DNA of 64,000 bases from Gemmatimonadota bacterium (GTDB taxonomy: Bacteria; Gemmatimonadota; Gemmatimonadetes; Gemmatimonadales; GWC2-71-9): positions 66,682 through 130,681 of the forward strand of contig JAKLGU010000002.1 in assembly GCA_022710485.1 (NCBI GenBank), given 5' to 3'. How positions within the stretch are numbered: position 1 is the stretch's first letter; each line of letters starts with the position of its first letter. Positions 1 through 64,000 of this stretch are shown piece after piece. The position numbers and the translations under genes were made by a program. The notes beneath the pieces are model-generated. The model ran no database searches. It was not told the DNA's origin and saw nothing but the letters and a program-made list of their open reading frames with translations.

Positions 1-1162
1 TCGGCGCCAGCGGCGTGGCATAGTTGCCGACGTCGTGCACGTCCATGCCGATCCAGTGCCCGAGCCCGTGGATGTAATACTGGTCGCAGGTGCCTGGGGC
101 GCAGAGGTCGCCCGAGTGGGCCTTCATGTAATCGCGGGAGATCTGGCCGAGCCGCCCCATCGTGATGCCCGGCCGGATCGAGTCCATCGCGGCCTGCTGG
201 GTGGCGAGCACCAAATTGTAGATGCTCAGCTGGCGCGGTGAGAACTTTCCGCTGGCCGGGATCGTCCGCGTCACGTCGGCGGAGTAGAAGCCGTACTCCG
301 CCCCCATGTCCATCACCACGAGCTCCCCCGCCTGCAGCTGGCTCCGGCTCTTGTCGTAGTGCAGCGTCGTCGCGTTGATGCCGGTGCCCACGATGCTGGG
401 ATAGCCGACCCGCTCGGCCCCGAGGCTTCGGAAGGTGCCTTCGGCAGCCCCCTCCAGTTCGTATTCCCACGCCCCCGGACGGGCGGCGCGCATCGCGGCG
501 AGGTGCCCCTTGGCTGTGATATCGATGGCCATCCTCAGTCGGCGCATTTCGTCCGCATCCTTCACCAGCCGCATGGCGGCCAGGGACGGGCGGAGGTCGG
601 TCACCCCGGCCCCGCTGCCGAGCGCCAGCTGCTGGAAGAAGGTGTCGCTCACGGCCTCCTCGCCGAGGAGCAGGTAGAGCTTGCCGCCGCGCACGGTGCT
701 TGAGCGCACCATGCCCCGGATCTGCCTCTGCGCCTGGTCGGCGGGGCGGGTCTCCTCGATCCCGGTCAGGGCCGACGCCTCCGGGCCGGGGCCCAGCCGC
801 GCTCCGGTCCAGCGCTCGGCCATCGTGTCACGGGCCGGCAAGTAGAGATAGACCTGCGGCGCGAGGGTGTCGCGAGCCACGAGCACCAGCCAGCTCGACG
901 GCGTCTCGAGCCCGGTCAGGTAGAAGAAGTCGTTGTTCTCGCGGTAGTCGCTGTCCTGGGGGTAGTCCCCCTCGATGCTTCGCTGCTCGGACGACCGGAT
1001 GATCGCGATCCCGTTCCCCATCCGCTTGAGGAGATCGGCCCGGCGCGCTGTGAGATATTCGACGGGGACCGGTCCGGCCGGCGACCCGACCTGGGCGGAG
1101 AGTCCGGTGGCGAGTCCGGCGAGCGGGAGGAGCGCGAACGCGATGCGGGAAGCACGGGTCAT
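1..1162 (-). CDS. Secreted Xaa-Pro aminopeptidase (M24 family), 3' end outside window
   Basis: Translation from the ATG at 1162 starts with a signal peptide (MTRASRIAFALLPLAG, ending near LSAQ). The aminopeptidase P N-terminal domain follows, then the pita-bread M24 domain. Metal-ligand motifs are visible: VVMDMGAEYG (first Asp), SADVTRT (second Asp) and HGLGHWIGMDVHD (His and the conserved active-site His region). The family removes N-terminal residues preceding proline using two Mn/Zn ions. The signal peptide implies a periplasmic or exported enzyme used for peptide scavenging. The last Glu ligands would lie beyond position 1. The next upstream gene on the same strand is the VanX-like dipeptidase, so both may belong to one peptide-turnover transcript. 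Confidence 0.9.
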   Translation of the reverse strand, partial: MTRASRIAFALLPLAGLATGLSAQVGSPAGPVPVEYLTARRADLLKRMGNGIAIIRSSEQRSIEGDYPQDSDYRENNDFFYLTGLETPSSWLVLVARDTLAPQVYLYLPARDTMAERWTGARLGPGPEASALTGIEETRPADQAQRQIRGMVRSSTVRGGKLYLLLGEEAVSDTFFQQLALGSGAGVTDLRPSLAAMRLVKDADEMRRLRMAIDITAKGHLAAMRAARPGAWEYELEGAAEGTFRSLGAERVGYPSIVGTGINATTLHYDKSRSQLQAGELVVMDMGAEYGFYSADVTRTIPASGKFSPRQLSIYNLVLATQQAAMDSIRPGITMGRLGQISRDYMKAHSGDLCAPGTCDQYYIHGLGHWIGMDVHDVGNYATPLAP

Positions 1163-1173
1163 GGTGGAGTCCG

Positions 1174-1857
1174 TCAGCGGAATGTGGGCGAAGCGGGGCG
1201 GATGGCCAGGTCGAAGGGCACCGGTCCCTCGACGGCGTACCAGAAATGCCACCACTCCATCGTGTAGTTCGTGAACCCTTCGGAGGCCATCACCTCTACG
1301 AGATGGTCCCGCGACTGTTTCACCGCCCCCGTGGCGTTGGCGGTGTGGGCGGCGTCGCCGAAGGTGTCGAAGGGAGTGCCCATCGGGATCTCGACGCCTG
1401 AGTGGAGGTCCACCATCGTGAGGTCCACCGCGACGCCCTGGTTGTGCCGGCTCCGACGGGCGATGTACCCCGAGTCCAGCAGCCAGGTCTGGCTGGTGCG
1501 CTCCGTCCAGGCCACCATCGCCAGCGTGGCCCGCACCGGGCGGTAACCGTCCCAGACCTTGAGCCCCAACCCTTCGACCGCCAGCCGGCGCTGCACCCTG
1601 GCCAGCGCTTCCGCCGCCTCCCGGCGGAGCAACGCCCGGTTCGCGTAATAGCCGGGGAGCGGGGCGCCTGTGAAGTTGTCCGGCCCGGCGTACCGGGCGT
1701 CCACCCGGATGGTGCTGTCCAGCGCCCGGACGTCCACCAGGAGCTGCTCGGCGAGCGCGTCGGGCGCGACAACCTGGGAGTCGGCGTTGGCCACCGCCGC
1801 CTGGGCGTCGAGGCGGGCGGGCAGCAGGGCCAGGATGACGAGAAGGGAGAAACGCAT
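1174..1857 (-). CDS. Periplasmic D-Ala-D-Ala dipeptidase (VanX/DdpX, M15D)
   Basis: A 227-aa protein. The ATG at 1857 is preferred over an upstream in-frame ATG at 1938 because it directly begins a signal peptide (MRFSLLVILALLPARLDAQ). Zinc-site residues of the VanX family are present: SRHNQGVAVD gives His138 and Asp145, and EWWHFWY gives catalytic Glu201 and ligand His204. The family hydrolyses D-Ala-D-Ala. With an export signal and no vanH/vanA neighbours, a role in recycling cell-wall dipeptides is more likely than glycopeptide resistance. It ends 11 bp before the M24 peptidase start, so the two are probably co-transcribed. Confidence 0.88.
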   Translation of the reverse strand: MRFSLLVILALLPARLDAQAAVANADSQVVAPDALAEQLLVDVRALDSTIRVDARYAGPDNFTGAPLPGYYANRALLRREAAEALARVQRRLAVEGLGLKVWDGYRPVRATLAMVAWTERTSQTWLLDSGYIARRSRHNQGVAVDLTMVDLHSGVEIPMGTPFDTFGDAAHTANATGAVKQSRDHLVEVMASEGFTNYTMEWWHFWYAVEGPVPFDLAIRPASPTFR

Positions 1858-1957
1858 GGGGTTGGAGAGTAAGCCCGGCGGCGTCCGGGCGGCAGAGGGG
1901 TCTTGCGGAGACGGCGTGCAGGCCCGATTGTGGTGCACCCTTCACTTCCGGTGACCC

Positions 1958-3253
1958 GTGACGACTCGCCGCTCCTTCCTCGGACTGCTTTCGGCCCCCC
2001 TCGCCGCCTCGATCGCCTTCCCGAGGTTCGGGGGGCCGCTTTTACACGGCACCCGGGCGATGATGCCGTCCGACATCGGCACCCTCGACGACGAGGCGTA
2101 CTGGCGCGCCCTCCGCACCCAGTTCACCATCCCGGCGGACCAGGCGTTCTTCAACACCGCGACGCTCGGCTCGAGCCCGCGCGTGGTCCAGGACGCGGTC
2201 ATCGCGAGCATACAGCATATCGGCCGAGACATCGCCGACTGGGACTACAAGCCGGACCACGAGAACTTCTTCACCGGCTACTACCCCGAAATGCCGACCC
2301 GCGACAAGCTCGCCACCACCGTGAACTGCACCGGACGCGACATCGCGCTGACCCAGAACGCCACCTTCGGGATGAACTTCCTCGCGAACGGACTGGACCT
2401 GAAGCCGGGCGACGAGGTGGTGGTGACCAACCAGGCGCACCCGGGCGGCCGGAAGGGATTCGATCTCCGGGCCAAGCGCGACGGGATCGTCGTCCGCGAG
2501 GTGATCGTCCCCGAGCCCCCGGAGTCCCCCGAGCAGTTGATTCAGCTCTTCCTCGACGCGACGACCCCCCGTACGCGAGTCTGGGCGATTCCCCATATCT
2601 CCAGTTCGCGTGCCATCCGGTACCCGGTCTTCCAGCTTTGCGCGCTGGCCCGCGAACGCGGCATCTGGAGCGCGGTGGACGGTGCGCAGTCCCTCGGACA
2701 TGTGGCCATCGACGTCCAGTCCATGGGCTGCGATGCCTTCTACGCCTCGCCGCACAAGTGGATGCTCGCTCCGGTCGGCACCGGCCTGCTCTACATCAGG
2801 CCCGAGCGGCAGAAGGAAGTCTGGGCCACCCTCGCCTCCAGCGCGTGGGACGAGCAGACCGACCCGATGTACCGCCTGATGCAGTACGGGACCGGCAACC
2901 TGAGCCTGCTCATCGGGCTTGGCGTGGCGGTGGAGTTCCACAACCAGATCGGGTCGGCGCGGATTCAACAGCGGGACTTCGCGCTGGCCGACCGGCTCCG
3001 GTCGGGGCTCGCCAGCGTGCCGGGGGCCACGATCGTCTCCCCGACGCACCCCGAACTGACCTGCGCCACCACGGTGTACGGGCTCCAGGGAAAGACTGGC
3101 GGGCAGATCCAGGACTACCTGTGGGAGCGCGGACGGGTGCGGGTCCGGAGCATGGGAGACACGATCGGCGTCCGGCACGCCTGCCACATCTACAATTCGC
3201 CGGCGGAGGTCGACAAGGCGCTGGCGCTGCTCACGGAACTGGCGGCGGCGTAG
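1958..3253 (+). CDS. Class V aminotransferase-like PLP enzyme with Tat-type signal
   Basis: A 431-aa protein from GTG 1958. The N-terminus MTTRRSFLGLLSAP is a twin-arginine type signal. A PLP-dependent fold type I domain of the isopenicillin-N epimerase / cysteine desulfurase-like family follows. VDGAQSLGHVAIDV carries the PLP-binding Asp, and ASPHKWM places the Schiff-base lysine at Lys267. The substrate cannot be deduced; relatives include epimerases, selenocysteine lyase-like and kynureninase-like enzymes. Export of a PLP enzyme by Tat is plausible because the cofactor is loaded in the cytoplasm. It is transcribed divergently from the VanX-like gene about 100 bp away. An octamer repeat array begins directly after its stop codon. 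Confidence 0.82.
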   Translation: MTTRRSFLGLLSAPLAASIAFPRFGGPLLHGTRAMMPSDIGTLDDEAYWRALRTQFTIPADQAFFNTATLGSSPRVVQDAVIASIQHIGRDIADWDYKPDHENFFTGYYPEMPTRDKLATTVNCTGRDIALTQNATFGMNFLANGLDLKPGDEVVVTNQAHPGGRKGFDLRAKRDGIVVREVIVPEPPESPEQLIQLFLDATTPRTRVWAIPHISSSRAIRYPVFQLCALARERGIWSAVDGAQSLGHVAIDVQSMGCDAFYASPHKWMLAPVGTGLLYIRPERQKEVWATLASSAWDEQTDPMYRLMQYGTGNLSLLIGLGVAVEFHNQIGSARIQQRDFALADRLRSGLASVPGATIVSPTHPELTCATTVYGLQGKTGGQIQDYLWERGRVRVRSMGDTIGVRHACHIYNSPAEVDKALALLTELAAA

Positions 3254-3285
3254 GCGGGGAAGCGGGGAAGCGGGGAAGCGGGGAA
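3254..3285 (+). repeat. Octamer array, 4 units of GCGGGGAA
   Basis: Four perfect tandem copies of the 8-bp unit start one base after the aminotransferase stop codon. The same unit recurs at seven other loci in this window, several of them inside genes. Confidence 0.9.
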
Positions 3286-3374
3286 GCACGGTAAGTGATT
3301 GTCGCAATACCAGTTAAGGTGGGCTCTGTCCAAATCCGCTTGGACTGGCCATCTTTCTCCTCAGAAACCTGCAT

Positions 3375-3418
3375 GTGCCCGGAGAGTGAGTTCATCTCTC
3401 GGGCACGTCCTTTTTTTT
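3375..3418 (+). terminator. Intrinsic terminator / possible attenuator in the greA leader
   Basis: A GC-rich stem (GTGCCCGGAGAG pairing with CTCTCGGGCAC, one bulged G) is followed by eight T residues at 3411-3418, a textbook rho-independent terminator for rightward transcription. It ends only 13 bp before the greA ATG (3432). It either ends the aminotransferase transcript or acts in the greA leader. In Escherichia coli the greA leader is known to contain such a terminator, which gives rise to GraL small RNAs. Confidence 0.85.
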
Positions 3419-3431
3419 GCCGGAACCGCCC

Positions 3432-3899
3432 ATGATCAGCGAAATGCGCGAAAAACTCGGCGGGGAAATCGAAGCCCTGACCCGGGAACTCACCATCACG
3501 CTGCCCCAGGCCATCGCCCAGGCCGTGGAGATGGGCGACCTGCGCGAGAACTCCGAGTACAAGGCCGCGCTTGAGCGGCAGCAGTTCGTGCAGGCGCGGC
3601 TCGGCCAGCTCCACCACCGGCTGAACCAGCTTACCCAGCTCGCCAACACCGAGACACCGACCGACCGCGTGGGGCTCGGCTCGCGGGTCACCGTGCTCGA
3701 CCTCGACAGCAAGGAAACCGACACCTACGTCCTGGTGCTGGCAGAAATGATGGACCTCGAGGACGGACATGTGTCGTTCGCCTCGCCGCTCGGGCGGGCC
3801 CTCGTGGACCGAAGGGTCGGCGATGAAGTCGAGCTCCGCCTCCCACGGATGACCAGGCGGCTCCGGGTCACCGAGTTGGTGACGATCCACCAGGCCTAG
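3432..3899 (+). CDS. greA: GreA-type transcription elongation factor
   Basis: A 155-aa protein from ATG 3432. A TTG at 3417 is also in frame but lies inside the terminator T-tract and is less likely. The N-terminal coiled coil has the GreA tip signature GDLRENSEYKAA, the acidic loop that enters the RNA polymerase secondary channel and stimulates cleavage of backtracked RNA. The C-terminal FKBP-like domain includes VGLGSRVTVLD and ends RLPRMTRRLRVTELVTI. Length matches the family (about 158 aa). No strong Shine-Dalgarno is seen between the upstream hairpin and the ATG. The GroES-like gene follows after 18 bp, so the two probably form an operon. Confidence 0.85.
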   Translation: MISEMREKLGGEIEALTRELTITLPQAIAQAVEMGDLRENSEYKAALERQQFVQARLGQLHHRLNQLTQLANTETPTDRVGLGSRVTVLDLDSKETDTYVLVLAEMMDLEDGHVSFASPLGRALVDRRVGDEVELRLPRMTRRLRVTELVTIHQA

Positions 3900-3917
3900 C
3901 CCGCCAACGGAGCAGCG

Positions 3918-4289
3918 ATGGAATTTCCCAAAAAGCAGCTGCTGGTCGTGGGCGACCGGGTGCTCATCACCCCGGAGGAGGGGGAGGATCGCTCGCGCGT
4001 CGGCCTTTACCTCCCGGCCTCCGCCCTCGAGGGACAGCAGGTGCAGGCGGGGTTGATCGTCGCGACCGGACCGGGCGAGCCGATGCCCGACTTCAGCGCC
4101 CTCGACGAGGAGCCGTGGAAGGCCTCACGCCGGGAGGGCGTGCGCCACCGGCCGATGCAGGCCAAGGTGGGCGACACGGCGATCTTCTTCCGCAAGGCGG
4201 CGGTGGAGGTCACGTTCGAGGAGCGGAAGTACCTGGTCGTCCCCCTCGCGGCCATCCTCGTGCTGGTGCGCGAGGACCTTCCCGTCTAG
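3918..4289 (+). CDS. GroES-like co-chaperonin
   Basis: A 123-aa protein. GDRVLITPEEGEDRSRVGLYLP matches the start of the Cpn10 fold, including a mobile-loop-like stretch, and KVGDTAIFFRKAAVEVTFEERKYLVVPLAAILVLV matches the C-terminal strands of GroES. A central insertion of roughly 25 residues (EPWKASRREGVRHRPMQA region) makes it longer than canonical GroES (about 97 aa). No groL lies nearby, so it is probably a second, divergent copy. Whether it still caps GroEL cannot be told from sequence. It sits between greA and a small membrane protein in a tight same-strand run. Confidence 0.78.
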   Translation: MEFPKKQLLVVGDRVLITPEEGEDRSRVGLYLPASALEGQQVQAGLIVATGPGEPMPDFSALDEEPWKASRREGVRHRPMQAKVGDTAIFFRKAAVEVTFEERKYLVVPLAAILVLVREDLPV

Positions 4290-4296
4290 GAGGCAC

Positions 4297-4671
4297 GTGT
4301 CCACCCGTACCCGGAACCGCGGACTGGTCTGGCTCACCGCGACTGCCGCCGCCCTGTCGCTGGCGATGGCCATCGCCGGATTCAAGGACTGGCTGCCTCC
4401 CGAATTCACTTGGTTCGGGTTGGCACTCTTTCTCTGTTGCCTGGTGGTCATCGGGATGGTCGGGTGGCGGACACGCAAGGAGATGCTCGCGCTCCGTGAC
4501 GAGGCCGCGCGCGGCCAGATGATCGTGATGCTGGCGGCCCGGCTTCGGGACGAGTCGCCCGACAAGCTCGAGCAGATGGTCAAGCGCGGTGGACCCGCCG
4601 GCGAGGCCGCCGCCCTGCTACTCCAGGGGAGGGCTGAACGGCAGCGACGGGACTCCGGACCGACGGCCTGA
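4297..4671 (+). CDS. Small two-TM membrane protein, unknown function
   Basis: A 124-aa protein from GTG 4297, preceded by the clear ribosome-binding site AGGAGG. Two hydrophobic segments (about residues 10-28 and 38-57) form a hairpin. A soluble, charged C-terminal region with amphipathic helix character follows (residues 60-124; RLRDESPDKLEQMVKRGG). I do not recognise the family. It lies 7 bp after the GroES-like gene and is probably co-transcribed with it. Confidence 0.65.
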   Translation: MSTRTRNRGLVWLTATAAALSLAMAIAGFKDWLPPEFTWFGLALFLCCLVVIGMVGWRTRKEMLALRDEAARGQMIVMLAARLRDESPDKLEQMVKRGGPAGEAAALLLQGRAERQRRDSGPTA

Positions 4672-4716
4672 CACCCGCGCCGCGCGGTGTACGACTCTCT
4701 CTCCCAGTGACACCCC

Positions 4717-5247
4717 ATGTGCTTCTTCCTGTACCTCGCGAGCCCGCTCACCCTGAGTGAAGTGCGCTCGATGCTCCCTCCCGGCCTCACGGCAGACCTG
4801 CTGCCGCCGGTCGAGCAGGCCGAGTTGCGCGCGCTCCATCCGGACGCGACGACGATCGCCCGGGTGCTGCACGGCGGCTGTTCCTGCGACCTGGTCACGG
4901 CGCGACAGGCGGTCGCGAGCGAGGACGAGGCGCGCCTCCGCGCACGATACCGCGCGCTGGGGTACGCCCGGGACCGGGTCATCCGTGCGCTGGAAGTGCA
5001 CCGCCGGGGACTCGAGCGGCGGGGGCGCCCGGCCGGCTACTGGCCGAAGAGCTTCGCGGATTTCGTGATCGAGCATGCCCGGAACGCGGGGCCGACGCTG
5101 TTCTACCTCCAATTCGGGCACGACGGCCTGCAGCGGGTGGCGGAAGGCCTGCCCCGGACGATCCTGACGGCCGATGTCCGCGCCTTTCCCGGCGTCTGGC
5201 TGCCCGAGGACGCGCCGATCATGGTGGTGCGGGAGGCGGCGTCGTGA
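4717..5247 (+). CDS. Conserved-looking hypothetical protein
   Basis: A 176-aa soluble protein with no signal peptide or transmembrane segment. It begins MCFFLYLASPLTLSEV, has a Cys pair in HGGCSCDLV and a basic helical middle (RARYRALGYARDRVIRALEVHRRGLERRG). I do not recognise the family. The start at 4717 follows a purine-poor leader, so it is moderately certain. Its stop overlaps the GTG start of the DUF983 gene by 4 bp, which implies translational coupling. Confidence 0.6.
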   Translation: MCFFLYLASPLTLSEVRSMLPPGLTADLLPPVEQAELRALHPDATTIARVLHGGCSCDLVTARQAVASEDEARLRARYRALGYARDRVIRALEVHRRGLERRGRPAGYWPKSFADFVIEHARNAGPTLFYLQFGHDGLQRVAEGLPRTILTADVRAFPGVWLPEDAPIMVVREAAS

Positions 5248-5648
5248 ACGGCGCACGGCTATTCCTGCGCGCGCTCCGCCTTCGCTGTCCCGCCTGCGGC
5301 GGCGGGCCCGTGTTCCTCTCCTGGTTCCGCCTCGCGCCGAGCTGCCCGAAGTGCGGGCTGCGGTTCGAGCGTGGCGAGGAGGGATACTGGGTCGGATCCT
5401 ACATGTTCAACATCGTCGCGTCGGAGCTGCTGTTCGCGGCCACGGGGATCGCCGTCGTGGTCGCCACCTGGCCGACGCCCCCCTGGACCGCCATCACGGT
5501 CGGCGGCGTGATCATGATGCTGCTCGCCCCGCTCCTCTTCCTGCCCTTTTCCAAGGTGCTCTTCCTCGCCTTCGACCTCTGCTTCCGTCCCCCGGTGGAA
5601 GCGGATTTCTCCGCCCCGTCGGAGCCCGCCGCCGGTCGGCGGTTGTGA
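5244..5648 (+). CDS. DUF983 family membrane protein
   Basis: A 134-aa protein. The N-terminal zinc-ribbon-like motif has CX2C pairs at Cys15/Cys18 and Cys34/Cys37 (LRCPACGGGP, PSCPKCGLRF). Two transmembrane helices follow, one from NIVASELLF through VVVATW and the other from ITVGGVIMM through FLPFSKVLF. This order is characteristic of DUF983 proteins, often found in alphaproteobacteria and other Gram-negatives and of unknown biochemical role. The GTG start overlaps the upstream stop by 4 bp. Confidence 0.75.
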   Translation: MNGARLFLRALRLRCPACGGGPVFLSWFRLAPSCPKCGLRFERGEEGYWVGSYMFNIVASELLFAATGIAVVVATWPTPPWTAITVGGVIMMLLAPLLFLPFSKVLFLAFDLCFRPPVEADFSAPSEPAAGRRL

Positions 5649-5668
5649 CCTCTCGCCCAGGAGCCTCC

Positions 5669-6757
5669 ATGCGCCTCCTCCCGCTTGCCCTTGCCGCAGT
5701 GTCCGGCATCGCCGCCTGCTCCTCCGCCCCCTCCACCCCGGAATCGGCGAGCCCGGCGGGCATGCCACTGCCGATGCTCACGCCCCAGACGGTCGGCACG
5801 CGCCAGCTCCTCCAGGCGGTCAGCGTGGTCAGCAACGACGTGGTGTGGGTGAGCGGGCACGGCGGCACCTGGGCCCGCACGGAGGACGGCGGCGCGACCT
5901 GGACCACCGGCGTGGTGCCAGGCGCCGACTCGCTTCAGTTCCGCGACCTCCACGCACTCGACTCGCAGCGGGCCTGGCTCATGAGCGCCGGGAACGGCCC
6001 CGCCTCGCAGATCTGGTATTCCGCCGACGGCGGACAGAACTGGACGCAGCAGTTCCGGAACGGCAGCACGAAGGCGTTCTACGACTGCATGGGGTTCTGG
6101 GACGAGAAGCACGGCATCGCCTTGAGCGACGGGGTGGACGGCATCTTCCCGATGCTCATCACGCGAAACGGCACCTCCTGGGGGCTCCTCTCCGACGCCG
6201 CGAGCCCGCCGTCCCGCGCGGGGGAGGGCTCCTTCGCGGCCAGCGGCACCTGCCTCGTCACTCGAGGGGACAAGCTCGCCTGGTTCGGCACCGGCGCGGC
6301 CGCCACGGGGAATGCGCGCGTCTTTCGCACCACCGACGAAGGCCGAAGCTGGCTGGGCGCCGACACGCCGATCGTCACCGACGCCTCCTCGGGTATCGCC
6401 ACGGTCGCGTTCCGTGACGACCGGCGCGGCGTGGCCATGGGCGGGAACATCGCGAAGCCCGACACCGTCCTCCTGAACGTGGCCGTCACCGAGGACGGCG
6501 GCGTCACCTGGTACCCCGGCACCAGCCCCCCCTTCACGGGTGCGGTGTACGGCGCCGCCTACGCGACGGGCGGCGCGCAGCCAATTCTCGTGGCCGTCGG
6601 TCCGAAGGGCGCGGCGGTGTCCTGGGACGATGCGCGTACCTGGGCCAGGATCGACACGCTGAGCTACTGGAGTGTCGGCATGGGCAAAGGGGGGAGAGGG
6701 TGGCTGGTGGGGCCCGGCGGGCGGGTGCGGCGGCTCGATCTCCTGGCCACGCCGTGA
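5669..6757 (+). CDS. Ycf48/BNR-repeat beta-propeller lipoprotein
   Basis: A 362-aa protein from ATG 5669. The N-terminus MRLLPLALAAVSGIAACSS carries a lipobox (IAAC, Cys17), so it is probably a lipoprotein. Repeated Asp-box / BNR motifs are visible (TEDGGATWTTG, SADGGQNWTQ, TTDEGRSWLG, TEDGGVTWYPG, WDDARTWARI), consistent with a six- or seven-bladed propeller like plant Ycf48/HCF136 or oxidoreductase-associated BNR proteins. Family members scaffold complexes or bind glycans; no catalytic residues can be named. It is on the same strand as the DUF983 gene 20 bp upstream. Confidence 0.75.
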   Translation: MRLLPLALAAVSGIAACSSAPSTPESASPAGMPLPMLTPQTVGTRQLLQAVSVVSNDVVWVSGHGGTWARTEDGGATWTTGVVPGADSLQFRDLHALDSQRAWLMSAGNGPASQIWYSADGGQNWTQQFRNGSTKAFYDCMGFWDEKHGIALSDGVDGIFPMLITRNGTSWGLLSDAASPPSRAGEGSFAASGTCLVTRGDKLAWFGTGAAATGNARVFRTTDEGRSWLGADTPIVTDASSGIATVAFRDDRRGVAMGGNIAKPDTVLLNVAVTEDGGVTWYPGTSPPFTGAVYGAAYATGGAQPILVAVGPKGAAVSWDDARTWARIDTLSYWSVGMGKGGRGWLVGPGGRVRRLDLLATP

Positions 6758-6787
6758 GCGACCGGTGAACTGCCGCCAGGGAGGCGC

Positions 6788-6817
6788 TTGACGATCTCCT
6801 GACGAGGGGTGCATATG
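6788..6817 (+). promoter_or_regulatory. Possible sigma70-type promoter of the TonB receptor gene
   Basis: TTGACG at 6788-6793 and CATATG at 6812-6817 are separated by 18 bp, about 45 bp upstream of the receptor ATG. The -35 box is good and the -10 box is weak. The call rests on pattern only. Confidence 0.35.
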
Positions 6818-6860
6818 GTGGGTGCTGGATTCCCCCAGTGCACCTCATCGAGGAGCCGTC

Positions 6861-9527
6861 ATGCCGGGACCAGCGACCCGCCTCGCATACCTCCTGCTTG
6901 CCGCGGGATGGTTGTCTACCGCCCCGCTCTCCGCCCAGGGCGCCATCACCGGGACAGTCGTGGATTCCGCCACCGGCGCGCCGGTTGCGAGCGCGCTGGT
7001 CAAGGCCGTGGCGTCCGATGGCCGTCCGGGCCCATCCACCATCACCGACAGTCGTGGGCGTTTCCGGCTCGCCCCGGTTGCCACGGGACGCTGGGTGGTG
7101 ACCGCGGCGCGCATCGGCTACGCGCCCTCCGGCCCGGTGAGCGCCGCAGTGGCCGACAGCCAGGAGGTGGCGCTCCGACTGGCGCTCAACAGCCGCCCGG
7201 TCCCCGCCTCCGAGATCATCGTCACCGCCTCCCGCGAGCCCCAGATCGTCCTGGAGGCCCCCGCCTCCACCTCCATCGTCACCCACGAACAGGTGGAGCA
7301 GCAGATCGCGGCCACGCCGATCGACTACCTCACGGGCGTCACCGGGATGGACGTGGCCAGCAAGGGGCTGGCACAGCGCACGTACACGGCGCGTGGCTCC
7401 CGCGGCGCGAGCACCGGATCGTTCCTGACCCTCGTGGACGGCCGGGACCAGACGATCCCGTCCATCGGCTTCAACATCCCGTACCTGGTCCCCAGCGGAT
7501 CGGCGGACGTGGAGCGCATCGAGGTGGTGCGCGGACCGGCCGGGGCCATCTACGGCCCGAACACCGAGCGGGGTGTGGCGCAGATCATCACCCGCTCGCC
7601 TTTCGACGCACCGGGCACGACAGTGAGCGTCGGTGCGGGGGGACGCGACCTCGTGCAGGCGGAGCTGAGGCAGGCCGGGGTGGTGGGCTCGAAGTTCGGG
7701 TACAAGGTGACGGGTGACTACCTCACCGGCACCGACTGGGTGTACCCCGACACCACCGGCGCCACGTACCGTGGGGAGGCGCTCGCCGACACCACCCCTC
7801 CGCCCCCGGACCCCGACACGGTCCTGATCGACGCGCGGGTTCCAACGCTCGAACGCTGGTCCGTCGGCGGGTTGCTCGAGTGGCGCCCGGAGGCCGGGAC
7901 CGCCATCCAAACCGGGATCGGGTACGCCCACGCCACCAGCGCGGCCGACCTCGAGCCGACGCTCGGGCCGATCCAGCTCCGGGACTGGAGCTTCAGCAAC
8001 GCGCAGGCGCAGTTCACCCGCAACGCCTTGAGCGGCCGCTTGTCCTATACCTGGAACGACGCGGGGGACTCCTACTCCCTCTGGTACGGCAATCGGCTGG
8101 TCGACTACTCATCGATGCTGGTGGCGCAGCTCAAGTCCGGTACTTCGCTGAAGCAGGGCGGCTCCCTCCAGTACGGCGCCGACTTCCGCTACACCAATCC
8201 CCGGACCGACGGCACCATCAACGGACGGAACGAGGACGACGACCAGGTGGCGGAAGTGGGCGCGTTCGTCCTCGGCGACATCGTCTTGAAGGAGCAGATC
8301 ACCCTCAGCGCCGCGCTTCGCGCCGACTACCATGACCGGATCGGCACCGTGGGGATCGCACCCCGTCTCGGCATCGTCTACCAGCCCACGCCGACGCAAG
8401 CCCTCCGGCTCACATACGGCCGGGGCTACACGACCCCGACCCCGCCGGACTTCTTTGCCGACATCCAGGTGGCAAACGATTTGGGCGGGCTTCCCTACGC
8501 GATCCAGATCAGCGGCATCCCACCCGGCGGCTACCAGTTCAACCGCGATTGCGGCGGCCTCTGCATGCGCTCGCCGTTCGCGGCGGACCCGGCGGCGTTC
8601 CAGCCGATCGATGCGGCGGCCTACTGGGGCACCGCCGTCGCCATCCTCGCAGCGCAGGGCGGGCCGGACCTCTCGGGCATCCCCGCCCCGAGCTCGGCCG
8701 AAGTGGGTTCGGTGCTGCGGTCCCTCGACCTGCAGGACGAGGCGTTCAACCCGGCCCCGGTCGATCCAGCGTCCATCACCGACTACCCGACGGAAACGCG
8801 AGAGACGACCGACGCCATCGAGCTCGGGTACAAGGCGGCGCTGGGCTCCCGCTGGAACGTGGGGGCCGACGTGGCCTACTCCTACACGAAGAACTTCTTC
8901 GGCGCCTCCGTCATCGGGACACCCAACGTCTTCCTCGACGAGGCCAGCCTCGCCGCCTACCTGACACCGTACCTCGGCGGAGACGCCGACCTCGCCCTGC
9001 AGGTGGCCCAGGGGATGACCCAGATTCCGCTCGGCGTCGTCACCCCGGCGAACGCGGCCGACCCCACCGCCCTCCTCAACATGCGGCACCAGGGCGGGGC
9101 GTTCTCCCGGGTGGGCGTGGACCTCGAGGTGAGCTACCTGCTCACCGCCGGGTTGACGATCAGCGGCAACTATTCGTGGGTCAACCGGGACTCGATCGGG
9201 AGCGCGGGAGGGTCGGACATGGCGGTCCTGAGCGCGCCGAAGAACAAGGGCGCCGTGGCGGTGACCTACCGGCCGCCGACGAGCTGGTGGGGGGTCTGGG
9301 CACAGGGGGTGGCGGTCGAGACGTATCCGGTGAAGTCCGGCGTCTTCGAAGGCACCATCCCGGGCTACGTGGTCGTGAACCTCGGCGCCACGATGCAACT
9401 GCCGATGCAGCGCGACATTTCGCTGGCGGTCACCGCCTCCAACCTCTTCGACGAGGTGCACCAGGAATACGTCGGCGCGCCCGCCATCGGGCGGCTGATC
9501 ACCATGCGGGTGCAGGCGCAGTTCTAG
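6861..9527 (+). CDS. TonB-dependent outer-membrane receptor with carboxypeptidase-regulatory-like N-domain
   Basis: An 888-aa protein. ATG 6861 is chosen over 6822 because it follows GAGGAG and begins the signal peptide (MPGPATRLAYLLLAAG, ending LSAQ). Residues about 30-110 form a carboxypeptidase-regulatory-like Ig fold (ITGTVVDSATGAPVASALV). The plug begins after EIIVTASREP and contains RIEVVRGPAGAIYGPN, the hallmark plug motif. The rest is a 22-strand beta-barrel ending in VQAQF with the terminal aromatic residue typical of outer-membrane proteins. The substrate is unknown. Convergent genes just downstream encode exported Rieske proteins, which hints at a metal or redox theme without proving it. 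Confidence 0.9.
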   Translation: MPGPATRLAYLLLAAGWLSTAPLSAQGAITGTVVDSATGAPVASALVKAVASDGRPGPSTITDSRGRFRLAPVATGRWVVTAARIGYAPSGPVSAAVADSQEVALRLALNSRPVPASEIIVTASREPQIVLEAPASTSIVTHEQVEQQIAATPIDYLTGVTGMDVASKGLAQRTYTARGSRGASTGSFLTLVDGRDQTIPSIGFNIPYLVPSGSADVERIEVVRGPAGAIYGPNTERGVAQIITRSPFDAPGTTVSVGAGGRDLVQAELRQAGVVGSKFGYKVTGDYLTGTDWVYPDTTGATYRGEALADTTPPPPDPDTVLIDARVPTLERWSVGGLLEWRPEAGTAIQTGIGYAHATSAADLEPTLGPIQLRDWSFSNAQAQFTRNALSGRLSYTWNDAGDSYSLWYGNRLVDYSSMLVAQLKSGTSLKQGGSLQYGADFRYTNPRTDGTINGRNEDDDQVAEVGAFVLGDIVLKEQITLSAALRADYHDRIGTVGIAPRLGIVYQPTPTQALRLTYGRGYTTPTPPDFFADIQVANDLGGLPYAIQISGIPPGGYQFNRDCGGLCMRSPFAADPAAFQPIDAAAYWGTAVAILAAQGGPDLSGIPAPSSAEVGSVLRSLDLQDEAFNPAPVDPASITDYPTETRETTDAIELGYKAALGSRWNVGADVAYSYTKNFFGASVIGTPNVFLDEASLAAYLTPYLGGDADLALQVAQGMTQIPLGVVTPANAADPTALLNMRHQGGAFSRVGVDLEVSYLLTAGLTISGNYSWVNRDSIGSAGGSDMAVLSAPKNKGAVAVTYRPPTSWWGVWAQGVAVETYPVKSGVFEGTIPGYVVVNLGATMQLPMQRDISLAVTASNLFDEVHQEYVGAPAIGRLITMRVQAQF

Positions 9528-9535
9528 CGGGCGAC

Positions 9536-10039
9536 CTAGTCGTCGTCCTCCCCGTCGTCGTCGTCGCCCCCGCCCCCGCCGGGCGTGGTGCCGCTGATGT
9601 CGAGGGCGCCGGTGGCGGGATCGTACACCGTGGTCAGCTCGAACAGGTTGCTGGTCTTCTGGCCGCCGGTCCAGACGCCCGTCGCCGCGAAGGTGGCGCC
9701 GTGGTTGGGACACCGGAAGCCACCGCCCTGGATGTTCACCGTGGTGCCGGCGTGCGGACAGGTCATCGAGTAGGCGCGGTAGGTATCGACCCCGCTGTGG
9801 TACACCGCCACCGGGGGGCCTGCGTTGCCGTCCACCCGGGCGATGCCCCCTACCGGCGTGAGCGCCGCGAAGTCGTTCACGTTGATGGCGAGGGCCACCG
9901 TCTGGCCCGGGCCGAGGGCGCCGCCGAAGACGCCGTCCCCGCACGCCGAAGTGAGGGCGGCCGCCACGGCCGCCATCGTGGTTTCCGCCAGGAAGGTGCG
10001 CCGCGACAGCCGGCGCCCGCCGCATGATCCGTCACACAT
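9536..10039 (-). CDS. Tat-exported Rieske [2Fe-2S] protein with acidic tail
   Basis: A 167-aa protein. The N-terminus has a twin-arginine signal (RRTFLAET) after a Cys-rich start, and a possible lipobox-like Cys33. The Rieske cluster motifs are intact: CPHAGT (Cys94, His96) and CPNHGATF (Cys110, His113). The C-terminal 20 residues are a glycine run followed by an Asp/Glu tail. It is predicted to be a periplasmic electron carrier resembling soluble arsenite-oxidase-type or plant-type small Rieske proteins. It lies 15 bp after a second Rieske gene, with two membrane proteins upstream on the same strand, forming one probable four-gene transcript. Confidence 0.85.
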   Translation of the reverse strand: MCDGSCGGRRLSRRTFLAETTMAAVAAALTSACGDGVFGGALGPGQTVALAINVNDFAALTPVGGIARVDGNAGPPVAVYHSGVDTYRAYSMTCPHAGTTVNIQGGGFRCPNHGATFAATGVWTGGQKTSNLFELTTVYDPATGALDISGTTPGGGGGDDDDGEDDD

Positions 10040-10054
10040 CTCGCCTCCTCTCCC

Positions 10055-10558
10055 TCATTCGAGGGTGACCCTGGCCGCGGTCCATCCCGCGGGATCCTTG
10101 TCCTGCTCGAACATCACGTCCACGTTCACGACGACCGTCTCGCCCTCCCGCCGGATGGCGAGGCGGTCCATGCCCCGCGTCGCGCGGCCCGAGATGAACG
10201 TGCCGTCGGGCTGGTACTTGGACTTGTGCTTGGGACACTGGAAGCGCTTGTCCGCCGCGAGCCATTTCAGCGCCGTGTTCTGGTGCGGACAGGAGAGATT
10301 GAAGGCGTAGACCACTCCCTGGAAGCGCACGAGGATGACCTGCTCAGTCTTGTCGATCGTGGCGCCGTCGGCGGCGGGAATGGGATAGGTCACGTCCGTC
10401 CCCCGCACGCCGAGCGCGCTCCCGGTGCGGACGGTCATCGCCTCGGCCACGGCCGGCGCGGCGCCGAGGGCCACGAAGGTGGCGAGGAGCGAGGCCGCTG
10501 CGCGGAGAAAGTCGCGCCGGCCCTCCAGCTCACAGCCGCCGCAGTCGTGCTCGCTCAC
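10055..10558 (-). CDS. Tat-exported Rieske [2Fe-2S] protein
   Basis: A 167-aa protein from GTG 10558. This start is chosen because it overlaps the upstream stop by 4 bp and leads directly into a Tat signal (GRRDFLRAAASLLATF). Cluster motifs CPHQNT (Cys90, His92) and CPKHKSKY (Cys108, His111) are intact. The Cys-rich N-terminus (HDCGGCELE) resembles that of the neighbouring Rieske protein, suggesting duplication. It probably passes electrons in the periplasm. The two membrane proteins directly upstream are the likely partners. Confidence 0.83.
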   Translation of the reverse strand: MSEHDCGGCELEGRRDFLRAAASLLATFVALGAAPAVAEAMTVRTGSALGVRGTDVTYPIPAADGATIDKTEQVILVRFQGVVYAFNLSCPHQNTALKWLAADKRFQCPKHKSKYQPDGTFISGRATRGMDRLAIRREGETVVVNVDVMFEQDKDPAGWTAARVTLE

Positions 10559-11049
10559 AGGTTGACCAGCATGACGCCCGTCAGGACCGCCACGAACCAA
10601 AGGAGCGTGCTCGCCGCCGCCGAGCGCCGGAGCGCCAGCCAATCACGGTCCGGCGCCTCGCCGCTCTCGAGCCGGTGCGCCGCCTTGCGGAGCCCGGCAC
10701 CGTTGGCGAGCAAGAGCGCCAGGAATCCCATCTTGATCCAGAAGACCGGCGCGGTGGCGAAGGTCTCGACATCGGCCAGGAAGAGCAGCAGCCCGGTCGC
10801 GAAGGTGACGGCCAATCCGATCAGGACCGGGGCGTGGACGGCGTGGAACTCCGACAGGTGCACCCGTCGCGCGTCTGGGCCGGCGGCGGTGGCGCGGATC
10901 ACCGCACGGTCCGACGCGATCGCCAGGCCGCCCGCGACGAGGAAGCCTCCCACGTGGCCGAACATGACGCCGTTCATCAGCAGCTTGGAATTGTCGTATG
11001 CGGTGGCCCAGGGCTCCGCGAGGTGCGCAAGGGATTCGACGATCGGCAT
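10555..11049 (-). CDS. Four-TM membrane protein, possible cytochrome b-like partner
   Basis: A 164-aa protein with about four transmembrane helices (MFGHVGGFLVAGGLAIA; HAPVLIGLAVTFATGLLLFLA; VFWIKMGFLALLLANG; ASTLLWFVAVLTGVMLV). Histidines in or near the helices (FGHVGG, EFHAVHAP) could ligate heme b, as in small diheme cytochromes, but no diagnostic motif is present. It is coupled by a 4-bp overlap to the Rieske gene downstream and lies 3 bp after another membrane-protein gene. The role as a quinone- or heme-linked partner for the Rieske proteins is inferred from context. Confidence 0.6.
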   Translation of the reverse strand: MPIVESLAHLAEPWATAYDNSKLLMNGVMFGHVGGFLVAGGLAIASDRAVIRATAAGPDARRVHLSEFHAVHAPVLIGLAVTFATGLLLFLADVETFATAPVFWIKMGFLALLLANGAGLRKAAHRLESGEAPDRDWLALRRSAAASTLLWFVAVLTGVMLVNL

Positions 11050-11052
11050 GGG

Positions 11053-11688
11053 TCAGTCCTTCCAGATGAGCATCATCAGCCAGCTGGCGGTGGCCACGCC
11101 CATCGAGGCGATGGCCACGCTCTGGTGCTGCTCCCTCGCCTCCGGGTCGGATTCCGCCTGGTCGGCGAGCGATCCGGTGTACACGAAGCCGGCATCGGCG
11201 ATGAACATCAGCGCGGAGTGGATGTAGCGCCGGGTCCGGCCGGCGGGATCCTTCCGGCTGTCCCAGAGGTTCCACGCCCCCGTGATGGTGTTGACGGCAA
11301 AGACACCCGCGAGCGCGCCGGCGGTGGGACCGTGTATGTCCTTCGCCCAGTCGGGCGCGGCGTCGCCGTACTCGAGGATCTGGCTGCCGCTGGCGTACTG
11401 CAGGGCGAAGAGGGGGAGCATGGTCCAGCTGAGCACCTGGTGGATCTTCAGGCGGGTGTTGTAGAAGCTGCTGTACTCCACCGCGGTGGTCCGTTTCCTC
11501 TTCGTCGTGTCCTGGAGCGCCAACGGCCCTCCGCCCAGCCAGACTCCCGCGGGCAGGAGCGCGGCGGGGATCGGTACAGGGGCGACGACGGGAACAGGGG
11601 ACGCTTGCACGGTGTCGGCCGCCACCGGAGGGAGCGTCGCGAGGGAACCAGGGATGGAAAAGAGGACGAGCGCCACGACGTCCTGCAT
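11053..11688 (-). CDS. His-bearing membrane protein, possible b-type cytochrome
   Basis: A 211-aa protein with an N-terminal signal or anchor, a proline/valine-rich linker and about four transmembrane helices. One His lies near each helix (KIHQVLSW, DIHGPTAG, YIHSALMF, EQHQSVAI), a spacing reminiscent of four-helix cytochrome b561-type heme ligation. I do not recognise a named family with confidence. It is the first gene of the four-gene unit with two Rieske proteins. Upstream lies an unusually AT-rich gap. Confidence 0.55.
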   Translation of the reverse strand: MQDVVALVLFSIPGSLATLPPVAADTVQASPVPVVAPVPIPAALLPAGVWLGGGPLALQDTTKRKRTTAVEYSSFYNTRLKIHQVLSWTMLPLFALQYASGSQILEYGDAAPDWAKDIHGPTAGALAGVFAVNTITGAWNLWDSRKDPAGRTRRYIHSALMFIADAGFVYTGSLADQAESDPEAREQHQSVAIASMGVATASWLMMLIWKD

Positions 11689-12149
11689 GCGAACTCGGAG
11701 AAGGAGGATGTGCTATTCGAGGGCAATGCGGGTGCCAGCCAGAGCGAAAAAGCTATGTTATTGTTTCACAATCACATACGGCTTTCGCGGTGAGTGATCG
11801 AGCAGCTCGAACAGTCTCGATCCGATCCACGTGTAACGTTGCGATGCATACAACCTCTGGATCGAATGCCGGAAGTTGACTCCACCACCTGATGAGCCGG
11901 GCCTCAGGTTCGGAATCGGTTACGTGAGTAAACGCTCGCTTTCGCGTCACCAAGCATCACGCAGCCGTCCAGGGCCGAAGAACGGCACCACCATGTCGCA
12001 GTCGGTGCTATTGAGTTAAATAGTTGTTGAATAACAAGATACAGCAATATGCATGAAGTGGTCTGATAGAAATAACAAAAGTGAGCAAACACTTACACAT
12101 AAGATCCGCCCAAATACCGATCACGACAGGAGCCCACGCCCCCCACAAG
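11689..12149. other. AT-richer non-coding gap of about 460 bp
   Basis: This stretch is visibly lower in GC than everything around it, notably 11740-11780 and 12000-12110, where A/T runs and small imperfect inverted repeats occur (for example GTTGTTGAATAACAA near 12022). Short open frames exist but have no recognisable product. It may hold the promoter of the leftward Rieske operon, or be a remnant of acquired DNA. I see no tRNA, attachment site or insertion sequence. Confidence 0.5.
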
Positions 12150-13211
12150 TCAGGGGCGGCGCTCCAAATCGAAAACCGTGGCACCCATCCGAAAGGTCAG
12201 CCTGACAGGCCGGCCTCCAGCCCCTGCGGCGACCGTCAGCGTGGCGGCCGTGGAACCGAAGGCGAACTCGGTGGGTGAAATCGGTATCAGCGCCTGCCTC
12301 CGTCCCCCAGGGAGTACCACCTCAAGCCCAGCACCGGCCCGATTGATCACAAGCACCATCCCGTCACCATCCTGATACCGACCAACCATCGCATCGAGGA
12401 CGGATGCCGGCACCGGTACCGCAGCAGGCGGAGGCGGGGCAACCAGAGGCGGCCCCTCCGGGAGTTCCCGCACCCAGATATTCCGGTAGCGGACCGGGTT
12501 CCCGTGATCCTGAAGTGCGATCGGGCCTCGGCCCGAGTCCGCGACATACCGGTCAGCCTGCAGCCACTCAGTCGGACCCCAGAGGGTCACGTTGTCCTGG
12601 ATGAGGACGCCGTTCTGGAACGCCGTCATCCTTGCCGGAGCGAGGAGTGCCCCGGCGGAATCGAATCGCGGACGCCGGAAGACGATGTCATACGATTGCC
12701 ATGTGCCGGGTGGAAGCGAAGCATTGACGAGGGGTGGGTATTGCCCGTATGCCGCGCCGGCCTGTCCGTCGGGGTAGGTGTCGTTCCCGTAGGAGTCGAG
12801 CACCTGCAGCTCGTACTCGCCCATCAAGAAGACCCCGCTGTTTCCCCGGTCCTGCCCTTCGCCCTGCGTCGGCGTCGGTGCCACCCACTCGACGTGGAGC
12901 TGCACATCCCCGAACCCCCGCCGAGTGTAGACATACCCCGCTCCGGGCACCGCCTCCATCGCCCCGTCACGGACGATCCACCCCGCCGGCCCGCCGTTCC
13001 TGCTCCTCCACGCCCCGACCCCCGACCCGTCGAAGAGCACCACCGCATCTGACGGCGGGGGCACCGGAGCGGCGGCCTGTCCCGGAACCACCACCGGCGG
13101 CCTCGGCCGAGTGAGGTCGTGGGCCCGCCAGCCCGAGGGTGTCTGGCCCGCGGAGGATGCCACCACCCCGGTGGCGAGGGCCGTGGCAAGGAGTGCGGTC
13201 TTCATCATCAT
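12150..13211 (-). CDS. Secreted DUF1080 (3-keto-disaccharide hydrolase-like) protein
   Basis: A 353-aa protein with a signal peptide (MMMKTALLATALATGVVASSAGQ). The laminin-G-like DUF1080 core begins near VVLFDGSGVGAW and includes RGNSGVFLMGEYELQVLDS and PGTWQSYDIVFRRPR, both typical of the family. Some members hydrolyse 3-keto-glucosides produced by sugar 3-dehydrogenases; the specificity here is unknown. About 95 C-terminal residues after a proline/valine linker form a small beta-rich domain. The stop lies at the edge of the AT-rich gap, and it lies just downstream of the MaoC gene with a 4-bp overlap. Confidence 0.82.
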   Translation of the reverse strand: MMMKTALLATALATGVVASSAGQTPSGWRAHDLTRPRPPVVVPGQAAAPVPPPSDAVVLFDGSGVGAWRSRNGGPAGWIVRDGAMEAVPGAGYVYTRRGFGDVQLHVEWVAPTPTQGEGQDRGNSGVFLMGEYELQVLDSYGNDTYPDGQAGAAYGQYPPLVNASLPPGTWQSYDIVFRRPRFDSAGALLAPARMTAFQNGVLIQDNVTLWGPTEWLQADRYVADSGRGPIALQDHGNPVRYRNIWVRELPEGPPLVAPPPPAAVPVPASVLDAMVGRYQDGDGMVLVINRAGAGLEVVLPGGRRQALIPISPTEFAFGSTAATLTVAAGAGGRPVRLTFRMGATVFDLERRP

Positions 13212-13663
13212 GGTCCCTCCCGGGGGGTGCGCCGCGCGATCAGTTCCACGAATTCGCCGTCCTGGACCACCTCGCCGCGGCGGTTCCTGAGTTCCGCGGC
13301 CAGCGTGACCAGGCCACGGGCCGGGTTGCCCGTGGAGCGCTTCGCGGACACCCGGAGGTGCAGGGTGACCTCGTCACCGTAGTAAATCGGGCCGCGAAAC
13401 CGCCAGGAGAGGCCGACCAGGGCAACGAGGGATCCGCGGGTGAGCGCCAGCTGGTTTGCCAGGCCCGTGGCGACTGCGAGCCCCAGGGCGCCGTGGGCAA
13501 TCGGCCCTTCGAACCCCGCCTGGCGGGCCGCCGCAGGGTCCAGGTGGATCGGGTTCCGGTCGCCGGACAGCTCGGCGAAGGCCCGGACATCGGCTTCGGT
13601 GACGAGGCGGCCGGCCGTCTCGAACTCGCCGGCGTCCTCGAAGTCCTCGAAGTACATCCCCAT
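13208..13663 (-). CDS. MaoC-like hydratase/dehydratase
   Basis: A 151-aa hot-dog-fold protein. ATG 13663 is chosen because a GGGGGAGA ribosome-binding site precedes it. The R-hydratase signature is visible: FAELSGDRNPIHLDPAAA supplies the catalytic Asp and His, and IAHGALGLAVATGL follows. The family hydrates enoyl-CoAs, typically to R-3-hydroxyacyl-CoA. Divergent transcription from the benzoyl-CoA operon, sharing its control region, suggests a role in the same acyl-CoA catabolism (for example beta-oxidation after ring opening), but this is inferred. Confidence 0.82.
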   Translation of the reverse strand: MGMYFEDFEDAGEFETAGRLVTEADVRAFAELSGDRNPIHLDPAAARQAGFEGPIAHGALGLAVATGLANQLALTRGSLVALVGLSWRFRGPIYYGDEVTLHLRVSAKRSTGNPARGLVTLAAELRNRRGEVVQDGEFVELIARRTPREGP

Positions 13664-13683
13664 GGCGTCTCCCCCGGCGGCTC

Positions 13684-13742
13684 TTGACAGGCTCAATATG
13701 TCACTACAGATTCGCACGTAGCAAGAGTGTTATATGTCACTC
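13684..13742. promoter_or_regulatory. Shared control region of maoC and the benzoyl-CoA operon, candidate PaaX operators
   Basis: The 100 bp between the divergent genes contains TTGACA at 13684-13689. A perfect 10-bp direct repeat ATATGTCACT lies at 13696-13705 and 13732-13741. The second copy sits in an inverted repeat, GAGTG-N8-CACTC (13725-13742). These are plausible operators for the adjacent PaaX-type regulator. The -10 boxes are not clear. Confidence 0.5.
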
Positions 13743-13762
13743 TCCATACGGGCGTGTACAAT

Positions 13763-14650
13763 ATGGCACGAAAGATCGCCCCGAGCCTCCGGTCCCAGGA
13801 CCTCGTCTTCACCCTCTTCGGCGACTACCTGCTGGAGCGGGACCGGCCAGTCTGGACCGGCGGGCTGATCACCCTTCTCGGGCAACTCGGGCTCTCCCCG
13901 ATGGCCGTGCGGACCGTCCTCTCCCGGATGACCCGCAAGGGGTGGCTGACCGCCGAGCGGCTGGGCACCCGCAGTTGGTACGGGCTCACGCCGAGGGGAC
14001 GGAAGCTGCTCGAGTCCGGGCGGGAGCGGATCTACCGGCCGACCTCCGAGGCGTCCTGGGACGGCAAGTGGTCGGTCATCGTCTTTTCCGTCCCCGAGGC
14101 GCGGCGCCGTCTCCGCGACGCGCTCCGCGTCCGCCTCTCCTGGCTCGGCTGCGGCCTCCTCACGAGCGGCGCGTGGATCTCGCCGCACGACGTGCGGGCG
14201 GAGGTCCTCGACATCGCCGCCGAGCTCAAGCTGGGCAAGAACCTCGAAATTTTCCGCGGCGAGCACCTGGCCCACTCCAGCCCCGAGCGCCTCGTGGCGC
14301 AGTGCTGGGACCTGGCCGGCCTCGACCGCCGTTACGCCGCCTTCATTTCGCGCTGGAGCCGGGAATTCGAGCACTGCAGCCAGTGCGGAATGACCGGCGC
14401 CCGGGCTGGCATCCACAAGCCGTGCACCGCGCCCGCGGACTGCTTCCGCCGCCGCTTCCTCCTGGTGCACGAATACCGCGCCTTCCCGCTCGAGGACCCC
14501 CTCCTCCCGGGCCCGCTGCTCCCGGCCGGCTGGAACGGACAAGCGGCGGCACGGCTCTTCGAAACCTACCACGACGTCCTGGCGGGCCCCGCCGAGCGAT
14601 TCGTGGCGGACGTCTGCGCGGAGGGCGACGAGATCGTCGCGGCCGCATGA
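13763..14650 (+). CDS. PaaX-family transcriptional regulator with four-cysteine motif
   Basis: A 295-aa protein; start MARKIAPSLRSQDLVFTLFGDYL at 13763, with an upstream GTG (13727) as alternative. The N-terminal winged-helix domain (about 15-90) is PaaX-like (SPMAVRTVLSRMTRKGWL), followed by the central and C-terminal domains (RFLLVHEYRAFPLEDPLLP). PaaX proteins are repressors that respond to aryl-CoA thioesters such as phenylacetyl-CoA. Its position at the head of the benzoyl-CoA genes suggests benzoyl-CoA as effector. Unusual here is CX2C-X12-C-X5-C (Cys205, 208, 221, 227), which looks like a metal or Fe-S site and could sense oxygen or redox state. Confidence 0.82.
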   Translation: MARKIAPSLRSQDLVFTLFGDYLLERDRPVWTGGLITLLGQLGLSPMAVRTVLSRMTRKGWLTAERLGTRSWYGLTPRGRKLLESGRERIYRPTSEASWDGKWSVIVFSVPEARRRLRDALRVRLSWLGCGLLTSGAWISPHDVRAEVLDIAAELKLGKNLEIFRGEHLAHSSPERLVAQCWDLAGLDRRYAAFISRWSREFEHCSQCGMTGARAGIHKPCTAPADCFRRRFLLVHEYRAFPLEDPLLPGPLLPAGWNGQAAARLFETYHDVLAGPAERFVADVCAEGDEIVAAA

Positions 14651-14674
14651 GGATGAGCGCCACCCACCGAGGAA

Positions 14675-15736
14675 ATGCCGATGCGTGAATTCGAATCGCG
14701 GGACGCGGCGTCGTTCGACTTCGCCGAGGTGCTGTACCGCAAGGCGGACTGGGTGGCCACGGTGACCATCAACCGCCCGCACAACTACAACGCCTACAGT
14801 ACGGCGGCGCTCCGCGAGCTGGCCACGGCGGTCCAGGACGCGGCCTTCGACGACGCCGTCGGCGTCATCGTGGTGACCGGGGCCGGCCACGCCGCCTTCT
14901 GCACCGGCGGGGACGTGAAGGAATACGAGGAGGCGTACACCAATCGCCCCCGGGATTACTGGAAGTACATGGGGCTCTTCCGCACCTGGATCGAGAGCCT
15001 GGTCAACGCCGGGAAGCCGGTCATCGCCCGGATCAACGGCATGGCCGCCGGCGGGGGCAACGAGTCCCAGCTCGCCTGCGATCTCGCCGTGATGGCCGAG
15101 CACGCCTGGCTCGGCCAGGTGGGCACGCGGGTCGGCAGCGTCGCGGCGGGTGGCGCCACCCAGTGGCTGCCGATCCACGTCGGCGACCGGCGCGCCCGCG
15201 AGATGCTCCTCCTCAACAACCGGATCCCCGCGGCCCAGGCGCTGGAATGGGGCCTGGTGAACCGCGTGGTGCCCTCCGTCACCAAGGACGGGAAGTTCAT
15301 CACGGGGGCCGCCCCGGAGCAGATCGCGCTGGCCCAGAAGGGGAAGGAGGGCTACGCGATCGATCTCGCGAAGCTCGATGCGTCCGTCCAGGAATTGGCG
15401 GCCCAGCTCCTCACGCAGTTCCCCGAGTGCCAGCGGTACACCAAGCAGCAGGTCAATTTCTGGAAGGAACTGGCCTGGCACCAGACGATCGGCCACGCTC
15501 GCGACTGGCTCGCGCTGCACTACACGAGCGTGGAGCCGTGGGAGGGGATGCGCGCCTTCGTCGAGAAGCGTCCCGCCGGCTACGTCGCGCTGCGCGAGAA
15601 GGCGGCGGCCGGCGGGTCGAGCGAGTTCCTCTGGGGGCCGTACGCCACCGACTGTCCCGCCTGTGGCGCCAAGGGGATCCCGTCGGGGTTCGCCTACTGC
15701 GGCGCCTGTGGCGCCGGGCTCGGCGCGAGGACCTGA
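14675..15736 (+). CDS. oah: 6-oxocyclohex-1-ene-1-carbonyl-CoA hydrolase (ring-opening)
   Basis: A 353-aa crotonase-superfamily protein. INRPHNYNAYSTAALREL, CTGGDVKEYEEAY and NGMAAGGGNESQLACDL match Oah/BamA, which adds water and cleaves the alicyclic ring to give 3-hydroxypimelyl-CoA. The distinctive VGSVAAGGATQWLPIHVGDRRAREMLL segment and the long C-terminal region with WKELAWHQTIGHARDW separate it from ordinary enoyl-CoA hydratases. The extreme C-terminus carries a zinc-ribbon-like CX2C-X11-CX2C (Cys327, 330, 342, 345). It starts 24 bp after the regulator, and its stop overlaps the start of dch by 1 bp. Confidence 0.87.
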   Translation: MPMREFESRDAASFDFAEVLYRKADWVATVTINRPHNYNAYSTAALRELATAVQDAAFDDAVGVIVVTGAGHAAFCTGGDVKEYEEAYTNRPRDYWKYMGLFRTWIESLVNAGKPVIARINGMAAGGGNESQLACDLAVMAEHAWLGQVGTRVGSVAAGGATQWLPIHVGDRRAREMLLLNNRIPAAQALEWGLVNRVVPSVTKDGKFITGAAPEQIALAQKGKEGYAIDLAKLDASVQELAAQLLTQFPECQRYTKQQVNFWKELAWHQTIGHARDWLALHYTSVEPWEGMRAFVEKRPAGYVALREKAAAGGSSEFLWGPYATDCPACGAKGIPSGFAYCGACGAGLGART

Positions 15737-16512
15737 TGCCCGCCACCGGAGCCACGGCGCGGTACACCCGCGAGGGCGGCGTCGGCCGGCTGGTGCTCGA
15801 CCGTCCGCCGGTCAACGTGCTCGACCTGGCCATGATGGAGGCGCTGCAGTCGGCGCTCGCCGAGGCCTCGGCGGACCGCGGGCTGAAGGTGCTGGCGGTG
15901 TCGGGCAGCGGGCGCGCCTTCTCCGCCGGGGTGGACGTGGCGGACCACACCGCCGACCGCGTCGGGCGGATGCTGGAACTCTTTCACGGCGCGGTGCGGC
16001 GGCTGATGGCGCTGGAGGTTCCTGTCGTGGCGCTGGCGCACGGTGCGACGCTCGGCGGCGGGTGCGAGCTGGCGCTGGCCTGCGACATGATCCTGGCCCG
16101 CGAGGACCTCAAGCTCGGGCAGCCCGAGATCCACCTCGCCGTCTTCCCGCCAGTTGCGGCGGCGCTCCTCCCGCGCCTCATCGGGCAACAGCGGGCGCTG
16201 GACCTCATCCTGACCGGACGGACCCTCGGCGCCGCGGAAGCGCTCCAGATGGGGCTGGTGAGCAGGGTCTTCGGGGTCGCCGAGTTTGAGGCGGGCGCCG
16301 CGGCCGTGCTCGCCGAGCTCGCCTCGCACTCCGGCCCCGCGCTTCGGCTCGCCAAGCGGGCCGTGACCGACGGAGCGGACCTCAGCTTCAAGGCCGCCCT
16401 GGAACGGGCCGAGCACCTGTACCTCACTGAACTGATGCGGCTCCCGGACGCGCACGAAGGAATCGCCGCGTTCATGGAGAAGCGGCCTCCCGTGTGGAAG
16501 GAGCTCACATGA
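15736..16512 (+). CDS. dch: Cyclohexa-1,5-diene-1-carbonyl-CoA hydratase
   Basis: A 258-aa crotonase-fold protein from ATG 15736, overlapping the upstream TGA by 1 bp. [26 protein letters not shown] and [15 protein letters not shown] mark the CoA-binding loop and oxyanion hole. In this operon the expected reaction is hydration of the dienoyl-CoA product of benzoyl-CoA reductase to 6-hydroxycyclohex-1-ene-1-carbonyl-CoA. Specific assignment depends on context, because sequence alone places it in the enoyl-CoA hydratase family. The stop overlaps bcrC by 4 bp (ATGA). Confidence 0.83.
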
Positions 16513-17687
16513 GCGCCGTCGCCACCGACTTCGACGTCGCCGCCGTGGCGGCGCTCCCGCTCGACGCCGCCCTCGGCGCCTGCCGGGACCTGCTGGAAGA
16601 CCCGGAGTTCCCCACGGTGCACGCCTGGAAAGCCTCGGGCGGAAAGGTCCTCGGCCACTTCCAGGTGTACTTCCCGGAAGAGCTGGCCCACGCGGCCGGC
16701 ATGCTGCCGGTCAAGGTGCGTGGCGCGCCGGTCGAGATGCGGCAGGCCGACTCGCACTTCGGATCCTACCTCTGCTCCATCCTGCGGAGTTCGCTCGAAG
16801 TGTCGCTCGACGGCCGGCTCCCGCTCGATATGTTCGTCACCCACCCGATCTGCGACGCCGCGCGGAACCTGGCCGGCGTCTGGGCGCGGAACCTCCCCTA
16901 CCCCTCGCAGATCCTCTACCTGCCCCAGAACGTGAACTCGTCAGGGTCGGCGGCGTATCTCCGCGACGAATACGCCCGGATCCTGGGCGACATCGAGGCG
17001 GTGGCCGGCCGCGCCGTCACGGAGGGCGACCTGCGGCGCTCGGTGGCGGTGTTCAACGAGAACCGCCGCCTCCTGCGCGACATGTACGCCATCAAGCGGG
17101 AGACGCCGTGGCTCCTGCCCGTCGACCAGGCGTACGTGCTGGTCGCGCTGGGCGCGATCCTCCGGCGGGAGGACCACAACGCGCTCCTCCGCGCGCTCGT
17201 GCCGCAGATCCGGAACCGCGCGGCCAGGCCGCAGGACAAGATCCGCATAATGCTGGAGGGGGGGTTCTGCGAGCAACCCCCGCTCGACCTGCTGGCCGTC
17301 ATCGGGCAGTCCTGCTACGTGGTGGACGACGACCTCCTGATCGGCCTCCGGTTCCTGGTGCGGGACGTCGACGAGCAGGGGGATCCCCTCGCCGCCCTGG
17401 CCGACGCCTACCTGAACGGCTCCTCCTACAGCCCGGTCCAGCACGACACCCGCAAGCCGAAGGAGCGGATGCTGCTCGAGCGCCTGCGCGGCGCCGGCGC
17501 GCAGGCGGCGATCCTGGCCGCCGCCAAGATGTGTGAACCGGGGCTCGACGAGCAGGTGGCGTACACCAAGGCGCTGGACGAGGAGCACATCCCCTACTTC
17601 GTGACCGAGTTCGAGGAAAAGATGTCGGGCTTCGACCAGATGCAACTGCAGCTCGAGACGTTCGTCGAAAGCATCCTGTTCGACTAG
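16509..17687 (+). CDS. bcrC: Benzoyl-CoA reductase subunit C (BcrC/BzdN type)
   Basis: A 392-aa member of the 2-hydroxyacyl-CoA dehydratase D-component family. Cysteines expected for the active-site clusters occur at SYLCS (Cys89), HPICD (Cys115), GGFCEQPP (Cys254) and QSCYV (Cys269). With BcrB it forms the substrate-reducing module of the ATP-dependent class I benzoyl-CoA reductase in the cytoplasm. Electrons come from reduced ferredoxin through the BcrAD ATPase module. The 4-bp overlap with dch and 9-bp gap to bcrB show a single operon. Other members of this family act in amino-acid fermentation, but the neighbouring dch, oah and had genes make BCR the clear choice. Confidence 0.87.
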
Positions 17688-17696
17688 GGAGGTACC

Positions 17697-18995
17697 GTGA
17701 TTGCGGAACAGGAGATCGTGGGACGGGGCGCGGTCGAGGGCGCCCGGCTGATGCGGGACTGGTTCGCGCGGCTCGACGCCGCCGCGGAGCGGAAGGAGCC
17801 CGCGGCGTACGTGTTCGTCATGGGGAGCCTGGCGGAGATCCTGCGCGCCTTCGACATGCACCTGGTGTTCCCCGAGATCAACTCGCTGCAGACCGCCGTG
17901 CGGCACGTCGCGCACGAGTACCTCGGCATGGCGGAGGACTACGGCTACTCGCCCGACGTCTGCGGCTACGTCAAGGCCGACGTCGCCATGCAGCTGCAGG
18001 GCGGGAAGCACTCGATGGGCCGCCTCCCGAAGCCGGCCCTGGCCCTCGCCACCAACGCCTGCAACACCTACGTGAAGTGGGCGGAGTTCTGGGAGCGCTA
18101 CTACAAGATCCCCATGGTGACGCTCGACATTCCCGGCTCGCGGACCGCGGCGGGCGGCGCGGCGCCGGGCACCGACGCCTTCGAGAGCGACCGGCGCTAC
18201 CTGGAGATCCAGCTCCGCGAGCTGATCACGGAGTGCGAGCGGATCACCGGCACGCGGCTGGACATGGACCGCCTCCGCGAAGTCCTCGACTACACCAACC
18301 GGATGGCCGCGGCCTGGAAGCGCGTACTCGAGCTCAACCGCGGCCGCCCCGCGCTCTTCAACGCCCTCGTGGACGGCACCGTCTACCTCGGCGTGCTGAA
18401 CGCGCTCCGGGGCACCCGGGAGGGGGCGGAGTACTTCGAGCGGCTGGTGGAGGAGATGGAGTACAAGGCCGCGCACCGGCTCGGCACCATCCAGGACGAG
18501 AAGTACCGCCTGCTGTTCGTGGGGGTGCCCTGCTACCCGATCTTCCGGCGCTTCCACGAGATGTTCGCGGACCAGGGCGGAGTCTTCGTGGCGTCCAGCT
18601 ATCTCTGGTTCGCGGCGGGCGGACTGGACCTCGGGTTCCAGTACGACCTCACCCGGCCCATCGAGAGCCTGGCGGAGGGGGTACTGGTGGGGGTCCGCCA
18701 CGCCGGCGACGCGATGCTCTTCCACGACCAGTCCCTCATCGAGCAGGTGGACCAGTTCGGCGCCGACGGGATCGTGTACCACCCGGTCAAGAGCTGCCGT
18801 ACCGTGTCCACGAGCCTGGCGGGCAGCCGGAAGGCGGTCATGAAGGCCCGCGACATCCAGTGCCTCTTCATCGAGTCGGACATGATGGACCGGCGGGTCG
18901 TCTCGGAGGCCCAGCTCAAGAACCGGATCGACGCCTTCTTCGAGGGCCTCGGCTCCCAGCGGCTCCGCACCATCGCCGCCACCGTCACCGCCTGA
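17697..18995 (+). CDS. bcrB: Benzoyl-CoA reductase subunit B (BcrB/BzdO type)
   Basis: A 432-aa protein from GTG 17697 after a GGGAGG ribosome-binding site. It is a second 2-hydroxyacyl-CoA dehydratase-type subunit, distinct from BcrC. Conserved-looking segments include [37 protein letters not shown] (Cys89), [11 protein letters not shown] (Cys122), [11 protein letters not shown] and [11 protein letters not shown]. Length agrees with BcrB (about 435 aa). Together with BcrC it binds benzoyl-CoA and the low-potential [4Fe-4S] clusters. A GGAGGA ribosome-binding site in the 11-bp gap precedes bcrA. Confidence 0.87.
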
Positions 18996-19006
18996 CCGGA
19001 GGACCC

Positions 19007-19819
19007 ATGCGATACGCCGGGGGAGTGGACGTCGGTTCCACGCAGACGAAGGCGGTCGTGATCGACGAGGCGCGGCGCATCGTCGGCCGCGCGCTGATCA
19101 TGACCGGAGCCAACGTCGTGACCGCCGCGCAGGAAGCCTTCCAGGCGGCCCTCGACGACGGCGTCGTGCGCGAGGCGGACGTCGGGTACGTGATCGGCAC
19201 CGGATACGGTCGCTACAAGGTGACGTTCGGGAACGACCAGGTGACCGAGATCAGCTGCCACGCGCGGGGTGCGGCCCACCTCTTTCCCGGCACCCGCACG
19301 GTGCTCGACATGGGCGGCCAGGACACCAAGGCCATCCGGGTCACCGACACCGGCGACGTCCTTGACTTCTGCATGAACGACAAGTGCGCCGCCGGCACCG
19401 GACGCTTCCTCCAGGCCGCCTCCTTCGCGCTGGAGATCCCCCTCGGCGAGCTCGGCGGGATCGCCCAGCAATCCACGCGGCCTGTCAAGATCTCCACGAC
19501 CTGTACCGTGTTCGCGGAGTCGGAAGTGCTGGGCTGGGCGGCCAAGGGGAAGAAGATCGAGGACATCCTGATGGGCGTCCACCGCTCCATCGCCGCCCGG
19601 TCGGTTGCTCTCCTGCGGCGGGTCGGCGTCGAGGAGCGAGTGACCTTCACCGGCGGCGTCGCCCGAAACGTGGCGATGGTGGCGGTGCTGAACGAGCTTC
19701 TCGGCGTCCCGCTGCAGGTCGGGGAGGACTCGCACTACATGGGGGCGCTGGGCGCCGCCCTGTTTGCCATGGACCGGATCGTCGCAGGGCAGGCGGCGAA
19801 CGTGGGGGCGGCCTCATGA
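19007..19819 (+). CDS. bcrA: Benzoyl-CoA reductase ATPase subunit (BcrA/BzdQ-like)
   Basis: A 270-aa ASKHA-fold ATPase of the BcrA/BcrD/HgdC family. The phosphate-1 loop is [10 protein letters not shown] (residues 7-16). Phosphate-2 and adenosine motifs are LDMGGQDTK and [20 protein letters not shown] (Cys127) and [12 protein letters not shown] (Cys166) carry the two cysteines that hold the bridging [4Fe-4S] cluster at the dimer interface. The [11 protein letters not shown] and [14 protein letters not shown] features fit the A/Q type better than the D type. At 270 aa it is short, more like Azoarcus-type Bzd subunits than Thauera BcrA. It overlaps bcrD by 4 bp. Confidence 0.82.
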
Positions 19820-20634
19820 GCGACCTGACCGTCGGCATCGACGTCGGCTCGACGTACACCAAGGCCGCGCTGCTGGGCGGCGACGGCACGCTCGTGGCCA
19901 CCGCCATGATTGCCACCGGCTTCCGCCTCGAGGCCGCCGCCGAGCAGGTGTACGGCACCCTGCTCCGGCACGCAGGGCTCTCCACCGGGGACGTCGCCTA
20001 CGTGGTGAGCACCGGCGCCGGCCGCTACCAGGTGCCGTTTCGCGACCTGCACGCCACCGACCTCACTGCGCAGGGGCGCGGCACCCGGCACTTCTTTCCC
20101 CTGACCCGCACCGTGCTCGACGTGGGCGGCCAGACGATGAAGGCGAGCCGCCTCGACGACCGGGGGCGGGTGGCCGCCTTCCGGCTGAACGACAAGTGCG
20201 CCGCGGGCACCGGCGCGTTCCTCGAGAAGACGGCACGCTACCTCGGGTACGGCACCGAACAGATCGGAGCGGTCGCGGCCGCGTCCGCCGACGCGGCGAA
20301 CATCTCGGGCGTCTGCGCCGTGTTCGCCGAGTCCGAGGTCATCAACCACGTCTCCAGCGGACGGGCGCCCGGGGAAATCCTCCACGGCGCCGTCGTGTCC
20401 CTCGTGTCCCGGTCTGTCCAGCTGATGAAGCGGGTCCGGCTGGAGCCGGAGATCACGCTGGTCGGGGGGATCATGCGCTTCCCCACCATGGTGCGCGTCC
20501 TCCGCGAGGAGCTGGGCCAGGAGGTGAACGTCCCGCCGGAGCCGCTGGCGCAGTTCACGGCCGCCATCGGTGCGGCGGTGCTTGGGCAGCAGCGGCTAGC
20601 CAAGCGTGCCGCCGCCGAGCACGCGGCCGCCTGA
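19816..20634 (+). CDS. bcrD: Benzoyl-CoA reductase ATPase subunit (BcrD/BzdP-like)
   Basis: A 272-aa second ASKHA ATPase. Motifs are [10 protein letters not shown] (residues 8-17), [30 protein letters not shown] (Cys128) and [19 protein letters not shown] (Cys167). The ARYLG and CAVxAExxVINxVSxG patterns resemble BcrD of Thauera, so the order C-B-A-D matches the known operons. It couples hydrolysis of ATP to electron transfer from ferredoxin into BcrBC. The start overlaps bcrA (ATGA), and its stop overlaps the 81-aa gene by 1 bp. Confidence 0.82.
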
Positions 20635-20879
20635 TGGGCCGCCCGCTCCCCCTCTTCGACCCCGGTGCCAACCGCGACGAGGCGCTGGCCCGCGACGGCT
20701 GGGAACGCCGGTTCGTGGCGGTCGGCTCGCGGCTCGACGAGGCCACGGCGCTCTACGAGCAGCTGGGGTTTGCCGTCCGGCTGGAGCCGCCAACGGAGGA
20801 GGACCTGCGCGAGGAGTGCAGCGACTGCTACGCCGAGCTGCAGAAATACCGAGTCGTCTACACCCGGAGGCCCGCGTGA
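20634..20879 (+). CDS. 81-aa protein embedded in the benzoyl-CoA operon
   Basis: A small soluble protein from ATG 20634, overlapping the bcrD stop by 1 bp and the had start by 4 bp, so it is certainly translated with the operon. It reads FDPGANRDEALARDGWERRF, then LDEATALYEQLGFAVRLEPP, an acidic stretch EEDLREECSDCYAEL with a Cys pair (CX2C), and YRVVYTRRP. I do not recognise a named family. Tight coupling and the ALYEQLGFAVRLEPP pattern suggest an accessory or assembly factor for the reductase or its dehydrogenase, but that is inference. Confidence 0.75.
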   Translation: MGRPLPLFDPGANRDEALARDGWERRFVAVGSRLDEATALYEQLGFAVRLEPPTEEDLREECSDCYAELQKYRVVYTRRPA

Positions 20880-21898
20880 AGGCCGCTGTGTTCCACGCCC
20901 CGCACCAGCCCCTCGAACTGGTGGACGTCCCCACGCCGGAGCCCAAGACCGGGGAGGTGCTGGTGCAGGTGGCCGGCTGCGGCGTCTGCCACACCGACCT
21001 GCACTACATCGACCACGGCACACCGACGTTCAAGCCCCCGCCGATCATCCTCGGGCATGAGGTGGCGGGCACGGTGGCCGAGGTGGGCGCCGGCGTCACC
21101 AGCCTCACCGCGGGAGCCCGGGTGCTCATCCCGGCAGTGCTCTCCTGCGGACACTGCACCTTGTGCCGGTCCGGCCGCGAGAACATCTGCGAGAACAGCC
21201 AGATGCTCGGCAACCACATCGACGGGGGGTACGCCGAGTTCGTGGCGGTGCCGGCGAAGGACATAGTGCACATGCCGGACGACGTGCCGCTGGTGGAGGG
21301 CTCGATCATCGCCGACGCGGTCACCACGCCCTACCACGCGGTGGTGCGGCGCGGCCGGGTGACTCCTGGCGACTGGGTGGCGGTGTTCGGGTGCGGGGGC
21401 GTCGGGCTTTCCCTGGTGCAGATCGCCTCCGCGGTCGGGGGCCGGGTCATTGCGGTGGACGTGAAGGATGCCAAGCTGGAGACGGCCAAACGCTTCGGCG
21501 CCACGGCGGTGTTCAACGCGGCGACGACGAAGAAGTTCGATAAGGAGATCCGCGCCCTCAGCGGCGGTGGCGTCAACGTAGCCTTCGAAGCGGTGGGCAA
21601 GGCGGTCACGCAGGAGGCGGCCCTCAACTCGCTCATCACCGGCGGCCGGCTGGTGTTGGTCGGGTACAGTCCCGAGACGCTTCCGCTCAACGCCGGCCGG
21701 GTGATGTTCCGTGAAATCGAGGTGCTCGGGTCCCTTGGCTGCCGTCCGGTGGACTACCCCCGCGCCATCGAGATGGTGCGCCAGGGCCATGTGCGATTGC
21801 TCGATCTCGTGACCCATCGCTTCCCGCTTGAGCGGATTGCGGATGCGCTCGACACGCTCCGCGGCGGCGACGCGATCCGCGTGGTGGTGACCCCGTGA
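20876..21898 (+). CDS. had: 6-hydroxycyclohex-1-ene-1-carbonyl-CoA dehydrogenase
   Basis: A 340-aa zinc-type alcohol dehydrogenase from GTG 20876 (GTGA overlap). Catalytic-zinc residues lie in CGVCHTDLHY and GHEVAGTV. The structural-zinc lobe is CGHCTLCRSGRENIC. The NAD-binding Rossmann loop is VFGCGGVGLSLVQIASAVGG. In this operon the expected substrate is the 6-hydroxy-enoyl-CoA made by Dch, oxidised with NAD+ to the 6-oxo compound used by Oah. Generic medium-chain alcohol dehydrogenase activity cannot be excluded from sequence alone, but context is strong. The stop overlaps the hemerythrin gene by 4 bp. Confidence 0.83.
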   Translation: MKAAVFHAPHQPLELVDVPTPEPKTGEVLVQVAGCGVCHTDLHYIDHGTPTFKPPPIILGHEVAGTVAEVGAGVTSLTAGARVLIPAVLSCGHCTLCRSGRENICENSQMLGNHIDGGYAEFVAVPAKDIVHMPDDVPLVEGSIIADAVTTPYHAVVRRGRVTPGDWVAVFGCGGVGLSLVQIASAVGGRVIAVDVKDAKLETAKRFGATAVFNAATTKKFDKEIRALSGGGVNVAFEAVGKAVTQEAALNSLITGGRLVLVGYSPETLPLNAGRVMFREIEVLGSLGCRPVDYPRAIEMVRQGHVRLLDLVTHRFPLERIADALDTLRGGDAIRVVVTP

Positions 21899-22344
21899 AG
21901 ATCACCGACGCGTTGCTGGGGGAGCACGGGGCCTTCTACGCGCAGTTCGACCGGCTGGAGGAAACGCTGCCGCACACCGGCTCCGCCGCCGAGGTGCGGG
22001 AGCAGGCCGCGCTCCTCGCCGCGGCGCTGGTGACGCACGCCAAGCTTGAGGACGCGCTGCTGTTCGACCGGATGCGTTCGGCGGGTGCGGACGAAGGGCT
22101 GCTGGACACGATGGAGGCGGAACACACTACCATCGCCGGCTTGCTCATCAGCGCGCAGGGGTCTCAGGACGCCTCGGCGGCGCGAGAGGACCTGCTCGAG
22201 GCGGTGGCGCTCGCCCGGGAGCACTTTTCGAAGGAGGAGCGGCTGGCGTTCCCGCTCGCCGAGAGCGCCCTGGGCGCCGGCGTCCTGGCGGAGCTTGGCG
22301 TCAGCTGGTCGCAGCGGCGGGACGTCTTTCTCGGGGACGCCTAG
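21895..22344 (+). CDS. Hemerythrin-like HHE-domain protein
   Basis: A 149-aa four-helix protein from GTG 21895. Diiron-ligand candidates fall in the expected order: His11, His48 with Glu52 (THAKLED), His77 (EAEHTTI), His110 and Glu114 (REHFSKEERLAFP). Hemerythrin domains bind O2 or sense O2, NO or iron. Coupling by a 4-bp overlap to had makes it the last gene of the benzoyl-CoA operon. There it could scavenge or sense oxygen to protect the O2-sensitive reductase (inference). Its stop overlaps the stop of the convergent Rieske/flavoprotein gene at a shared CTAG. Confidence 0.8.
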   Translation: MKITDALLGEHGAFYAQFDRLEETLPHTGSAAEVREQAALLAAALVTHAKLEDALLFDRMRSAGADEGLLDTMEAEHTTIAGLLISAQGSQDASAAREDLLEAVALAREHFSKEERLAFPLAESALGAGVLAELGVSWSQRRDVFLGDA

Positions 22345-23465
22345 GGCAGGTCCACGATCCCCATCCGATGCGCCTTCCGCCCCCCGCGCGGCAGGCGCAC
22401 CGCCCCCGCGGCGGCGCCGACGAGGGCGGCGGCCTTTTCCACCGTCCGGGTGGCCAGGGCCCGCGCGCCCTCGTGGAGTTCGGCGTTCTGCTGCACGAAG
22501 GCGACGTTCTGCTCCATGTCCTCCGCGGACCATCCCCTGCTGTGCGCAATGAACGGAAACTGGGGGAAGTCGAACCCCAGCTCCGAGAAGAACATCAGCA
22601 TCTGCCCCGCCACCGACTGCACGTTGTCCTGCCCGCCCGTGATGATGAAGGCCGCCGCCTTGTTCCGGATGAGGACACGGTCCCGAATCGTGACCTGGTT
22701 CTGGATGCAGTTCATCCGTTCGATCAGCTTGAAATAGAGCGAGCTGGCGCTGCCCCACCGAATGGGCGAGGAGAGGATGACCGCGTCGGCCCAGAAGACC
22801 AGCGCCTCGTACACTTCGGCCATCTGGTCCTCGGGATCCATCTGGGTGATCGAGCAGGGCCAGGTGCAGGCGTGGGCGCTCTTCGAGTAGTACCCCTCGC
22901 AGTGCCGCACCCGCAGCGCGTTGGCCTTCAGGAGCTTCGTCTCGGCGCCGAGCGTGGCGCCGTGCGCCAGCGCAATCTCGAGGAGCGCATCCGAGGTCGA
23001 GTAGCGCGGAAACGCGGGGTCCATCGCGGTGGTGGAGATGCCGAGAAGGCGGACCGGGCCCGGCTCCCGCGCGACAGGCCGTTCGAGCGGATGCCGCTCG
23101 TGGGGAGGCTTGTTGCGGGTGGTGGCCGGCGTGAGGTTCACCAGGAGGCGCCCGCCCTCCTCGCGGAGCTCGTGCCTGGGCACACGGTCGGCCTCGAAGC
23201 CCGGCTCACCCTCGCCCGTGGACCGGTGGTACTTGTAGTGATGCCAGGGACAGACGAGATATTCCCCGTCGAGGGTCCCATCGCCCAGCGGGCCGCCGGC
23301 ATGGTTGCAGACTCCCGACACCGCCCCGAACCGGCCGTCCTGCCAGCTCAGCGCGATTCTCGTCCGCCCCAGGACCACCTGCCGAAGCGGTGTCCGTTTC
23401 AACTCCTCGACCGGACCCAGGTCCACCCAGCCCGACTCGTCCCGCGCGCGCGCGCCCGTCGTCAT
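22341..23465 (-). CDS. Rieske-domain / iron-sulfur flavoprotein-like fusion
   Basis: A 374-aa protein from ATG 23465, which overlaps the upstream lipoprotein stop by 4 bp. Residues about 10-112 are a Rieske domain with intact CNHAGG (Cys53, His55) and CPWHHYKYH (Cys72, His75). A linker leads to a flavodoxin/NADPH-dependent FMN-reductase fold (from LLGISTTA, residue 141). It contains a Cys-rich stretch (Cys189, Cys200, Cys204, reminiscent of the iron-sulfur flavoprotein cluster loop), SSPIRWGSASSLYFKLIER (the FMN loop region) and FIITGGQDNVQ. No signal peptide is seen. It probably transfers electrons between a flavin and a high-potential cluster; the substrate is unknown. Confidence 0.78.
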   Translation of the reverse strand: MTTGARARDESGWVDLGPVEELKRTPLRQVVLGRTRIALSWQDGRFGAVSGVCNHAGGPLGDGTLDGEYLVCPWHHYKYHRSTGEGEPGFEADRVPRHELREEGGRLLVNLTPATTRNKPPHERHPLERPVAREPGPVRLLGISTTAMDPAFPRYSTSDALLEIALAHGATLGAETKLLKANALRVRHCEGYYSKSAHACTWPCSITQMDPEDQMAEVYEALVFWADAVILSSPIRWGSASSLYFKLIERMNCIQNQVTIRDRVLIRNKAAAFIITGGQDNVQSVAGQMLMFFSELGFDFPQFPFIAHSRGWSAEDMEQNVAFVQQNAELHEGARALATRTVEKAAALVGAAAGAVRLPRGGRKAHRMGIVDLP

Positions 23466-23995
23466 GGTGAATGCCCCGGATGCATTTCGTGGCCGGCGGC
23501 GTGATGCGCAGAGCGCTGGAACGCCAGGAATTGGTGCACCGCGGCCACGGCGGCGGAGTCGTGCGTCGTAATGCGCACCTGCCCGCCGCGCGGAAGCGTA
23601 TCGGCCTCGTAGCGGATCTCGGCCCGCCGGGCGGTCATCACCGAGGTGCCCGGGACATCCTGGCCATGGACGAACCCCGGCACGTCGAAGTCTCCCCGTG
23701 CAAAGGCCGTTGCGATCTCCGCCATGTGCGCCCGAATGGCCCCCGTCCCCACCGTGTCCGGCGCGTTCCGCTGCAGGACGATCCGGCCGCCATCCGGCAG
23801 GTCCTCGAAAAGGTGCGAGGAGGTGTACTGATCCACCCCCATCGCCGCCTTGCCGCGTTCCTGCATGGCGACGAAGCTCGTGTCGGCCACGGGCGCCGGA
23901 GTGGAGGGCGCACCGCGTGAGCATCCCAGCAGGATGGATCCGAGTACAACCATGTGGAAGGACAGTGCCCGCCATCTGCGCACGGTGAGCCTCAA
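23462..23995 (-). CDS. Lipoprotein with His-rich C-terminus, unknown function
   Basis: A 177-aa protein. The N-terminal signal contains a lipobox-like ILLGC (Cys25), followed by a low-complexity linker and a compact domain (DQYTSSHLFEDLPDGGRIVLQ). Near the end is SAHHAAGHEMHPGH, a likely metal-binding tail. I recognise no enzymatic motif. The 4-bp overlap with the Rieske/flavoprotein gene and the 4-bp overlap with the secreted HExxH protein upstream suggest a three-gene transcript. Confidence 0.65.
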   Translation of the reverse strand: MRLTVRRWRALSFHMVVLGSILLGCSRGAPSTPAPVADTSFVAMQERGKAAMGVDQYTSSHLFEDLPDGGRIVLQRNAPDTVGTGAIRAHMAEIATAFARGDFDVPGFVHGQDVPGTSVMTARRAEIRYEADTLPRGGQVRITTHDSAAVAAVHQFLAFQRSAHHAAGHEMHPGHSP

Positions 23996-25344
23996 TTCAA
24001 TTGCACGAGCAGTTGCCGGCCGCTCTCATCCAGCGTCGCGTTCCTGAACTCTGCGGCGAAGCCAGGGCCCTTGATCGTCAGCGTCCCCTCGGCGCGGGAC
24101 ACGGTCGGCCGCACCGACAGCACCACCTCCACCCACGACACCCCGTTAAAGATCGGGTGCGGACCGATCCCCTCGGTCCGCGCCTCGACGTCGGCGCCCG
24201 CCTCGTCGATCGCCGTCATCTGCCCCGCGCCGTTCCCCAGCTTCAGGAACCGGGTGTGGATCAACGCGCCGTCCACCCGGTCCACGTTGAGCGGATCGAA
24301 GCCCTGGGGCCAGAGCGGCTGGCCCTTGGCCGACTGAATGACCACGCGCCACCCCTCCTTGGTCTCGAACGCGCGCTGGCGCTGGCCCCAGCCGGCCGTC
24401 ACTTCGCCCGCGTCGATCCGTGCGTCGCGCTTGGCGGCGCCCACTTCCACCGGCGTAAACGCACAGGACGCCGACGTGGGCGCGCCCGGAGCGTCGAGCG
24501 CCGAGGCGAGCAGCCCGTCGAGCGACTGCGTGTCGTCCGCCTTGAGCGCCTGCTGCCATCCGGGGCTCAGCCGGTCGAGCAGGACCGCGAGCGCCGGTCC
24601 GATCGTGTAGGCCCGGAGCCGCACCGCTTCCGGCAGGAATTCCGCCGGCGGGATCGTCACCCCGCCACCCGATGCCCGCAGCTGGACGTAGGCGGCCAGC
24701 CCCTCGTTGAGCTCGGTCAGGCGTTCGTAGGCGACGAACGCGGAGTCGATCGCGGCGAAGCGCTCTCGGCGATAGGCGAGCGCCACGCGGGCCCAGCAGG
24801 CGGCGCCTCCGGCCTCCGTGTTGGCCAGCGCCCGCTCGAGCGCCGCGGACTCGAGCCGACGCGAGGCGAGGAGGTCCGGATTGGTGACCGGATAGACGAG
24901 GAGATCCCCTTCGTTGCCCGACCAGCCCCGATGATGAACGCGCTGGTACACGTGGAAGGCCTCGTGGAGCGCCACGGCCGCGAGATCGGCCGGCGGACGC
25001 TGGCCCCTCGGGCCGTCGGCCAGCAGCGTGGCGGTCATGACGCCACCAATCTCGGCGCTCGAGTTGGAGGTGATCGCGGGGAAGCGGCCTTCGGCAACTT
25101 GCGCCGAGGCCACGGGCCCCGCGAACGGGGCCGGCGGCTTGGGGTGCCGGAAGAGCCAGGTCTGCTGGCCGTCGTAAATGGCGAGGGGGACCGACAGCGG
25201 ATCGAAGCCGGGCCAGAGCGGCTGTGCCGCCGCGATCCGCTCGACTTCCAGCTCCACCGCCTGGGCGACGCCCGGTTCCTGCCCCGGGAGCGAAGCGGCA
25301 AGCGCGAGTAGCAACGCCCCTGTCACAGCAACGCTCCTGATCAA
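23992..25344 (-). CDS. Secreted protein with HExxH motif, putative metallopeptidase
   Basis: A 450-aa protein with a signal peptide (MIRSVAVTGALLLALAASLPGQ). VALHEAFHVYQRV contains an HExxH zinc motif (HEAFH). TELNEGLAAYVQLRA about 90 residues later could give the third, Glu ligand, as in gluzincins. I cannot place it in a named peptidase family and it may be non-peptidase. The C-terminal third is beta-rich. It overlaps the downstream lipoprotein by 4 bp and lies just after the BNR gene on the same strand. Confidence 0.65.
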   Translation of the reverse strand: MIRSVAVTGALLLALAASLPGQEPGVAQAVELEVERIAAAQPLWPGFDPLSVPLAIYDGQQTWLFRHPKPPAPFAGPVASAQVAEGRFPAITSNSSAEIGGVMTATLLADGPRGQRPPADLAAVALHEAFHVYQRVHHRGWSGNEGDLLVYPVTNPDLLASRRLESAALERALANTEAGGAACWARVALAYRRERFAAIDSAFVAYERLTELNEGLAAYVQLRASGGGVTIPPAEFLPEAVRLRAYTIGPALAVLLDRLSPGWQQALKADDTQSLDGLLASALDAPGAPTSASCAFTPVEVGAAKRDARIDAGEVTAGWGQRQRAFETKEGWRVVIQSAKGQPLWPQGFDPLNVDRVDGALIHTRFLKLGNGAGQMTAIDEAGADVEARTEGIGPHPIFNGVSWVEVVLSVRPTVSRAEGTLTIKGPGFAAEFRNATLDESGRQLLVQLN

Positions 25345-25347
25345 TCC

Positions 25348-26463
25348 TCAGTCTCCCGACACGAAGCGGACAGCGTACACCGGCGGAAGATGTTCCGAAA
25401 TGGTCTGCCAGGAATCGCCCTGGTCCTCCGAGATCCACAGCGAGCCGGTCGTGGTGCCGAAGACGAGCCGGTCCCCGGTGGAGTCGATGTCGAGCCCGTG
25501 CCGGTAGGTGATGTCGTACGCCTGCCGCTGCGGCAGCCCCTTCGTGAGGGCCTCGAAAGTCTTCCCTCCGTCGCGGGTGCGGTTGACGATCACGCGCCCA
25601 TCCACCGGGATGCGGCGCTGGTCGCTGGTGCCGGGCACGAACCACGCCGTGCCCCCGTCCCGCGGATGGACCACCACCGCGAACCCGAAGGACGACGGAA
25701 GGACCTGGAGTTCGCGCCACGACGCGGCGTCGTCGGTGGACCGGAAGATCCCGTTGTGGTGCTGCACCCACCATTCCGCGGGCTGGCCAGGGCACTGCAC
25801 GAGCCGGTGCACGTCCTGCACGTTCGGGTCGTTCGCCTGTTCCGGCGGGAAGTAGTCCGCCCGCATCCCGTGGCTGCTGATCTTCCAGCTCGAGCCACCG
25901 TCGGTGGTGAGCCAGACGCCACCCGTCGAGACTCCCACGGCCACCCGCCGCGGGTCGCGCGGGTCCACGGACACCGAGTGGATGCCTGGATAGTCCGCCC
26001 CACCCCCGACCCATTCGAGCCGCTTCGGGTGCTCCCAGAGCGCGGTGTTGAGTTGCCAGGAGCCTCCGCCGTCGTCGGAGCGGAAGAGGCCGCCGGGAAT
26101 CGTGCCGCACCAGAGCGAGCCGGGCCGCGCCGGGTCCGCCGCCTCGAGTGCCCAGACCAGTTGCACGCTGTCCGGGATCACCCGGCCCATCGGATCCGCG
26201 CGCGGCGCAGCACCCTCCGGCCTCGGCGGGAGCGCGGGCGTCGCGATCTCCTCCCACTTCCGTGCCCCCTGCCGCAGCCGGTGGAGCTTGACGCCGAAGT
26301 GTCCGTGCCCCAGGGAGACGTACACCGCGCCGTCGCACCGGTCGGGCAGGACCATCGTGGCGTTGTCGCCGAGGAAGTGGACCTTCTTCACGGTCCATCG
26401 GGACTTGCCGCGCTCGACCTGGAAGAGGCCCTTGCGGGTCGCGGCGAACAGTCGGGTGCTCAT
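25348..26463 (-). CDS. BNR/sialidase-like beta-propeller protein
   Basis: A 371-aa protein from ATG 26463. Asp-box motifs recur (RSDDGGGSWQL, TTDGGSSWKI, STDDAASWREL, TRDGGKTFEAL, SEDQGDSWQTI), typical of BNR-repeat propellers annotated as exo-alpha-sialidase-like or VPS10-like. The sialidase catalytic triad is not identifiable. No signal peptide is seen, so it is probably cytoplasmic. It follows the ThiS/MoaD-like gene by 26 bp. Confidence 0.75.
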   Translation of the reverse strand: MSTRLFAATRKGLFQVERGKSRWTVKKVHFLGDNATMVLPDRCDGAVYVSLGHGHFGVKLHRLRQGARKWEEIATPALPPRPEGAAPRADPMGRVIPDSVQLVWALEAADPARPGSLWCGTIPGGLFRSDDGGGSWQLNTALWEHPKRLEWVGGGADYPGIHSVSVDPRDPRRVAVGVSTGGVWLTTDGGSSWKISSHGMRADYFPPEQANDPNVQDVHRLVQCPGQPAEWWVQHHNGIFRSTDDAASWRELQVLPSSFGFAVVVHPRDGGTAWFVPGTSDQRRIPVDGRVIVNRTRDGGKTFEALTKGLPQRQAYDITYRHGLDIDSTGDRLVFGTTTGSLWISEDQGDSWQTISEHLPPVYAVRFVSGD

Positions 26464-26489
26464 TGGCTGGTTCCTCCGTCCGTTTGGGA

Positions 26490-26759
26490 TCAGCCCCCGG
26501 AGAGGGCCTGCATGACGTACAGCTTGGAATCGGGCCGCACCGCGTCGGTGAGCCCGGCGCGATCGCGGATCATCCGGCCGTCGAGGAACACGGCCATGTG
26601 TTTGCGGAGCTCCCCCTGCTCGTCGAGCACGTAGCCGCGCGCGAGGGGGTTGACCTTCCACACCGCCTCGAGCGCCTCGCGCACCGTCGCCCCATTCACC
26701 TCGACGGTGGGGCAGGCCACGTGCCGCTGGAGCGTGTGCGTAAACGCCACCGTCGCCAT
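26490..26759 (-). CDS. ThiS/MoaD-like ubiquitin-fold sulfur carrier
   Basis: An 89-aa beta-grasp protein ending QALSGG. The C-terminal Gly-Gly is the activation site of MoaD/ThiS carriers. Other matches are TVREALEAVWKVNP and the FLDGRMIRDRAGLTDAVRPDSKLYVM region, which parallels the hydrophobic loop of MoaD. No E1-like enzyme, moaE or thiG lies nearby, so the target pathway is unknown. The adjacent BNR protein is its only obvious partner. Confidence 0.78.
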   Translation of the reverse strand: MATVAFTHTLQRHVACPTVEVNGATVREALEAVWKVNPLARGYVLDEQGELRKHMAVFLDGRMIRDRAGLTDAVRPDSKLYVMQALSGG

Positions 26760-26771
26760 TGCATCCCTCCG

Positions 26772-28481
26772 CTAGAATCCGCCGCCGCCACCACCACCGC
26801 CACCCCCGCCTGACGACCCGCCCCCGCCGAACCCGGACCCGCCGGAGCTCCGGGGAGACGAACTCATGGTGCTCCCCGCGCGCTCGGAGAGCGCCGACAT
26901 CCGAGAGGAGAAGCTGTTCGCGTTGAAGCCGACCATGTTGCGACCGACGTACCATGAGGGGGGCTCGCGATAGATGTCCGCGAACGCCCTGGCCCATTTC
27001 GCCTCGACCCCGAACGCCATCGCATAGGGGAGGAACTTCTCGAACATCTCGGGCGTCTTGACGACCCGGGCGAAGCGATCGCTGTCCACCCGACGGAGAA
27101 ACTCCTCGAATCCGCGCGTGCCTTCGAAGGCGCGCGCCCCGGGCACGGTGCGGGCCGGCATGAGGTACCCGAAGCTGCCGATGATGAGCGCGCTCAGCAG
27201 GGCGGCAAAGAAGAACGGCAGCGGCGTCATCCCCAGGTTGCCGCTGACCACCACGCCGACGATGCCCATCGGAACGCAGAGGAGCGCCGCCCCGCCCACC
27301 CACCAGCCCCGGACCTTGTCCGGCCGGGAGCGATAGTGGCCCCGCTCGACCAGCCGGTCGAGGACGGCGTTCTTGATGCCCGGCAGGTGAGTGAAGAATT
27401 CGTCCTCAAGATCCGACAGCTCCACCGTCCGGGCGCCGTGCTCGAACATCCCGTCGAGCACCAGCTGTTCGTGTCGCTCGAGCGCCCGGGCGTCGGGCGG
27501 GGGATCCTGCCGGGTGAACAGATACTCCTGATGCCTGATCAGGCCGAAGAGTTGCCGCTCCTCCCGTTCCTCGATCTTCAGGTGCCCGTTGACGGCAAGA
27601 TCCACGACCGTCGCCGTGATGTCGCGCATGTCCACACGTTCATCGAGCAAGGTCCCGGTCTCGGCGGGTGTCAGCCCAGTCGGCGGCTCATACCTCGCGG
27701 CGACGGGCCGCGCCTCCGGATCCCGGCCGACGCGCCTCCAGAGTAGGAACATCCCGGCGAACACGAGCACCGGAATCCCGAGCGGCCAGTTGCTGGCCAG
27801 AAACCCCGAAGCCCGGTCGGCGGCAGTCGGTTCCGGGACGGCGCCCTTGTCCCACCCGACCACCGCGGTCACCCCCGCGTGGAACCCGAGCGGCTCCGGC
27901 ATCGAGACGCGGACGGTGTTCTCCTCGATAGCGACCTCGGCGTTCTGCGCCGTGGAGCCGTAGGCCCCGTCGAAGGCGATGGCGCGGACCCCGGTGACCG
28001 ACGGCGGCAGCTCGATGCGGGCGGACACCGCCTCGATCGGCACGTCCCACTCGTCGCCAGTGATGTTCCAGTAGAGCTCGTCGTGGTCCTCGAAGAACCG
28101 CAGCCCGTTCACCGCCCGGTAGTGGAGCACCACGGTGCGCGTGGCATTCTCGGCGCCAGGCACCCAAAGCTTGAGCTTCAGGTAATGCCGCTCCCGCGAT
28201 CGCTCCACCTTCAGCGGGGTGCCATCGCCGTCGGTGGCCCGGATGTCCTCGAGCCTGAGCGTCCACGAGAATCCCTGCGGCGTGCGGTACAATACCGGCA
28301 CGGTGCGGTAGATCCCGTTCCACTGGCCCGAGAACTCCGCCGTGATCGTCTCGGTGACGTCCACGGCCCCGTCCGGGCGCACGACGATGACGGCGTCGAA
28401 CCCCCTGATGGCGAGCGAGCGCTGCGCGGCTGCCGGGGCGGCCGCCCAGAGCAGGGCGGCCAGGAAGGCGAGGCGCTTCAC
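26772..28481 (-). CDS. DUF2207 membrane protein with poly-Gly tail
   Basis: A 569-aa protein: signal peptide (MKRLAFLAALLWAAAPAAA), then an extracytoplasmic DUF2207 beta domain (about 25-225; VDVTETITAEFSGQWNGIYRTVP). One transmembrane helix lies near 235-255 and two more near 395-450. A cytoplasmic region follows, ending in a run of Ser/Gly (GGSSGGGGGGGGGGGF). This architecture is typical of the DUF2207 family, whose function is unsettled. It overlaps the LemA gene by 4 bp, a recurrent gene pair in many bacteria. Confidence 0.82.
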   Translation of the reverse strand: MKRLAFLAALLWAAAPAAAQRSLAIRGFDAVIVVRPDGAVDVTETITAEFSGQWNGIYRTVPVLYRTPQGFSWTLRLEDIRATDGDGTPLKVERSRERHYLKLKLWVPGAENATRTVVLHYRAVNGLRFFEDHDELYWNITGDEWDVPIEAVSARIELPPSVTGVRAIAFDGAYGSTAQNAEVAIEENTVRVSMPEPLGFHAGVTAVVGWDKGAVPEPTAADRASGFLASNWPLGIPVLVFAGMFLLWRRVGRDPEARPVAARYEPPTGLTPAETGTLLDERVDMRDITATVVDLAVNGHLKIEEREERQLFGLIRHQEYLFTRQDPPPDARALERHEQLVLDGMFEHGARTVELSDLEDEFFTHLPGIKNAVLDRLVERGHYRSRPDKVRGWWVGGAALLCVPMGIVGVVVSGNLGMTPLPFFFAALLSALIIGSFGYLMPARTVPGARAFEGTRGFEEFLRRVDSDRFARVVKTPEMFEKFLPYAMAFGVEAKWARAFADIYREPPSWYVGRNMVGFNANSFSSRMSALSERAGSTMSSSPRSSGGSGFGGGGSSGGGGGGGGGGGF

Positions 28482-29035
28482 CTGCCGGGCCCCAGGTCGA
28501 TGGCGGGCACCGCACCCTCCCCGCGATCGCTCAGACCGAAGAACTCCGCCGTGCGGAAGCGGAACGCACCGGCCACCAGGTTCGACGGAAACTGCTGGAT
28601 CTTCGTGTTGAAGTCGCGCACCACGGCGTTATAGTAGCGGCGCGCGTTCTGGATGTGGTCCTCGATCTCCGTCAGGTTCTTCTGCAGCGACAGGTAGCTC
28701 TCGGCGGCCCGCAGCTCGGGATAGGCCTCTGCCAGCACGAAGATCTGGCGTACCGCCCCGGCGAGCACCCGCTCGGCCTCTCCGGCCGCGGCAGGCCCGC
28801 CGGCGGCGACGGCCCTGTTCCGCGCCTCGACCACGGCGTCGAGCGTGCCGCGCTCGTACCCGGCGTGCCCCTTGACCGTGGCCACCAGCGACGGGATGAG
28901 GTCGTGCCGTCGCTTGAGTTGCACGTCGATGTCGGACCAGGCGTTCGCCACCAGCTGCCGGAGGCGGGTCAGCGCATTGAAGGCGTAGACGCCGAAGGCC
29001 AGGCACGCCGCTGCCGCGATGAGGGCGAGCGTCAT
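28478..29035 (-). CDS. LemA family protein
   Basis: A 185-aa protein with one N-terminal transmembrane helix (MTLALIAAAACLAFGVYAF). The LemA coiled-coil signature follows: ANAWSDIDVQLKRRHDLIPSLVATVKGHAGYE and AYPELRAAESYLSLQKNLTEIEDHIQNARRYYNAVVRDFNTKIQQFP. The exact role is unknown; it is often linked to DUF2207 and M48 proteases. It overlaps genes on both sides by 4 bp. Confidence 0.88.
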   Translation of the reverse strand: MTLALIAAAACLAFGVYAFNALTRLRQLVANAWSDIDVQLKRRHDLIPSLVATVKGHAGYERGTLDAVVEARNRAVAAGGPAAAGEAERVLAGAVRQIFVLAEAYPELRAAESYLSLQKNLTEIEDHIQNARRYYNAVVRDFNTKIQQFPSNLVAGAFRFRTAEFFGLSDRGEGAVPAIDLGPGR

Positions 29036-29445
29036 GGCGTGTTCCCCGCCACCAGCCGCCGGCGTGCCGTGACCGCCAGCGTCGCCGCGACGATGCCAGC
29101 GACGGCGGCGCCGACGAACCAGGTCGGGTGGGGGATGACCATCATGTTATAGGCCGCCCCGAGGAGCACGAGGCACCCGACCGCGAGGCCGGGCCACCGC
29201 GCCGGACCACGGGCCACCCGCAGCGCCACGAGGGCGCCGACTGCCGCGGCGAGCACCCAGGACGCGAGGACGAACAGGAAGGCGCCAAGCGGCAACAAGG
29301 GGATGGCGGCGGCAATGGCGGCGGGGTCGGTCGTGTCCACGCCGGCCGGAAGCGGGTACAACCACATGCCGAGGCCCTCGACGATCATGATCACGACCAT
29401 CGCGACGAGGGCGCCGGCGAGGACGGCGAGCAGCGAGCGACCCAT
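29032..29445 (-). CDS. Small four-TM membrane protein
   Basis: A 137-aa very hydrophobic protein with about four transmembrane helices (LLAVLAGALVAMVVIMIVEG; LLPLGAFLFVLASWVLAAAVGALVAL; WPGLAVGCLVLLGAAYNMMVI; FVGAAVAGIVAATLAV). I do not recognise the family. It is the first gene of the LemA/DUF2207 run and overlaps lemA by 4 bp. Confidence 0.6.
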   Translation of the reverse strand: MGRSLLAVLAGALVAMVVIMIVEGLGMWLYPLPAGVDTTDPAAIAAAIPLLPLGAFLFVLASWVLAAAVGALVALRVARGPARWPGLAVGCLVLLGAAYNMMVIPHPTWFVGAAVAGIVAATLAVTARRRLVAGNTP

Positions 29446-29484
29446 GGAGACCTCCGTGGTGAGGAAGCGCAGTGGCGGGCGGAC

Positions 29485-30774
29485 CTACCTGCGCCCCATC
29501 CTGGTGAATCCGGCCCACACGAGCAGGCCCAGCGCGACGGTGGCCGCGAGTTGGATGATATCCGCCCACGGCCGGGAGGCCAGTAGCCCAACGCAAAGGA
29601 CGACACAGAGCACCGCCAGCACCGGTCCGGCGGGCGCACGGAACGAGGCGGGCGCGTGGCCGCCCCGCCGCCGGAGCACGGGGAGGGCCGCGCAGGTCAC
29701 GATGTAGATGAGGACCCGGAGGCCGACGGTGATCGTCACCGCCGACGCGAAGGTCGTGACGATCGTAAAGAGCAGCATCCCTGCGGCCGATACCAGGATG
29801 CCGACGTACGGACTGCGGTACCGGGCGTGGACCGCAGCGATGCCGGCGGGCAGCTGGCCCCGTTCGGCCATCGCGAACGGCATCCGCCCGGCCGCGAGGA
29901 GAATGGCGTGCGCCACACCGAGGGTGGACACCAGCGCGCCCGTGACCATCACCAGCGCACCGGTCCGCCCGAAGGCGCGCTCGGCGGCATCAGCGAGCGG
30001 CCGGGCGGAGGTTCCCAGGTCCGGGAGGGTGCCGACCGCCACGGTCTGGACGCCGAGATAGACCACGGCCACGATCGCCAGCCCGGTCAGGAGCGCGAAG
30101 GGGATGGTGCGGGCGGGGTCCCTGACCTCACCACCGGGTACGCCGAGGACCTCGAACCCCGTGAAGGCGTAGATGGCCAGGAGCACGGCGCCGGAGAGCG
30201 CGGCGGCGGTAGGGATCGTCGTGGGAACGAGCAGCGCGCCGTCGACGTGGAAGAGCCCGACGATCACGAACAGCGCGAGCGGGATCATCTTGCCGGCGGT
30301 CAGGATGTTGTTGACGGTGGCGGCCCGCCGGACGCCGAGGATATTGACGACCGTCAGGCACGCGAGCACGGTCGCGATGATCGCGATCCGCGGGAGGCCG
30401 GCCGTCACGTCCGGGAAGAACCACCCGAGGTAGTTGACGAAGAGATTGATGACCGAGGCGAACCCGCCGAGCTGGGTGACCCACATCAGCCAGCCGATCT
30501 CGAACCCGGCGACGGGGCCGAATGTTTCGTGCGCGTAGAGGTACGGCCCCCCGGTGGCGCTGAAGGAGCTGCCGACCTCCGCCATGCACAGGGTGATCCC
30601 GAGGACGACGAGCCCAGCCAGGAACATGGCGACGATGCTCGCGGGGCCGACGCCCGCGTAGAGGAGCGCGGGGAGTCCGAAGATGCCCGCGCCGATTACG
30701 CGATTGATGGCGAACGCGGTGAGGTCGCGCCGGCCGAGGGCGCGGTCGAGGGCCGGTGGGGGAGGGATCGTCAC
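29485..30774 (-). CDS. APC-superfamily amino-acid permease
   Basis: A 429-aa protein with about 12 transmembrane helices. The first-helix unwound motif GAGIFGLPALLY and the helix-6 region IYAFTGFEVLGVPGGEVRDPARTIPFAL are characteristic of APC amino-acid/polyamine transporters. It lies in the cytoplasmic membrane and probably works as a proton symporter or exchanger; the substrate is not inferable. It is a separate transcription unit, 39 bp upstream of the small membrane protein. Confidence 0.87.
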   Translation of the reverse strand: MTIPPPPALDRALGRRDLTAFAINRVIGAGIFGLPALLYAGVGPASIVAMFLAGLVVLGITLCMAEVGSSFSATGGPYLYAHETFGPVAGFEIGWLMWVTQLGGFASVINLFVNYLGWFFPDVTAGLPRIAIIATVLACLTVVNILGVRRAATVNNILTAGKMIPLALFVIVGLFHVDGALLVPTTIPTAAALSGAVLLAIYAFTGFEVLGVPGGEVRDPARTIPFALLTGLAIVAVVYLGVQTVAVGTLPDLGTSARPLADAAERAFGRTGALVMVTGALVSTLGVAHAILLAAGRMPFAMAERGQLPAGIAAVHARYRSPYVGILVSAAGMLLFTIVTTFASAVTITVGLRVLIYIVTCAALPVLRRRGGHAPASFRAPAGPVLAVLCVVLCVGLLASRPWADIIQLAATVALGLLVWAGFTRMGRR

Positions 30775-30808
30775 GCCCCAATGTAGCGCGCCGAGGCCAC
30801 CGCGCGAG

Positions 30809-31258
30809 TCAGGCCAGCTGCTGGTGGGTCAGGACCGTGATGGCGAGGAACTCGGTGCGGGGGACCACGGCCGAGAGGACGGGAGCCGTGAGCGAGGCCC
30901 CGTCGCACCGCCGGAAGGTGAGCTCCCGGGATGGGTCCGGTGCACGCCCGTTCCCGAGGGGATCCTCGCCGACCACCAGCCCCAGTTCCCCGCCGAGTCG
31001 CACCAGTTCGCCGGAGGAGGCGTAGCCAAGCAGTTCCACGAAGGCGCGGTTGGCAAGGAGCGGGGAACCGGTAGACGTGAGGAGGCAGAGCGGGTGGGGA
31101 GCCTGGTCCAGCAGGCCCCGGAGCAGTTCACGGTCGTAGCGGAGTCCGTCCTCGACGCGGCGTCGCTCGGCGGCGGCCTGCTTCAGGTCGGCAACCTGCT
31201 TCCGAAGGCCGGTCACTTCGTTGATCAGGTCCCGCTTGTCCCGGTGCTGATCCCGCAT
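30809..31258 (-). CDS. Coiled-coil plus PAS-domain protein
   Basis: A 149-aa protein from ATG 31258. An N-terminal coiled coil (MRDQHRDKRDLINEVTGLRK through AAAERRRVEDG) is followed by a PAS-like domain (LDQAPHPLCLLTSTGSPLLANRAFVELLGYAS). No histidine kinase, GGDEF or helix-turn-helix output is present. It may be a single-domain sensor or an adaptor. It lies upstream of the permease on the same strand and next to the kinase-TPR gene. Confidence 0.65.
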   Translation of the reverse strand: MRDQHRDKRDLINEVTGLRKQVADLKQAAAERRRVEDGLRYDRELLRGLLDQAPHPLCLLTSTGSPLLANRAFVELLGYASSGELVRLGGELGLVVGEDPLGNGRAPDPSRELTFRRCDGASLTAPVLSAVVPRTEFLAITVLTHQQLA

Positions 31259-31368
31259 GCGCGACTCCAGCCCTGTGGTCGATTGGCAATGATCTCTTGC
31301 CTTACGAGACGAGCGTCGGGCCGGGATTCGCACAGTCGCAGGGTGGAACGGGGAGCGGACGCAGGCGC

Positions 31369-33603
31369 TCACTCGAGATTCAGCATCTTCAGCAGCGCCG
31401 TAAACCGCGGGTGCCCGCGGAGCGGCGCGAAGAGGAAGGACGCTTTCAGTCCGTAGAGTCCGCCGGACCCTTCGGCGAGCGATTGCTCGAGGCAGTCGAT
31501 TGCGGAGTCATATTCCCCCAGCCCGGTGTGGACGTAGGCCCGGTAGTAGGGGGTCACGTATTCCAGGCGAGCGGCCTCCGTCAACTGGTGTAGCACGGCC
31601 CGGGCCTTCTCGACATTCCCCGTCAGGCCGTAGGCCTCCCCGAGCTGGCCGAGAAACATCGGGTCGTGTTGCGTCAGGGCGGCGCCCTGCTCGAGTTCCG
31701 CCAGCCCCTCCTCCGTCCTGCCGAGCTTGAGATAGGCCCAACCGAGGGTGGCCCGGGCGCGCCCGTACTGGGGATCCAGTTCGACGGCGTGCCGGGCGGC
31801 GCTTACCGCCTCCTCGTACCGACCGGCCCTGAGCAGGGCCGACGCCAGATCGGTCCGGTGCGACAGTGGATCGAGTTCCTGCGCGCGCGCCTCCATGCGG
31901 ATCGCCTCGTCGTGACGGCCCAGCGCGGCGAGCAGCCGTCCATACAAGTCATGGGCGTCGGCGCTTCCTGGTGAAAATTCGAGCGCGCGCTTGAATTCCT
32001 CTTCGGCGCCCGCCCAGTCGAAGTCGTGGACGTACTTGAGGAAGCCCAGCATGCAGTGCGCTTCGCCGAGCGTGCCGTCGAGCTCCAGCGCCCGTGTCAC
32101 CGACTTGGCGGCCAGTGCATAGGCCTCCCGCGGGTGCAGCAGCCCCGCGCCCGAAGCGAGGGCGACCTCCAGGTATGCCTGAGCCAGGTCGGCGTGTGCG
32201 AGCGCAAACTCCGGGTCCCGTGTGATGGCGCGCTGGAAATAGTCGATAGCCTGCCGCAGGCCGTCGGCGGTGTGGCGGACAAACCAGTGGCGCGCCTGCA
32301 GGTAGAGCTGGTACGCCTGCAGGTCGCGGGTCGGCTCGCGATGGACCCGCCGTTCCTCGTCCGGGCTCAGCTCCGCCCGGAGCGCCGCGGCGATCTGGAG
32401 CGCCACGTCCGACTGGATGGCAAAGATGTCGGTGAGCTGGCGGTCGTACGTCTCCGCCCAGAGATGCCGGTCGGTCTCGGCGTCGATCAGCTGGGCCACG
32501 ATCCGCACCCGGTCCCCGGCGCGGCGGACGCTGCCCTCGAGCAGGGTGGCCGCCGAGAGGAGGGCGCCGATTTCCCGAAGGCTCCGGTCCCGCTTCTTGA
32601 ACATCATCACCGAGGTTCGCGAGATCACCTTGAGCGAGCGAATCTTGGAGAGCTGCGCGATGACGTCCTCGGTGATGCCGTCGGCGAAGTATTCGTTCTC
32701 CGGGTCGCCGCTGAGGCTCAGGAAGGGGAGGACCGCGACGGAGCGCGCCGGCGCCCGGAACGCCTCTGGACGGGCCAGCGCGGCGGCGAACTCGGCAACG
32801 GAGGCGTACCGGTCGGCGGGCACCCGCGCCAGCGCCGTCCGGATGGCCCCTTCCACTCCCTCCGGCACGCTCTCCCGCACCGTCCGGAGCCGCGGCACGG
32901 TGTCCATGACCTTCCGCGCCTGGATCGCCTGGGCGGTGGCCCCGGTGAACGGCGGGTCGCCCGCCAGCATCTCGTACAGCACGCAGCCGAGCGAGTAGAC
33001 GTCGCTCCGGGCGTCCACCACGTCGCCGACCGACTGCTCCGGGCTCATGTAGGCCGGCGTGCCCACGGCGAATCCCGGATCGGTCAGCTTGTCCTTCACC
33101 TTCGTGGCGGCCTGGACCGCCGACGCGATGCCGAAGTCGCTCACCACCGGATGCCCGGCCTGGAGCAGGATGTTTTCCGGCTTGATGTCGCGGTGCACGA
33201 TGCCGATCCGGTGGGCGTAGGCCAAGGCGTCGGCCACCCCGCGCGCGACGTGCAGCGCGGCGTCGAGCGGCAGCTGCTTCTCGCGGACGAGGCGGTCGCG
33301 GAGCGTCTCGCCTTCGACGAATGGCATCACGAAATAGAGGAAGCCCCCCGCCTCGCCGCTGTCGTACAGCGGGACGATGTGGGGATGGCTGAGCTGGGCG
33401 GCGATCTCGATCTCGCGGAAGAACCGGGCCGACCCGATGGACTGCGCCAGTTCCGGTCGCAACACCTTCAGCGCCACCGGCCGGCGGTGCTTGAGGTCCT
33501 CGGCCAGGAAGACCACGGCCATGCCCCCGCGGCCGAGCTCGCGCTCGAGGCGGTAGCGGCCGGCCAGGGCCGACGTGAGGAGGGTGATGTCTTCGGGTCG
33601 CAT
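31369..33603 (-). CDS. Ser/Thr protein kinase with TolB-like domain and TPR repeats
   Basis: A 744-aa protein from ATG 33603. The kinase domain (about 16-275) has LGRGGMAVVFLA, Lys46 in ALKVL, HRDIKPENIL, DFGIAS and GTPAYMSPEQ, all intact. Next is a TolB/FlgO-like domain (about 300-440; VAVLPFLSLSGDPENEYFADG and LLEGSVRRAGDRVRI), followed by TPRs to the C-terminus (AHADLAQAYLEVALA, AHDLYGRLLAALGRHDEAI, ARATLGWAYLKLGRTEEGL). This three-part architecture is common in Gemmatimonadota and Acidobacteriota. No transmembrane helix is evident. It is transcribed divergently from a second kinase 145 bp away. Confidence 0.9.
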   Translation of the reverse strand: MRPEDITLLTSALAGRYRLERELGRGGMAVVFLAEDLKHRRPVALKVLRPELAQSIGSARFFREIEIAAQLSHPHIVPLYDSGEAGGFLYFVMPFVEGETLRDRLVREKQLPLDAALHVARGVADALAYAHRIGIVHRDIKPENILLQAGHPVVSDFGIASAVQAATKVKDKLTDPGFAVGTPAYMSPEQSVGDVVDARSDVYSLGCVLYEMLAGDPPFTGATAQAIQARKVMDTVPRLRTVRESVPEGVEGAIRTALARVPADRYASVAEFAAALARPEAFRAPARSVAVLPFLSLSGDPENEYFADGITEDVIAQLSKIRSLKVISRTSVMMFKKRDRSLREIGALLSAATLLEGSVRRAGDRVRIVAQLIDAETDRHLWAETYDRQLTDIFAIQSDVALQIAAALRAELSPDEERRVHREPTRDLQAYQLYLQARHWFVRHTADGLRQAIDYFQRAITRDPEFALAHADLAQAYLEVALASGAGLLHPREAYALAAKSVTRALELDGTLGEAHCMLGFLKYVHDFDWAGAEEEFKRALEFSPGSADAHDLYGRLLAALGRHDEAIRMEARAQELDPLSHRTDLASALLRAGRYEEAVSAARHAVELDPQYGRARATLGWAYLKLGRTEEGLAELEQGAALTQHDPMFLGQLGEAYGLTGNVEKARAVLHQLTEAARLEYVTPYYRAYVHTGLGEYDSAIDCLEQSLAEGSGGLYGLKASFLFAPLRGHPRFTALLKMLNLE

Positions 33604-33748
33604 GATTGCGGGGGCCTGTCCCGTGGAGGGAGCGCGTCTGCCTTCACGATACGCCAGTCTCGCCGGCTTTGCGAGCGCCTGGCGAACTGGCGTGCCGGTC
33701 CCCATAGCCGCAAATTCATCCCGGAATCCACTTCCGGCAAGCGAGCTC

Positions 33749-34681
33749 ATGAGCAACGTCCCGCAGGAACTGACTGACGCCCTCCAGGATCGCTACCGCT
33801 TCGAGCGCCAGATCGGCAAGGGTGGCATGGCGACGGTGTACCTCGCGCATGACCTCACGACCGGAGGCGACGTCGCCCTCAAGGTCCTGAACCCGGAACT
33901 CGCGCGCACCGTCGGCGAGGACCGGTTCAAGCGCGAGATCCGCGTGGCGAGCCGGCTCGAACACCCGAACATCCTGCGGGTCCTCGACTCGGGCGAGGTG
34001 GGCGACCTCCTCTGGTTCACCATGCCGTACGTGCAGGGCGAGGACCTTGGCGACCTGCTCCTGAGCGAGCCGTCCCTCCCGCTGCCCCGCGCGCTCGCCA
34101 TCATCCGCGCCGTCGGTGCCGCCCTGACGGCGGCCCACGAGCAGGGAGTGGTGCACCGGGACATCAAGCCCGACAACATCCTCCTGGAGGGCGACCACGT
34201 CATGGTCGCCGATTTCGGCGTGGCCCGCGCGGTCAGCGACATGCACGAGAAGCTCACCGCCACGGGGATGGTGGTGGGCACGCCCGTCTACATGAGCCCG
34301 GAGCAGGCGGCGGGAGAGAAGGAGATCGACGGGCGGTCGGACCAGTACGCCCTGGCGAGCGTGCTCTACGAGATGATTGCGGGGGAGCCCCCGTTCCGGG
34401 GGGCCACGCCGACGGCGACCCTGATGCGCCGGTTCGCCGGGCCACCGCAACCGCCCCGCCCGGTCTTCGACATCCCGGAGGCGGTCGAGCGGGCCATCTT
34501 GCGGGCGCTCGAACGAGAGCCCACGGCACGGTACGCGAGCGTGTCGGCCTTCATCGACGCGCTCGAAGGGAAGGAGGTGGCGACGGCGGCGAGCCCGGCC
34601 CCGGCGGGGTCCGCCGCGGACGCATCCCCTTCGCCCCGCGGCGGCTTCCTCGGGTCGCTCTTCGGCCGCCGCAAGCCGTAA
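33749..34681 (+). CDS. Hanks-type Ser/Thr protein kinase
   Basis: A 310-aa protein from ATG 33749. The complete kinase domain contains IGKGGMATVYLA, ALKVLNPELA, HRDIKPDNILL, DFGVARA and GTPVYMSPEQA. It ends in a short Ala/Pro/Ser-rich tail and the basic GSLFGRRKP. No transmembrane segment or sensor domain is seen. It is close in sequence to the divergent TPR kinase, suggesting local duplication, and the 145-bp space between must hold both promoters. Confidence 0.9.
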   Translation: MSNVPQELTDALQDRYRFERQIGKGGMATVYLAHDLTTGGDVALKVLNPELARTVGEDRFKREIRVASRLEHPNILRVLDSGEVGDLLWFTMPYVQGEDLGDLLLSEPSLPLPRALAIIRAVGAALTAAHEQGVVHRDIKPDNILLEGDHVMVADFGVARAVSDMHEKLTATGMVVGTPVYMSPEQAAGEKEIDGRSDQYALASVLYEMIAGEPPFRGATPTATLMRRFAGPPQPPRPVFDIPEAVERAILRALEREPTARYASVSAFIDALEGKEVATAASPAPAGSAADASPSPRGGFLGSLFGRRKP

Positions 34682-34708
34682 CGCCGAGAGGCCTGGGCCA
34701 GCAACGCC

Positions 34709-36220
34709 TTAGGGCGTGCGGGTCGCCGCCCGCGCGATCGCCCGGAGCATGCCGCCGAACACCAGCTGGTGCACCGGGTACAGCGCGTACCAGTAGGCCC
34801 GGCCCAGCGGCCCCACCGGATCGAAGCTCGCCGTCTGCCGGATGGTCGAACCGGACGCGTCGCCCGTCACCTCGAATTCCAGCCAGGCCCTCCCCGGCAG
34901 CTTCATCTCGGCGGCGAGTCGCAGCAGGCGGTTCGGTTCTACCGCCTCCACGCGCCAGAAGTCGATCGCGTCCCCGACCCGCAGCGTCGTGGGTGAGGGG
35001 CGGCCGCGCCGCATGCCCACGCCGCCGACCAGCAAGTCGAGAAATCCGCGCACATGCCAGAGCCAATCCCAGGCATACCACCCTGTCTCGCCCCCGATCG
35101 CCTGAATCGGACGGAACGCGGCCTCGGGGGAGACCGTGACGCTGACCGTGCGGGAATCGACCAGGCGCGGACCAAACTCGACGCCGCCCCAGGAGGGCTG
35201 CTCCCCTGCGGCAGACAGCGCGTCGGACCAGCGCGTGGCCGCAATCTCCCGATCCTCCCGCCCGAGCGCGCGCCGGACGGCATCCTCCACCCCCATCGGG
35301 CGGACCGAGAACACCCGAAGGGCGGTATCGTCCCGGACCACGGTGGAATGCACGATGCTGTCGAGGAGCTTGCGCCCGATTCGCGCGTACAGCGGCGTGA
35401 TCAGGCCGAGCCAGAGGCTCGACAGGTAGGGCGTGAGCACGGGCACGGGCAGCATCCGCACGCGGCGGCCCCGGAGTTTCCCGTAGACCCGCATGATCTC
35501 CGCATACGACATGCGGTCGGCACCGCCGATCTCGTAGATGCGGCACGCGGACTCCGGAAGCCGCAGCGCCTCGATCAGGTAGGCGAGCAGGTCATCGATC
35601 GCGATCGGCTGCGCCGGCACGTTCACCCACTTCGGCGTGATCATGACGGGCAGCCGCTCGACGAGGGAGCGGATCATCTCGTAGGACAGGCTCCCGGAGC
35701 CGATGACGATGGACGCCCGGAACTCGAGCACCGGCACGCCGGACTCCCGGAGGATCTCGCCCACCTCCTGCCGACTGCGCAGGTGCGGAGAGAGCGATTC
35801 CTCCGAGATCCCCAAGCCACCGAGGTAGATGATCCGGCCCACTCCTGCGGCTCGTGCCGCCTCGCCAAAATTCCGTGCCGCCTTGCGGTCGGCCTCCTCG
35901 AACGACCCGGTGGCCCCCATGGAGTGCACCAGGTAATAGGCGACGTCGATGCCACGCAGGGCGGTGTCGAGCGTCGCGCGCTCAAGGACGTCGCCTGCGA
36001 TGACTTCCGTGGACGCGGCCACCCTCGACGTCAACACTTCCGGCCGCCTGACCAGGCACCGCACGCGACATCCCTCCTGCTCCAGCAGCGGCAGGAGCCG
36101 CCCCCCGACATAGCCGGTGGCGCCGGTGAGGAGGATCCGCTGGGGCGGCGGTGCGACGAGGGAACCAGGCATCGGGCGGACCTCAACTCCTCGGACAGAG
36201 AGACGCTTCTCGTACACCAT
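34709..36220 (-). CDS. NAD(P)-binding SDR / DUF2867 two-domain protein
   Basis: A 503-aa protein (an internal ATG at 36172 is an alternative start). The N-terminal Rossmann domain has ILLTGATGYVGGRLLPLLEQ, and the extended-SDR-like domain continues through EFRASIVIGSGSLSYEMIRSLVERLP. The C-terminal part is the DUF2867 START-like domain (residues about 340-500; DFWRVEAVEPNRLLRLAAEMKLPG and PVGPLGRAYWYALYPVHQLVF). Such fusions are widespread but of unknown substrate. It faces the kinase gene convergently. Confidence 0.82.
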   Translation of the reverse strand: MVYEKRLSVRGVEVRPMPGSLVAPPPQRILLTGATGYVGGRLLPLLEQEGCRVRCLVRRPEVLTSRVAASTEVIAGDVLERATLDTALRGIDVAYYLVHSMGATGSFEEADRKAARNFGEAARAAGVGRIIYLGGLGISEESLSPHLRSRQEVGEILRESGVPVLEFRASIVIGSGSLSYEMIRSLVERLPVMITPKWVNVPAQPIAIDDLLAYLIEALRLPESACRIYEIGGADRMSYAEIMRVYGKLRGRRVRMLPVPVLTPYLSSLWLGLITPLYARIGRKLLDSIVHSTVVRDDTALRVFSVRPMGVEDAVRRALGREDREIAATRWSDALSAAGEQPSWGGVEFGPRLVDSRTVSVTVSPEAAFRPIQAIGGETGWYAWDWLWHVRGFLDLLVGGVGMRRGRPSPTTLRVGDAIDFWRVEAVEPNRLLRLAAEMKLPGRAWLEFEVTGDASGSTIRQTASFDPVGPLGRAYWYALYPVHQLVFGGMLRAIARAATRTP

Positions 36221-36240
36221 GCCGCGGCGAAGGTTCGGGA

Positions 36241-36274
36241 CGACAAAGGGCCGGCAGAATCTGCCGGCCCTTGT
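36241..36274. terminator. Long GC-rich hairpin, probable terminator
   Basis: A near-perfect inverted repeat with about 15-bp arms (GACAAGGGCCGGCAG and its complement) sits between the end of the leftward lipoprotein gene and the start of the SDR gene. T-tracts are short, so termination strength is uncertain. Confidence 0.65.
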
Positions 36275-36295
36275 CGTTTCAGCAACCTCAATCCA

Positions 36296-36757
36296 TCAGG
36301 GCGTGCGGGTCGCCGTCCAATGGCTGTTCTGCACCACGCTGTCGGTGGCGGCAATCATGGTCACCGCCGTCCCGGTCCAGGCGTTACCTGCGGCGCGGCC
36401 GACGGCGATCCACTTCATCTGCGGGCTGCCCGCGGGCGCCCCGGCCGGCATGAACGGCGCGGACGACCAGATGACGCTGTCCGCCGAGAGTACGCCTGTG
36501 AAGGCCACGGAATCGGTCGGGGCCTTCGCGTCCACCAGCTTACCCGAAAGGGCGCCGGTCGAGTCGGCGGTCCCGATGGACGTCCAATTGCTGAGCACCG
36601 AGTCGGTGCCGTTCGCCATCGTGGTGCCCACGTAGGAGCCGACCACATCGGCGGCGGTTAGTGCGGCCGGCATGGCGGCAGGCGCCTCCGCCGGGGGGGC
36701 TTCCTTTGCGCCACCACAGGCCCAGAGCACAAGGGGCAGAAGCAGGATCTTTCGCAT
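36296..36757 (-). CDS. Small lipoprotein, unknown function
   Basis: A 153-aa protein from ATG 36757. The lipoprotein signal is MRKILLLPLVLWACGG (Cys14). An Ala/Pro-rich linker precedes a beta-rich domain (VVGSYVGTTMANGTDSVLSNW through AVTMIAATDSVVQNSHW) that looks like a lipocalin- or DUF-type fold. The family is not recognised. A terminator-like hairpin follows it. Confidence 0.65.
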   Translation of the reverse strand: MRKILLLPLVLWACGGAKEAPPAEAPAAMPAALTAADVVGSYVGTTMANGTDSVLSNWTSIGTADSTGALSGKLVDAKAPTDSVAFTGVLSADSVIWSSAPFMPAGAPAGSPQMKWIAVGRAAGNAWTGTAVTMIAATDSVVQNSHWTATRTP

Positions 36758-36849
36758 GGTACCTCGCCGAGACGGGATGAAGTGGGGGGGAAGCCACGCA
36801 TAGCATACAGCTTTCGCGTGGAAGCGCAATGCTCCCGGGCATCCGGCGC

Positions 36850-37494
36850 TCAATCCGTACCCACCGACAGTGCGATCAGGGCCTGGGCGGCCACGTACGT
36901 CAGCATGATGACGGCCTGCGCGCCTGCAAACGGGCGCCGGAAGCGATTGAGCGCGAGCACGGCGTCCGACGCCATGAACAGCGCGGCCCCGAGCGCAGCA
37001 AGCCGGGAGCCCGGCGTACCGAGCGTCCGATGCCATCCCCAGGCCTGCCAGACCATCAGCAGGATCGCCGCCGAGTAGAGCAGGACCGGCAGGCGGAGTT
37101 TCCCGAGGCCGGGCCAGAGCAGCCGGAGCAGGAGCGCCGCCATGGCCGCGAGGGGAAGGAGGAGCGCCGGGGCGGTACCAAGCGGGACCCCGGCGCTGAA
37201 CGCCACGATGTAGGCCACGTGGGCCAGGAGGAAACTGGCCAGCCCCGCCACGAACCGGTCCCGCGGGAGCATGAGCAGGACGTCCCCGACGAGGGAACAG
37301 GCGAGGCCGACGACGACGGCCTGCTGGTAGCGGGCGCCGTGGGCGGACGTGGAGAGGACGGCAAGCAGCAGGAGGAGCGCAGTGGTGGACGGCTTGAAAA
37401 GGTACACCTGCCACCGCGGGCCGCGGTATTCGGCCCGGAGTTGCAGCCCGACCGAGAGGGCGGCGGCGGCGAGGAAGGCGGAGGAAGCGGGCAT
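36850..37494 (-). CDS. YhhN/TMEM86 family protein (lysoplasmalogenase-like)
   Basis: A 214-aa polytopic membrane protein with about eight helices. Family landmarks are FKPSTTALLLLLA, SLVGDVLLMLPRDRFVAGLASFLLAHVAYIVAF, and FMASDAVLALNRFRRPFAGAQAVIMLTYVAAQALI. Eukaryotic TMEM86 and some bacterial YhhN proteins hydrolyse lysoplasmalogen; activity here is not shown. It is followed on the same strand by the small lipoprotein gene. Confidence 0.82.
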   Translation of the reverse strand: MPASSAFLAAAALSVGLQLRAEYRGPRWQVYLFKPSTTALLLLLAVLSTSAHGARYQQAVVVGLACSLVGDVLLMLPRDRFVAGLASFLLAHVAYIVAFSAGVPLGTAPALLLPLAAMAALLLRLLWPGLGKLRLPVLLYSAAILLMVWQAWGWHRTLGTPGSRLAALGAALFMASDAVLALNRFRRPFAGAQAVIMLTYVAAQALIALSVGTD

Positions 37495-37509
37495 CGGGCG
37501 GGATGGCGC

Positions 37510-37908
37510 CTAGCGCTCGCGCCCCTGCCCCAGGTACAGCCGGCCACCGATCCAGCAGAGCGGAATCGCCAGGACGGCCAGCGACACGGGATACCAGGCC
37601 GGCCCCAGGTCCTTGCCCATGGTCGCCATGACACCCAGTCCGCCCAGCACCGTGCCGACGACGCCGAGGATCATTGCATGCTTCATCGGATGCGCCGGCG
37701 CCAGCTTCGCGGTGAGGTACGCCCCCGCGATCGTGATCGGGATGCGATAGGACAGCGCGATCGCGCTGAGCCGGTCATCGAGCGGCTGGCCCATCGGCGG
37801 GAACAGGTGGACGAGGTGCAGCAGGATGTCGACGAGCGTCGTGACGACGATCGTGAACAGCACGCCGGCCACCACGGCCCAGATGCTCTTTCGGGTCGAC
37901 GGCGTCAT
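37510..37908 (-). CDS. Four-TM membrane protein, unknown function
   Basis: A 132-aa protein from ATG 37908, overlapping the amidohydrolase stop by 4 bp. About four transmembrane helices are present (IWAVVAGVLFTIVVTTLVDILLHL; LSYRIPITIAGAYLTAKLA; HAMILGVVGTVLGGLGVMATM; WYPVSLAVLAIPLCWIGGRLYL). The family is not recognised. Confidence 0.65.
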   Translation of the reverse strand: MTPSTRKSIWAVVAGVLFTIVVTTLVDILLHLVHLFPPMGQPLDDRLSAIALSYRIPITIAGAYLTAKLAPAHPMKHAMILGVVGTVLGGLGVMATMGKDLGPAWYPVSLAVLAIPLCWIGGRLYLGQGRER

Positions 37909-39131
37909 CGCTCCACCACCTTTCCGTTCTTCATGACGAAGCTGACCTGCTTGAGGGTCTGGATGTTGGTGAGGGGATTGTCGGGCGTCGCGATCAGGTC
38001 GGCGTACTGCCCCACCCTGAGCGTGCCCCGGACGTCGTCCACCCCCAGCAGCCGGGTGCCGTTGGTGGTCATGGCCCGAAGGATGGCTGGGGCGGGGACG
38101 CCGGCCTCCACCCACGGATCGATCCCGGTGATGGCGTCCTGCCCGCGCGTGATGCCCGGCTTGAAGTCGATGGCGTCGGTGCCATAGACCAGCAGGACGC
38201 CCGCCTTGTAGGCTCGCCGCAGCCGGTCCACCCACTGCCGGTGATAGGCGGTCGTGTCGTCGTTGGCCAGGAACTCGGTGCCCACCAGCGCCACCCCGTT
38301 CTTCTTGGCCAGCTGGAGGTCGGCGTCGGTCATGTCGAAGCCGTGCTCGATGGAGGCCACGCCGGCCGCGGCGGCGTTATGGGCGCCGGGTTCGGTCCAG
38401 GCGTGCGCCGCCAGCTTGAGCCCCGCCGCACCGGCCTGCGCCTTGATGTACTCGATGTCCTCCACGGAGTAGATGTAGCGCTGGTCGTCCACCACGATCT
38501 TGATGACGGTGGCGCCGTAGTGGATGTTCTCCCGTACCGCCTTGAGCATCTCGTCCCGCGTGTCGGCGAAGTAGTACTCCGGCTCGGCGAGGCCGGGCTT
38601 GTCGGGCTGCAGGTGGAACTGCCCGCCGTAGGGGGCGATGATCCGGCCGGCGGTGATCAACGTCGGCCCGACGATGAGTCCGAGCTGGATGGCACGCCGA
38701 ACCTGCACGCAGGCGTAGTTCCCCTCGTTCCCGATATCGCGCACGCTGGTGAAGCCCGCCTGGAGCATGGTGCGGGCGTTGACCACCCCCTCGATGGCGC
38801 GGAAGGCGTCCGGATCACGAAGCGTCGTGTAGTAGTAGCTCCCGGCGTCCCGACCGGGCACTACCGCCATGCAGAGATGGGTGTGCGCGTCCACCAGGCC
38901 CGGCGAGATGGTCGAGGTGGAGAGATCGATCACCGTAGCGCCGGCGGGAATCGTCACGTTGCCGCCGATCGCCGTGATCTTCCCCTGCTCGATCAGGATC
39001 ACCTGGTTCTCGGCGGCGGTGCCGCCGTCGGGATCCACCACGCGGCCGGCGCGGATGGCGGTGACCTGCGCCGAGGCCGGGGCGGCGAGCGCCAGAAGAA
39101 GGAGGGACGCGAGGATGCGCGAGCGATGCAT
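37905..39131 (-). CDS. Secreted amidohydrolase
   Basis: A 408-aa protein from ATG 39131 with a signal peptide (MHRSRILASLLLLALAAPASAQ). Metal-site residues of the amidohydrolase superfamily are visible: VDAHTHLCM (HxH), a Lys in TVIKIVVDD, KLAAHAWTE (His), SIEHGFDM (His) and VYGTDAIDF (Asp). Relatives include prolidase-like and imidazolonepropionase-like enzymes that cleave dipeptides or cyclic amides. Exported amidohydrolases of this type are abundant in Gemmatimonadota. It is coupled to the small membrane protein downstream. Confidence 0.87.
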   Translation of the reverse strand: MHRSRILASLLLLALAAPASAQVTAIRAGRVVDPDGGTAAENQVILIEQGKITAIGGNVTIPAGATVIDLSTSTISPGLVDAHTHLCMAVVPGRDAGSYYYTTLRDPDAFRAIEGVVNARTMLQAGFTSVRDIGNEGNYACVQVRRAIQLGLIVGPTLITAGRIIAPYGGQFHLQPDKPGLAEPEYYFADTRDEMLKAVRENIHYGATVIKIVVDDQRYIYSVEDIEYIKAQAGAAGLKLAAHAWTEPGAHNAAAAGVASIEHGFDMTDADLQLAKKNGVALVGTEFLANDDTTAYHRQWVDRLRRAYKAGVLLVYGTDAIDFKPGITRGQDAITGIDPWVEAGVPAPAILRAMTTNGTRLLGVDDVRGTLRVGQYADLIATPDNPLTNIQTLKQVSFVMKNGKVVER

Positions 39132-39193
39132 GACCGACTCCGTTCGGGAGGAAAGGGCGTGTCGGGATGGTGCGGGATGCCAACCCGCGGCTG

Positions 39194-39610
39194 TCACCGG
39201 AGCCGGAGCTTGGCTTTCGGCTTGGACTTGGACTTCGCCTTGGGCTTGGGCGTGGGCTTCGTCTTGGGTTTCGGCTTCCGGGTCCGGGCGCGGCGGGCCA
39301 CGGCAATGGCCTGCTCGGCCCAGACGGTCAGGGTGTCGATGTCCTCGAAGAGGTCGGCCGGCACTTCATAGTACTGCATTGCCTCGCCGTCGGGGCCGAA
39401 GGGACGGAAGGGCCCCATGCCCTGGGCCTCGAAGTGGGGGCGGTTGGTGTCGTCCACCTTGAAGTACACGACGTCGTCGTCCACCAGGGCAAAGAAAGCG
39501 TCGCCGCTGTACACGCCGACCCCGCCGAACATGGAGCGGTCGCGGATGGCGGGCGCGGCCCGGCGGAGCTGCTCGAGCACGAAGGCGCGGAAGGTGGGGG
39601 TGACGGGCAT
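39194..39610 (-). CDS. TfoX N-terminal-domain protein with basic tail
   Basis: A 138-aa protein. Residues 1-105 match the TfoX N-terminal domain (RSMFGGVGVYSGDAFFALVDDDVVYFKVDD). The last 30 residues are a Lys/Pro/Ser repeat (KPKPKTKPTPKPKAKSKSKP) that could bind nucleic acid. TfoX/Sxy regulates competence in gammaproteobacteria, but the isolated N-domain has no established role. A paralogue with an Arg-rich tail lies at 51356-51733. Confidence 0.78.
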   Translation of the reverse strand: MPVTPTFRAFVLEQLRRAAPAIRDRSMFGGVGVYSGDAFFALVDDDVVYFKVDDTNRPHFEAQGMGPFRPFGPDGEAMQYYEVPADLFEDIDTLTVWAEQAIAVARRARTRKPKPKTKPTPKPKAKSKSKPKAKLRLR

Positions 39611-39625
39611 GGGAGAGATGCACTT

Positions 39626-39997
39626 TCAAATAGGACGAAGTTGCTCCGAGAGGCTGCGTGTCTTCGAGGTGACCTCGGAGCCGGTGTGCAGCGTGGTCTT
39701 CCTCTCGATCAGCATGAGATGGCACTCCCGCTCCGCAATGGGATTATGGCGGACGCCCTTGGGAACGATGAACATCTCGCCTTCGTTGAGGACGACTGTT
39801 CGGCCCTCCATCTCGATGGTCAACGAGCCCTTGAGGATGTAGAAGAGCTCATCTTCGTTTTCGTGACTGTGCCAGGCAAGTGTTCCCTGTACCTTGGCGA
39901 CCTTGACGTACGAGTCCTCGAGTTCAGCAACGACCCGCGGTGACCAGTGCTCGGTCAGCGCCGCAGCAGTCTCCCGGGGACAAACGACTTCAGGCAT
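39626..39997 (-). CDS. Cupin-domain protein
   Basis: A 123-aa single-cupin protein. Motif 1 (GTLAWHSHENEDELFYILKG) supplies two His and one Glu, and motif 2 (GEMFIVPKGVRHNPIA) supplies the last His. It probably binds one divalent metal. The function is not inferable; relatives include small dioxygenase-like and sugar-isomerase-like cupins. It is transcribed away from the mutagenesis cassette. Confidence 0.82.
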   Translation of the reverse strand: MPEVVCPRETAAALTEHWSPRVVAELEDSYVKVAKVQGTLAWHSHENEDELFYILKGSLTIEMEGRTVVLNEGEMFIVPKGVRHNPIAERECHLMLIERKTTLHTGSEVTSKTRSLSEQLRPI

Positions 39998-40119
39998 TGC
40001 ATGTACCTCACAGAGGGTAGCTCCACACTAGAACTCTACTCTTCACCTATCCTACCGCTCCCTCCTGACCCCGGCCAGCACCTGGCCAGCCCCAAGGTTC
40101 CGCCCGCCGAATCCCCATC

Positions 40120-40173
40120 TTGACGCCCACCCCACCGGTGCCCTACATTCGGGAAAACCGAAGAAAAACCGAA
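40120..40173 (+). promoter_or_regulatory. Promoter with overlapping palindromic operator, upstream of the DNA-damage cassette
   Basis: TTGACG (40120-40125) and TACATT (40144-40149) are spaced by 18 bp, a good sigma70-type promoter. A perfect palindrome TTCGG-N5-CCGAA (40148-40162) overlaps the -10 box and likely start site. A further CCGAA half-site occurs at 40169-40173. This placement is typical of a repressor operator. A LexA-like protein is the natural suspect, because the genes are DNA-damage functions, but the box matches no LexA consensus I know. Confidence 0.6.
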
Positions 40174-40183
40174 AGAGGACACC

Positions 40184-40348
40184 ATGCCCCCTGCCGCCCA
40201 GCCGCCCCGCCCAACCACCTACCTGCCGACGCGCCCCAACCCGTTGACCTATCAGCATATCCGTGTCTGTCCCGAGTGCGCCGGCCCGGTGGCCCACAAC
40301 TCCGGCTGCGTCACCTGCAGGGCGTGCGGCTGGGGGCGTTGCGGGTAA
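40184..40348 (+). CDS. 54-aa zinc-ribbon protein
   Basis: A small gene with a strong ribosome-binding site (AAAGAGGA) and ATG 40184. After a Pro-rich N-terminus it reads IRVCPECAGPVAHNSGCVTC, then RACGW and a final CG, giving CPxC and CxxC knuckles of a zinc ribbon like that at the C-terminus of class II ribonucleotide reductases. Its TAA overlaps the ATG of the radical SAM gene by 1 bp, so it is the first gene of the cassette. Function is unknown; DNA or protein binding is plausible. Confidence 0.7.
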   Translation: MPPAAQPPRPTTYLPTRPNPLTYQHIRVCPECAGPVAHNSGCVTCRACGWGRCG

Positions 40349-41478
40349 TGCGCCTCCTCGCCACCAGGAGCAAGGAGGCCGGTGATGCCCGGCGACGGGA
40401 ATGGTCCGGAGGCGCGTCGGTTCGCGACACCCGGAGCGACCGCGGCGCGGAGGGTGCGCAAACCGCAGCGTCGGAGGAGCATCCCGAGCCGGGCACCCGC
40501 GCGAGTGCCCAACTCTCCCTGCTCCCACCCCACCGCGCGAGGCTGCTCCCCGTCCTCGGCGCAGTTGAGGGCCGCGCCGTCACCTTCGAAGCCGTCCCGA
40601 CCCGCTCGATCCTCAACAGCCCCGCGGCCACCCACATGCCGTTCTGGTCGGTCAATCCGTACATCGGCTGCGAATTCGGCTGCACCTACTGCTACGCGCG
40701 GGATACGCATCGGTGGACCATGGAAAGGATGGAGGGTGCCACCGTCCCCCCTCTCCACATGGTGGAGAGGGGGACAGGGGGTGAGTCCTTCGAAAACCGC
40801 ATCCTCGTCAAGATCGACGCGCCCGCCATCCTCCGTCGCACCCTCGATCCCACGCGGATCGACGGCGCGCCCATCGTCATCGGCACCGCCACCGATCCCT
40901 ACCAGCCGGCCGAGCGCCGCTTCCGGATCACCCGCGGGCTGCTCGAGTCGCTCCTCCCGCACCGCGGGCTCCATCTCGGCATCATCACCAAGTCCCCCCT
41001 CATCACGCGGGACATCGACCTCCTGGTCCGGCTCGCCGAGCGGCACACCGTGAGCATTCACATCTCGCTCGCCGCCCTCGAGGGGCGGCTGGTCCGGCGC
41101 ATCGAGGCCCGCTCCCCCGCCCCGCACGCCCGGCTCCGCGCCCTCGGCCGCCTGGCCGGCGCCGGGCTCGACGTCGGCCTCCTCGTGGCCCCCATCATCC
41201 CCGGCGTCACCGACGGCCGGGCGCAACTGACCGCGCTCTTCCGCGCGGCGAAGGAAGCTGGTGCCCGTCGCGTAGCCGGGGAGGCGCTCCGACTCGGCCC
41301 CGCGGCGCGGCGCCACTTCCTTCCGCACCTGGCCCGCGAGTTTCCCGACCTCGCCGTGCGCTACAATCGCCGCTACGGACAGCGGCAGACGGCGGGGCAG
41401 GACTACACGGCGGCCCTCACCCGGCGCCTCGACGCCATCCGTCAGGAACTCGGACTCGAAGGGGGCAAGGGACTGTGA
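40348..41478 (+). CDS. SPL-like radical SAM protein (Rv2578c type)
   Basis: A 376-aa protein from ATG 40348. After a low-complexity N-terminus of about 65 residues comes the radical SAM site CEFGCTYCYAR (Cys108, Cys112, Cys115, CX3CX2C). Other matches are NPYIGCEFG, VIGTATDPYQPAERRFRITRGLLE and LIVAP-like VAPIIPGVTD, typical of spore-photoproduct-lyase-related proteins. SPL repairs thymine dimers, while the function of this branch is unproven. Residues about 131-146 are encoded by a hairpin repeat inserted in a loop. Its stop overlaps the ImuB-like gene by 4 bp, linking it to translesion synthesis. Confidence 0.8.
   Translation: MRLLATRSKEAGDARRREWSGGASVRDTRSDRGAEGAQTAASEEHPEPGTRASAQLSLLPPHRARLLPVLGAVEGRAVTFEAVPTRSILNSPAATHMPFWSVNPYIGCEFGCTYCYARDTHRWTMERMEGATVPPLHMVERGTGGESFENRILVKIDAPAILRRTLDPTRIDGAPIVIGTATDPYQPAERRFRITRGLLESLLPHRGLHLGIITKSPLITRDIDLLVRLAERHTVSIHISLAALEGRLVRRIEARSPAPHARLRALGRLAGAGLDVGLLVAPIIPGVTDGRAQLTALFRAAKEAGARRVAGEALRLGPAARRHFLPHLAREFPDLAVRYNRRYGQRQTAGQDYTAALTRRLDAIRQELGLEGGKGL
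40745..40785. repeat. Hairpin repeat inside the radical SAM gene
   Basis: Perfect 12-bp arms (CCCCCTCTCCAC and complement) with a 3-bp loop are followed by ACAGGGGGTGAG. A second copy with the same tail lies in dnaE2 at 43870-43910. Both are translated as PPLxxxERGTGGE. Confidence 0.85.
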
Positions 41479-42716
41479 CCCGCTCCGTCCTCTTCATCGA
41501 TCCCCCCGCCTTCTGCACCACCGTGGAGGCGCTCGTGGCCCCCGCCCTCCGCGGGCGGCCGCTCGTGGTGGCGGCCCCCGGCGCCGACCGCGCCACGGTG
41601 CTGGCCCTCTCGCCCGAGGCGCAGGCCGCCGGCATCACCCGCGGCATGGCGGTGCGCCAGGCCCGGAAGCGCTGCCCCGACCTGATGCTGCTCCCGCCCA
41701 ACCCGAAGCTCTACGCCCGCGCCTCCGCCGCGCTGCACGACATCCTCCGCCGCTACGCGCCGATCATCGAGCCCCGCGGCTACGGCCACGCCTACCTCGA
41801 CGTCACCGGCACCGGCGCCCTCTTCGGCCCGCCGGTGGACGTGGCGCTCCGCATCCACCGCGAGGCGCGGAGCGGCATTCGGCTCCCCGTCACCGTCGGC
41901 GTCGGCGCCAACAAGCTGGTGACCACCGTGGCCGCCGGGCAGCGGGACACCGACCAGAGCGGCGGCCGAGACGCCGTCGTCCCCGTGCCCGAAGGGGGCG
42001 AAGCCGCCTTCCTCTCGCCACACCGCGTGGCGCTCCTCCCCGACCTCGGCGAGCGCATGCGCGAGCGGCTCGACGACTACCAGCTCGACCTCATCGGCGC
42101 CGTGGCCGCCGTGGGCGCCCCCGCCCTGGGTCAGGTCTTCGGGCGCGCCGGCGCCGAGCTCCACGCCAAGGCGCGCGGCATAGACCCCCGCCCCGTCCTC
42201 CCCCCCGCCGTCCGCCGGGAGTTCCGCGCCGCCCATACCCTGGCCACCGACACCAACGACCTCGGCGTACTCCTGGCGCTGCTCCGCCGGCTCACCGAAC
42301 GTCTCGGCGCCAACCTCCGGACCCGGCACCTCGTGGCCCGCCGGCTCCGGCTCGACCTGGCCTACGCCGACTACAGCACCAGCCACCGCATCATCGCGCT
42401 TCCCGGCGCCGCCCTCGACGTGGCTCTCCTCGACGCCGCCCGCCGCGCCTTCACCCTGGCCAATACCAAGCGCATTGCCGTCCGCACCGTGGCCCTCGCG
42501 GCGGAACAATTGGCGGAAATGGAAGTGCAGATGGAATTGTGGGATGGCGGGGAGGCGGGGAAGCGGGGACGCGGGGAAGCGGGGGAGGAAAGAGAGCAAA
42601 CATTGCAGGCCAGCATCGACCAGATTCGTGATCGCTGGGGGACGCCAGGCATCGCGAGGGGAACGGTAAGGGCGCGGCCCGATCCTGCAGCACGAAATTG
42701 CGTTATCGTGCGCTAA
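41475..42716 (+). CDS. imuB: Y-family polymerase homologue lacking catalytic Asp-Glu (ImuB-like)
   Basis: A 413-aa protein from GTG 41475. It aligns with DinB/ImuB: FIDPPAFCTTVEAL keeps the first Asp (Asp9). The usual SxDEAYLD motif reads RGYGHAYLDVTG, so the catalytic Asp-Glu pair is replaced by Gly104-His105. The polymerase is therefore probably inactive, as in ImuB. Helix-hairpin-helix and little-finger regions follow. QMELW (352-356) resembles a beta-clamp-binding pentapeptide. An octamer array is translated immediately after it. In known systems ImuB bridges the clamp, ImuA and DnaE2. It overlaps the radical SAM gene by 4 bp. Confidence 0.78.
   Translation: MTRSVLFIDPPAFCTTVEALVAPALRGRPLVVAAPGADRATVLALSPEAQAAGITRGMAVRQARKRCPDLMLLPPNPKLYARASAALHDILRRYAPIIEPRGYGHAYLDVTGTGALFGPPVDVALRIHREARSGIRLPVTVGVGANKLVTTVAAGQRDTDQSGGRDAVVPVPEGGEAAFLSPHRVALLPDLGERMRERLDDYQLDLIGAVAAVGAPALGQVFGRAGAELHAKARGIDPRPVLPPAVRREFRAAHTLATDTNDLGVLLALLRRLTERLGANLRTRHLVARRLRLDLAYADYSTSHRIIALPGAALDVALLDAARRAFTLANTKRIAVRTVALAAEQLAEMEVQMELWDGGEAGKRGRGEAGEEREQTLQASIDQIRDRWGTPGIARGTVRARPDPAARNCVIVR
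42547..42586 (+). repeat. Octamer array, 5 units, inside the imuB-like gene
   Basis: Five tandem 8-bp units (variants of GCGGGGAA, the last imperfect) are translated as GGEAGKRGRGEAG, directly after the putative clamp-binding motif. Confidence 0.88.
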
Positions 42717-42736
42717 GGGTGGGCGTGAGCCCACCC
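42717..42736. terminator. Hairpin directly after the imuB-like stop codon
   Basis: Perfect 8-bp arms (GGGTGGGC and GCCCACCC) with a GTGA loop begin at the base after the TAA. There is no T-tract, so it may be a weak terminator, an mRNA-stabilising hairpin or part of the adjacent repeat. Confidence 0.5.
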
Positions 42737-42739
42737 CGC

Positions 42740-42768
42740 CTGCCGGAGCCGACGACCCCGACGACCGC
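42740..42768 (+). repeat. Left copy of a 29-bp inverted repeat flanking tag
   Basis: It begins CTGCCGGAGCCGACGACCCC. The reverse complement of 43377-43405 matches it at 28 of 29 positions. Confidence 0.85.
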
Positions 42769-42795
42769 ATAGACAGAAAACAGAAAGGCACACCA

Positions 42796-43338
42796 ATGGC
42801 GACGACCTACTGCGAAGTGGCGCCAGGCCACGAATGGCACGGCCCCTATCACGACACCGAATACGGCGTGCCGCTCACCGATGAGTCGGCGCTCTTCGAA
42901 CGGCTGATCCTGGAAATCAACCAGGCGGGGCTGAGCTGGCTCACCATCCTCAAGAAGCGCGAGGCCTTCCGGAAAGCGTACAGCGGGTTCGACGTCGAAA
43001 CGGTGTCGCGCTACGGCGCGCGGGAAACGAAGCGTCTCCTGACCGACGCCGGCATCATCCGCAACCGGCTCAAGGTCGAGGCCGCCATCCACAACGCACG
43101 GCAGGTGCTGGCCCTGCGCACGTCACATGGCGGCTTCGCCGCCTGGCTCGACGCGCATCACCCGCTCCCCAAACCGGAATGGGTCAAGCTCTTCAAGCAG
43201 ACCTTCCGCTTTACCGGCGGGGAAATCGTCGGCGAATTCCTCCTCAGTACCGGCTACCTGCCGGGCGCACACGAACCGGGGTGCCCGGCGTACGCGCGGA
43301 TACTGACCATGAATCCACCGTGGAGCCGCACGACGTGA
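42796..43338 (+). CDS. tag: 3-methyladenine DNA glycosylase I (Tag)
   Basis: A 180-aa protein. The N-terminal YCEVAPGHEWHGPYHDTEYGVP and C-terminal GAHEPGCPAY provide the Cys/His residues of the Tag zinc snap (Cys6, His19 and the C-terminal His/Cys). LILEINQAGLSWLTILKKREAFRKA contains the family signature with the active-site Glu and Trp. It excises 3-methyladenine from alkylated DNA. Lying between the ImuB-like gene and dnaE2, flanked by inverted repeats, it may be an inserted but functionally fitting repair gene. Confidence 0.9.
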   Translation: MATTYCEVAPGHEWHGPYHDTEYGVPLTDESALFERLILEINQAGLSWLTILKKREAFRKAYSGFDVETVSRYGARETKRLLTDAGIIRNRLKVEAAIHNARQVLALRTSHGGFAAWLDAHHPLPKPEWVKLFKQTFRFTGGEIVGEFLLSTGYLPGAHEPGCPAYARILTMNPPWSRTT

Positions 43339-43376
43339 ACAAGCCTGACGCGCGTGCCACAGGAGATGCGGCAATT

Positions 43377-43405
43377 GCGGTCGGCGGGGTCGTCGGCTCC
43401 GGCAG
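43377..43405 (-). repeat. Right copy of the 29-bp inverted repeat flanking tag
   Basis: The inverted counterpart of 42740-42768 (one mismatch), about 40 bp after the tag stop codon. Confidence 0.85.
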
Positions 43406-43526
43406 ACACTCTAACCACCCCACCCCGCTCCCCTGCGTGCTGCCTGCGCCGACGATCCCCTGCCTCCCTCAACGCTCCGTGGGCCCTCCGGGTCCACAGA
43501 ATCTTGTGTCGGTCTCGTAACTCACT

Positions 43527-43558
43527 TCCCCGCATCCCCGCTTTCCCGCTTCCCCGCC
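43527..43558 (-). repeat. Octamer array, 4 units (reverse), at the dnaE2 translation start
   Basis: Four TTCCCCGC-type units, two of them variant, end 4 bp before the dnaE2 ATG. They replace the normal ribosome-binding-site region, so no purine-rich Shine-Dalgarno is present. Confidence 0.85.
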
Positions 43559-43562
43559 CGAC

Positions 43563-46500
43563 ATGTTCACTCATCTCCATGTCCACACCCACTTCTCCTT
43601 CGGCTTCGGCGCCTCCAGCCCGGAGGCGATGGTCGAGGCCGCCATCGCGCGCGGCTTCCGCACCCTCGCCTGCACCGACACCAACGGCGTCTACGGCGCC
43701 GTGGCGTTCCAGCAGGCCGCCGAGTCGGCGGGCATCCGCCCCATCCTCGGCGCCCACCTCCGGCTCGAGGGACAGGAGGCGGTGGCACTGGCGGTAGATG
43801 AACAGGGATGGGGCGCGCTGTGCCGGGCGATTACCCAAATCCACTGGAGCAAAGGCGCCAAAACAGACGTTCCCCCTCTCCGCTTGCCGGAGAGGGGGAC
43901 AGGGGGTGAGGTGAAAGGCGGGGAGGCGGGGAAGCGGGGAAGCGGGGAAGCATCGCTGGCGGACATCGTTGCGCAGGACCGTTCCGGGCTCATCCTCCTC
44001 TCCCGCTCGGTGCCGTTCCTCGAACGGGTCCGCGCGCTGGGCGGACCGGACAACCTCTACGCCGAACTGGTGCCGGGCCGGGAGCGCCACGGCGTCCTGG
44101 CCGCCACCCGGAAGCTCGGCCTGCCCGCCGTGGCCACCAACGCCGTCGCCTTCGCGAATCCGGAAGACTGGGCCCGCCACCGGCTGCTCGTGGCCATCGG
44201 CCAGAACACGACGCTGGCCGCCCTCGAGCAGTCGTCCCCGCTTCCCCGCTTCCCCGCTTCCCCGCCCTCGGCCTGGCTCCGCCCCGCCGCCGACCTGTCC
44301 CACACCTTCCCCGACTGCCCCGAGGCGCTCACCGCGGCGGAGGAGATCGCCGAGCGGTGCCGCTGGCGGATTCCGCTGGGCCGGGTGGTGCCGCCGCGCA
44401 TGACCGACCGCACCGACGCCTTCGAGCAGCTCCGCGCGCTGGCCTACGCCGGCGCCGAGCGGCGGTACGGCACCGTGGCGCCGGTGACGCGCGACCGGCT
44501 GGAGCACGAGCTGGCCATCATCGGGATGAAAGGATTCGCCGACTACTTCCTGGTGGTGCACGACATCGTCGCGCACGGCCCGACCCACTGCGGCCGCGGC
44601 TCCGTCGCCAACTCGGTGGTGAGCTACTGCCTCGGCATCACCCACGTCGAGCCGCTCGGCGCCGGGCTCCTCTTCGAGCGGTTCCTCAACCCGGCGCGCA
44701 CCGACCCGCCGGACATCGACCTCGACTTCCCCTGGGACGAGCGGGACCACGTGCTGGCCTACGTGTTCCGCCGCTATCCCTTTCCCCGCGCGGCGATGGT
44801 GGCCAACCACAATTGCTTCCGGCTCCGCGGCGCGCTCCGCGAGGTGGCCAAGGTGCACGGGCGCCCCGCCGGCGAGATCCGTGAGGTGACCCGCCGCATC
44901 CCCTGGTACCCCGACGAACAGCCGCTCGACCAGCTCCTCGCCACACACCCCAACTTCCAGGGCCTCGACCTGCCGCAGGCGTGGCAGGGGTTCGCCCGCG
45001 AGGCCGAGCCGCTGGTCGGCGTGCCGCGGCACCTCTCGCTCCACCCCGGCGGCGTGGTCATCGTGCCGACGGCGCTCACCGACCACGTGCCGCTGGAGCG
45101 CGCGGTGAAGGTGCTTGACGGCGCGCCGGAGCTCACCGTTCCCGTCATCCAGTTCGAGAAGGACGGCGCCGAGGACGCCGGGCTCGTCAAGATCGACCTC
45201 CTCGGCAACCGCTCGCTGGCGGTGATTCGGGACGCGATCACGGCCGTCCACGCCAACACCGGCCGCCGCATCGACTACACCTCGCAGGAGGCGGGGGAAG
45301 ACGAGGCGACGAAGGCGCTCTTCCGCACCGGCCAGACGATGGGGGTCTTCTACACCGAGAGCCCCGCCTCCCGGCAGCTCTGCGCCAAGTCGCGCGCCGA
45401 CACCTTCGAGCTGCTGGTGCTCAACACCAGCATCATCCGCCCCGCGTCGAACCGCTTCATCCGGCAGTACCTGGCGCGGCTCCACGGTGAGCCCTACGCG
45501 CCGCTGCATCCGGTGCTGCGCGATACGCTCGCCGGCACCTTCGGGATCATGGTGTACCAGGAGGACGTGGTCCATGTCTGCCAGGCGTACGCCGGCATGT
45601 CGCTGGCCGACGCCGACGGGCTCCGGAAGTCGCTGCAGAAGAAGCGCCCCGGCAAGCAGCTGGCCTCCTACGCGGCGGAGTTCCTGCGCGGCGCCCAGTC
45701 GCTCGGCCGGGAGGACGCCGTGACCGAGCAGGTCTGGCACATGGTGATGTCGTTTTCCGGGTACAGCTTCTGCAAGGGCCACTCGGCGTCGTACATCCAG
45801 GTGGCGCAGCAGGCCTGCTATCTCCGCGCCAACTATCCTGCCGAGTTCATCGCCGCGGTGCTCGCCAACGGGGGCGGCTTCTATCACCCCTTTGCGTATG
45901 TCGCCGAGGCGCGGCGGATGGGGCTCACGATCCTGCCGCCGGACGTGAACGCGAGCGAGTTCCGCACGACGGGAAACGGGCGGGAAGTGCGGATCGGGCT
46001 GCAGTTCATCAACGGGCTCTCGGCCAAAGGCGGGGAAGCGGGGACGCGGGGAAGGCCGTATCGCGATTTTGCGGATGTGCGCTCGCGGAGCGGGCTCTCG
46101 GCGGACGACCTCCGCATCCTCATCAAGGCCGGCGCGTGCGACAGCATTGCGGGGGGCATGACGCGGCCGATGATGCTGTGGGCGGTGGATAGCGGGGAGG
46201 CGGGGAAGCGGGGACGCGGGGAGGCGGAGTTGCTTCCCCGCATCCCCGCTTCCCCGCCCTTGCCCGATTATTCCGACGAGCGCCGCCGGCAGGACGAGTA
46301 CGCCGCGCTCGGGTTCCTCACCGCCCATCACCCGATGGCGCTGTACGCCGACCGGCTCCGGCGCTTCCGCCTGGTCCGGAGTCCCGACCTGCCCAGGCAC
46401 GTCGGACACACCGTCCTGCTGGCCGGGATGCTCACCACCGCCAAGCCGGTGCACACCGCGGCCGACGAACCGATGGAATTCGCCACCTTCGACGATGGCC

Positions 46501-46676
46501 ACGGGCTGGTCGAGACCGTTCTCTTCCCGCAGGTGTACCGCAGCCGGGGACACGTGCTGTTCGACCAGGGGCCGTTCCTGCTCAAGGGCAAAGTGGAGGA
46601 GGAATTCGGGGCGATCACGGTCACCGTCACCCACCTCGAGCGGGTGGACCGGATGCTCGCCCGGCCTGGTGCCTGA
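43563..46676 (+). CDS. dnaE2: DnaE2-type error-prone DNA polymerase III alpha subunit
   Basis: A 1037-aa C-family polymerase. The N-terminal PHP domain starts HLHVHTHFSFGFGA. The polymerase core has PDIDLDFPW (catalytic Asp386 and Asp388) and LVKIDLLGNRSL with the third Asp. The fingers and clamp region includes FSGYSFCKGHSASYI, and the C-terminal OB domain is near GHTVLLAGMLTTAKPVH. Length and context fit DnaE2, the translesion polymerase of the ImuA-ImuB-DnaE2 mutasome. Four loops (residues about 103-129, 224-235, 823-831, 877-898) are encoded by hairpin or octamer repeats that keep the frame. The start at 43563 has no Shine-Dalgarno. Confidence 0.87.
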   Translation: MFTHLHVHTHFSFGFGASSPEAMVEAAIARGFRTLACTDTNGVYGAVAFQQAAESAGIRPILGAHLRLEGQEAVALAVDEQGWGALCRAITQIHWSKGAKTDVPPLRLPERGTGGEVKGGEAGKRGSGEASLADIVAQDRSGLILLSRSVPFLERVRALGGPDNLYAELVPGRERHGVLAATRKLGLPAVATNAVAFANPEDWARHRLLVAIGQNTTLAALEQSSPLPRFPASPPSAWLRPAADLSHTFPDCPEALTAAEEIAERCRWRIPLGRVVPPRMTDRTDAFEQLRALAYAGAERRYGTVAPVTRDRLEHELAIIGMKGFADYFLVVHDIVAHGPTHCGRGSVANSVVSYCLGITHVEPLGAGLLFERFLNPARTDPPDIDLDFPWDERDHVLAYVFRRYPFPRAAMVANHNCFRLRGALREVAKVHGRPAGEIREVTRRIPWYPDEQPLDQLLATHPNFQGLDLPQAWQGFAREAEPLVGVPRHLSLHPGGVVIVPTALTDHVPLERAVKVLDGAPELTVPVIQFEKDGAEDAGLVKIDLLGNRSLAVIRDAITAVHANTGRRIDYTSQEAGEDEATKALFRTGQTMGVFYTESPASRQLCAKSRADTFELLVLNTSIIRPASNRFIRQYLARLHGEPYAPLHPVLRDTLAGTFGIMVYQEDVVHVCQAYAGMSLADADGLRKSLQKKRPGKQLASYAAEFLRGAQSLGREDAVTEQVWHMVMSFSGYSFCKGHSASYIQVAQQACYLRANYPAEFIAAVLANGGGFYHPFAYVAEARRMGLTILPPDVNASEFRTTGNGREVRIGLQFINGLSAKGGEAGTRGRPYRDFADVRSRSGLSADDLRILIKAGACDSIAGGMTRPMMLWAVDSGEAGKRGRGEAELLPRIPASPPLPDYSDERRRQDEYAALGFLTAHHPMALYADRLRRFRLVRSPDLPRHVGHTVLLAGMLTTAKPVHTAADEPMEFATFDDGHGLVETVLFPQVYRSRGHVLFDQGPFLLKGKVEEEFGAITVTVTHLERVDRMLARPGA
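43870..43910. repeat. Hairpin repeat inside dnaE2
   Basis: A second copy of the hairpin seen at 40745-40785 (arms CCCCCTCTCCG and complement, then ACAGGGGGTGAG). It is translated in frame and followed within 8 bp by an octamer array. Confidence 0.85.
43918..43949 (+). repeat. Octamer array, 4 units, inside dnaE2
   Basis: One GCGGGGAG unit and three GCGGGGAA units, translated as GGEAGKRGSGEA. Confidence 0.9.
44234..44265 (-). repeat. Octamer array, 4 units (reverse), inside dnaE2
   Basis: One GTCCCCGC and three TTCCCCGC units, translated as SPLPRFPASPP. Confidence 0.9.
46030..46053 (+). repeat. Octamer array, 3 units, inside dnaE2
   Basis: Three GCGGGGAA/C units translated as GGEAGTRGR. Confidence 0.85.
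46192..46257. repeat. Facing octamer arrays forming a hairpin inside dnaE2
   Basis: Four forward units (46192-46223), a 10-bp spacer and three reverse units (46234-46257) can fold into one GC-rich hairpin. They are translated as SGEAGKRGRGEAELL and PRIPASPP. Confidence 0.85.
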
Positions 46677-46743
46677 CCGGGGTGCCGCCGCCCCGCGCCC
46701 GGCGTATCTTGGAGGCAGGCTTCCCTCACCTTCCGAGAGCCGG

Positions 46744-49209
46744 ATGCGCCTCACCCTGCTGTGCCTCGCAATCCTGCTGCTGACGCTGACCGTCCCGCTG
46801 GCGGCCCAGAACGCGGTGGCGCCCAAGTCGGACGCCGCCACGCTTGCCACGGACACCACGCCGCCAACGGCGGTTCCGCTGTCGGAAATCCCGGCGCGCG
46901 CCGAGGCCTCCCAGGCCCGCCTCGACGAGATCCGGCAGCTCCTCCCCCGGGAGCGCGCCATCGGCCAGATCCGGGACGCGTATGCCGCCACGCAGGACAC
47001 GATCCAGGCGCTCATGGAGCTCCAGTCGCGCCCCGGCCAGGAACGGCCCACCAAGCGGTCGCTCACGGACATGCACAACGAATGGGCCCGCCGGATAAGC
47101 CAGATGCGGGAGTGGCAGAAGACGGTCGGCGACCGCACCAACGTCCTGAGCGGCGTGCAGGGAGAGCTGACGCGGCGGGAGCAGGGATGGCGCCTGACGA
47201 AGGCGGAGGCGACGAAGGCCGACGCCGCGCCCGACGTCGTGGAGCTCGTGGACGGTGTCATCCGTGGCACCGTCGCGCTGGAGGACAGCGTCGCCCTGCA
47301 GCTGGGCGAGGTCATCCGGCTCCAGGCGCAGATTACACGCACGCTGGCAACGCTCCAGCAGATGGATGAGCGGATCAACGAGCAGTTGGCGTCCGCACGG
47401 CGCAATCTCCTGCGGCTCGATTCCCCTCCCCTGTGGAAGGGGCTGCGCACCGCCGACGCCGGCCAGGGGCTGGCAGCCACCCTCGCCGCCGGCGTGACGC
47501 GCACCCAGAGGGAACTGGGGTATTTCTTCGAAGCCTACCGGCTGCGGATCTACCTGCACCTCGCCTCGACGCTCGCCATCCTGTTGGCCGTGTTCTGGTT
47601 CCGCGGCAAGCTGGAGCCGCATACGACCGAGCAACCGGCCTACTCGGCCCGGCGCGTGCTCGACCACCCCGCCGCCGGCTCGCTCCTGGCCATCGCGCTG
47701 GCGGGGCTCGTCTTCTACCCGCGGGCACCGCTCTCGGTCTACGACCTCGCGCTTCTTGCCACGGTGCCGGCAGTCCTCCGCCTGTTGCCGAGCTTCCTGC
47801 CGCCCTACCTGATCCGCCCCGCCATCGCCGCCTCGCTGCTCTTCGCCATCCAGCGGACGGGGACGCTGCTCCTGGCCGGCTCCGGCCACCAGCGGCCCGG
47901 CAGCCTGGCGCTGGCCATCGCCGGCGCCGCGGGGCTCCTCTGGCTGCTCCGGAAGGGCGGCGAGTTCGAGGCGATGGGAGCACACTCGTACGCCCGCGCA
48001 TTACGAGGGGCGGCACGGCTCTCCGCGGCGGCGCTCCTCGTCGCCGCGACGTCGAACGTCGTCGGCAACGTCTCGCTCGGCATGTTCCTCACCAGCGGAG
48101 TACTGTCGAGCAGCTACCTCCTCCTGGTGGTCGTGACCGCGGTCCGCGTGGCCGACGGTGTCCTGATCGTCTCGACCCGTTCGCAGGCCGCGGGCGTGTC
48201 CCGGTACGTGGCCCAACGGAAGGACACGCTGGTCCGGAGCGGCCTCCGGCTGATCAATCTCTCGGCCGCGGTCGGCTGGATCATCCTCACCCTCTGGATC
48301 TTCGATCTGCTGGACCCCACGTTTGCGTTCGTGAGCGGCATCCTCGCCGCCTCGCTCTCGGTCGGCGAATTGCACCTGTCGCTCGGCGCCGTCCTGCTCT
48401 TCCTCTTCACCGTCTGGGTGAGCGTGCTGGTGAGCCGAGGCCTCTCGGGACTCCTCGAAGTGGACGTGCTCTCCCGGCTCGACATGCCGCGCGGACTCCC
48501 CAGCGTCATCGGGCGCCTCACCCGCTACACGCTGATCTCCCTCGGCTTCTTTTCCGCCCTGGCCGCCATCGGGGTCGACATCGGCCAGCTCACCCTCATC
48601 GGCGGCGCGCTCGGTGTCGGCATCGGGTTCGGCCTGCAGAACATCGTCAGCAATTTCGTCTCGGGGCTCATCCTCGCGTTCGAGCGCCCGATCCGCGAGG
48701 GCGACCAGATTCAGCTGCAGGCGCTGACCGGCGAGGTGCGCCGGATCGGCTTCCGCGCCACCGTCGTCCGCACCTTCGACGGCGCCGAGGTGATCGTGCC
48801 CAACGCCACGCTGATCTCCCAGGACGTCATCAATTGGACGCTGTCCGACCAGCAGCGCCGCATCACCGTCTCGGTCGGCGTCGCCTACGGTAGCGACCCG
48901 GCGCGGGTCAAGGCGCTGCTCCTCGACGTGCCGGGGAAATTCCCCGCCGTCCTCCGGACCCCCGAACCGTTCGCACTCTTCACCGGATTCGGCGACAGCG
49001 CGCTCAACTTCGAGCTTCGGTTCTGGACGACCGACGCGGACCGCGTCGCCATTCTCAAGAGCGACGTGACGACCGCCGTGAACGACGCGCTGGTCAGCGC
49101 CGGCATCGAAATCCCCTTCCCGCAGCGCGACCTGCATATCCGCAGTGTCGATGGCGCAGCAGCCACCCAGCTGCGCGGGCCGGCGGGCACGGACAAGGAG
49201 GCCACCTAG
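46744..49209 (+). CDS. MscS/MscK-like mechanosensitive channel
   Basis: An 821-aa protein from ATG 46744 with a signal peptide (MRLTLLCLAILLLTLTVPLAAQ). A periplasmic helical domain of about 240 residues follows (many Arg/Gln/Glu; likely coiled coil), then about 10 transmembrane helices. The MscS pore and beta domain contain GGALGVGIGFGLQNIVSNFVSGLILAFERPIREGD, the Gly/Ala-rich TM3 signature, and VIVPNATLISQDVINWT. The C-terminal cytoplasmic cage ends ALVSAGIEIPFPQRDLHI. It is expected to gate under membrane tension and protect against hypo-osmotic shock. It starts 68 bp after dnaE2 but has its own leader. Confidence 0.9.
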   Translation: MRLTLLCLAILLLTLTVPLAAQNAVAPKSDAATLATDTTPPTAVPLSEIPARAEASQARLDEIRQLLPRERAIGQIRDAYAATQDTIQALMELQSRPGQERPTKRSLTDMHNEWARRISQMREWQKTVGDRTNVLSGVQGELTRREQGWRLTKAEATKADAAPDVVELVDGVIRGTVALEDSVALQLGEVIRLQAQITRTLATLQQMDERINEQLASARRNLLRLDSPPLWKGLRTADAGQGLAATLAAGVTRTQRELGYFFEAYRLRIYLHLASTLAILLAVFWFRGKLEPHTTEQPAYSARRVLDHPAAGSLLAIALAGLVFYPRAPLSVYDLALLATVPAVLRLLPSFLPPYLIRPAIAASLLFAIQRTGTLLLAGSGHQRPGSLALAIAGAAGLLWLLRKGGEFEAMGAHSYARALRGAARLSAAALLVAATSNVVGNVSLGMFLTSGVLSSSYLLLVVVTAVRVADGVLIVSTRSQAAGVSRYVAQRKDTLVRSGLRLINLSAAVGWIILTLWIFDLLDPTFAFVSGILAASLSVGELHLSLGAVLLFLFTVWVSVLVSRGLSGLLEVDVLSRLDMPRGLPSVIGRLTRYTLISLGFFSALAAIGVDIGQLTLIGGALGVGIGFGLQNIVSNFVSGLILAFERPIREGDQIQLQALTGEVRRIGFRATVVRTFDGAEVIVPNATLISQDVINWTLSDQQRRITVSVGVAYGSDPARVKALLLDVPGKFPAVLRTPEPFALFTGFGDSALNFELRFWTTDADRVAILKSDVTTAVNDALVSAGIEIPFPQRDLHIRSVDGAAATQLRGPAGTDKEAT

Positions 49210-50379
49210 ATGCGTCGCCTATTTCGTTCCTTCGCGGCCGCTCCCGCCTTCCTCGGCCTCGTGATGACCTGCGGCGGGGACTCAGCCGGGACCACGCTCC
49301 CTCCCGGTGCCGTGTCGGTGCGCCTGGAGGAGGTGGCCAGCGGCCTCGCGTATCCGGTGTACCTCACCGCGGCGCCCGGCGACACCAGCCGACTGTTCGT
49401 CGTCGAGAAGGGCGGCACCGTCCGAGTGCTGAAGCACGGTGTCCTGCTGCCAACTCCGTTCATCGACCTGAGCGGCCGGGTCACGAAGGGCAGCGAACAG
49501 GGCCTCCTCGGCATGGCGTTCCATCCGTCCGACAACCGCGTCGTCCTGAGCTTCACCGTCGCCGGGCCAGAGCGTGGCGGACGATCCCGCGTCGCCACCT
49601 TCACCCCAGGCGCCGATCCAGACGTGCTCGACCCGGCCAGCGAGCAGCTGGTGATCGAGGTGGACCAGCCCTATTCCAACCACAACGGGGGCCACGTCGC
49701 GTTCGGACCCGATGGCTACCTCTACTTCGGACTGGGCGACGGCGGCAGCGGGGGCGATCCCCAAGGCCACGGCCAGGACCGCAGCGACCTCCTCGGCTCG
49801 CTCCTCCGTCTCGACCTCGACCACGGCCTTCCCTACACCGTACCGGCGTCGAATCCGTTCGTCGGCCAGGCCGGCGTCCGCGGCGAGCTCTGGAATTGGG
49901 GCCTCCGCAACCCGTGGCGGTTCAGCTTCGACCGGGCCAACGGAAACCTGTACATCGCCGACGTCGGCCAGAACGAATGGGAAGAGGTGGACGTCCAGCC
50001 GGCTGCGAGCCAGGGAGGCGAGAATTATGGCTGGGCCGTCATGGAGGGCGAGCACTGCTACGGCAGCGCCACCTGCGACAAGACCGGCCTCGTGATGCCG
50101 GTCATCGAGTACGGGCACGGCGACGGCTGCTCGATCACCGGCGGGTACGTCTATCGCGGGCAGGCGATTCCGGAACTTGCCGGGACCTACTTCTACGGCG
50201 ACTACTGCGACGGCTGGATCCGGAGCTTCGTCTACCAGGGCGGCACCGCGACGAACACCTCCTCCTGGCCCTCCCTCGACACCGGCCAGCAGATCACCAG
50301 CTTCGGGGAGGATGCGCGCGGGGAGATCTACGTCGTCCTGGCCGGTGGGACCATTTACCGGATCGCCCCGGGCAGGTAG
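49210..50379 (+). CDS. PQQ-type aldose sugar dehydrogenase-like (GSDH) protein
   Basis: A 389-aa exported protein; the N-terminal signal has a possible lipobox at VMTCGG. The soluble-quinoprotein glucose dehydrogenase propeller is recognisable by VASGLAYPVYLTAAPGD, QGLLGMAFHP, HNGGHVAFGPDGYLYFGLGDGG, LWNWGLRNPWRFSFD and DVGQNEWEEVDV. It oxidises aldose sugars in the periplasm if PQQ is bound; HHIP-like non-enzymatic relatives exist. It starts at the base directly after the MscS-like stop codon, so the two are translationally linked. Confidence 0.85.
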   Translation: MRRLFRSFAAAPAFLGLVMTCGGDSAGTTLPPGAVSVRLEEVASGLAYPVYLTAAPGDTSRLFVVEKGGTVRVLKHGVLLPTPFIDLSGRVTKGSEQGLLGMAFHPSDNRVVLSFTVAGPERGGRSRVATFTPGADPDVLDPASEQLVIEVDQPYSNHNGGHVAFGPDGYLYFGLGDGGSGGDPQGHGQDRSDLLGSLLRLDLDHGLPYTVPASNPFVGQAGVRGELWNWGLRNPWRFSFDRANGNLYIADVGQNEWEEVDVQPAASQGGENYGWAVMEGEHCYGSATCDKTGLVMPVIEYGHGDGCSITGGYVYRGQAIPELAGTYFYGDYCDGWIRSFVYQGGTATNTSSWPSLDTGQQITSFGEDARGEIYVVLAGGTIYRIAPGR

Positions 50380-50380
50380 G

Positions 50381-51340
50381 ATGGCGGACGGCGACGCGCC
50401 ACTATCGGATGAGGAGCTCGGTCGCCTCCGCACCACGCTCCCCGTCGGCGTTCACTTCGGCACGTCGTCGTGGAACTACCCGGGGTGGCAGGGGCTCGTC
50501 TACCACAAGAAGTACCCGAAGACCGGCGCCAGCGGGAAGATGCTCGCCGAATACGCGCAGTGGCCCCTCTTCTCCACCGTCGGGATTGATTCCAGCTTCT
50601 ACAATCCGTTGTCCGAGAAGACCCTCGCCGAGTACGCAGCGGCGCTGCCGCCCGGCTTCCGGTGCGTCAGCAAGGTGTGGGACCGCATCACGGTCCACAC
50701 CCACAGCAAGCTGCGCGACAAGACGCACGCCGGGCAGCCCAACCCCGACTTCCTCAACCCCGAGTTGTTTGTCGAGGCCGTCCTCGACCCCTGCCTCCGG
50801 CACTTCCGCGAGCATCTGGGCCCGTTCGTCTTCGAATTCCAGGCCATCACGCACAAGTCGAAGGTGCCGCCGCAGGCCTTTGCCGACCAGCTCGACCGGT
50901 TCTTCTCGGCCCTTCCGCGCACGGCGCCGTATGCGGTGGAAGTCCGGAACGAGGAGTACCTGACTCCCGCCTACTTCGCGGTCCTGCGCGAGCACGACGT
51001 GGCGCACTGCTTCAACTCCTGGACCCGCATGCCCTCCATCGGGGAGCAGCTCGACCTCCCGGGGGCCGTCACCGCGTCGTTCATCGTCGCGCGGGCGCTC
51101 CTCCGGCCCGGCCGGTACTACGCGGATGCGGTGGACGCGTTCGCGCCGTACGACCGGATCCAGGACCGGAACCCCGAACTGCGAGCGGACCTCGTCCGGC
51201 TCATCGAATCGGCGGAGAAGGCCCGGATCCCGGCGTATGTGCTGGTCAACAATCGCGCCGAGGGAAGCGCCCCGCTCACGATCGCGGCGGTGGCCAGGAT
51301 CCTGGCGTCCGGGGGGGAAACGAGACCGGCCCGCTCCTGA
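50381..51340 (+). CDS. DUF72 family protein
   Basis: A 319-aa TIM-barrel-like protein from ATG 50381. HFGTSSWNYPGWQGLVY and FSTVGIDSSFYNPLSEKTLAEYAAALP are the DUF72 signatures; YAVEVRNEEYLTPAYFAVL and AYVLVNNRAEGSAP follow. The biochemical function is not established (older relatives are called YecE). It starts one base after the sugar dehydrogenase stop codon. A hairpin at its 3' end separates it from the convergent TfoX gene. Confidence 0.87.
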   Translation: MADGDAPLSDEELGRLRTTLPVGVHFGTSSWNYPGWQGLVYHKKYPKTGASGKMLAEYAQWPLFSTVGIDSSFYNPLSEKTLAEYAAALPPGFRCVSKVWDRITVHTHSKLRDKTHAGQPNPDFLNPELFVEAVLDPCLRHFREHLGPFVFEFQAITHKSKVPPQAFADQLDRFFSALPRTAPYAVEVRNEEYLTPAYFAVLREHDVAHCFNSWTRMPSIGEQLDLPGAVTASFIVARALLRPGRYYADAVDAFAPYDRIQDRNPELRADLVRLIESAEKARIPAYVLVNNRAEGSAPLTIAAVARILASGGETRPARS

Positions 51341-51352
51341 GAGCGGGCCGGT
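51325..51352. terminator. Hairpin between convergent genes
   Basis: Perfect 12-bp arms (ACCGGCCCGCTC and complement) with a CTGA loop overlap the end of the DUF72 gene and abut the end of the TfoX-domain gene. It has no T-tract but is well placed as a bidirectional terminator. Confidence 0.7.
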
Positions 51353-51355
51353 GGG

Positions 51356-51733
51356 TCAGGCTTCGGTCTTGGCCACGCGGCGCCGGCGGCGGCGGCGCGG
51401 GCCGTCCCGGTCGGGACGCTTGGCGGCGTTGTACGCCGACTGCACCAGCTGCACCGCGCGAGCCGCGTCCTCTCCCGACCCGGGAACCTCGACCCACCTG
51501 CCGAAGCCGGCGTTCTCGTTGACGAGGAACGGGCGTGCGGCCTTGGCCTCGAGGAGTTCCTCGCGCTGGCTCTCGGGCAGCTTCAGCACCACGAGGTCCT
51601 CGCGCAGGAAAGCGAACATCCGACGCCCGTGAAAGAACGCCTCCGCCCCGAACATCTTTCGGGTGGTGACGTTCGGCAGGTCGCTCAGCGCGGCCTGGAC
51701 GAGGCGGTAGGAGTCGGACATCGGTCGGGCCAT
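51356..51733 (-). CDS. TfoX N-terminal-domain protein with Arg-rich tail
   Basis: A 125-aa protein. TRKMFGAEAFFHGRRMFAFLREDLVVLKLPES is the TfoX N-domain signature. The C-terminus is highly basic (RPDRDGPRRRRRRRVAK), again suggesting nucleic-acid binding. It is a paralogue of the protein at 39194-39610. ATG 51733 or the ATG four codons downstream could be used. The 200 bp upstream of it to the RCC1 gene show no feature. Confidence 0.75.
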   Translation of the reverse strand: MARPMSDSYRLVQAALSDLPNVTTRKMFGAEAFFHGRRMFAFLREDLVVLKLPESQREELLEAKAARPFLVNENAGFGRWVEVPGSGEDAARAVQLVQSAYNAAKRPDRDGPRRRRRRRVAKTEA

Positions 51734-51930
51734 CGCGCAGTCACCCTCTCAAGCTGAGTGAACGGGGGCCGCTAAAGTGCAGCCTGGACGGCCGTTCCGC
51801 TAGTCCCCCGGGGTTCGGAGACCCACGGTCACGCGCCGCGCCCGTTCTTCCCCCGGGTGCAAGGTCGGGGCCAGCTTCCGCGCTCTGCAGCTTCCTGCAG
51901 TCCCGTCGGCGCCCCGTTGGCGGGCGGGGG

Positions 51931-53361
51931 CTATGGAATGGGCGTGGAGGGAATCGCCCGAAGCCCGCTCCTCGGATAGGTGTCGCGCTCACAGTAGAGC
52001 GCGCCGCTCTCGGCGATGATGCAGTAGCCGTATCCACCGGCCGCGACGTCGATGGCGCGCACCGGGAGGGGCACCTCACCCAGCGTCTGGAGTCCGCAGC
52101 AGTTGTAGTAGCCCCATACCGCGAGGCGGCCGTCGCGAGTCCTGCCGTAGAACGTGCCTTGATCGGCAGCGATTTGCGCGAACGAGCCATCGACTCGGGG
52201 CGAAATCGGCTCCGGCGTATTCTCTGGCGACCAGCCGTAACCAAGCCCGGCATTGTAGCCCCAACAACGCGCGACGCCGCCGAGCGCGATACCGCAATTG
52301 GTCCACCAATTGAGCGCAACTTCCGAAAACTTGTATCCAGGGATCGGCTGGATGGGCGAGTAGTAGTTGTTCCTTGGAGCCGGCGAGAGTTCACCGCCGG
52401 ACGCATAGCCCCAGCACCAGGCCTCCCCCGTCGAGTCCAGGGCGCAGGCCCGATCGTAGGTGAGCCCGATGGTCACGAAGTCACTCCCCCCAACGACCAC
52501 CATCGGGTTAGGGTAGAACGTTCCTTGGACAGGCGGGTCGCCAATTCCGAGCCGACCGGCGTCACTGTAGCCCCAGCATCGAGCGCCGCCCACCGACAAG
52601 ATGGCACAGCTGAAGTAGTACCCCAGGTCAATCGTCGTGGCCCCTTGCGCGCCGGGCACCCGGACCGGCGTGGATTGTTTGGTAGCGGCAAGTGACCCTG
52701 CCTGCCCAGCCTGATTTGAGCCCCAGCACCAGATGTCGCCCGCCAGATCGCGTGCGCAAGTGTGGTCGGAGGGCGAGGCCACGATTTCCAGCGCGGCGTC
52801 GAGGCCCTCGACCGCCGTCGGAGCGGACCGGTACACGAAGTCGCCGACACCGAGCTGTCCGTAATAATTTGCTCCCCAGCAGACGGGACGCTGGTCCGTC
52901 AATATGGCGCATGCATGGTCGTACCCAACGGTCACATCCACGGCATGGAGTGCCGTCGCGGTCGCGGTGAAGGAGACATTCGACTCGGTCCCCGCGGCCG
53001 CCCGTGCCACCTGGGCGCCCTCGTTTAACCCGAGCGTCCAGACGGCGTAATTCCGGCCGCGGTCGTCCGCCGTGCCAGTCATCCGGTCGTCGGCGTCCGC
53101 CAGCTGTACCGCGAGGCGCCCATCCTGCGGGAGCGACCAGGTGACCCTGGCGCCCGGGACCAGGTTGCCCTCGGCGTCACGCACCTCGACGACCAGCGTG
53201 TCGGCCAGCGCCCAGCCCGGAGTCCCGGCCAGCGTGGTGGTGCTGACAGGCGTGACCACATAGGGCGTGTCGCTGCCAACCGGGTCGCTGCAACCCAGAA
53301 GCAGGGCGGCGGCCGCGAGGGCCGCCAGGTTTCGGGTGCGGGGGATGATCGCGTGTGGCAT
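51931..53361 (-). CDS. RCC1-repeat lipoprotein with Ig-like domain
   Basis: A 476-aa protein from ATG 53361. The lipoprotein signal ends AALLLGCSD (Cys24). An Ig-like/Big domain (residues about 35-135; DTLVVEVRDAEGNLVPGARVTWSLP) precedes about six RCC1-type propeller repeats (CWGANYYGQLGVGD, CWGSNQAGQAGS, CWGYSDAGRLGIGD, CWGYASGGELSPA, CWGYNAGLGYG). It is probably a surface-exposed structural or binding protein. GC content is somewhat lower than in the flanking genes. Confidence 0.82.
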   Translation of the reverse strand: MPHAIIPRTRNLAALAAAALLLGCSDPVGSDTPYVVTPVSTTTLAGTPGWALADTLVVEVRDAEGNLVPGARVTWSLPQDGRLAVQLADADDRMTGTADDRGRNYAVWTLGLNEGAQVARAAAGTESNVSFTATATALHAVDVTVGYDHACAILTDQRPVCWGANYYGQLGVGDFVYRSAPTAVEGLDAALEIVASPSDHTCARDLAGDIWCWGSNQAGQAGSLAATKQSTPVRVPGAQGATTIDLGYYFSCAILSVGGARCWGYSDAGRLGIGDPPVQGTFYPNPMVVVGGSDFVTIGLTYDRACALDSTGEAWCWGYASGGELSPAPRNNYYSPIQPIPGYKFSEVALNWWTNCGIALGGVARCWGYNAGLGYGWSPENTPEPISPRVDGSFAQIAADQGTFYGRTRDGRLAVWGYYNCCGLQTLGEVPLPVRAIDVAAGGYGYCIIAESGALYCERDTYPRSGLRAIPSTPIP

Positions 53362-53369
53362 CGGGCACC

Positions 53370-54590
53370 TCAATCGTGGAGCGTCAGTGTCTCCCGCAGC
53401 TCGGCCAGCACCCCGGCGCTCTCGCAGATCCGCACCACGGTCTCGCCGATCTTGTTGTTCGGGGTCGAGGCGCCGGCGGTCAAACCTATCCGCCGGGCGC
53501 TCGAGAGCCAGTGCTCCAGGGTCACTTCTTCCTTGGTGCGGATCGGCTGGTGCCGCACGCTGCCCGCCGCCACGTCGATGCAGTCGGCGTCTTCGATGTG
53601 GATGGTCCACACCCCCTTGGCCTGGCAGATGGCGGCCAGGTTGCAGGTGTTGCTCGAGTTGTACCCGCCCACCACCACCATCAGGTCGAGCGGCTCCTCG
53701 AGGAGCGCGAGCACGGCGTCCTGCCGCTCCTGGGTCGCCGAGCAGATGGTGTCGAAGCTCCGGAAGTGCTCGTCGCGGTGCGCCTCGCCGTAGCGCCGCG
53801 CCATGCTCGTGCCGAACTCCGCCGCGATGGCGAGCGACTCGCCGGCCAGCATCGTCGTCTGGTTGGCAATCCCCACGCGCGTGAGGTCGGCGTCGAAGTC
53901 GAAGCCCGGCGACGTCTTTCCCGTAAACCTCGCGGCGAGCGCAGCCGCGTCGCCCCGTCCCTCGATGAAGTCGCAGACGAGCCGCGCTTCGTCCATGTCG
54001 TAGACCACGAGGTACCGTCCGCCCGGATACTTCGTGACCTGGCTCGCGGTGGCCTTGGTCTCCTCGTGGTAGTGCTTACCGTGGATGATGGCGGTGTAGC
54101 CGTCGCGGGCGTAGGCATCGACCCGCTTCCAGACGTTCAGCACCGAGCCGCAGGTGGTGTCCACCAGCACGCACCCCACCGCCTTCAGCCGCTCGAAGTC
54201 CCGGATGGTGACGCCGAACGCCGGCATGATGACCACGTCGTCCGTGGTCAGCCCGGAAAAATCGAACTCGCCGTCGGCGCCATGTTCGAGGAAGCGCACG
54301 CCCATCTGCTGCAGGCGGCGGTTGACGTGGGGATTGTGGATGATCTCGCCCACCAGCGCGATCGGCCGGCCGGGGAACTTGGCTCGGGTCTCGTACGCGT
54401 ACTCGACGGCGCGGTCCACGCCGTAGCAGAACCCGAATTCCTTGGCCAGCCGGAAGGTGAGCGGTCCCGCCGTAATGGTGTGGTCACCCTTCAGGAAAGC
54501 GTCCACCACGCCGCTGGCATAATCGGCGGTGAGACTCCCCTCGATGTCCTTCTTGAGGCCGAAGCCCTTGCGGAAGTAGGTCTCGCTCAT
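53370..54590 (-). CDS. ispH: 4-hydroxy-3-methylbut-2-enyl diphosphate reductase
   Basis: A 406-aa protein of the long (plant/cyanobacterial-like) IspH class. The three cluster cysteines are in place: GFCYGVDRAVE (Cys55), VDTTCGSVLNVWKR (Cys147) and DTICSATQERQ (Cys283). HNPHVNRRL and IIHGKHYHEET supply substrate-binding His residues. It performs the last step of the MEP isoprenoid pathway in the cytoplasm and is normally single-copy and essential. It lies between the RCC1 lipoprotein and another lipoprotein gene on the same strand. Confidence 0.92.
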   Translation of the reverse strand: MSETYFRKGFGLKKDIEGSLTADYASGVVDAFLKGDHTITAGPLTFRLAKEFGFCYGVDRAVEYAYETRAKFPGRPIALVGEIIHNPHVNRRLQQMGVRFLEHGADGEFDFSGLTTDDVVIMPAFGVTIRDFERLKAVGCVLVDTTCGSVLNVWKRVDAYARDGYTAIIHGKHYHEETKATASQVTKYPGGRYLVVYDMDEARLVCDFIEGRGDAAALAARFTGKTSPGFDFDADLTRVGIANQTTMLAGESLAIAAEFGTSMARRYGEAHRDEHFRSFDTICSATQERQDAVLALLEEPLDLMVVVGGYNSSNTCNLAAICQAKGVWTIHIEDADCIDVAAGSVRHQPIRTKEEVTLEHWLSSARRIGLTAGASTPNNKIGETVVRICESAGVLAELRETLTLHD

Positions 54591-54593
54591 GGG

Positions 54594-55151
54594 CTACTCT
54601 ACCCCGGGGGCTGGGAGTGTTCCCGCCGAGTCCAGGGGCACAGCCACCGGGAGCGGGGGGACATCACAAAGTGCGTCGTTCCCGGCCCGGACGCCGCGGA
54701 AGCTGAATTCGAGCGCGGTGACCGAGTCGGGGCCGAGTCCCGAAACGAGCCACGCCTGGCCCTGGCCAGACAGTCCCCGCAGCCTCCCGCCGCGGAGCGT
54801 CACCGTGCCGGAATCCCCCCACCAGCCCTGCACCAGCACCTTGCCCATCCAGCGGAGCGCCACCGCGGCGCTCGGCCGCACCTGAACCTGCCCGCCTGGC
54901 TCGAGGACGGGATACGACCCCGCGAACGCGACGCTGTCCGTCGGATAGATCGCGAGCCCCAGTCCCGTGTCGCCCTTGGTCGCCCGAAGGTCGAGCCGCC
55001 CGGGGCCGACACACCACCGGCCGGTGACGGGCATGGTGGCCGAGGCGGTATCGGTCGGCGTCGTCCAGCGGGCGGTGAGCGTGCCGCTCCCGTCGAGCGG
55101 GTTACAGGCCGCCGACAGGAGCAACAGTGCCAGGAGCGCCGATCGCCTCAC
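54594..55151 (-). CDS. Small lipoprotein, unknown function
   Basis: A 185-aa protein from GTG 55151, which overlaps the thioesterase stop by 4 bp. The lipoprotein signal is RRSALLALLLLSAACNPL. The mature part is beta-rich (LTARWTTPTDTASATMPVTGRWCVG and ALRWMGKVLVQGWWGDSGTVTL). The family is not recognised. It is followed by ispH with a 3-bp gap. Confidence 0.65.
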   Translation of the reverse strand: MRRSALLALLLLSAACNPLDGSGTLTARWTTPTDTASATMPVTGRWCVGPGRLDLRATKGDTGLGLAIYPTDSVAFAGSYPVLEPGGQVQVRPSAAVALRWMGKVLVQGWWGDSGTVTLRGGRLRGLSGQGQAWLVSGLGPDSVTALEFSFRGVRAGNDALCDVPPLPVAVPLDSAGTLPAPGVE

Positions 55152-55612
55152 GCGACGTCCTGCGCGATGCCAAGCTGACGCCGCGCCTCGTCGCGCGTCA
55201 TGGTGAAGGGCGCCAGCTGGGTGATGAAGCCCTGCGGAATGGGGCAGGGCTTGAGCGCCTTCCGGTCCACGCACACCAGCACCATGTGCCCGTCGGCGCA
55301 GTGGGTGCCGTCGGGGCGGCGGACCACCTCGAACTCGATCGTCATCGAGGTACGGCCGACCCGGCCGATGTACGCTGCCACCGCGAGATGGTCGTCCAGG
55401 CGCGGAGGGGAGTGGAACTCGGTGTGGACCTGCACCCGCGGGAGGAAGACATCGTACTGGTCGAAGACGGTGCCGAACGGCAGGCCGGCGGCGCGGAAGA
55501 GCTCCGTTTCAGCCAGTTCGAAGAACCGGACGTAGGAGCCGTAGAAGATGATGCCGGCAAAGTCCACGTCGGACCAGCGGACGTACTCTTCGATGACGAA
55601 GGGGGCAGGCAT
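55148..55612 (-). CDS. Acyl-CoA thioesterase (4-hydroxybenzoyl-CoA thioesterase family)
   Basis: A 154-aa hot-dog-fold protein. VRWSDVDFAGIIFYGSYVRFFELAETEL is the YbgC/4HBT active-site region with the catalytic Asp. Substrate may be short or aromatic acyl-CoA; nothing links it directly to the distant benzoyl-CoA operon. It is coupled to the lipoprotein gene by a GTGA overlap. Confidence 0.85.
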   Translation of the reverse strand: MPAPFVIEEYVRWSDVDFAGIIFYGSYVRFFELAETELFRAAGLPFGTVFDQYDVFLPRVQVHTEFHSPPRLDDHLAVAAYIGRVGRTSMTIEFEVVRRPDGTHCADGHMVLVCVDRKALKPCPIPQGFITQLAPFTMTRDEARRQLGIAQDVA

Positions 55613-55624
55613 GGTGAAAAGATA

Positions 55625-55648
55625 GCGGGGAGGCGGCGAAGCGGGGAC
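55625..55648 (+). repeat. Octamer array, 3 units, intergenic
   Basis: Three imperfect GCGGGGAG/GCGGCGAA/GCGGGGAC units lie in the 45-bp gap between the barrel protein and thioesterase genes, on the 5' side of the latter. Confidence 0.7.
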
Positions 55649-55657
55649 GTCCGCGCG

Positions 55658-57817
55658 TTAGCGCGGAGCCCCGAACTGGATATCGAACCGCAACCCGCTC
55701 GCCGGACCCTGCAGCGGTACGCTCAGGTCGAACCGGACGATGCCGTTGAAGAAGGACACTCCCGCCCCCGCGCCGACCAGCGGCTTCTGGGAGAAGACGC
55801 CGCCGACCGTGCCGGCCTGGCCGACATCCACGAACAGTACCGGGCGGACCTTCCCCTTGAGCGGCGTCCAGTCCCCCTGCGCGGACCAGAACGCCTGGCC
55901 CTGGTAGGTCCCGTAGTCGAACCCGCGAACGGTCTTGAGGCCGCCGAGTCGGAACGCCGACTGGGGCAGCGGGTCGGTGGTGGCGACGCCGCCGCGCCCG
56001 GTGACGGTGACCCCGCGCATGCCGAACACGCGCTGCCTCAACTCGGCCATGAAGCGCCCCGTCGTGCCGCCCTCCCCACCCAACCCTTCCGCGCCGATCC
56101 GCCAGTTGCCGGTTCCGACCACGCCCTCGAGGCTCGCGGTGACGCCGACGAAGAACCCTTCAGTCACCGCCGGGTTGACGGGAAAGTCGCCGCTCCCACC
56201 GAGCAGGTCGTTGATCGCGCTGCGGGCGTCGGTGACCACGCTCTGCTGGTCCTCGAAGCGCGTCTGCAGGATGAGCTCCAGTCCCCGTCCGACGGAGGTC
56301 TCGTAGCCGATGCGTCCGCCCTGGGCCAGGTAGTAGTCGGCGTCGTCGTGCGCGGCGAAGACGCCGTTCATCGTGTTCCCGAAGGTGTTCACCTTGAAGA
56401 ACGGCTCCACCTCGGTGATGGACCGGTACGCGTCCAGCCGCCAGCGCCCCGACGGCGCCTCACGCACCAGCCCCAGCTGGCCGGTGAGGCGGGCGTCCGA
56501 GAAGCCGAAGCGCAGCGTCGCCTGTGCCCGGGTGAAGGACCAGCCCGGCACGTCCACGGCGTAGCCGTATCCGAGCGACGGACCCTGCACGCGGTTGTAG
56601 CGGAAGATGTCGGCGAACGCCTCGTAGTTGACGCCTCCCGGCTTGATCCCCGTCACATCCGAGGGCAAGTCCTCCGCGAGCGTGGCGAGCTGCACCTGCA
56701 CGTCGCGCACCTGCTGGTCTTCCTCGGGGTTGAGGTCCAGCGTCAGCGAGTCGCCCCAGGCGGTATAGCTCTTGAGGGTGTCCACGGGAGGACGGTGCAC
56801 CTCGTAGCGGCCGCCGGCCCAGGTACCGGAGCGGACCACCGCCTCCAGCGAGTCGGACTCCCGGTCCATCGTCTTCTTCGCGCCCGAGTCCGGGGGCGGG
56901 GTGTCGAACACGACCGGCGCACCGCTGTTGATGTCGTAGTCCCAGAAGGTGGTGATCGCCTCGAAGGGGATCACGATGTCGCTGATGATCGGGAGCTGGA
57001 GCGTGCCCGAAAGCACCTGCCGCGACGGCATCCAGTAGCGCTCGTCCTGCAGGCCGTACTCCAGGTCGGAGTCCACCGTGAGGATCCGGTTGATGAAGGA
57101 GTTGGCGCCCTTGGCCCCGCCGAGAGTCTTGAGATCGGGGTCGTCGTCGTCGCGATCCACCCAGAGCTCGGTGCCGACGTAGCGGAAGGTGAAGCGGGCC
57201 ACCTGCGCGGTCGCGGAGTCGATCCAGAGCGTCCCGGCCACGAGGGAGGGGCCGGGCCGTGACGGCACGACCTCCACCGAGTAGAGGCGGACCGTGGTGC
57301 CCCTGGCGGTGGTGAGCGCCAGGCTGTCCGTCAGTTCGTAGCGGTACCACTCCGGCCCGTCCGCGGCGAGCGGATGGAGGGCCGCACGGGTCGGGAAGTC
57401 GTTCCCGAAGATGCGGACCGAGTCACCCAGCCCGCGCGGCACGAACCAGGGCCGGGTGAAATCACTGGACAGGGTGATGTCCTTCGAGCGGCTCGCATTC
57501 CGCCGGCCGAGGATGTCGAGTCGGAGGTCGTTCGGTGCCTGCCAGTGGACCGTGCCCTCCTGCTCTTCCACTGCGTACGTCGGCACGCGCGCCCATTTCC
57601 GGCGCCCGAGCGCGAACGACACCCGGTATCGGAGCTTGGCGGTGTAGTCGGAGACGGTCGTGTCGTCTGCGGCGTGGCGTGCCTGCGCGCGGAGGACGAG
57701 CGCGCGGGTGGCCTCGGAGGAGAAGGTCGGGAGCGTGTCTGCGGTTGATGCGGGCGCGACGTGCGGGGCGGGGGCGGCGGCGAGGATGACCGCCGCGGTC
57801 AGGAGGCCGAGGCCCAC
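55658..57817 (-). CDS. Outer-membrane beta-barrel protein (Omp85/DUF5686-like)
   Basis: A 719-aa protein with a short N-terminal signal. The N-terminal half is a periplasmic beta-rich region (YELTDSLALTTARGTTVRLYSVEVVPS and RDDDDPDLKTL). The C-terminal half looks like a surface-antigen barrel: SAFRLGGLKTVRGFDYGTYQGQAFWSAQGDW matches the Omp85 RGF-type motif, and GAGAGVSFFNGIVRFDLSVPLQG the last strands. It ends FGAPR and not in Phe. Its function (assembly factor or surface protein) is unclear. It overlaps the PAS-Fis regulator gene by 19 bp on the same strand. Confidence 0.75.
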   Translation of the reverse strand: MGLGLLTAAVILAAAPAPHVAPASTADTLPTFSSEATRALVLRAQARHAADDTTVSDYTAKLRYRVSFALGRRKWARVPTYAVEEQEGTVHWQAPNDLRLDILGRRNASRSKDITLSSDFTRPWFVPRGLGDSVRIFGNDFPTRAALHPLAADGPEWYRYELTDSLALTTARGTTVRLYSVEVVPSRPGPSLVAGTLWIDSATAQVARFTFRYVGTELWVDRDDDDPDLKTLGGAKGANSFINRILTVDSDLEYGLQDERYWMPSRQVLSGTLQLPIISDIVIPFEAITTFWDYDINSGAPVVFDTPPPDSGAKKTMDRESDSLEAVVRSGTWAGGRYEVHRPPVDTLKSYTAWGDSLTLDLNPEEDQQVRDVQVQLATLAEDLPSDVTGIKPGGVNYEAFADIFRYNRVQGPSLGYGYAVDVPGWSFTRAQATLRFGFSDARLTGQLGLVREAPSGRWRLDAYRSITEVEPFFKVNTFGNTMNGVFAAHDDADYYLAQGGRIGYETSVGRGLELILQTRFEDQQSVVTDARSAINDLLGGSGDFPVNPAVTEGFFVGVTASLEGVVGTGNWRIGAEGLGGEGGTTGRFMAELRQRVFGMRGVTVTGRGGVATTDPLPQSAFRLGGLKTVRGFDYGTYQGQAFWSAQGDWTPLKGKVRPVLFVDVGQAGTVGGVFSQKPLVGAGAGVSFFNGIVRFDLSVPLQGPASGLRFDIQFGAPR

Positions 57818-58266
57818 CGGCTCCGCCCGTCACGGTGAAGCCCGTACGCCTTGAGCCGGCGCCAGAGGGTCGTCCGGCTGATCCCGAGACTCTTCGCCGT
57901 CTCGGCCAACTTCCAGCCGTGCGCGTCGAGCGAAGCGACGATGGCGTCCTTTTCCCGGGCAGCCAACGTAGTAGGACCTTCCGTCGCGGGGAGGAAGAGC
58001 GCCTCACCAAGCTCGAGCGCGCCGACCCGGAGGGGGCGGATGCGTCCACCGAGGGCGGCGAGCCGCGGCTGCAGGTCGTCGGCGGTTTCGGTGCCGAGGT
58101 CCACGTCGCCCTCAAGCTGCGCGCGGGCCTGGCTGTTTGCGTAGAGGACCCTGCCGGAAGCGTCGAATACGACGACCCCCTCGCTGAAGCCGTCGAGCAG
58201 GGCCTTGGCGAGGGGGGAAAAAACGGACGGCAGGGGGGTCGGGTGCGAGGGCTGAGGGGCGTTCAT
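57799..58266 (-). CDS. PAS plus Fis-type helix-turn-helix regulator
   Basis: A 155-aa protein from ATG 58266. A PAS-like sensor segment (ALLDGFSEGVVVFDASGRVLYANSQARAQL) is followed by a C-terminal Fis-type DNA-binding helix-turn-helix (KDAIVASLDAHGWKLAETAKSLGISRTTLWRRLKAYGL). It resembles an NtrC-type activator that has lost its AAA+ domain, so it cannot drive sigma54 transcription itself. It overlaps the barrel gene start and may regulate it. Confidence 0.78.
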   Translation of the reverse strand: MNAPQPSHPTPLPSVFSPLAKALLDGFSEGVVVFDASGRVLYANSQARAQLEGDVDLGTETADDLQPRLAALGGRIRPLRVGALELGEALFLPATEGPTTLAAREKDAIVASLDAHGWKLAETAKSLGISRTTLWRRLKAYGLHRDGRSRWASAS

Positions 58267-58413
58267 ATGGGGGGATACGCCGCCCCACCACAAAAGGTTT
58301 CAATCCGGGACACTACGGAACATCGGACCAAAGCGACCTAAGACCTTATTGGGTAATGTGTTGGACCTGAATTCGACGCGTTCCATTCTGACCCCAAGGC
58401 CCTCCTGCCCCGC

Positions 58414-59331
58414 CTACTCCCCCGGCATTGACTCCACCGGTACCTCGCGCTGCTGCCGGGTCTCTCCAAGGATCACCAGCGCAAGGCCCAGGAAGATCGC
58501 CGCCCCGGCAACCGCTGCCCGGGTTGTGACGCGCTCGCCGGCGAGTACGGCGGGGGCGACGAGCGCCGTGAAGAGCGGCTGCAGGTAGATGTAGACCGCC
58601 ACGAGATTGGGCGAGACCCGCTTCAGCGCCCAGATGTTGAGGAAGTACGCCACGATCGTTGGAAAGACGACGATGTAGGCCACCCACATCCAGGTCACGG
58701 GGCGCACGGCGGCCAGGTCAACGGTGGCCAGACCCGACAGGCCGAGCGGCAAGGTCCCGAGGGCGCTGAACATCATCACGTAGGCGCTGACTGCTACCGG
58801 GCCATAGCGTAGCACCATCGCCTTCGAATGCACCAGGTAGAGCGAATAGAAGAACATCGCGACGACGATGAGGAGATTCCCGAGCGCCAGTTCGGGAGCG
58901 AGGGAAAGCCGGTCGGGTCCGATGAGGTAGATCGCGCCGAGTCCCGCGACGGCGATACCGCCGAATTTCAGCGCCGAGGCTGGCTCTCGGTGGCTGAGCA
59001 CCGAGTAGAGGACGGTGAAGATGGGGATCGTGGTGACGAGGATGGTGGCGTTGATGGCGGTGGTGTGACCGAGGCCGATCAGGAAGAGGGTCTGGTTCAA
59101 CACCACGCCGAGGAGCCCCAGAACCGCGAGCCGGCCCAGATCCTTCCGGTCGGTTACCCACCGCCGGGTCCAGAGCAGGTTGACGAGAAGCAGAACGGCC
59201 GCCGCCCCGACGACTCGGAAGAGAACGATGGATGCCGCCGGGAAGTCCCGGAGCACGATCTTGCCGATGATCGCCAGGCTGGCGAACAGGATCTGAACTA
59301 GGAAGAGCAGGATATGCACGCCGACTTGCAC
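58414..59331 (-). CDS. EamA/DMT-family transporter
   Basis: A 305-aa protein with ten transmembrane helices in two EamA repeats (first from HILLFLVQILFASLAIIGKI, second from LLIVVAMFFYSLYLVHSKAM). It is a probable metabolite or drug exporter. Divergently transcribed from a TetR regulator with a palindromic operator between them, so it is the likely target of that repressor. Confidence 0.87.
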   Translation of the reverse strand: MQVGVHILLFLVQILFASLAIIGKIVLRDFPAASIVLFRVVGAAAVLLLVNLLWTRRWVTDRKDLGRLAVLGLLGVVLNQTLFLIGLGHTTAINATILVTTIPIFTVLYSVLSHREPASALKFGGIAVAGLGAIYLIGPDRLSLAPELALGNLLIVVAMFFYSLYLVHSKAMVLRYGPVAVSAYVMMFSALGTLPLGLSGLATVDLAAVRPVTWMWVAYIVVFPTIVAYFLNIWALKRVSPNLVAVYIYLQPLFTALVAPAVLAGERVTTRAAVAGAAIFLGLALVILGETRQQREVPVESMPGE

Positions 59332-59355
59332 AGAAGGCCCTTTGACTAGATATTA

Positions 59356-59373
59356 TGACTGACTGGTCAGTCA
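59356..59373. promoter_or_regulatory. TetR-type operator between EamA and TetR genes
   Basis: A perfect palindrome TGACTGAC-TG-GTCAGTCA (8-bp arms) sits in the 57-bp intergenic gap. It closely resembles known TetR-family operators and is positioned to control both divergent genes. Confidence 0.8.
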
Positions 59374-59388
59374 AGTTCTAAATTCAAC

Positions 59389-59913
59389 ATGGGCAACGTA
59401 TTGAAAGACAGGATCGCCTCTGGTGCAGCTGCCGTGCTGGTCCGCGAAGGCCTGCAGAACTGGAGTGTGGATCGCGTCGCCGCCGAGGTCGGCTGCGCCA
59501 AGGGGCTGGTGGCCTACCACCATGGCAGCAAGAAATCGCTGCTCGCCGCGGTCGGGCTACTCCTCAGCCGCCGCCGTCTGGCCGGACGCCTCGCAGCGCT
59601 GCAGGGCTCCGGGGCGGATGCCCTCGACCGGCTCTGGCAGTCGCTGGTGGGCGAGGTTCGCACTGGTGAGTGGGCCGCCTGGGCCGCGTTGACGGCCGAA
59701 CCTGGCATCGACACCCGGGGCGATTCCGCCGCCGACGTTGCCGCCCTCAGCTCGGCGATCAGTCGTGTTCTCGAGGTCCCACCGTTCCGCCCCGAGGAAG
59801 TCCACCTGATCACCGCCGCACTCGACGGCTTCCAGGTGGCGCTGCACGCGGGGGCGCCGGAGGATGGCATCCGGGAGGCCTATCACCGGCTCTGGCTGTC
59901 GCTCCTCCCCTGA
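59389..59913 (+). CDS. TetR-family transcriptional regulator
   Basis: A 174-aa protein. The N-terminal helix-turn-helix (ASGAAAVLVREGLQNWSVDRVAAEVGCAKGLVAYHHGSKKSLLAAV) matches TetR, and the C-terminal helical domain would bind an unknown ligand. It starts 16 bp after the palindromic operator, consistent with autorepression and control of the divergent exporter. Confidence 0.87.
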   Translation: MGNVLKDRIASGAAAVLVREGLQNWSVDRVAAEVGCAKGLVAYHHGSKKSLLAAVGLLLSRRRLAGRLAALQGSGADALDRLWQSLVGEVRTGEWAAWAALTAEPGIDTRGDSAADVAALSSAISRVLEVPPFRPEEVHLITAALDGFQVALHAGAPEDGIREAYHRLWLSLLP

Positions 59914-62526
59914 CTAGCGGCCGCGCCTGCCTCCACGGCCGGGGCCGCGCCCGCCCTTCCCCCCGCCACCGCCGCGGCGCCGCGGACCCCGAAACTCCGT
60001 GTGCCGGCCCCTCCGCTCACGCGGCTCGTTCTGGATCGCCGCCCGCAGCTCGTCGAGCGTCCGCCCGCGCAACGCCGGCTTCGAACCCCGCATGACGCTG
60101 AACCAGAGGGGTCGGTCCACCTTCGGCAGGTCCTCCACCTTCAACCGGCGCAACTGACCCTCCCGGAGCCGCAGCACGACGACTCCCTGACCGTCTTCCA
60201 CTTCGTAGTCGAGCGGCACCGCATCCCCGAGGAGGTGCACCATCGAGGGAAGCTCCAGCAGGCGCGCCCGGGTAGGGGCGTCCACCAGCGCATCGGCGTC
60301 CAGCGCCACGCGAGTGCCGAGGAACTGCTGCCAGCTGGTCACCTCCGCCAGCGCGCTCCGGATGCGCGGACGGAGCGCCGCGGAGGAGGCCTGCGCCAGC
60401 GTGCCGCCCGAGCGCCGCCAGAGCTCGCCGAGTTCGGAGAGCGCACGCCGGATACGGCCCTGGTCCGGATGCGGCGTGTCACCCGAAATCAGCGCGTCGG
60501 TCAGGGCGTCGCGCGCCTGCTCCCGAAGCTCGAGAGGAACCTCGCCGCGGAGTTCCTCCACCACCGTCTCGAGTTCGAACCCGAAATAGGTAAGCCGCCG
60601 CGACAGGGCGAGGTGCCGGCGCTTCCTGGCCCCCGCCACGCTGATGACCGGCTGCCCCTTCCGGGCGTTCTTCCGCACCAGGTCGTACGGAATCGTGGTC
60701 CCCTCGATCCCGGCCCTCGCGATCCCGTTCCGGTCGCCGAAGTACCGGAGCGTTCCGGCCACAGCGCCCCAGCTCCCTGCCATCGAAGTCTTCGAGATCC
60801 GCGCCTCGGTCCCGTCCACCGTATGCTCGTCGATGACCAGGTCGAACGGCATGACACGGGCGACCAGCTCGATGAACCGGTTGCGGAGCTCCTTGGAGGC
60901 GTAGGGCATCGTCTTCGGCAGTGGGACTTCCAGCGCCCGGTACACCGCCGCCACGCCGAGGGCAGTGTCCTCCACCGACTTGACGAGGACGCCGCGCTTC
61001 TCGGCCCACTCCGTCAAGCCGTCCTCGAAAAGATGCCGCGGGAGCCCGTACACTTCGCCCAGGTAGCCGTGTTGGTTGACGGCCTCGGCATAGACGTTGG
61101 CGGCGGTCAGGTGATCGCTGCCGTTGGCGATGAGCCCGTGCAACTCCCGCTCCTCGCGCGTCATCCGGTGCAGTGAATCGATGTTGGCCGCGGTGGCCAC
61201 CAGCGGCACCAGTTCGGGGTCTGCCCGCACCAGCAGCTCGCCCCAGGCGCGCTCCACCGGCATCGCCTCGACCTCGCGTCCGTAGGGCGTGAGCCGGCCG
61301 TCCTTGATGAGTCCCCGGTCGATCAGCACTTCCATCGCCCGGCGGTACGCCGTCCGGTCGAGCGGCACTGGCAGGTCGAGATCGCCGGCGTCCACCCCGA
61401 TCGAGGCGCAGGTGATGGCGACCCGCTCGGCGTCGCCGGCCAGCTGGAACTCCGGCGGCCCCGGCACCAGCTCCTCGAACACCATCCGCCGGTCGGAGAG
61501 GATGTAAACCTCGCCCTTGGCTACCCGACCATGCACCCGACCCGCCATCTGGAGGATCTCGTTGGCGCCCAGGTAGAGCCGGTGCAGCACGTTGCGCCCG
61601 CGCTCGACCACGTTGCCATAGCGGGCGTCGTAGATCACGACCGTGTCGAGGCCGCGCACGTTGATCGCCGACTGGCCGGCGGCGGTCATGGCGAGCAGGA
61701 ACGGCTTCTGGGGATCGCCCTCGAGAAACTGCCGGATGACGCGAATCGGCTCGCCGCCGTGATAGAACGCGGCGTTGAGCCTCGGGTACCGGGCGCCGAG
61801 GTCGGCGGCCAGCTGCTCCACCTCGCGGCGGGTCGGTACGAAGACCGCCACGCCGCGCTTCTGCTGCAGGAGGTGCCGCATGAAGCGCTCGTCGAAGAAC
61901 TCCTCCGCCTGCTTCGCCTCCACCTTGACGCGGGCGCGGAGAGCGGGATCGAACGCCTCCGTCACCAGCACGTTGGCGCTGCCCAGGTAGTTGGCGTAGA
62001 ACGATGGGTCCACGGTGGCGCTGAGCCAGATGAACCGCACGCCGGCCCGCTTGCCGAGCGCCAGGCAGAGCTCGAGCTCGGCGGAAGTCTGGTGGATCTC
62101 GTCCACCACCACGGTGTCGTGCCGGGTGATGAGATCGTCCTGGAACCACCGCCGCGCGATCCCGGTGGTGACGATGACCACGTTCCAGGTCGGCGTGTCC
62201 GGCGTGGCCTCGCGTTCGCGGTTGACGACGCCGACCCGGAGCGACTCGCCGAGGATGGACTCCGCCACCGGGCGGATGCCGAGAGTCTTGCCGGTGCCCG
62301 TGCCGGCCACGATGCCGAACCCCTTGCCGCCGAGCGCCCACTCCCGAAGTTCCGCGCCATGCTCACGCTCAAGCACCGTGTCCACGCCGGTCAGGCCGAG
62401 CGCGAGCTCGATCGTCTCACACGCGGCGCGGGTGGGGGCGATGACGATGACGCGTCCGTGGGAGGGGCGCGCCTGCTTAAAGGCGTCGGGATCGGGCGGG
62501 AGGAAGTGATTGCGGGTGGGATGCAC
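59914..62526 (-). CDS. DEAH-box helicase with RGG-like C-terminal tail
   Basis: An 870-aa protein. Helicase motifs: AGTGTGKT (Walker A), VVDEIHQ (DEIH), LSATVDP (SAT), VFVPTRREVEQLAADL and QMAGRVHGR (motif VI). The order suits an SF2 DEAH RNA helicase related to HrpA/HrpB. The middle contains winged-helix/ratchet-like segments, and the last 35 residues are RGG-like (RGGGGGKGGRGPGRGGRRGR), an RNA-binding tail. It is transcribed toward the tetR gene, and the two stop codons are almost adjacent. Confidence 0.85.
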   Translation of the reverse strand: MHPTRNHFLPPDPDAFKQARPSHGRVIVIAPTRAACETIELALGLTGVDTVLEREHGAELREWALGGKGFGIVAGTGTGKTLGIRPVAESILGESLRVGVVNREREATPDTPTWNVVIVTTGIARRWFQDDLITRHDTVVVDEIHQTSAELELCLALGKRAGVRFIWLSATVDPSFYANYLGSANVLVTEAFDPALRARVKVEAKQAEEFFDERFMRHLLQQKRGVAVFVPTRREVEQLAADLGARYPRLNAAFYHGGEPIRVIRQFLEGDPQKPFLLAMTAAGQSAINVRGLDTVVIYDARYGNVVERGRNVLHRLYLGANEILQMAGRVHGRVAKGEVYILSDRRMVFEELVPGPPEFQLAGDAERVAITCASIGVDAGDLDLPVPLDRTAYRRAMEVLIDRGLIKDGRLTPYGREVEAMPVERAWGELLVRADPELVPLVATAANIDSLHRMTREERELHGLIANGSDHLTAANVYAEAVNQHGYLGEVYGLPRHLFEDGLTEWAEKRGVLVKSVEDTALGVAAVYRALEVPLPKTMPYASKELRNRFIELVARVMPFDLVIDEHTVDGTEARISKTSMAGSWGAVAGTLRYFGDRNGIARAGIEGTTIPYDLVRKNARKGQPVISVAGARKRRHLALSRRLTYFGFELETVVEELRGEVPLELREQARDALTDALISGDTPHPDQGRIRRALSELGELWRRSGGTLAQASSAALRPRIRSALAEVTSWQQFLGTRVALDADALVDAPTRARLLELPSMVHLLGDAVPLDYEVEDGQGVVVLRLREGQLRRLKVEDLPKVDRPLWFSVMRGSKPALRGRTLDELRAAIQNEPRERRGRHTEFRGPRRRGGGGGKGGRGPGRGGRRGR

Positions 62527-62608
62527 GGAAGGAAGATAGGCGGGGTACGGGGAGGCTGCAGGGGCGAAATGGTTATGGGCGTCGGGTCGCGCGTGCTAGC
62601 ATGCACGC

Positions 62609-63265
62609 ATGAGACACCTCCCCGGACTGCCCGATCGCCGATCAATCCGCCTTCGGGGATATGACTACACCGCACGCGGGGCGTACTTCATCACGATCTG
62701 CACGCACAAGCGGGAACGGTTGTTTGGTGAGGTCGTCGACGGCACGATGTGCACGACGCCATATGGTGACGTCGTCAGGGACGAATGGCTGTGTTCCGGA
62801 ATCAACCGACCCGGCGTGTTGTTCCATACGTTTGTCGTCATGCCGGATCATTTCCACGGGATCATCATCATCGACGTGGATCGCGCGGGTTCCGGGGACC
62901 GTCGGGGCACGGCGGACCGTCGGGGCACGGCGCAATGTAGGGGCACGGCGCGCCGTGCCCCTACGGCGTCCGTCGCCACGCCGGATGTCGACAACGCGCG
63001 CCGTTCCCCCGCGTTCGGACAACCCATCGCGGGGTCCATCCCGACCATCGTGGGCGCATTCAAATCGGCGGCCACCAAACGGGTCAACGTCCTGCGTGGC
63101 ACACCAGGCGCCCGCGTCTGGCAACGGAACTATTACGAATCGATTCTCCCTGATGTGCAGGCAGTTCGCCGGGTCGAGGCCTACATCCGAGGCAACCCGG
63201 CACAAGCAGCGTCGTCTACACCTACTCAAACGCGAAGACTCGTTTCCAGTCCTTCTTCATGCTGA
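62609..63265 (+). CDS. REP-associated tyrosine transposase (RAYT, Y1 HUH family)
   Basis: A 218-aa protein. RRSIRLRGYDYTARGAYFITICTHKRERLFG is the RAYT N-terminus. VVMPDHFHGIIII gives the HUH pair (His81, His83), and VEAYIRGNPAQ supplies the catalytic Tyr192. Such enzymes cut single-stranded palindromic REP sequences. Residues about 96-120 are encoded by four 18-bp units that include a perfect 28-bp palindrome. After the catalytic Tyr and GNPAQA, the frame runs into the antisense of the HAD gene end (SSTPTQTRRLVSSPSSC), so the C-terminus looks foreign to the family. Confidence 0.83.
   Translation: MRHLPGLPDRRSIRLRGYDYTARGAYFITICTHKRERLFGEVVDGTMCTTPYGDVVRDEWLCSGINRPGVLFHTFVVMPDHFHGIIIIDVDRAGSGDRRGTADRRGTAQCRGTARRAPTASVATPDVDNARRSPAFGQPIAGSIPTIVGAFKSAATKRVNVLRGTPGARVWQRNYYESILPDVQAVRRVEAYIRGNPAQAASSTPTQTRRLVSSPSSC
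62896..62967. repeat. Four 18-bp units with a 28-bp palindrome inside the RAYT gene
   Basis: Units at 62896-62913, 62914-62931, 62932-62949 and, inverted, 62950-62967 share the core GGGGCACGGC. The last two form a perfect palindrome at 62937-62964, a REP-like candidate substrate for the RAYT that encloses it. Translated as RRGTAD, RRGTAQ, CRGTAR, RAPTAS. Confidence 0.9.
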
Positions 63266-64000
63266 CCACTGTCCAGCCCCTCGCCTTCGCAATACTGTCG
63301 AGGGCCACCGAGAAGGCGCCGACCTTGGTGTCCGGCAGACCGTGGGCCGGGCCGTACGCATATTCCCGCGTGGCATCGTCGTGGAGGAGCAGCATCGACA
63401 GGCGGGCGCCGTCGCCGGTGCCTGTGTATTCGAGCATCTGCTGGTCGCCGGTGGAATTGCCGAAGGCCAGCTGCGGCCGCCGGCCGATCATCAGGTGGAT
63501 CCCCTCCGGCTTGCCGGCGTTGTTGTCGTTGAGCAGGAGCTTCGGTTCCTTCGTGAGGATCGGTGTCCCGCTGGCGTCATAGCCGTAGGTGGTGCCGCCC
63601 GCCGTCCCCACCACCTGCTCCGGCGGAATGCCGTAGGTCGCCTCGGAGTATGTTCGAACGAAATCCTGCCCGCCCCCCGTCACGATGTACGTCTTGTAGC
63701 CGTTGGCCCGCAGGTACCGGAGCAGTTCCTGCATCGGCAGGTACGTGAGCTCGGTGTAGGGCCGCTTCCAGCGCGGATCCCGCGCGGTGGCCATCCACCG
63801 CCTTACCTCGGCGGCGAACTGGTCGGTCGTCATCCCCGAGAGCGTGGCCCCGAGGATCTTGTACAGGTCCTCCGTGGAGAGCTTCGCGATCGCCGCGCGG
63901 TCGCCGGACATGACCGTCTTGAAGGGCTCGACGTCGGCCAGCTCGGGCTTGGCCCTCACGAGCGCCGGCACCTTGTCGAGGCAGTACATGACCTGGGCAT
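63222..64000 (-). CDS. HAD-superfamily phosphatase, 5' end outside window
   Basis: The visible 3' part codes for about 259 residues. TYIVTGGGQDFVRTY resembles HAD motif II (Thr/Ser), and QLAFGNSTGDQQMLEY with the following Asp resembles motif IV. The N-terminal DxDxT nucleophile motif must lie beyond position 64000. It is probably a secreted or cytoplasmic acid phosphatase of unknown substrate. The last 44 bp overlap, in the opposite direction, the end of the RAYT gene. Confidence 0.75.
   Translation of the reverse strand, partial: AQVMYCLDKVPALVRAKPELADVEPFKTVMSGDRAAIAKLSTEDLYKILGATLSGMTTDQFAAEVRRWMATARDPRWKRPYTELTYLPMQELLRYLRANGYKTYIVTGGGQDFVRTYSEATYGIPPEQVVGTAGGTTYGYDASGTPILTKEPKLLLNDNNAGKPEGIHLMIGRRPQLAFGNSTGDQQMLEYTGTGDGARLSMLLLHDDATREYAYGPAHGLPDTKVGAFSVALDSIAKARGWTVVSMKKDWKRVFAFE

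Follow-up and report, generated by a model that had tools for sequence, protein, structure and literature searches.

Mutasomes of the ImuA-ImuB-DnaE2 kind are known from Caulobacter, Mycobacterium and Pseudomonas. Five co-directional ORFs at positions 40184-46676 (+ strand) of a 64-kb stretch of Gemmatimonadota DNA, the whole of which we call the window, encode a zinc ribbon, a radical SAM protein, a Y-family polymerase, Tag and a DnaE-type polymerase, and they raise the question of whether a damage-inducible mutasome exists here without ImuA and with a radical SAM protein as a partner. We lean towards the view, in a single judgement covering both points, that this is a mutasome operon under LexA control and lacking ImuA, and that it works by the mechanism proposed below.

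ORF and domain searches confirmed the five-gene cassette with 1-bp and 4-bp overlaps that an earlier note on this DNA had described. The zinc-ribbon and radical-SAM genes overlap by 1 bp (TAATG at 40346) and the radical-SAM and Y-family genes by 4 bp (GTGA at 41475); gaps of 79 bp and 224 bp separate the Y-family gene from Tag and Tag from DnaE. The family matches were Radical_SAM (1.4e-11), IMS (4e-34), Adenine_glyco (1.9e-39) and DNA_pol3_alpha (1.3e-64). Since many relatives have the same genes side by side, the arrangement is not a product of chance. The source genome is a 2.53-Mb draft (79.8% complete), most closely related, among named genomes, to metagenome-derived Gemmatimonadales; all statements of absence made here rest on draft genomes. 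The features of the locus are as follows.

40120..40149, + strand: sigma-70-type promoter match, TTGACG-N18-TACATT (a single hit in 6.9 kb against 0.2 expected)
40158..40173, - strand: predicted LexA (SOS) box TTCGG-N6-TTCGG (TTCGGTTTTTCTTCGG), motif taken from relatives' recA and lexA promoters
40184..40348, + strand: zinc-ribbon protein, 54 aa, CxxC...CxxCxxC, similar to the ribbon at the C-terminus of B12-dependent ribonucleotide reductase (2e-7)
40348..41478, + strand: radical SAM protein, Rv2578c/PA0069-like, CxxxCxxC kept, without the clamp-type tail that most relatives have at the C-terminus
41475..42716, + strand: Y-family polymerase, DinB-like, catalytically dead by sequence, putatively in the ImuB role
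41784..41789, + strand: lost catalytic pair of the Y-family protein, Gly104-His105 for Asp-Glu
42528..42542, + strand: predicted beta-clamp-type motif QMELW, Y-family residues 352-356
42547..42577, no strand: 8-bp-period GCGGGGAA-type repeat, an in-frame insert in the Y-family gene
42600..42662, + strand: candidate RecA-N-terminus-like motif TLQASIDQIRDRWGTPGIARG in the Y-family tail, after QMELW (own RecA: ALNLAISQIEKQLGKGSIMRMG)
42796..43338, + strand: Tag, 3-methyladenine DNA glycosylase I family
43563..46676, + strand: DnaE-type polymerase III alpha paralogue of a non-canonical lineage, short (1037 aa), catalytic PDxDxDF present
43918..46258, no strand: span with four in-frame GCGGGGAA-type clusters in DnaE (43918-43950, 44235-44265, 46030-46052 and 46192-46258)

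To define the LexA motif of Gemmatimonadota, we compared sequences upstream of recA from 16 genomes and of lexA from 18 (loci L159-L176 and L189-L204 for both genes). The direct repeat TTCGG-N6-TTCGG was exact in 16/16 recA and 18/18 lexA promoters (34/34), and most lexA genes had two copies upstream. The only exact match in the whole window lies 11 bp before the zinc-ribbon gene, between its start and the sigma-70-like promoter. Our survey set comprised 80 named Gemmatimonadota loci, retrieved with the radical-SAM protein alone; the box was directly upstream of the zinc ribbon/radical SAM in 78, the remaining two loci starting at a contig end, while TTCGG repeats with other spacers (0 to 20) were seen at this place in 0 or 1 loci each. 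Over 1.1 Mb, 125 of 126 boxes precede zinc ribbon/radical SAM, ImuA, ImuB or DnaE. A text search found no paper on a Gemmatimonadota LexA box, and these data provide a predicted one across the phylum. They make a strong computational case for the radical-SAM gene as a core SOS gene of Gemmatimonadota, which places an uncharacterised protein among the most constant predicted members of this regulon in these soil bacteria. SOS-regulated relatives have been described elsewhere: LexA directly controls a radical SAM gene in Streptomyces venezuelae (PMC9380542), and the predicted SOS regulons of proteobacteria (PMC3323433) and Bacteroidetes (PMC8565304) include splB homologues. The damage-inducible, non-canonical mutasome that had been proposed thus holds up as a prediction, with a LexA box that precedes the operon and recurs in relatives.

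Allowing two mismatches, no separate LexA box precedes Tag or DnaE in the window, whereas the DnaE gene of a congener has one upstream. No promoter-like site was found before the window's DnaE, where the gap contains a repeat instead, and so transcription would have to read through two gaps for this gene to be expressed.

In the Y-family protein Asp9 (FIDPPAF) is retained, but GYGHAYLD replaces the SxDEAYLD of active DinBs, and on this ground we judge it catalytically dead, in agreement with the inactive polymerase proposed before; both lost residues are catalytic carboxylates. The Asp/Glu loss is conserved in the Y-family proteins of window-type relatives, nearly all of which also carry a clamp motif of the form Q[LM]x[LMF][WF]. 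The motif TLQASIDQIRDRWGTPGIARG matches the cell's own RecA at 7 of about 22 residues (a raw count of identities) and likewise recurs in relatives. Phylogenetically the protein falls on the DinB side, with a union with canonical ImuB/ImuY not rejected (AU p=0.26). Its structure prediction was poor (pLDDT 61) and was left out of the analysis.

The neighbouring DnaE had been labelled DnaE2, which proved too loose. In the DnaE tree the window protein forms a fully supported clade with those of family relatives, of a Desulfosarcina ovata plasmid and of Bacteroidota plasmids, the last coming from SOS DinB-DnaE operons. This clade is separate from both canonical DnaE2 and DnaE1, and orthology of the window's DnaE with canonical DnaE2 was rejected (AU p=9e-7).

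A separate, intact imuA-imuB-dnaE2 locus elsewhere in the genome had been named in advance as an observation that would speak against such a system; none was found in the 79.8% complete assembly. Besides those of the operon, one Y-family gene was found there, encoding a DinB with intact SLDEGYLD, and one full-length DnaE, which is replicative. For the source and for the relatives searched (20 family genomes, 14 of them at least 90% complete), the strong matches of the ImuA model were to RecA only. Profile searches for ImuB-C, fused or standalone, found none in window-type loci, while it is present in type-1 and ImuA-bearing loci. The earlier note had the radical SAM protein sitting in the place of ImuA. 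This positional replacement was rejected, given that 11 Gemmatimonadota loci have ImuA itself between the radical SAM gene and ImuB; from these loci it follows that ImuA was most simply lost and that RecA is the likelier stand-in.

Does the radical SAM gene belong functionally with the mutasome, or does it merely share its regulation? A neighbourhood survey, which had been suggested as a check, found a mutasome gene within the 9-kb flanks in 47 of the 80 loci and none in 14 (with at least 5 kb visible on both sides), 19 being unjudgeable; linkage therefore stands at 47/61 resolvable loci. Chance proximity, estimated from genome size, is well under 1%; as the loci are related, the stronger point is the variety of the mutasomes, which are of three types.

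Architecture A: rSAM-imuA-imuB-dnaE2, with ImuB-C fused to ImuB (11 loci with ImuA)
Architecture B: rSAM-ImuY-like-ImuB-C-DnaE2, resembling the Deinococcus cassette (PMC8072749; the D. deserti cassette was compared)
Architecture C: the type of the window, without ImuA and without ImuB-C

Three loci (L041, L058 and L068) have a divergent window-type mutasome on the strand opposite to the radical SAM gene. Their synteny (transporter, zinc ribbon, radical SAM, DUF72) is the one in which other family members have architecture B, which suggests that the mutasome was replaced in place beside the radical SAM gene. Three architectures beside one gene suggest, besides such replacement, a functional tie.

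The 14 loci with a LexA box and no mutasome in the flanks indicate that the radical SAM protein can act alone. They also favour a possible but doubtful alternative, by which only regulation is shared: the zinc-ribbon/radical-SAM pair would be an independent SOS gene kept in place by inherited order, Tag would be a passenger, and no complex would form. The presence of unrelated genes (DUF72, quinone oxidoreductase, transporters) in the same synteny and the confinement of Tag to one sub-clade point the same way. Plain inherited order, however, fails to explain why different mutasome lineages, in different orientations, lie beside the same radical SAM gene, and the gene overlaps in the window, together with the clamp-type tails on radical SAM proteins, argue against it as well. 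Another reading, rather unlikely in our estimate, makes the zinc ribbon/radical SAM a clamp-tethered SOS lesion-remodeller that would act at the stalled fork with any mutasome present in the genome. Radical-based repair and error-prone bypass would then make up a single exchangeable assembly, in which the mutasome would have been swapped in place at least once and the radical SAM part retained.

What the radical SAM protein itself may do is approached through its relatives. A zinc ribbon is encoded directly upstream of it in 72/103 loci. The window protein matched the Rv2578c-type model at 4e-68 and 230 bits (cut-off 430) and the PA0069 model at 204 bits (cut-off 360), below both cut-offs, and represents a subgroup related to these families yet separate from them. 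The designation as spore photoproduct lyase (SPL)-like, made earlier, describes no more than a resemblance in structure: the predicted fold (core pLDDT about 90) has SPL as its best PDB match (E 1.5e-5, with modest TM-scores of 0.43-0.51), and CxxxCxxC is followed by Tyr in both. A sequence search of PDB found no relative. The hydrogen donor of SPL is Cys140 in the solved enzyme. Among 39 aligned radical-SAM sequences, C108, C112 and C115 of the CxxxCxxC motif are invariant and no Cys beyond these three cluster cysteines is, the SPL hydrogen-donor Cys not being conserved; the score is also under the SPL model cut-off. With only the cluster cysteines invariant, the protein should not be named SPL.

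Clamp-type penta- or hexapeptides (QLSLF, QLALPL and kin) were found in the last 16 residues of 67 of 87 distinct radical-SAM relatives; shuffled tails gave 4.3 expected motifs and a maximum of 11 in 1000 trials. From this motif we infer that the tails of the relatives may bind the sliding clamp. An independent hint of a clamp link comes from archaea, where SplB-like genes lie next to nreB, which encodes a protein with a possible PCNA motif (PMC4929162). If the tails do bind the clamp, work at the replication fork could directly address what SplB-like proteins do in SOS-proficient bacteria that form no spores. The tail has been lost in the window's genus, and physical coupling would thus be weakened at this very locus.

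Tag had been considered a part of the cassette, and its gene does lie before DnaE. It scored 136 bits against PF03352 (cut-off 25), below the stricter NCBIfam Tag cut-off, and aligned with the E. coli Tag structure over residues 17-119 (5e-25), with a weak second segment aligning HxxxC near the C-terminus. On these matches it has the fold and the catalytic region of the family. The same subtype (at least 64% identity) is shared by about 17 further genomes of the family and, where contigs permit judgement, mostly lies near a window-type DnaE. The divergent type lacks Tag, as do some window-type loci (L061, L042, L077), and a LexA box of its own is rare, being missing in nearly all loci. By this distribution Tag is a later, sub-clade addition, possibly transcribed from the operon promoter.

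The sequence itself shows the gene content, the LexA box, the lost catalytic residues, the motifs and the linkage, with neither ImuA nor ImuB-C detected; the mechanism that we favour goes on from there to propose induction, binding to clamp and RecA, bypass activity and a substrate for the radical SAM enzyme. On DNA damage, RecA would trigger LexA cleavage and the operon would be expressed, giving the zinc ribbon, the radical SAM protein and the dead DinB-like protein, with Tag and DnaE following probably by read-through. The dead Y-family protein would serve as a scaffold, contacting the sliding clamp via QMELW and RecA via the RecA-N-terminus-like motif, and would recruit the DnaE paralogue, which would perform error-prone bypass. 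The co-induced zinc-ribbon/radical-SAM pair would most likely use 5'-deoxyadenosyl-radical chemistry to reverse or remodel a lesion where the fork has stalled, the radical SAM protein of most relatives bringing its own clamp-type tail; Tag would concurrently excise alkylated adenines. Coupled repair and bypass as one system is a plausible hypothesis.

It could be argued that the operon is decaying in the window's lineage, through repeat invasion and the loss of the radical-SAM tail and DnaE promoter, and that its products are poor or non-working. Six of the seven repeat clusters in the window do lie in or beside the Y-family and DnaE genes, and the missing DnaE LexA box (compared with the congener) and the lost tail fit such a course. 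Against this, all frames are open and the inserts are in frame, those of DnaE falling in variable loops; the DnaE catalytic motif and the radical-SAM cluster motif are intact; and a same-genus genome retains the genes at 85-87% identity. We consider decay very unlikely.

The GCGGGGAA-type repeats are GC-rich and encode peptides like GEAGKRGRGEAG. Further clusters lie at 43527-43545, just upstream of DnaE, and at 3254. Six of the seven in the window are within 3.7 kb of the operon; genome-wide the motif has 184 matches, with 0 for the reversed control. The same DnaE loops in relatives contain other repeat-like peptides. A second, palindromic repeat, CCCCCTCTCC...GGAGAGGGGG, was found in the window in two copies only, at 40749-40790 (radical SAM) and 43871-43899 (DnaE).

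ImuA-less mutasomes and SOS-regulated SplB-like proteins are already known kinds. With the ImuA-ImuB-DnaE2 mutasome the window shares LexA control (predicted here), a dead Y-family scaffold with a clamp motif and an adjoining DnaE-type polymerase; it differs in having neither ImuA nor ImuB-C, in a DnaE from outside the canonical DnaE2 clade and in the added zinc ribbon, radical SAM protein and Tag. ImuA-less PolY-DnaE2 systems include the Bacteroidetes PolY2-DnaE, the S. coelicolor DinB2-DnaE2 and the Kyrpidia type, and Timinskas and Venclovas proposed RecA as the ImuA stand-in via a RecA-N-terminus-like motif (PMC6511836). These systems have in common with the window the lack of ImuA and a mostly SOS-controlled Y-family and DnaE operon, and the stretch TLQASIDQIRDRWGTPGIARG is a candidate for their RecA-N-terminus-like motif; the two genes are neighbours in the window too, but with Tag between them, and the same three additions set it apart. 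The window's DnaE groups with the Bacteroidota plasmid type, whose Y-family partners keep the catalytic pair (SIDE), unlike those of the window and of Desulfosarcina. The Deinococcus lexA-imuY-imuB-C-dnaE2 cassette (PMC8072749) differs by its ImuB-C and canonical-side DnaE2. The closest plasmid DnaE found outside the phylum (42% identity to the window's) is that of Desulfosarcina ovata; its operon also has a Y-family protein without the catalytic motif but contains its own lexA and neither radical SAM nor Tag.

The order in this Desulfosarcina ovata plasmid operon (L207, 5330-11105) is lexA-DUF72-Y-family-DnaE. A DUF72 gene also lies between the radical SAM gene and ImuB in many Gemmatimonadota loci, which makes DUF72 a possible additional SOS partner; the window has one at 50426-51316. 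Finally, a conserved gene for a small protein (about 102-136 aa) without a Pfam or NCBIfam match is located between the radical SAM and DUF72 genes in L070 (4351-5440) and its relatives, often as two or three diverged tandem copies.
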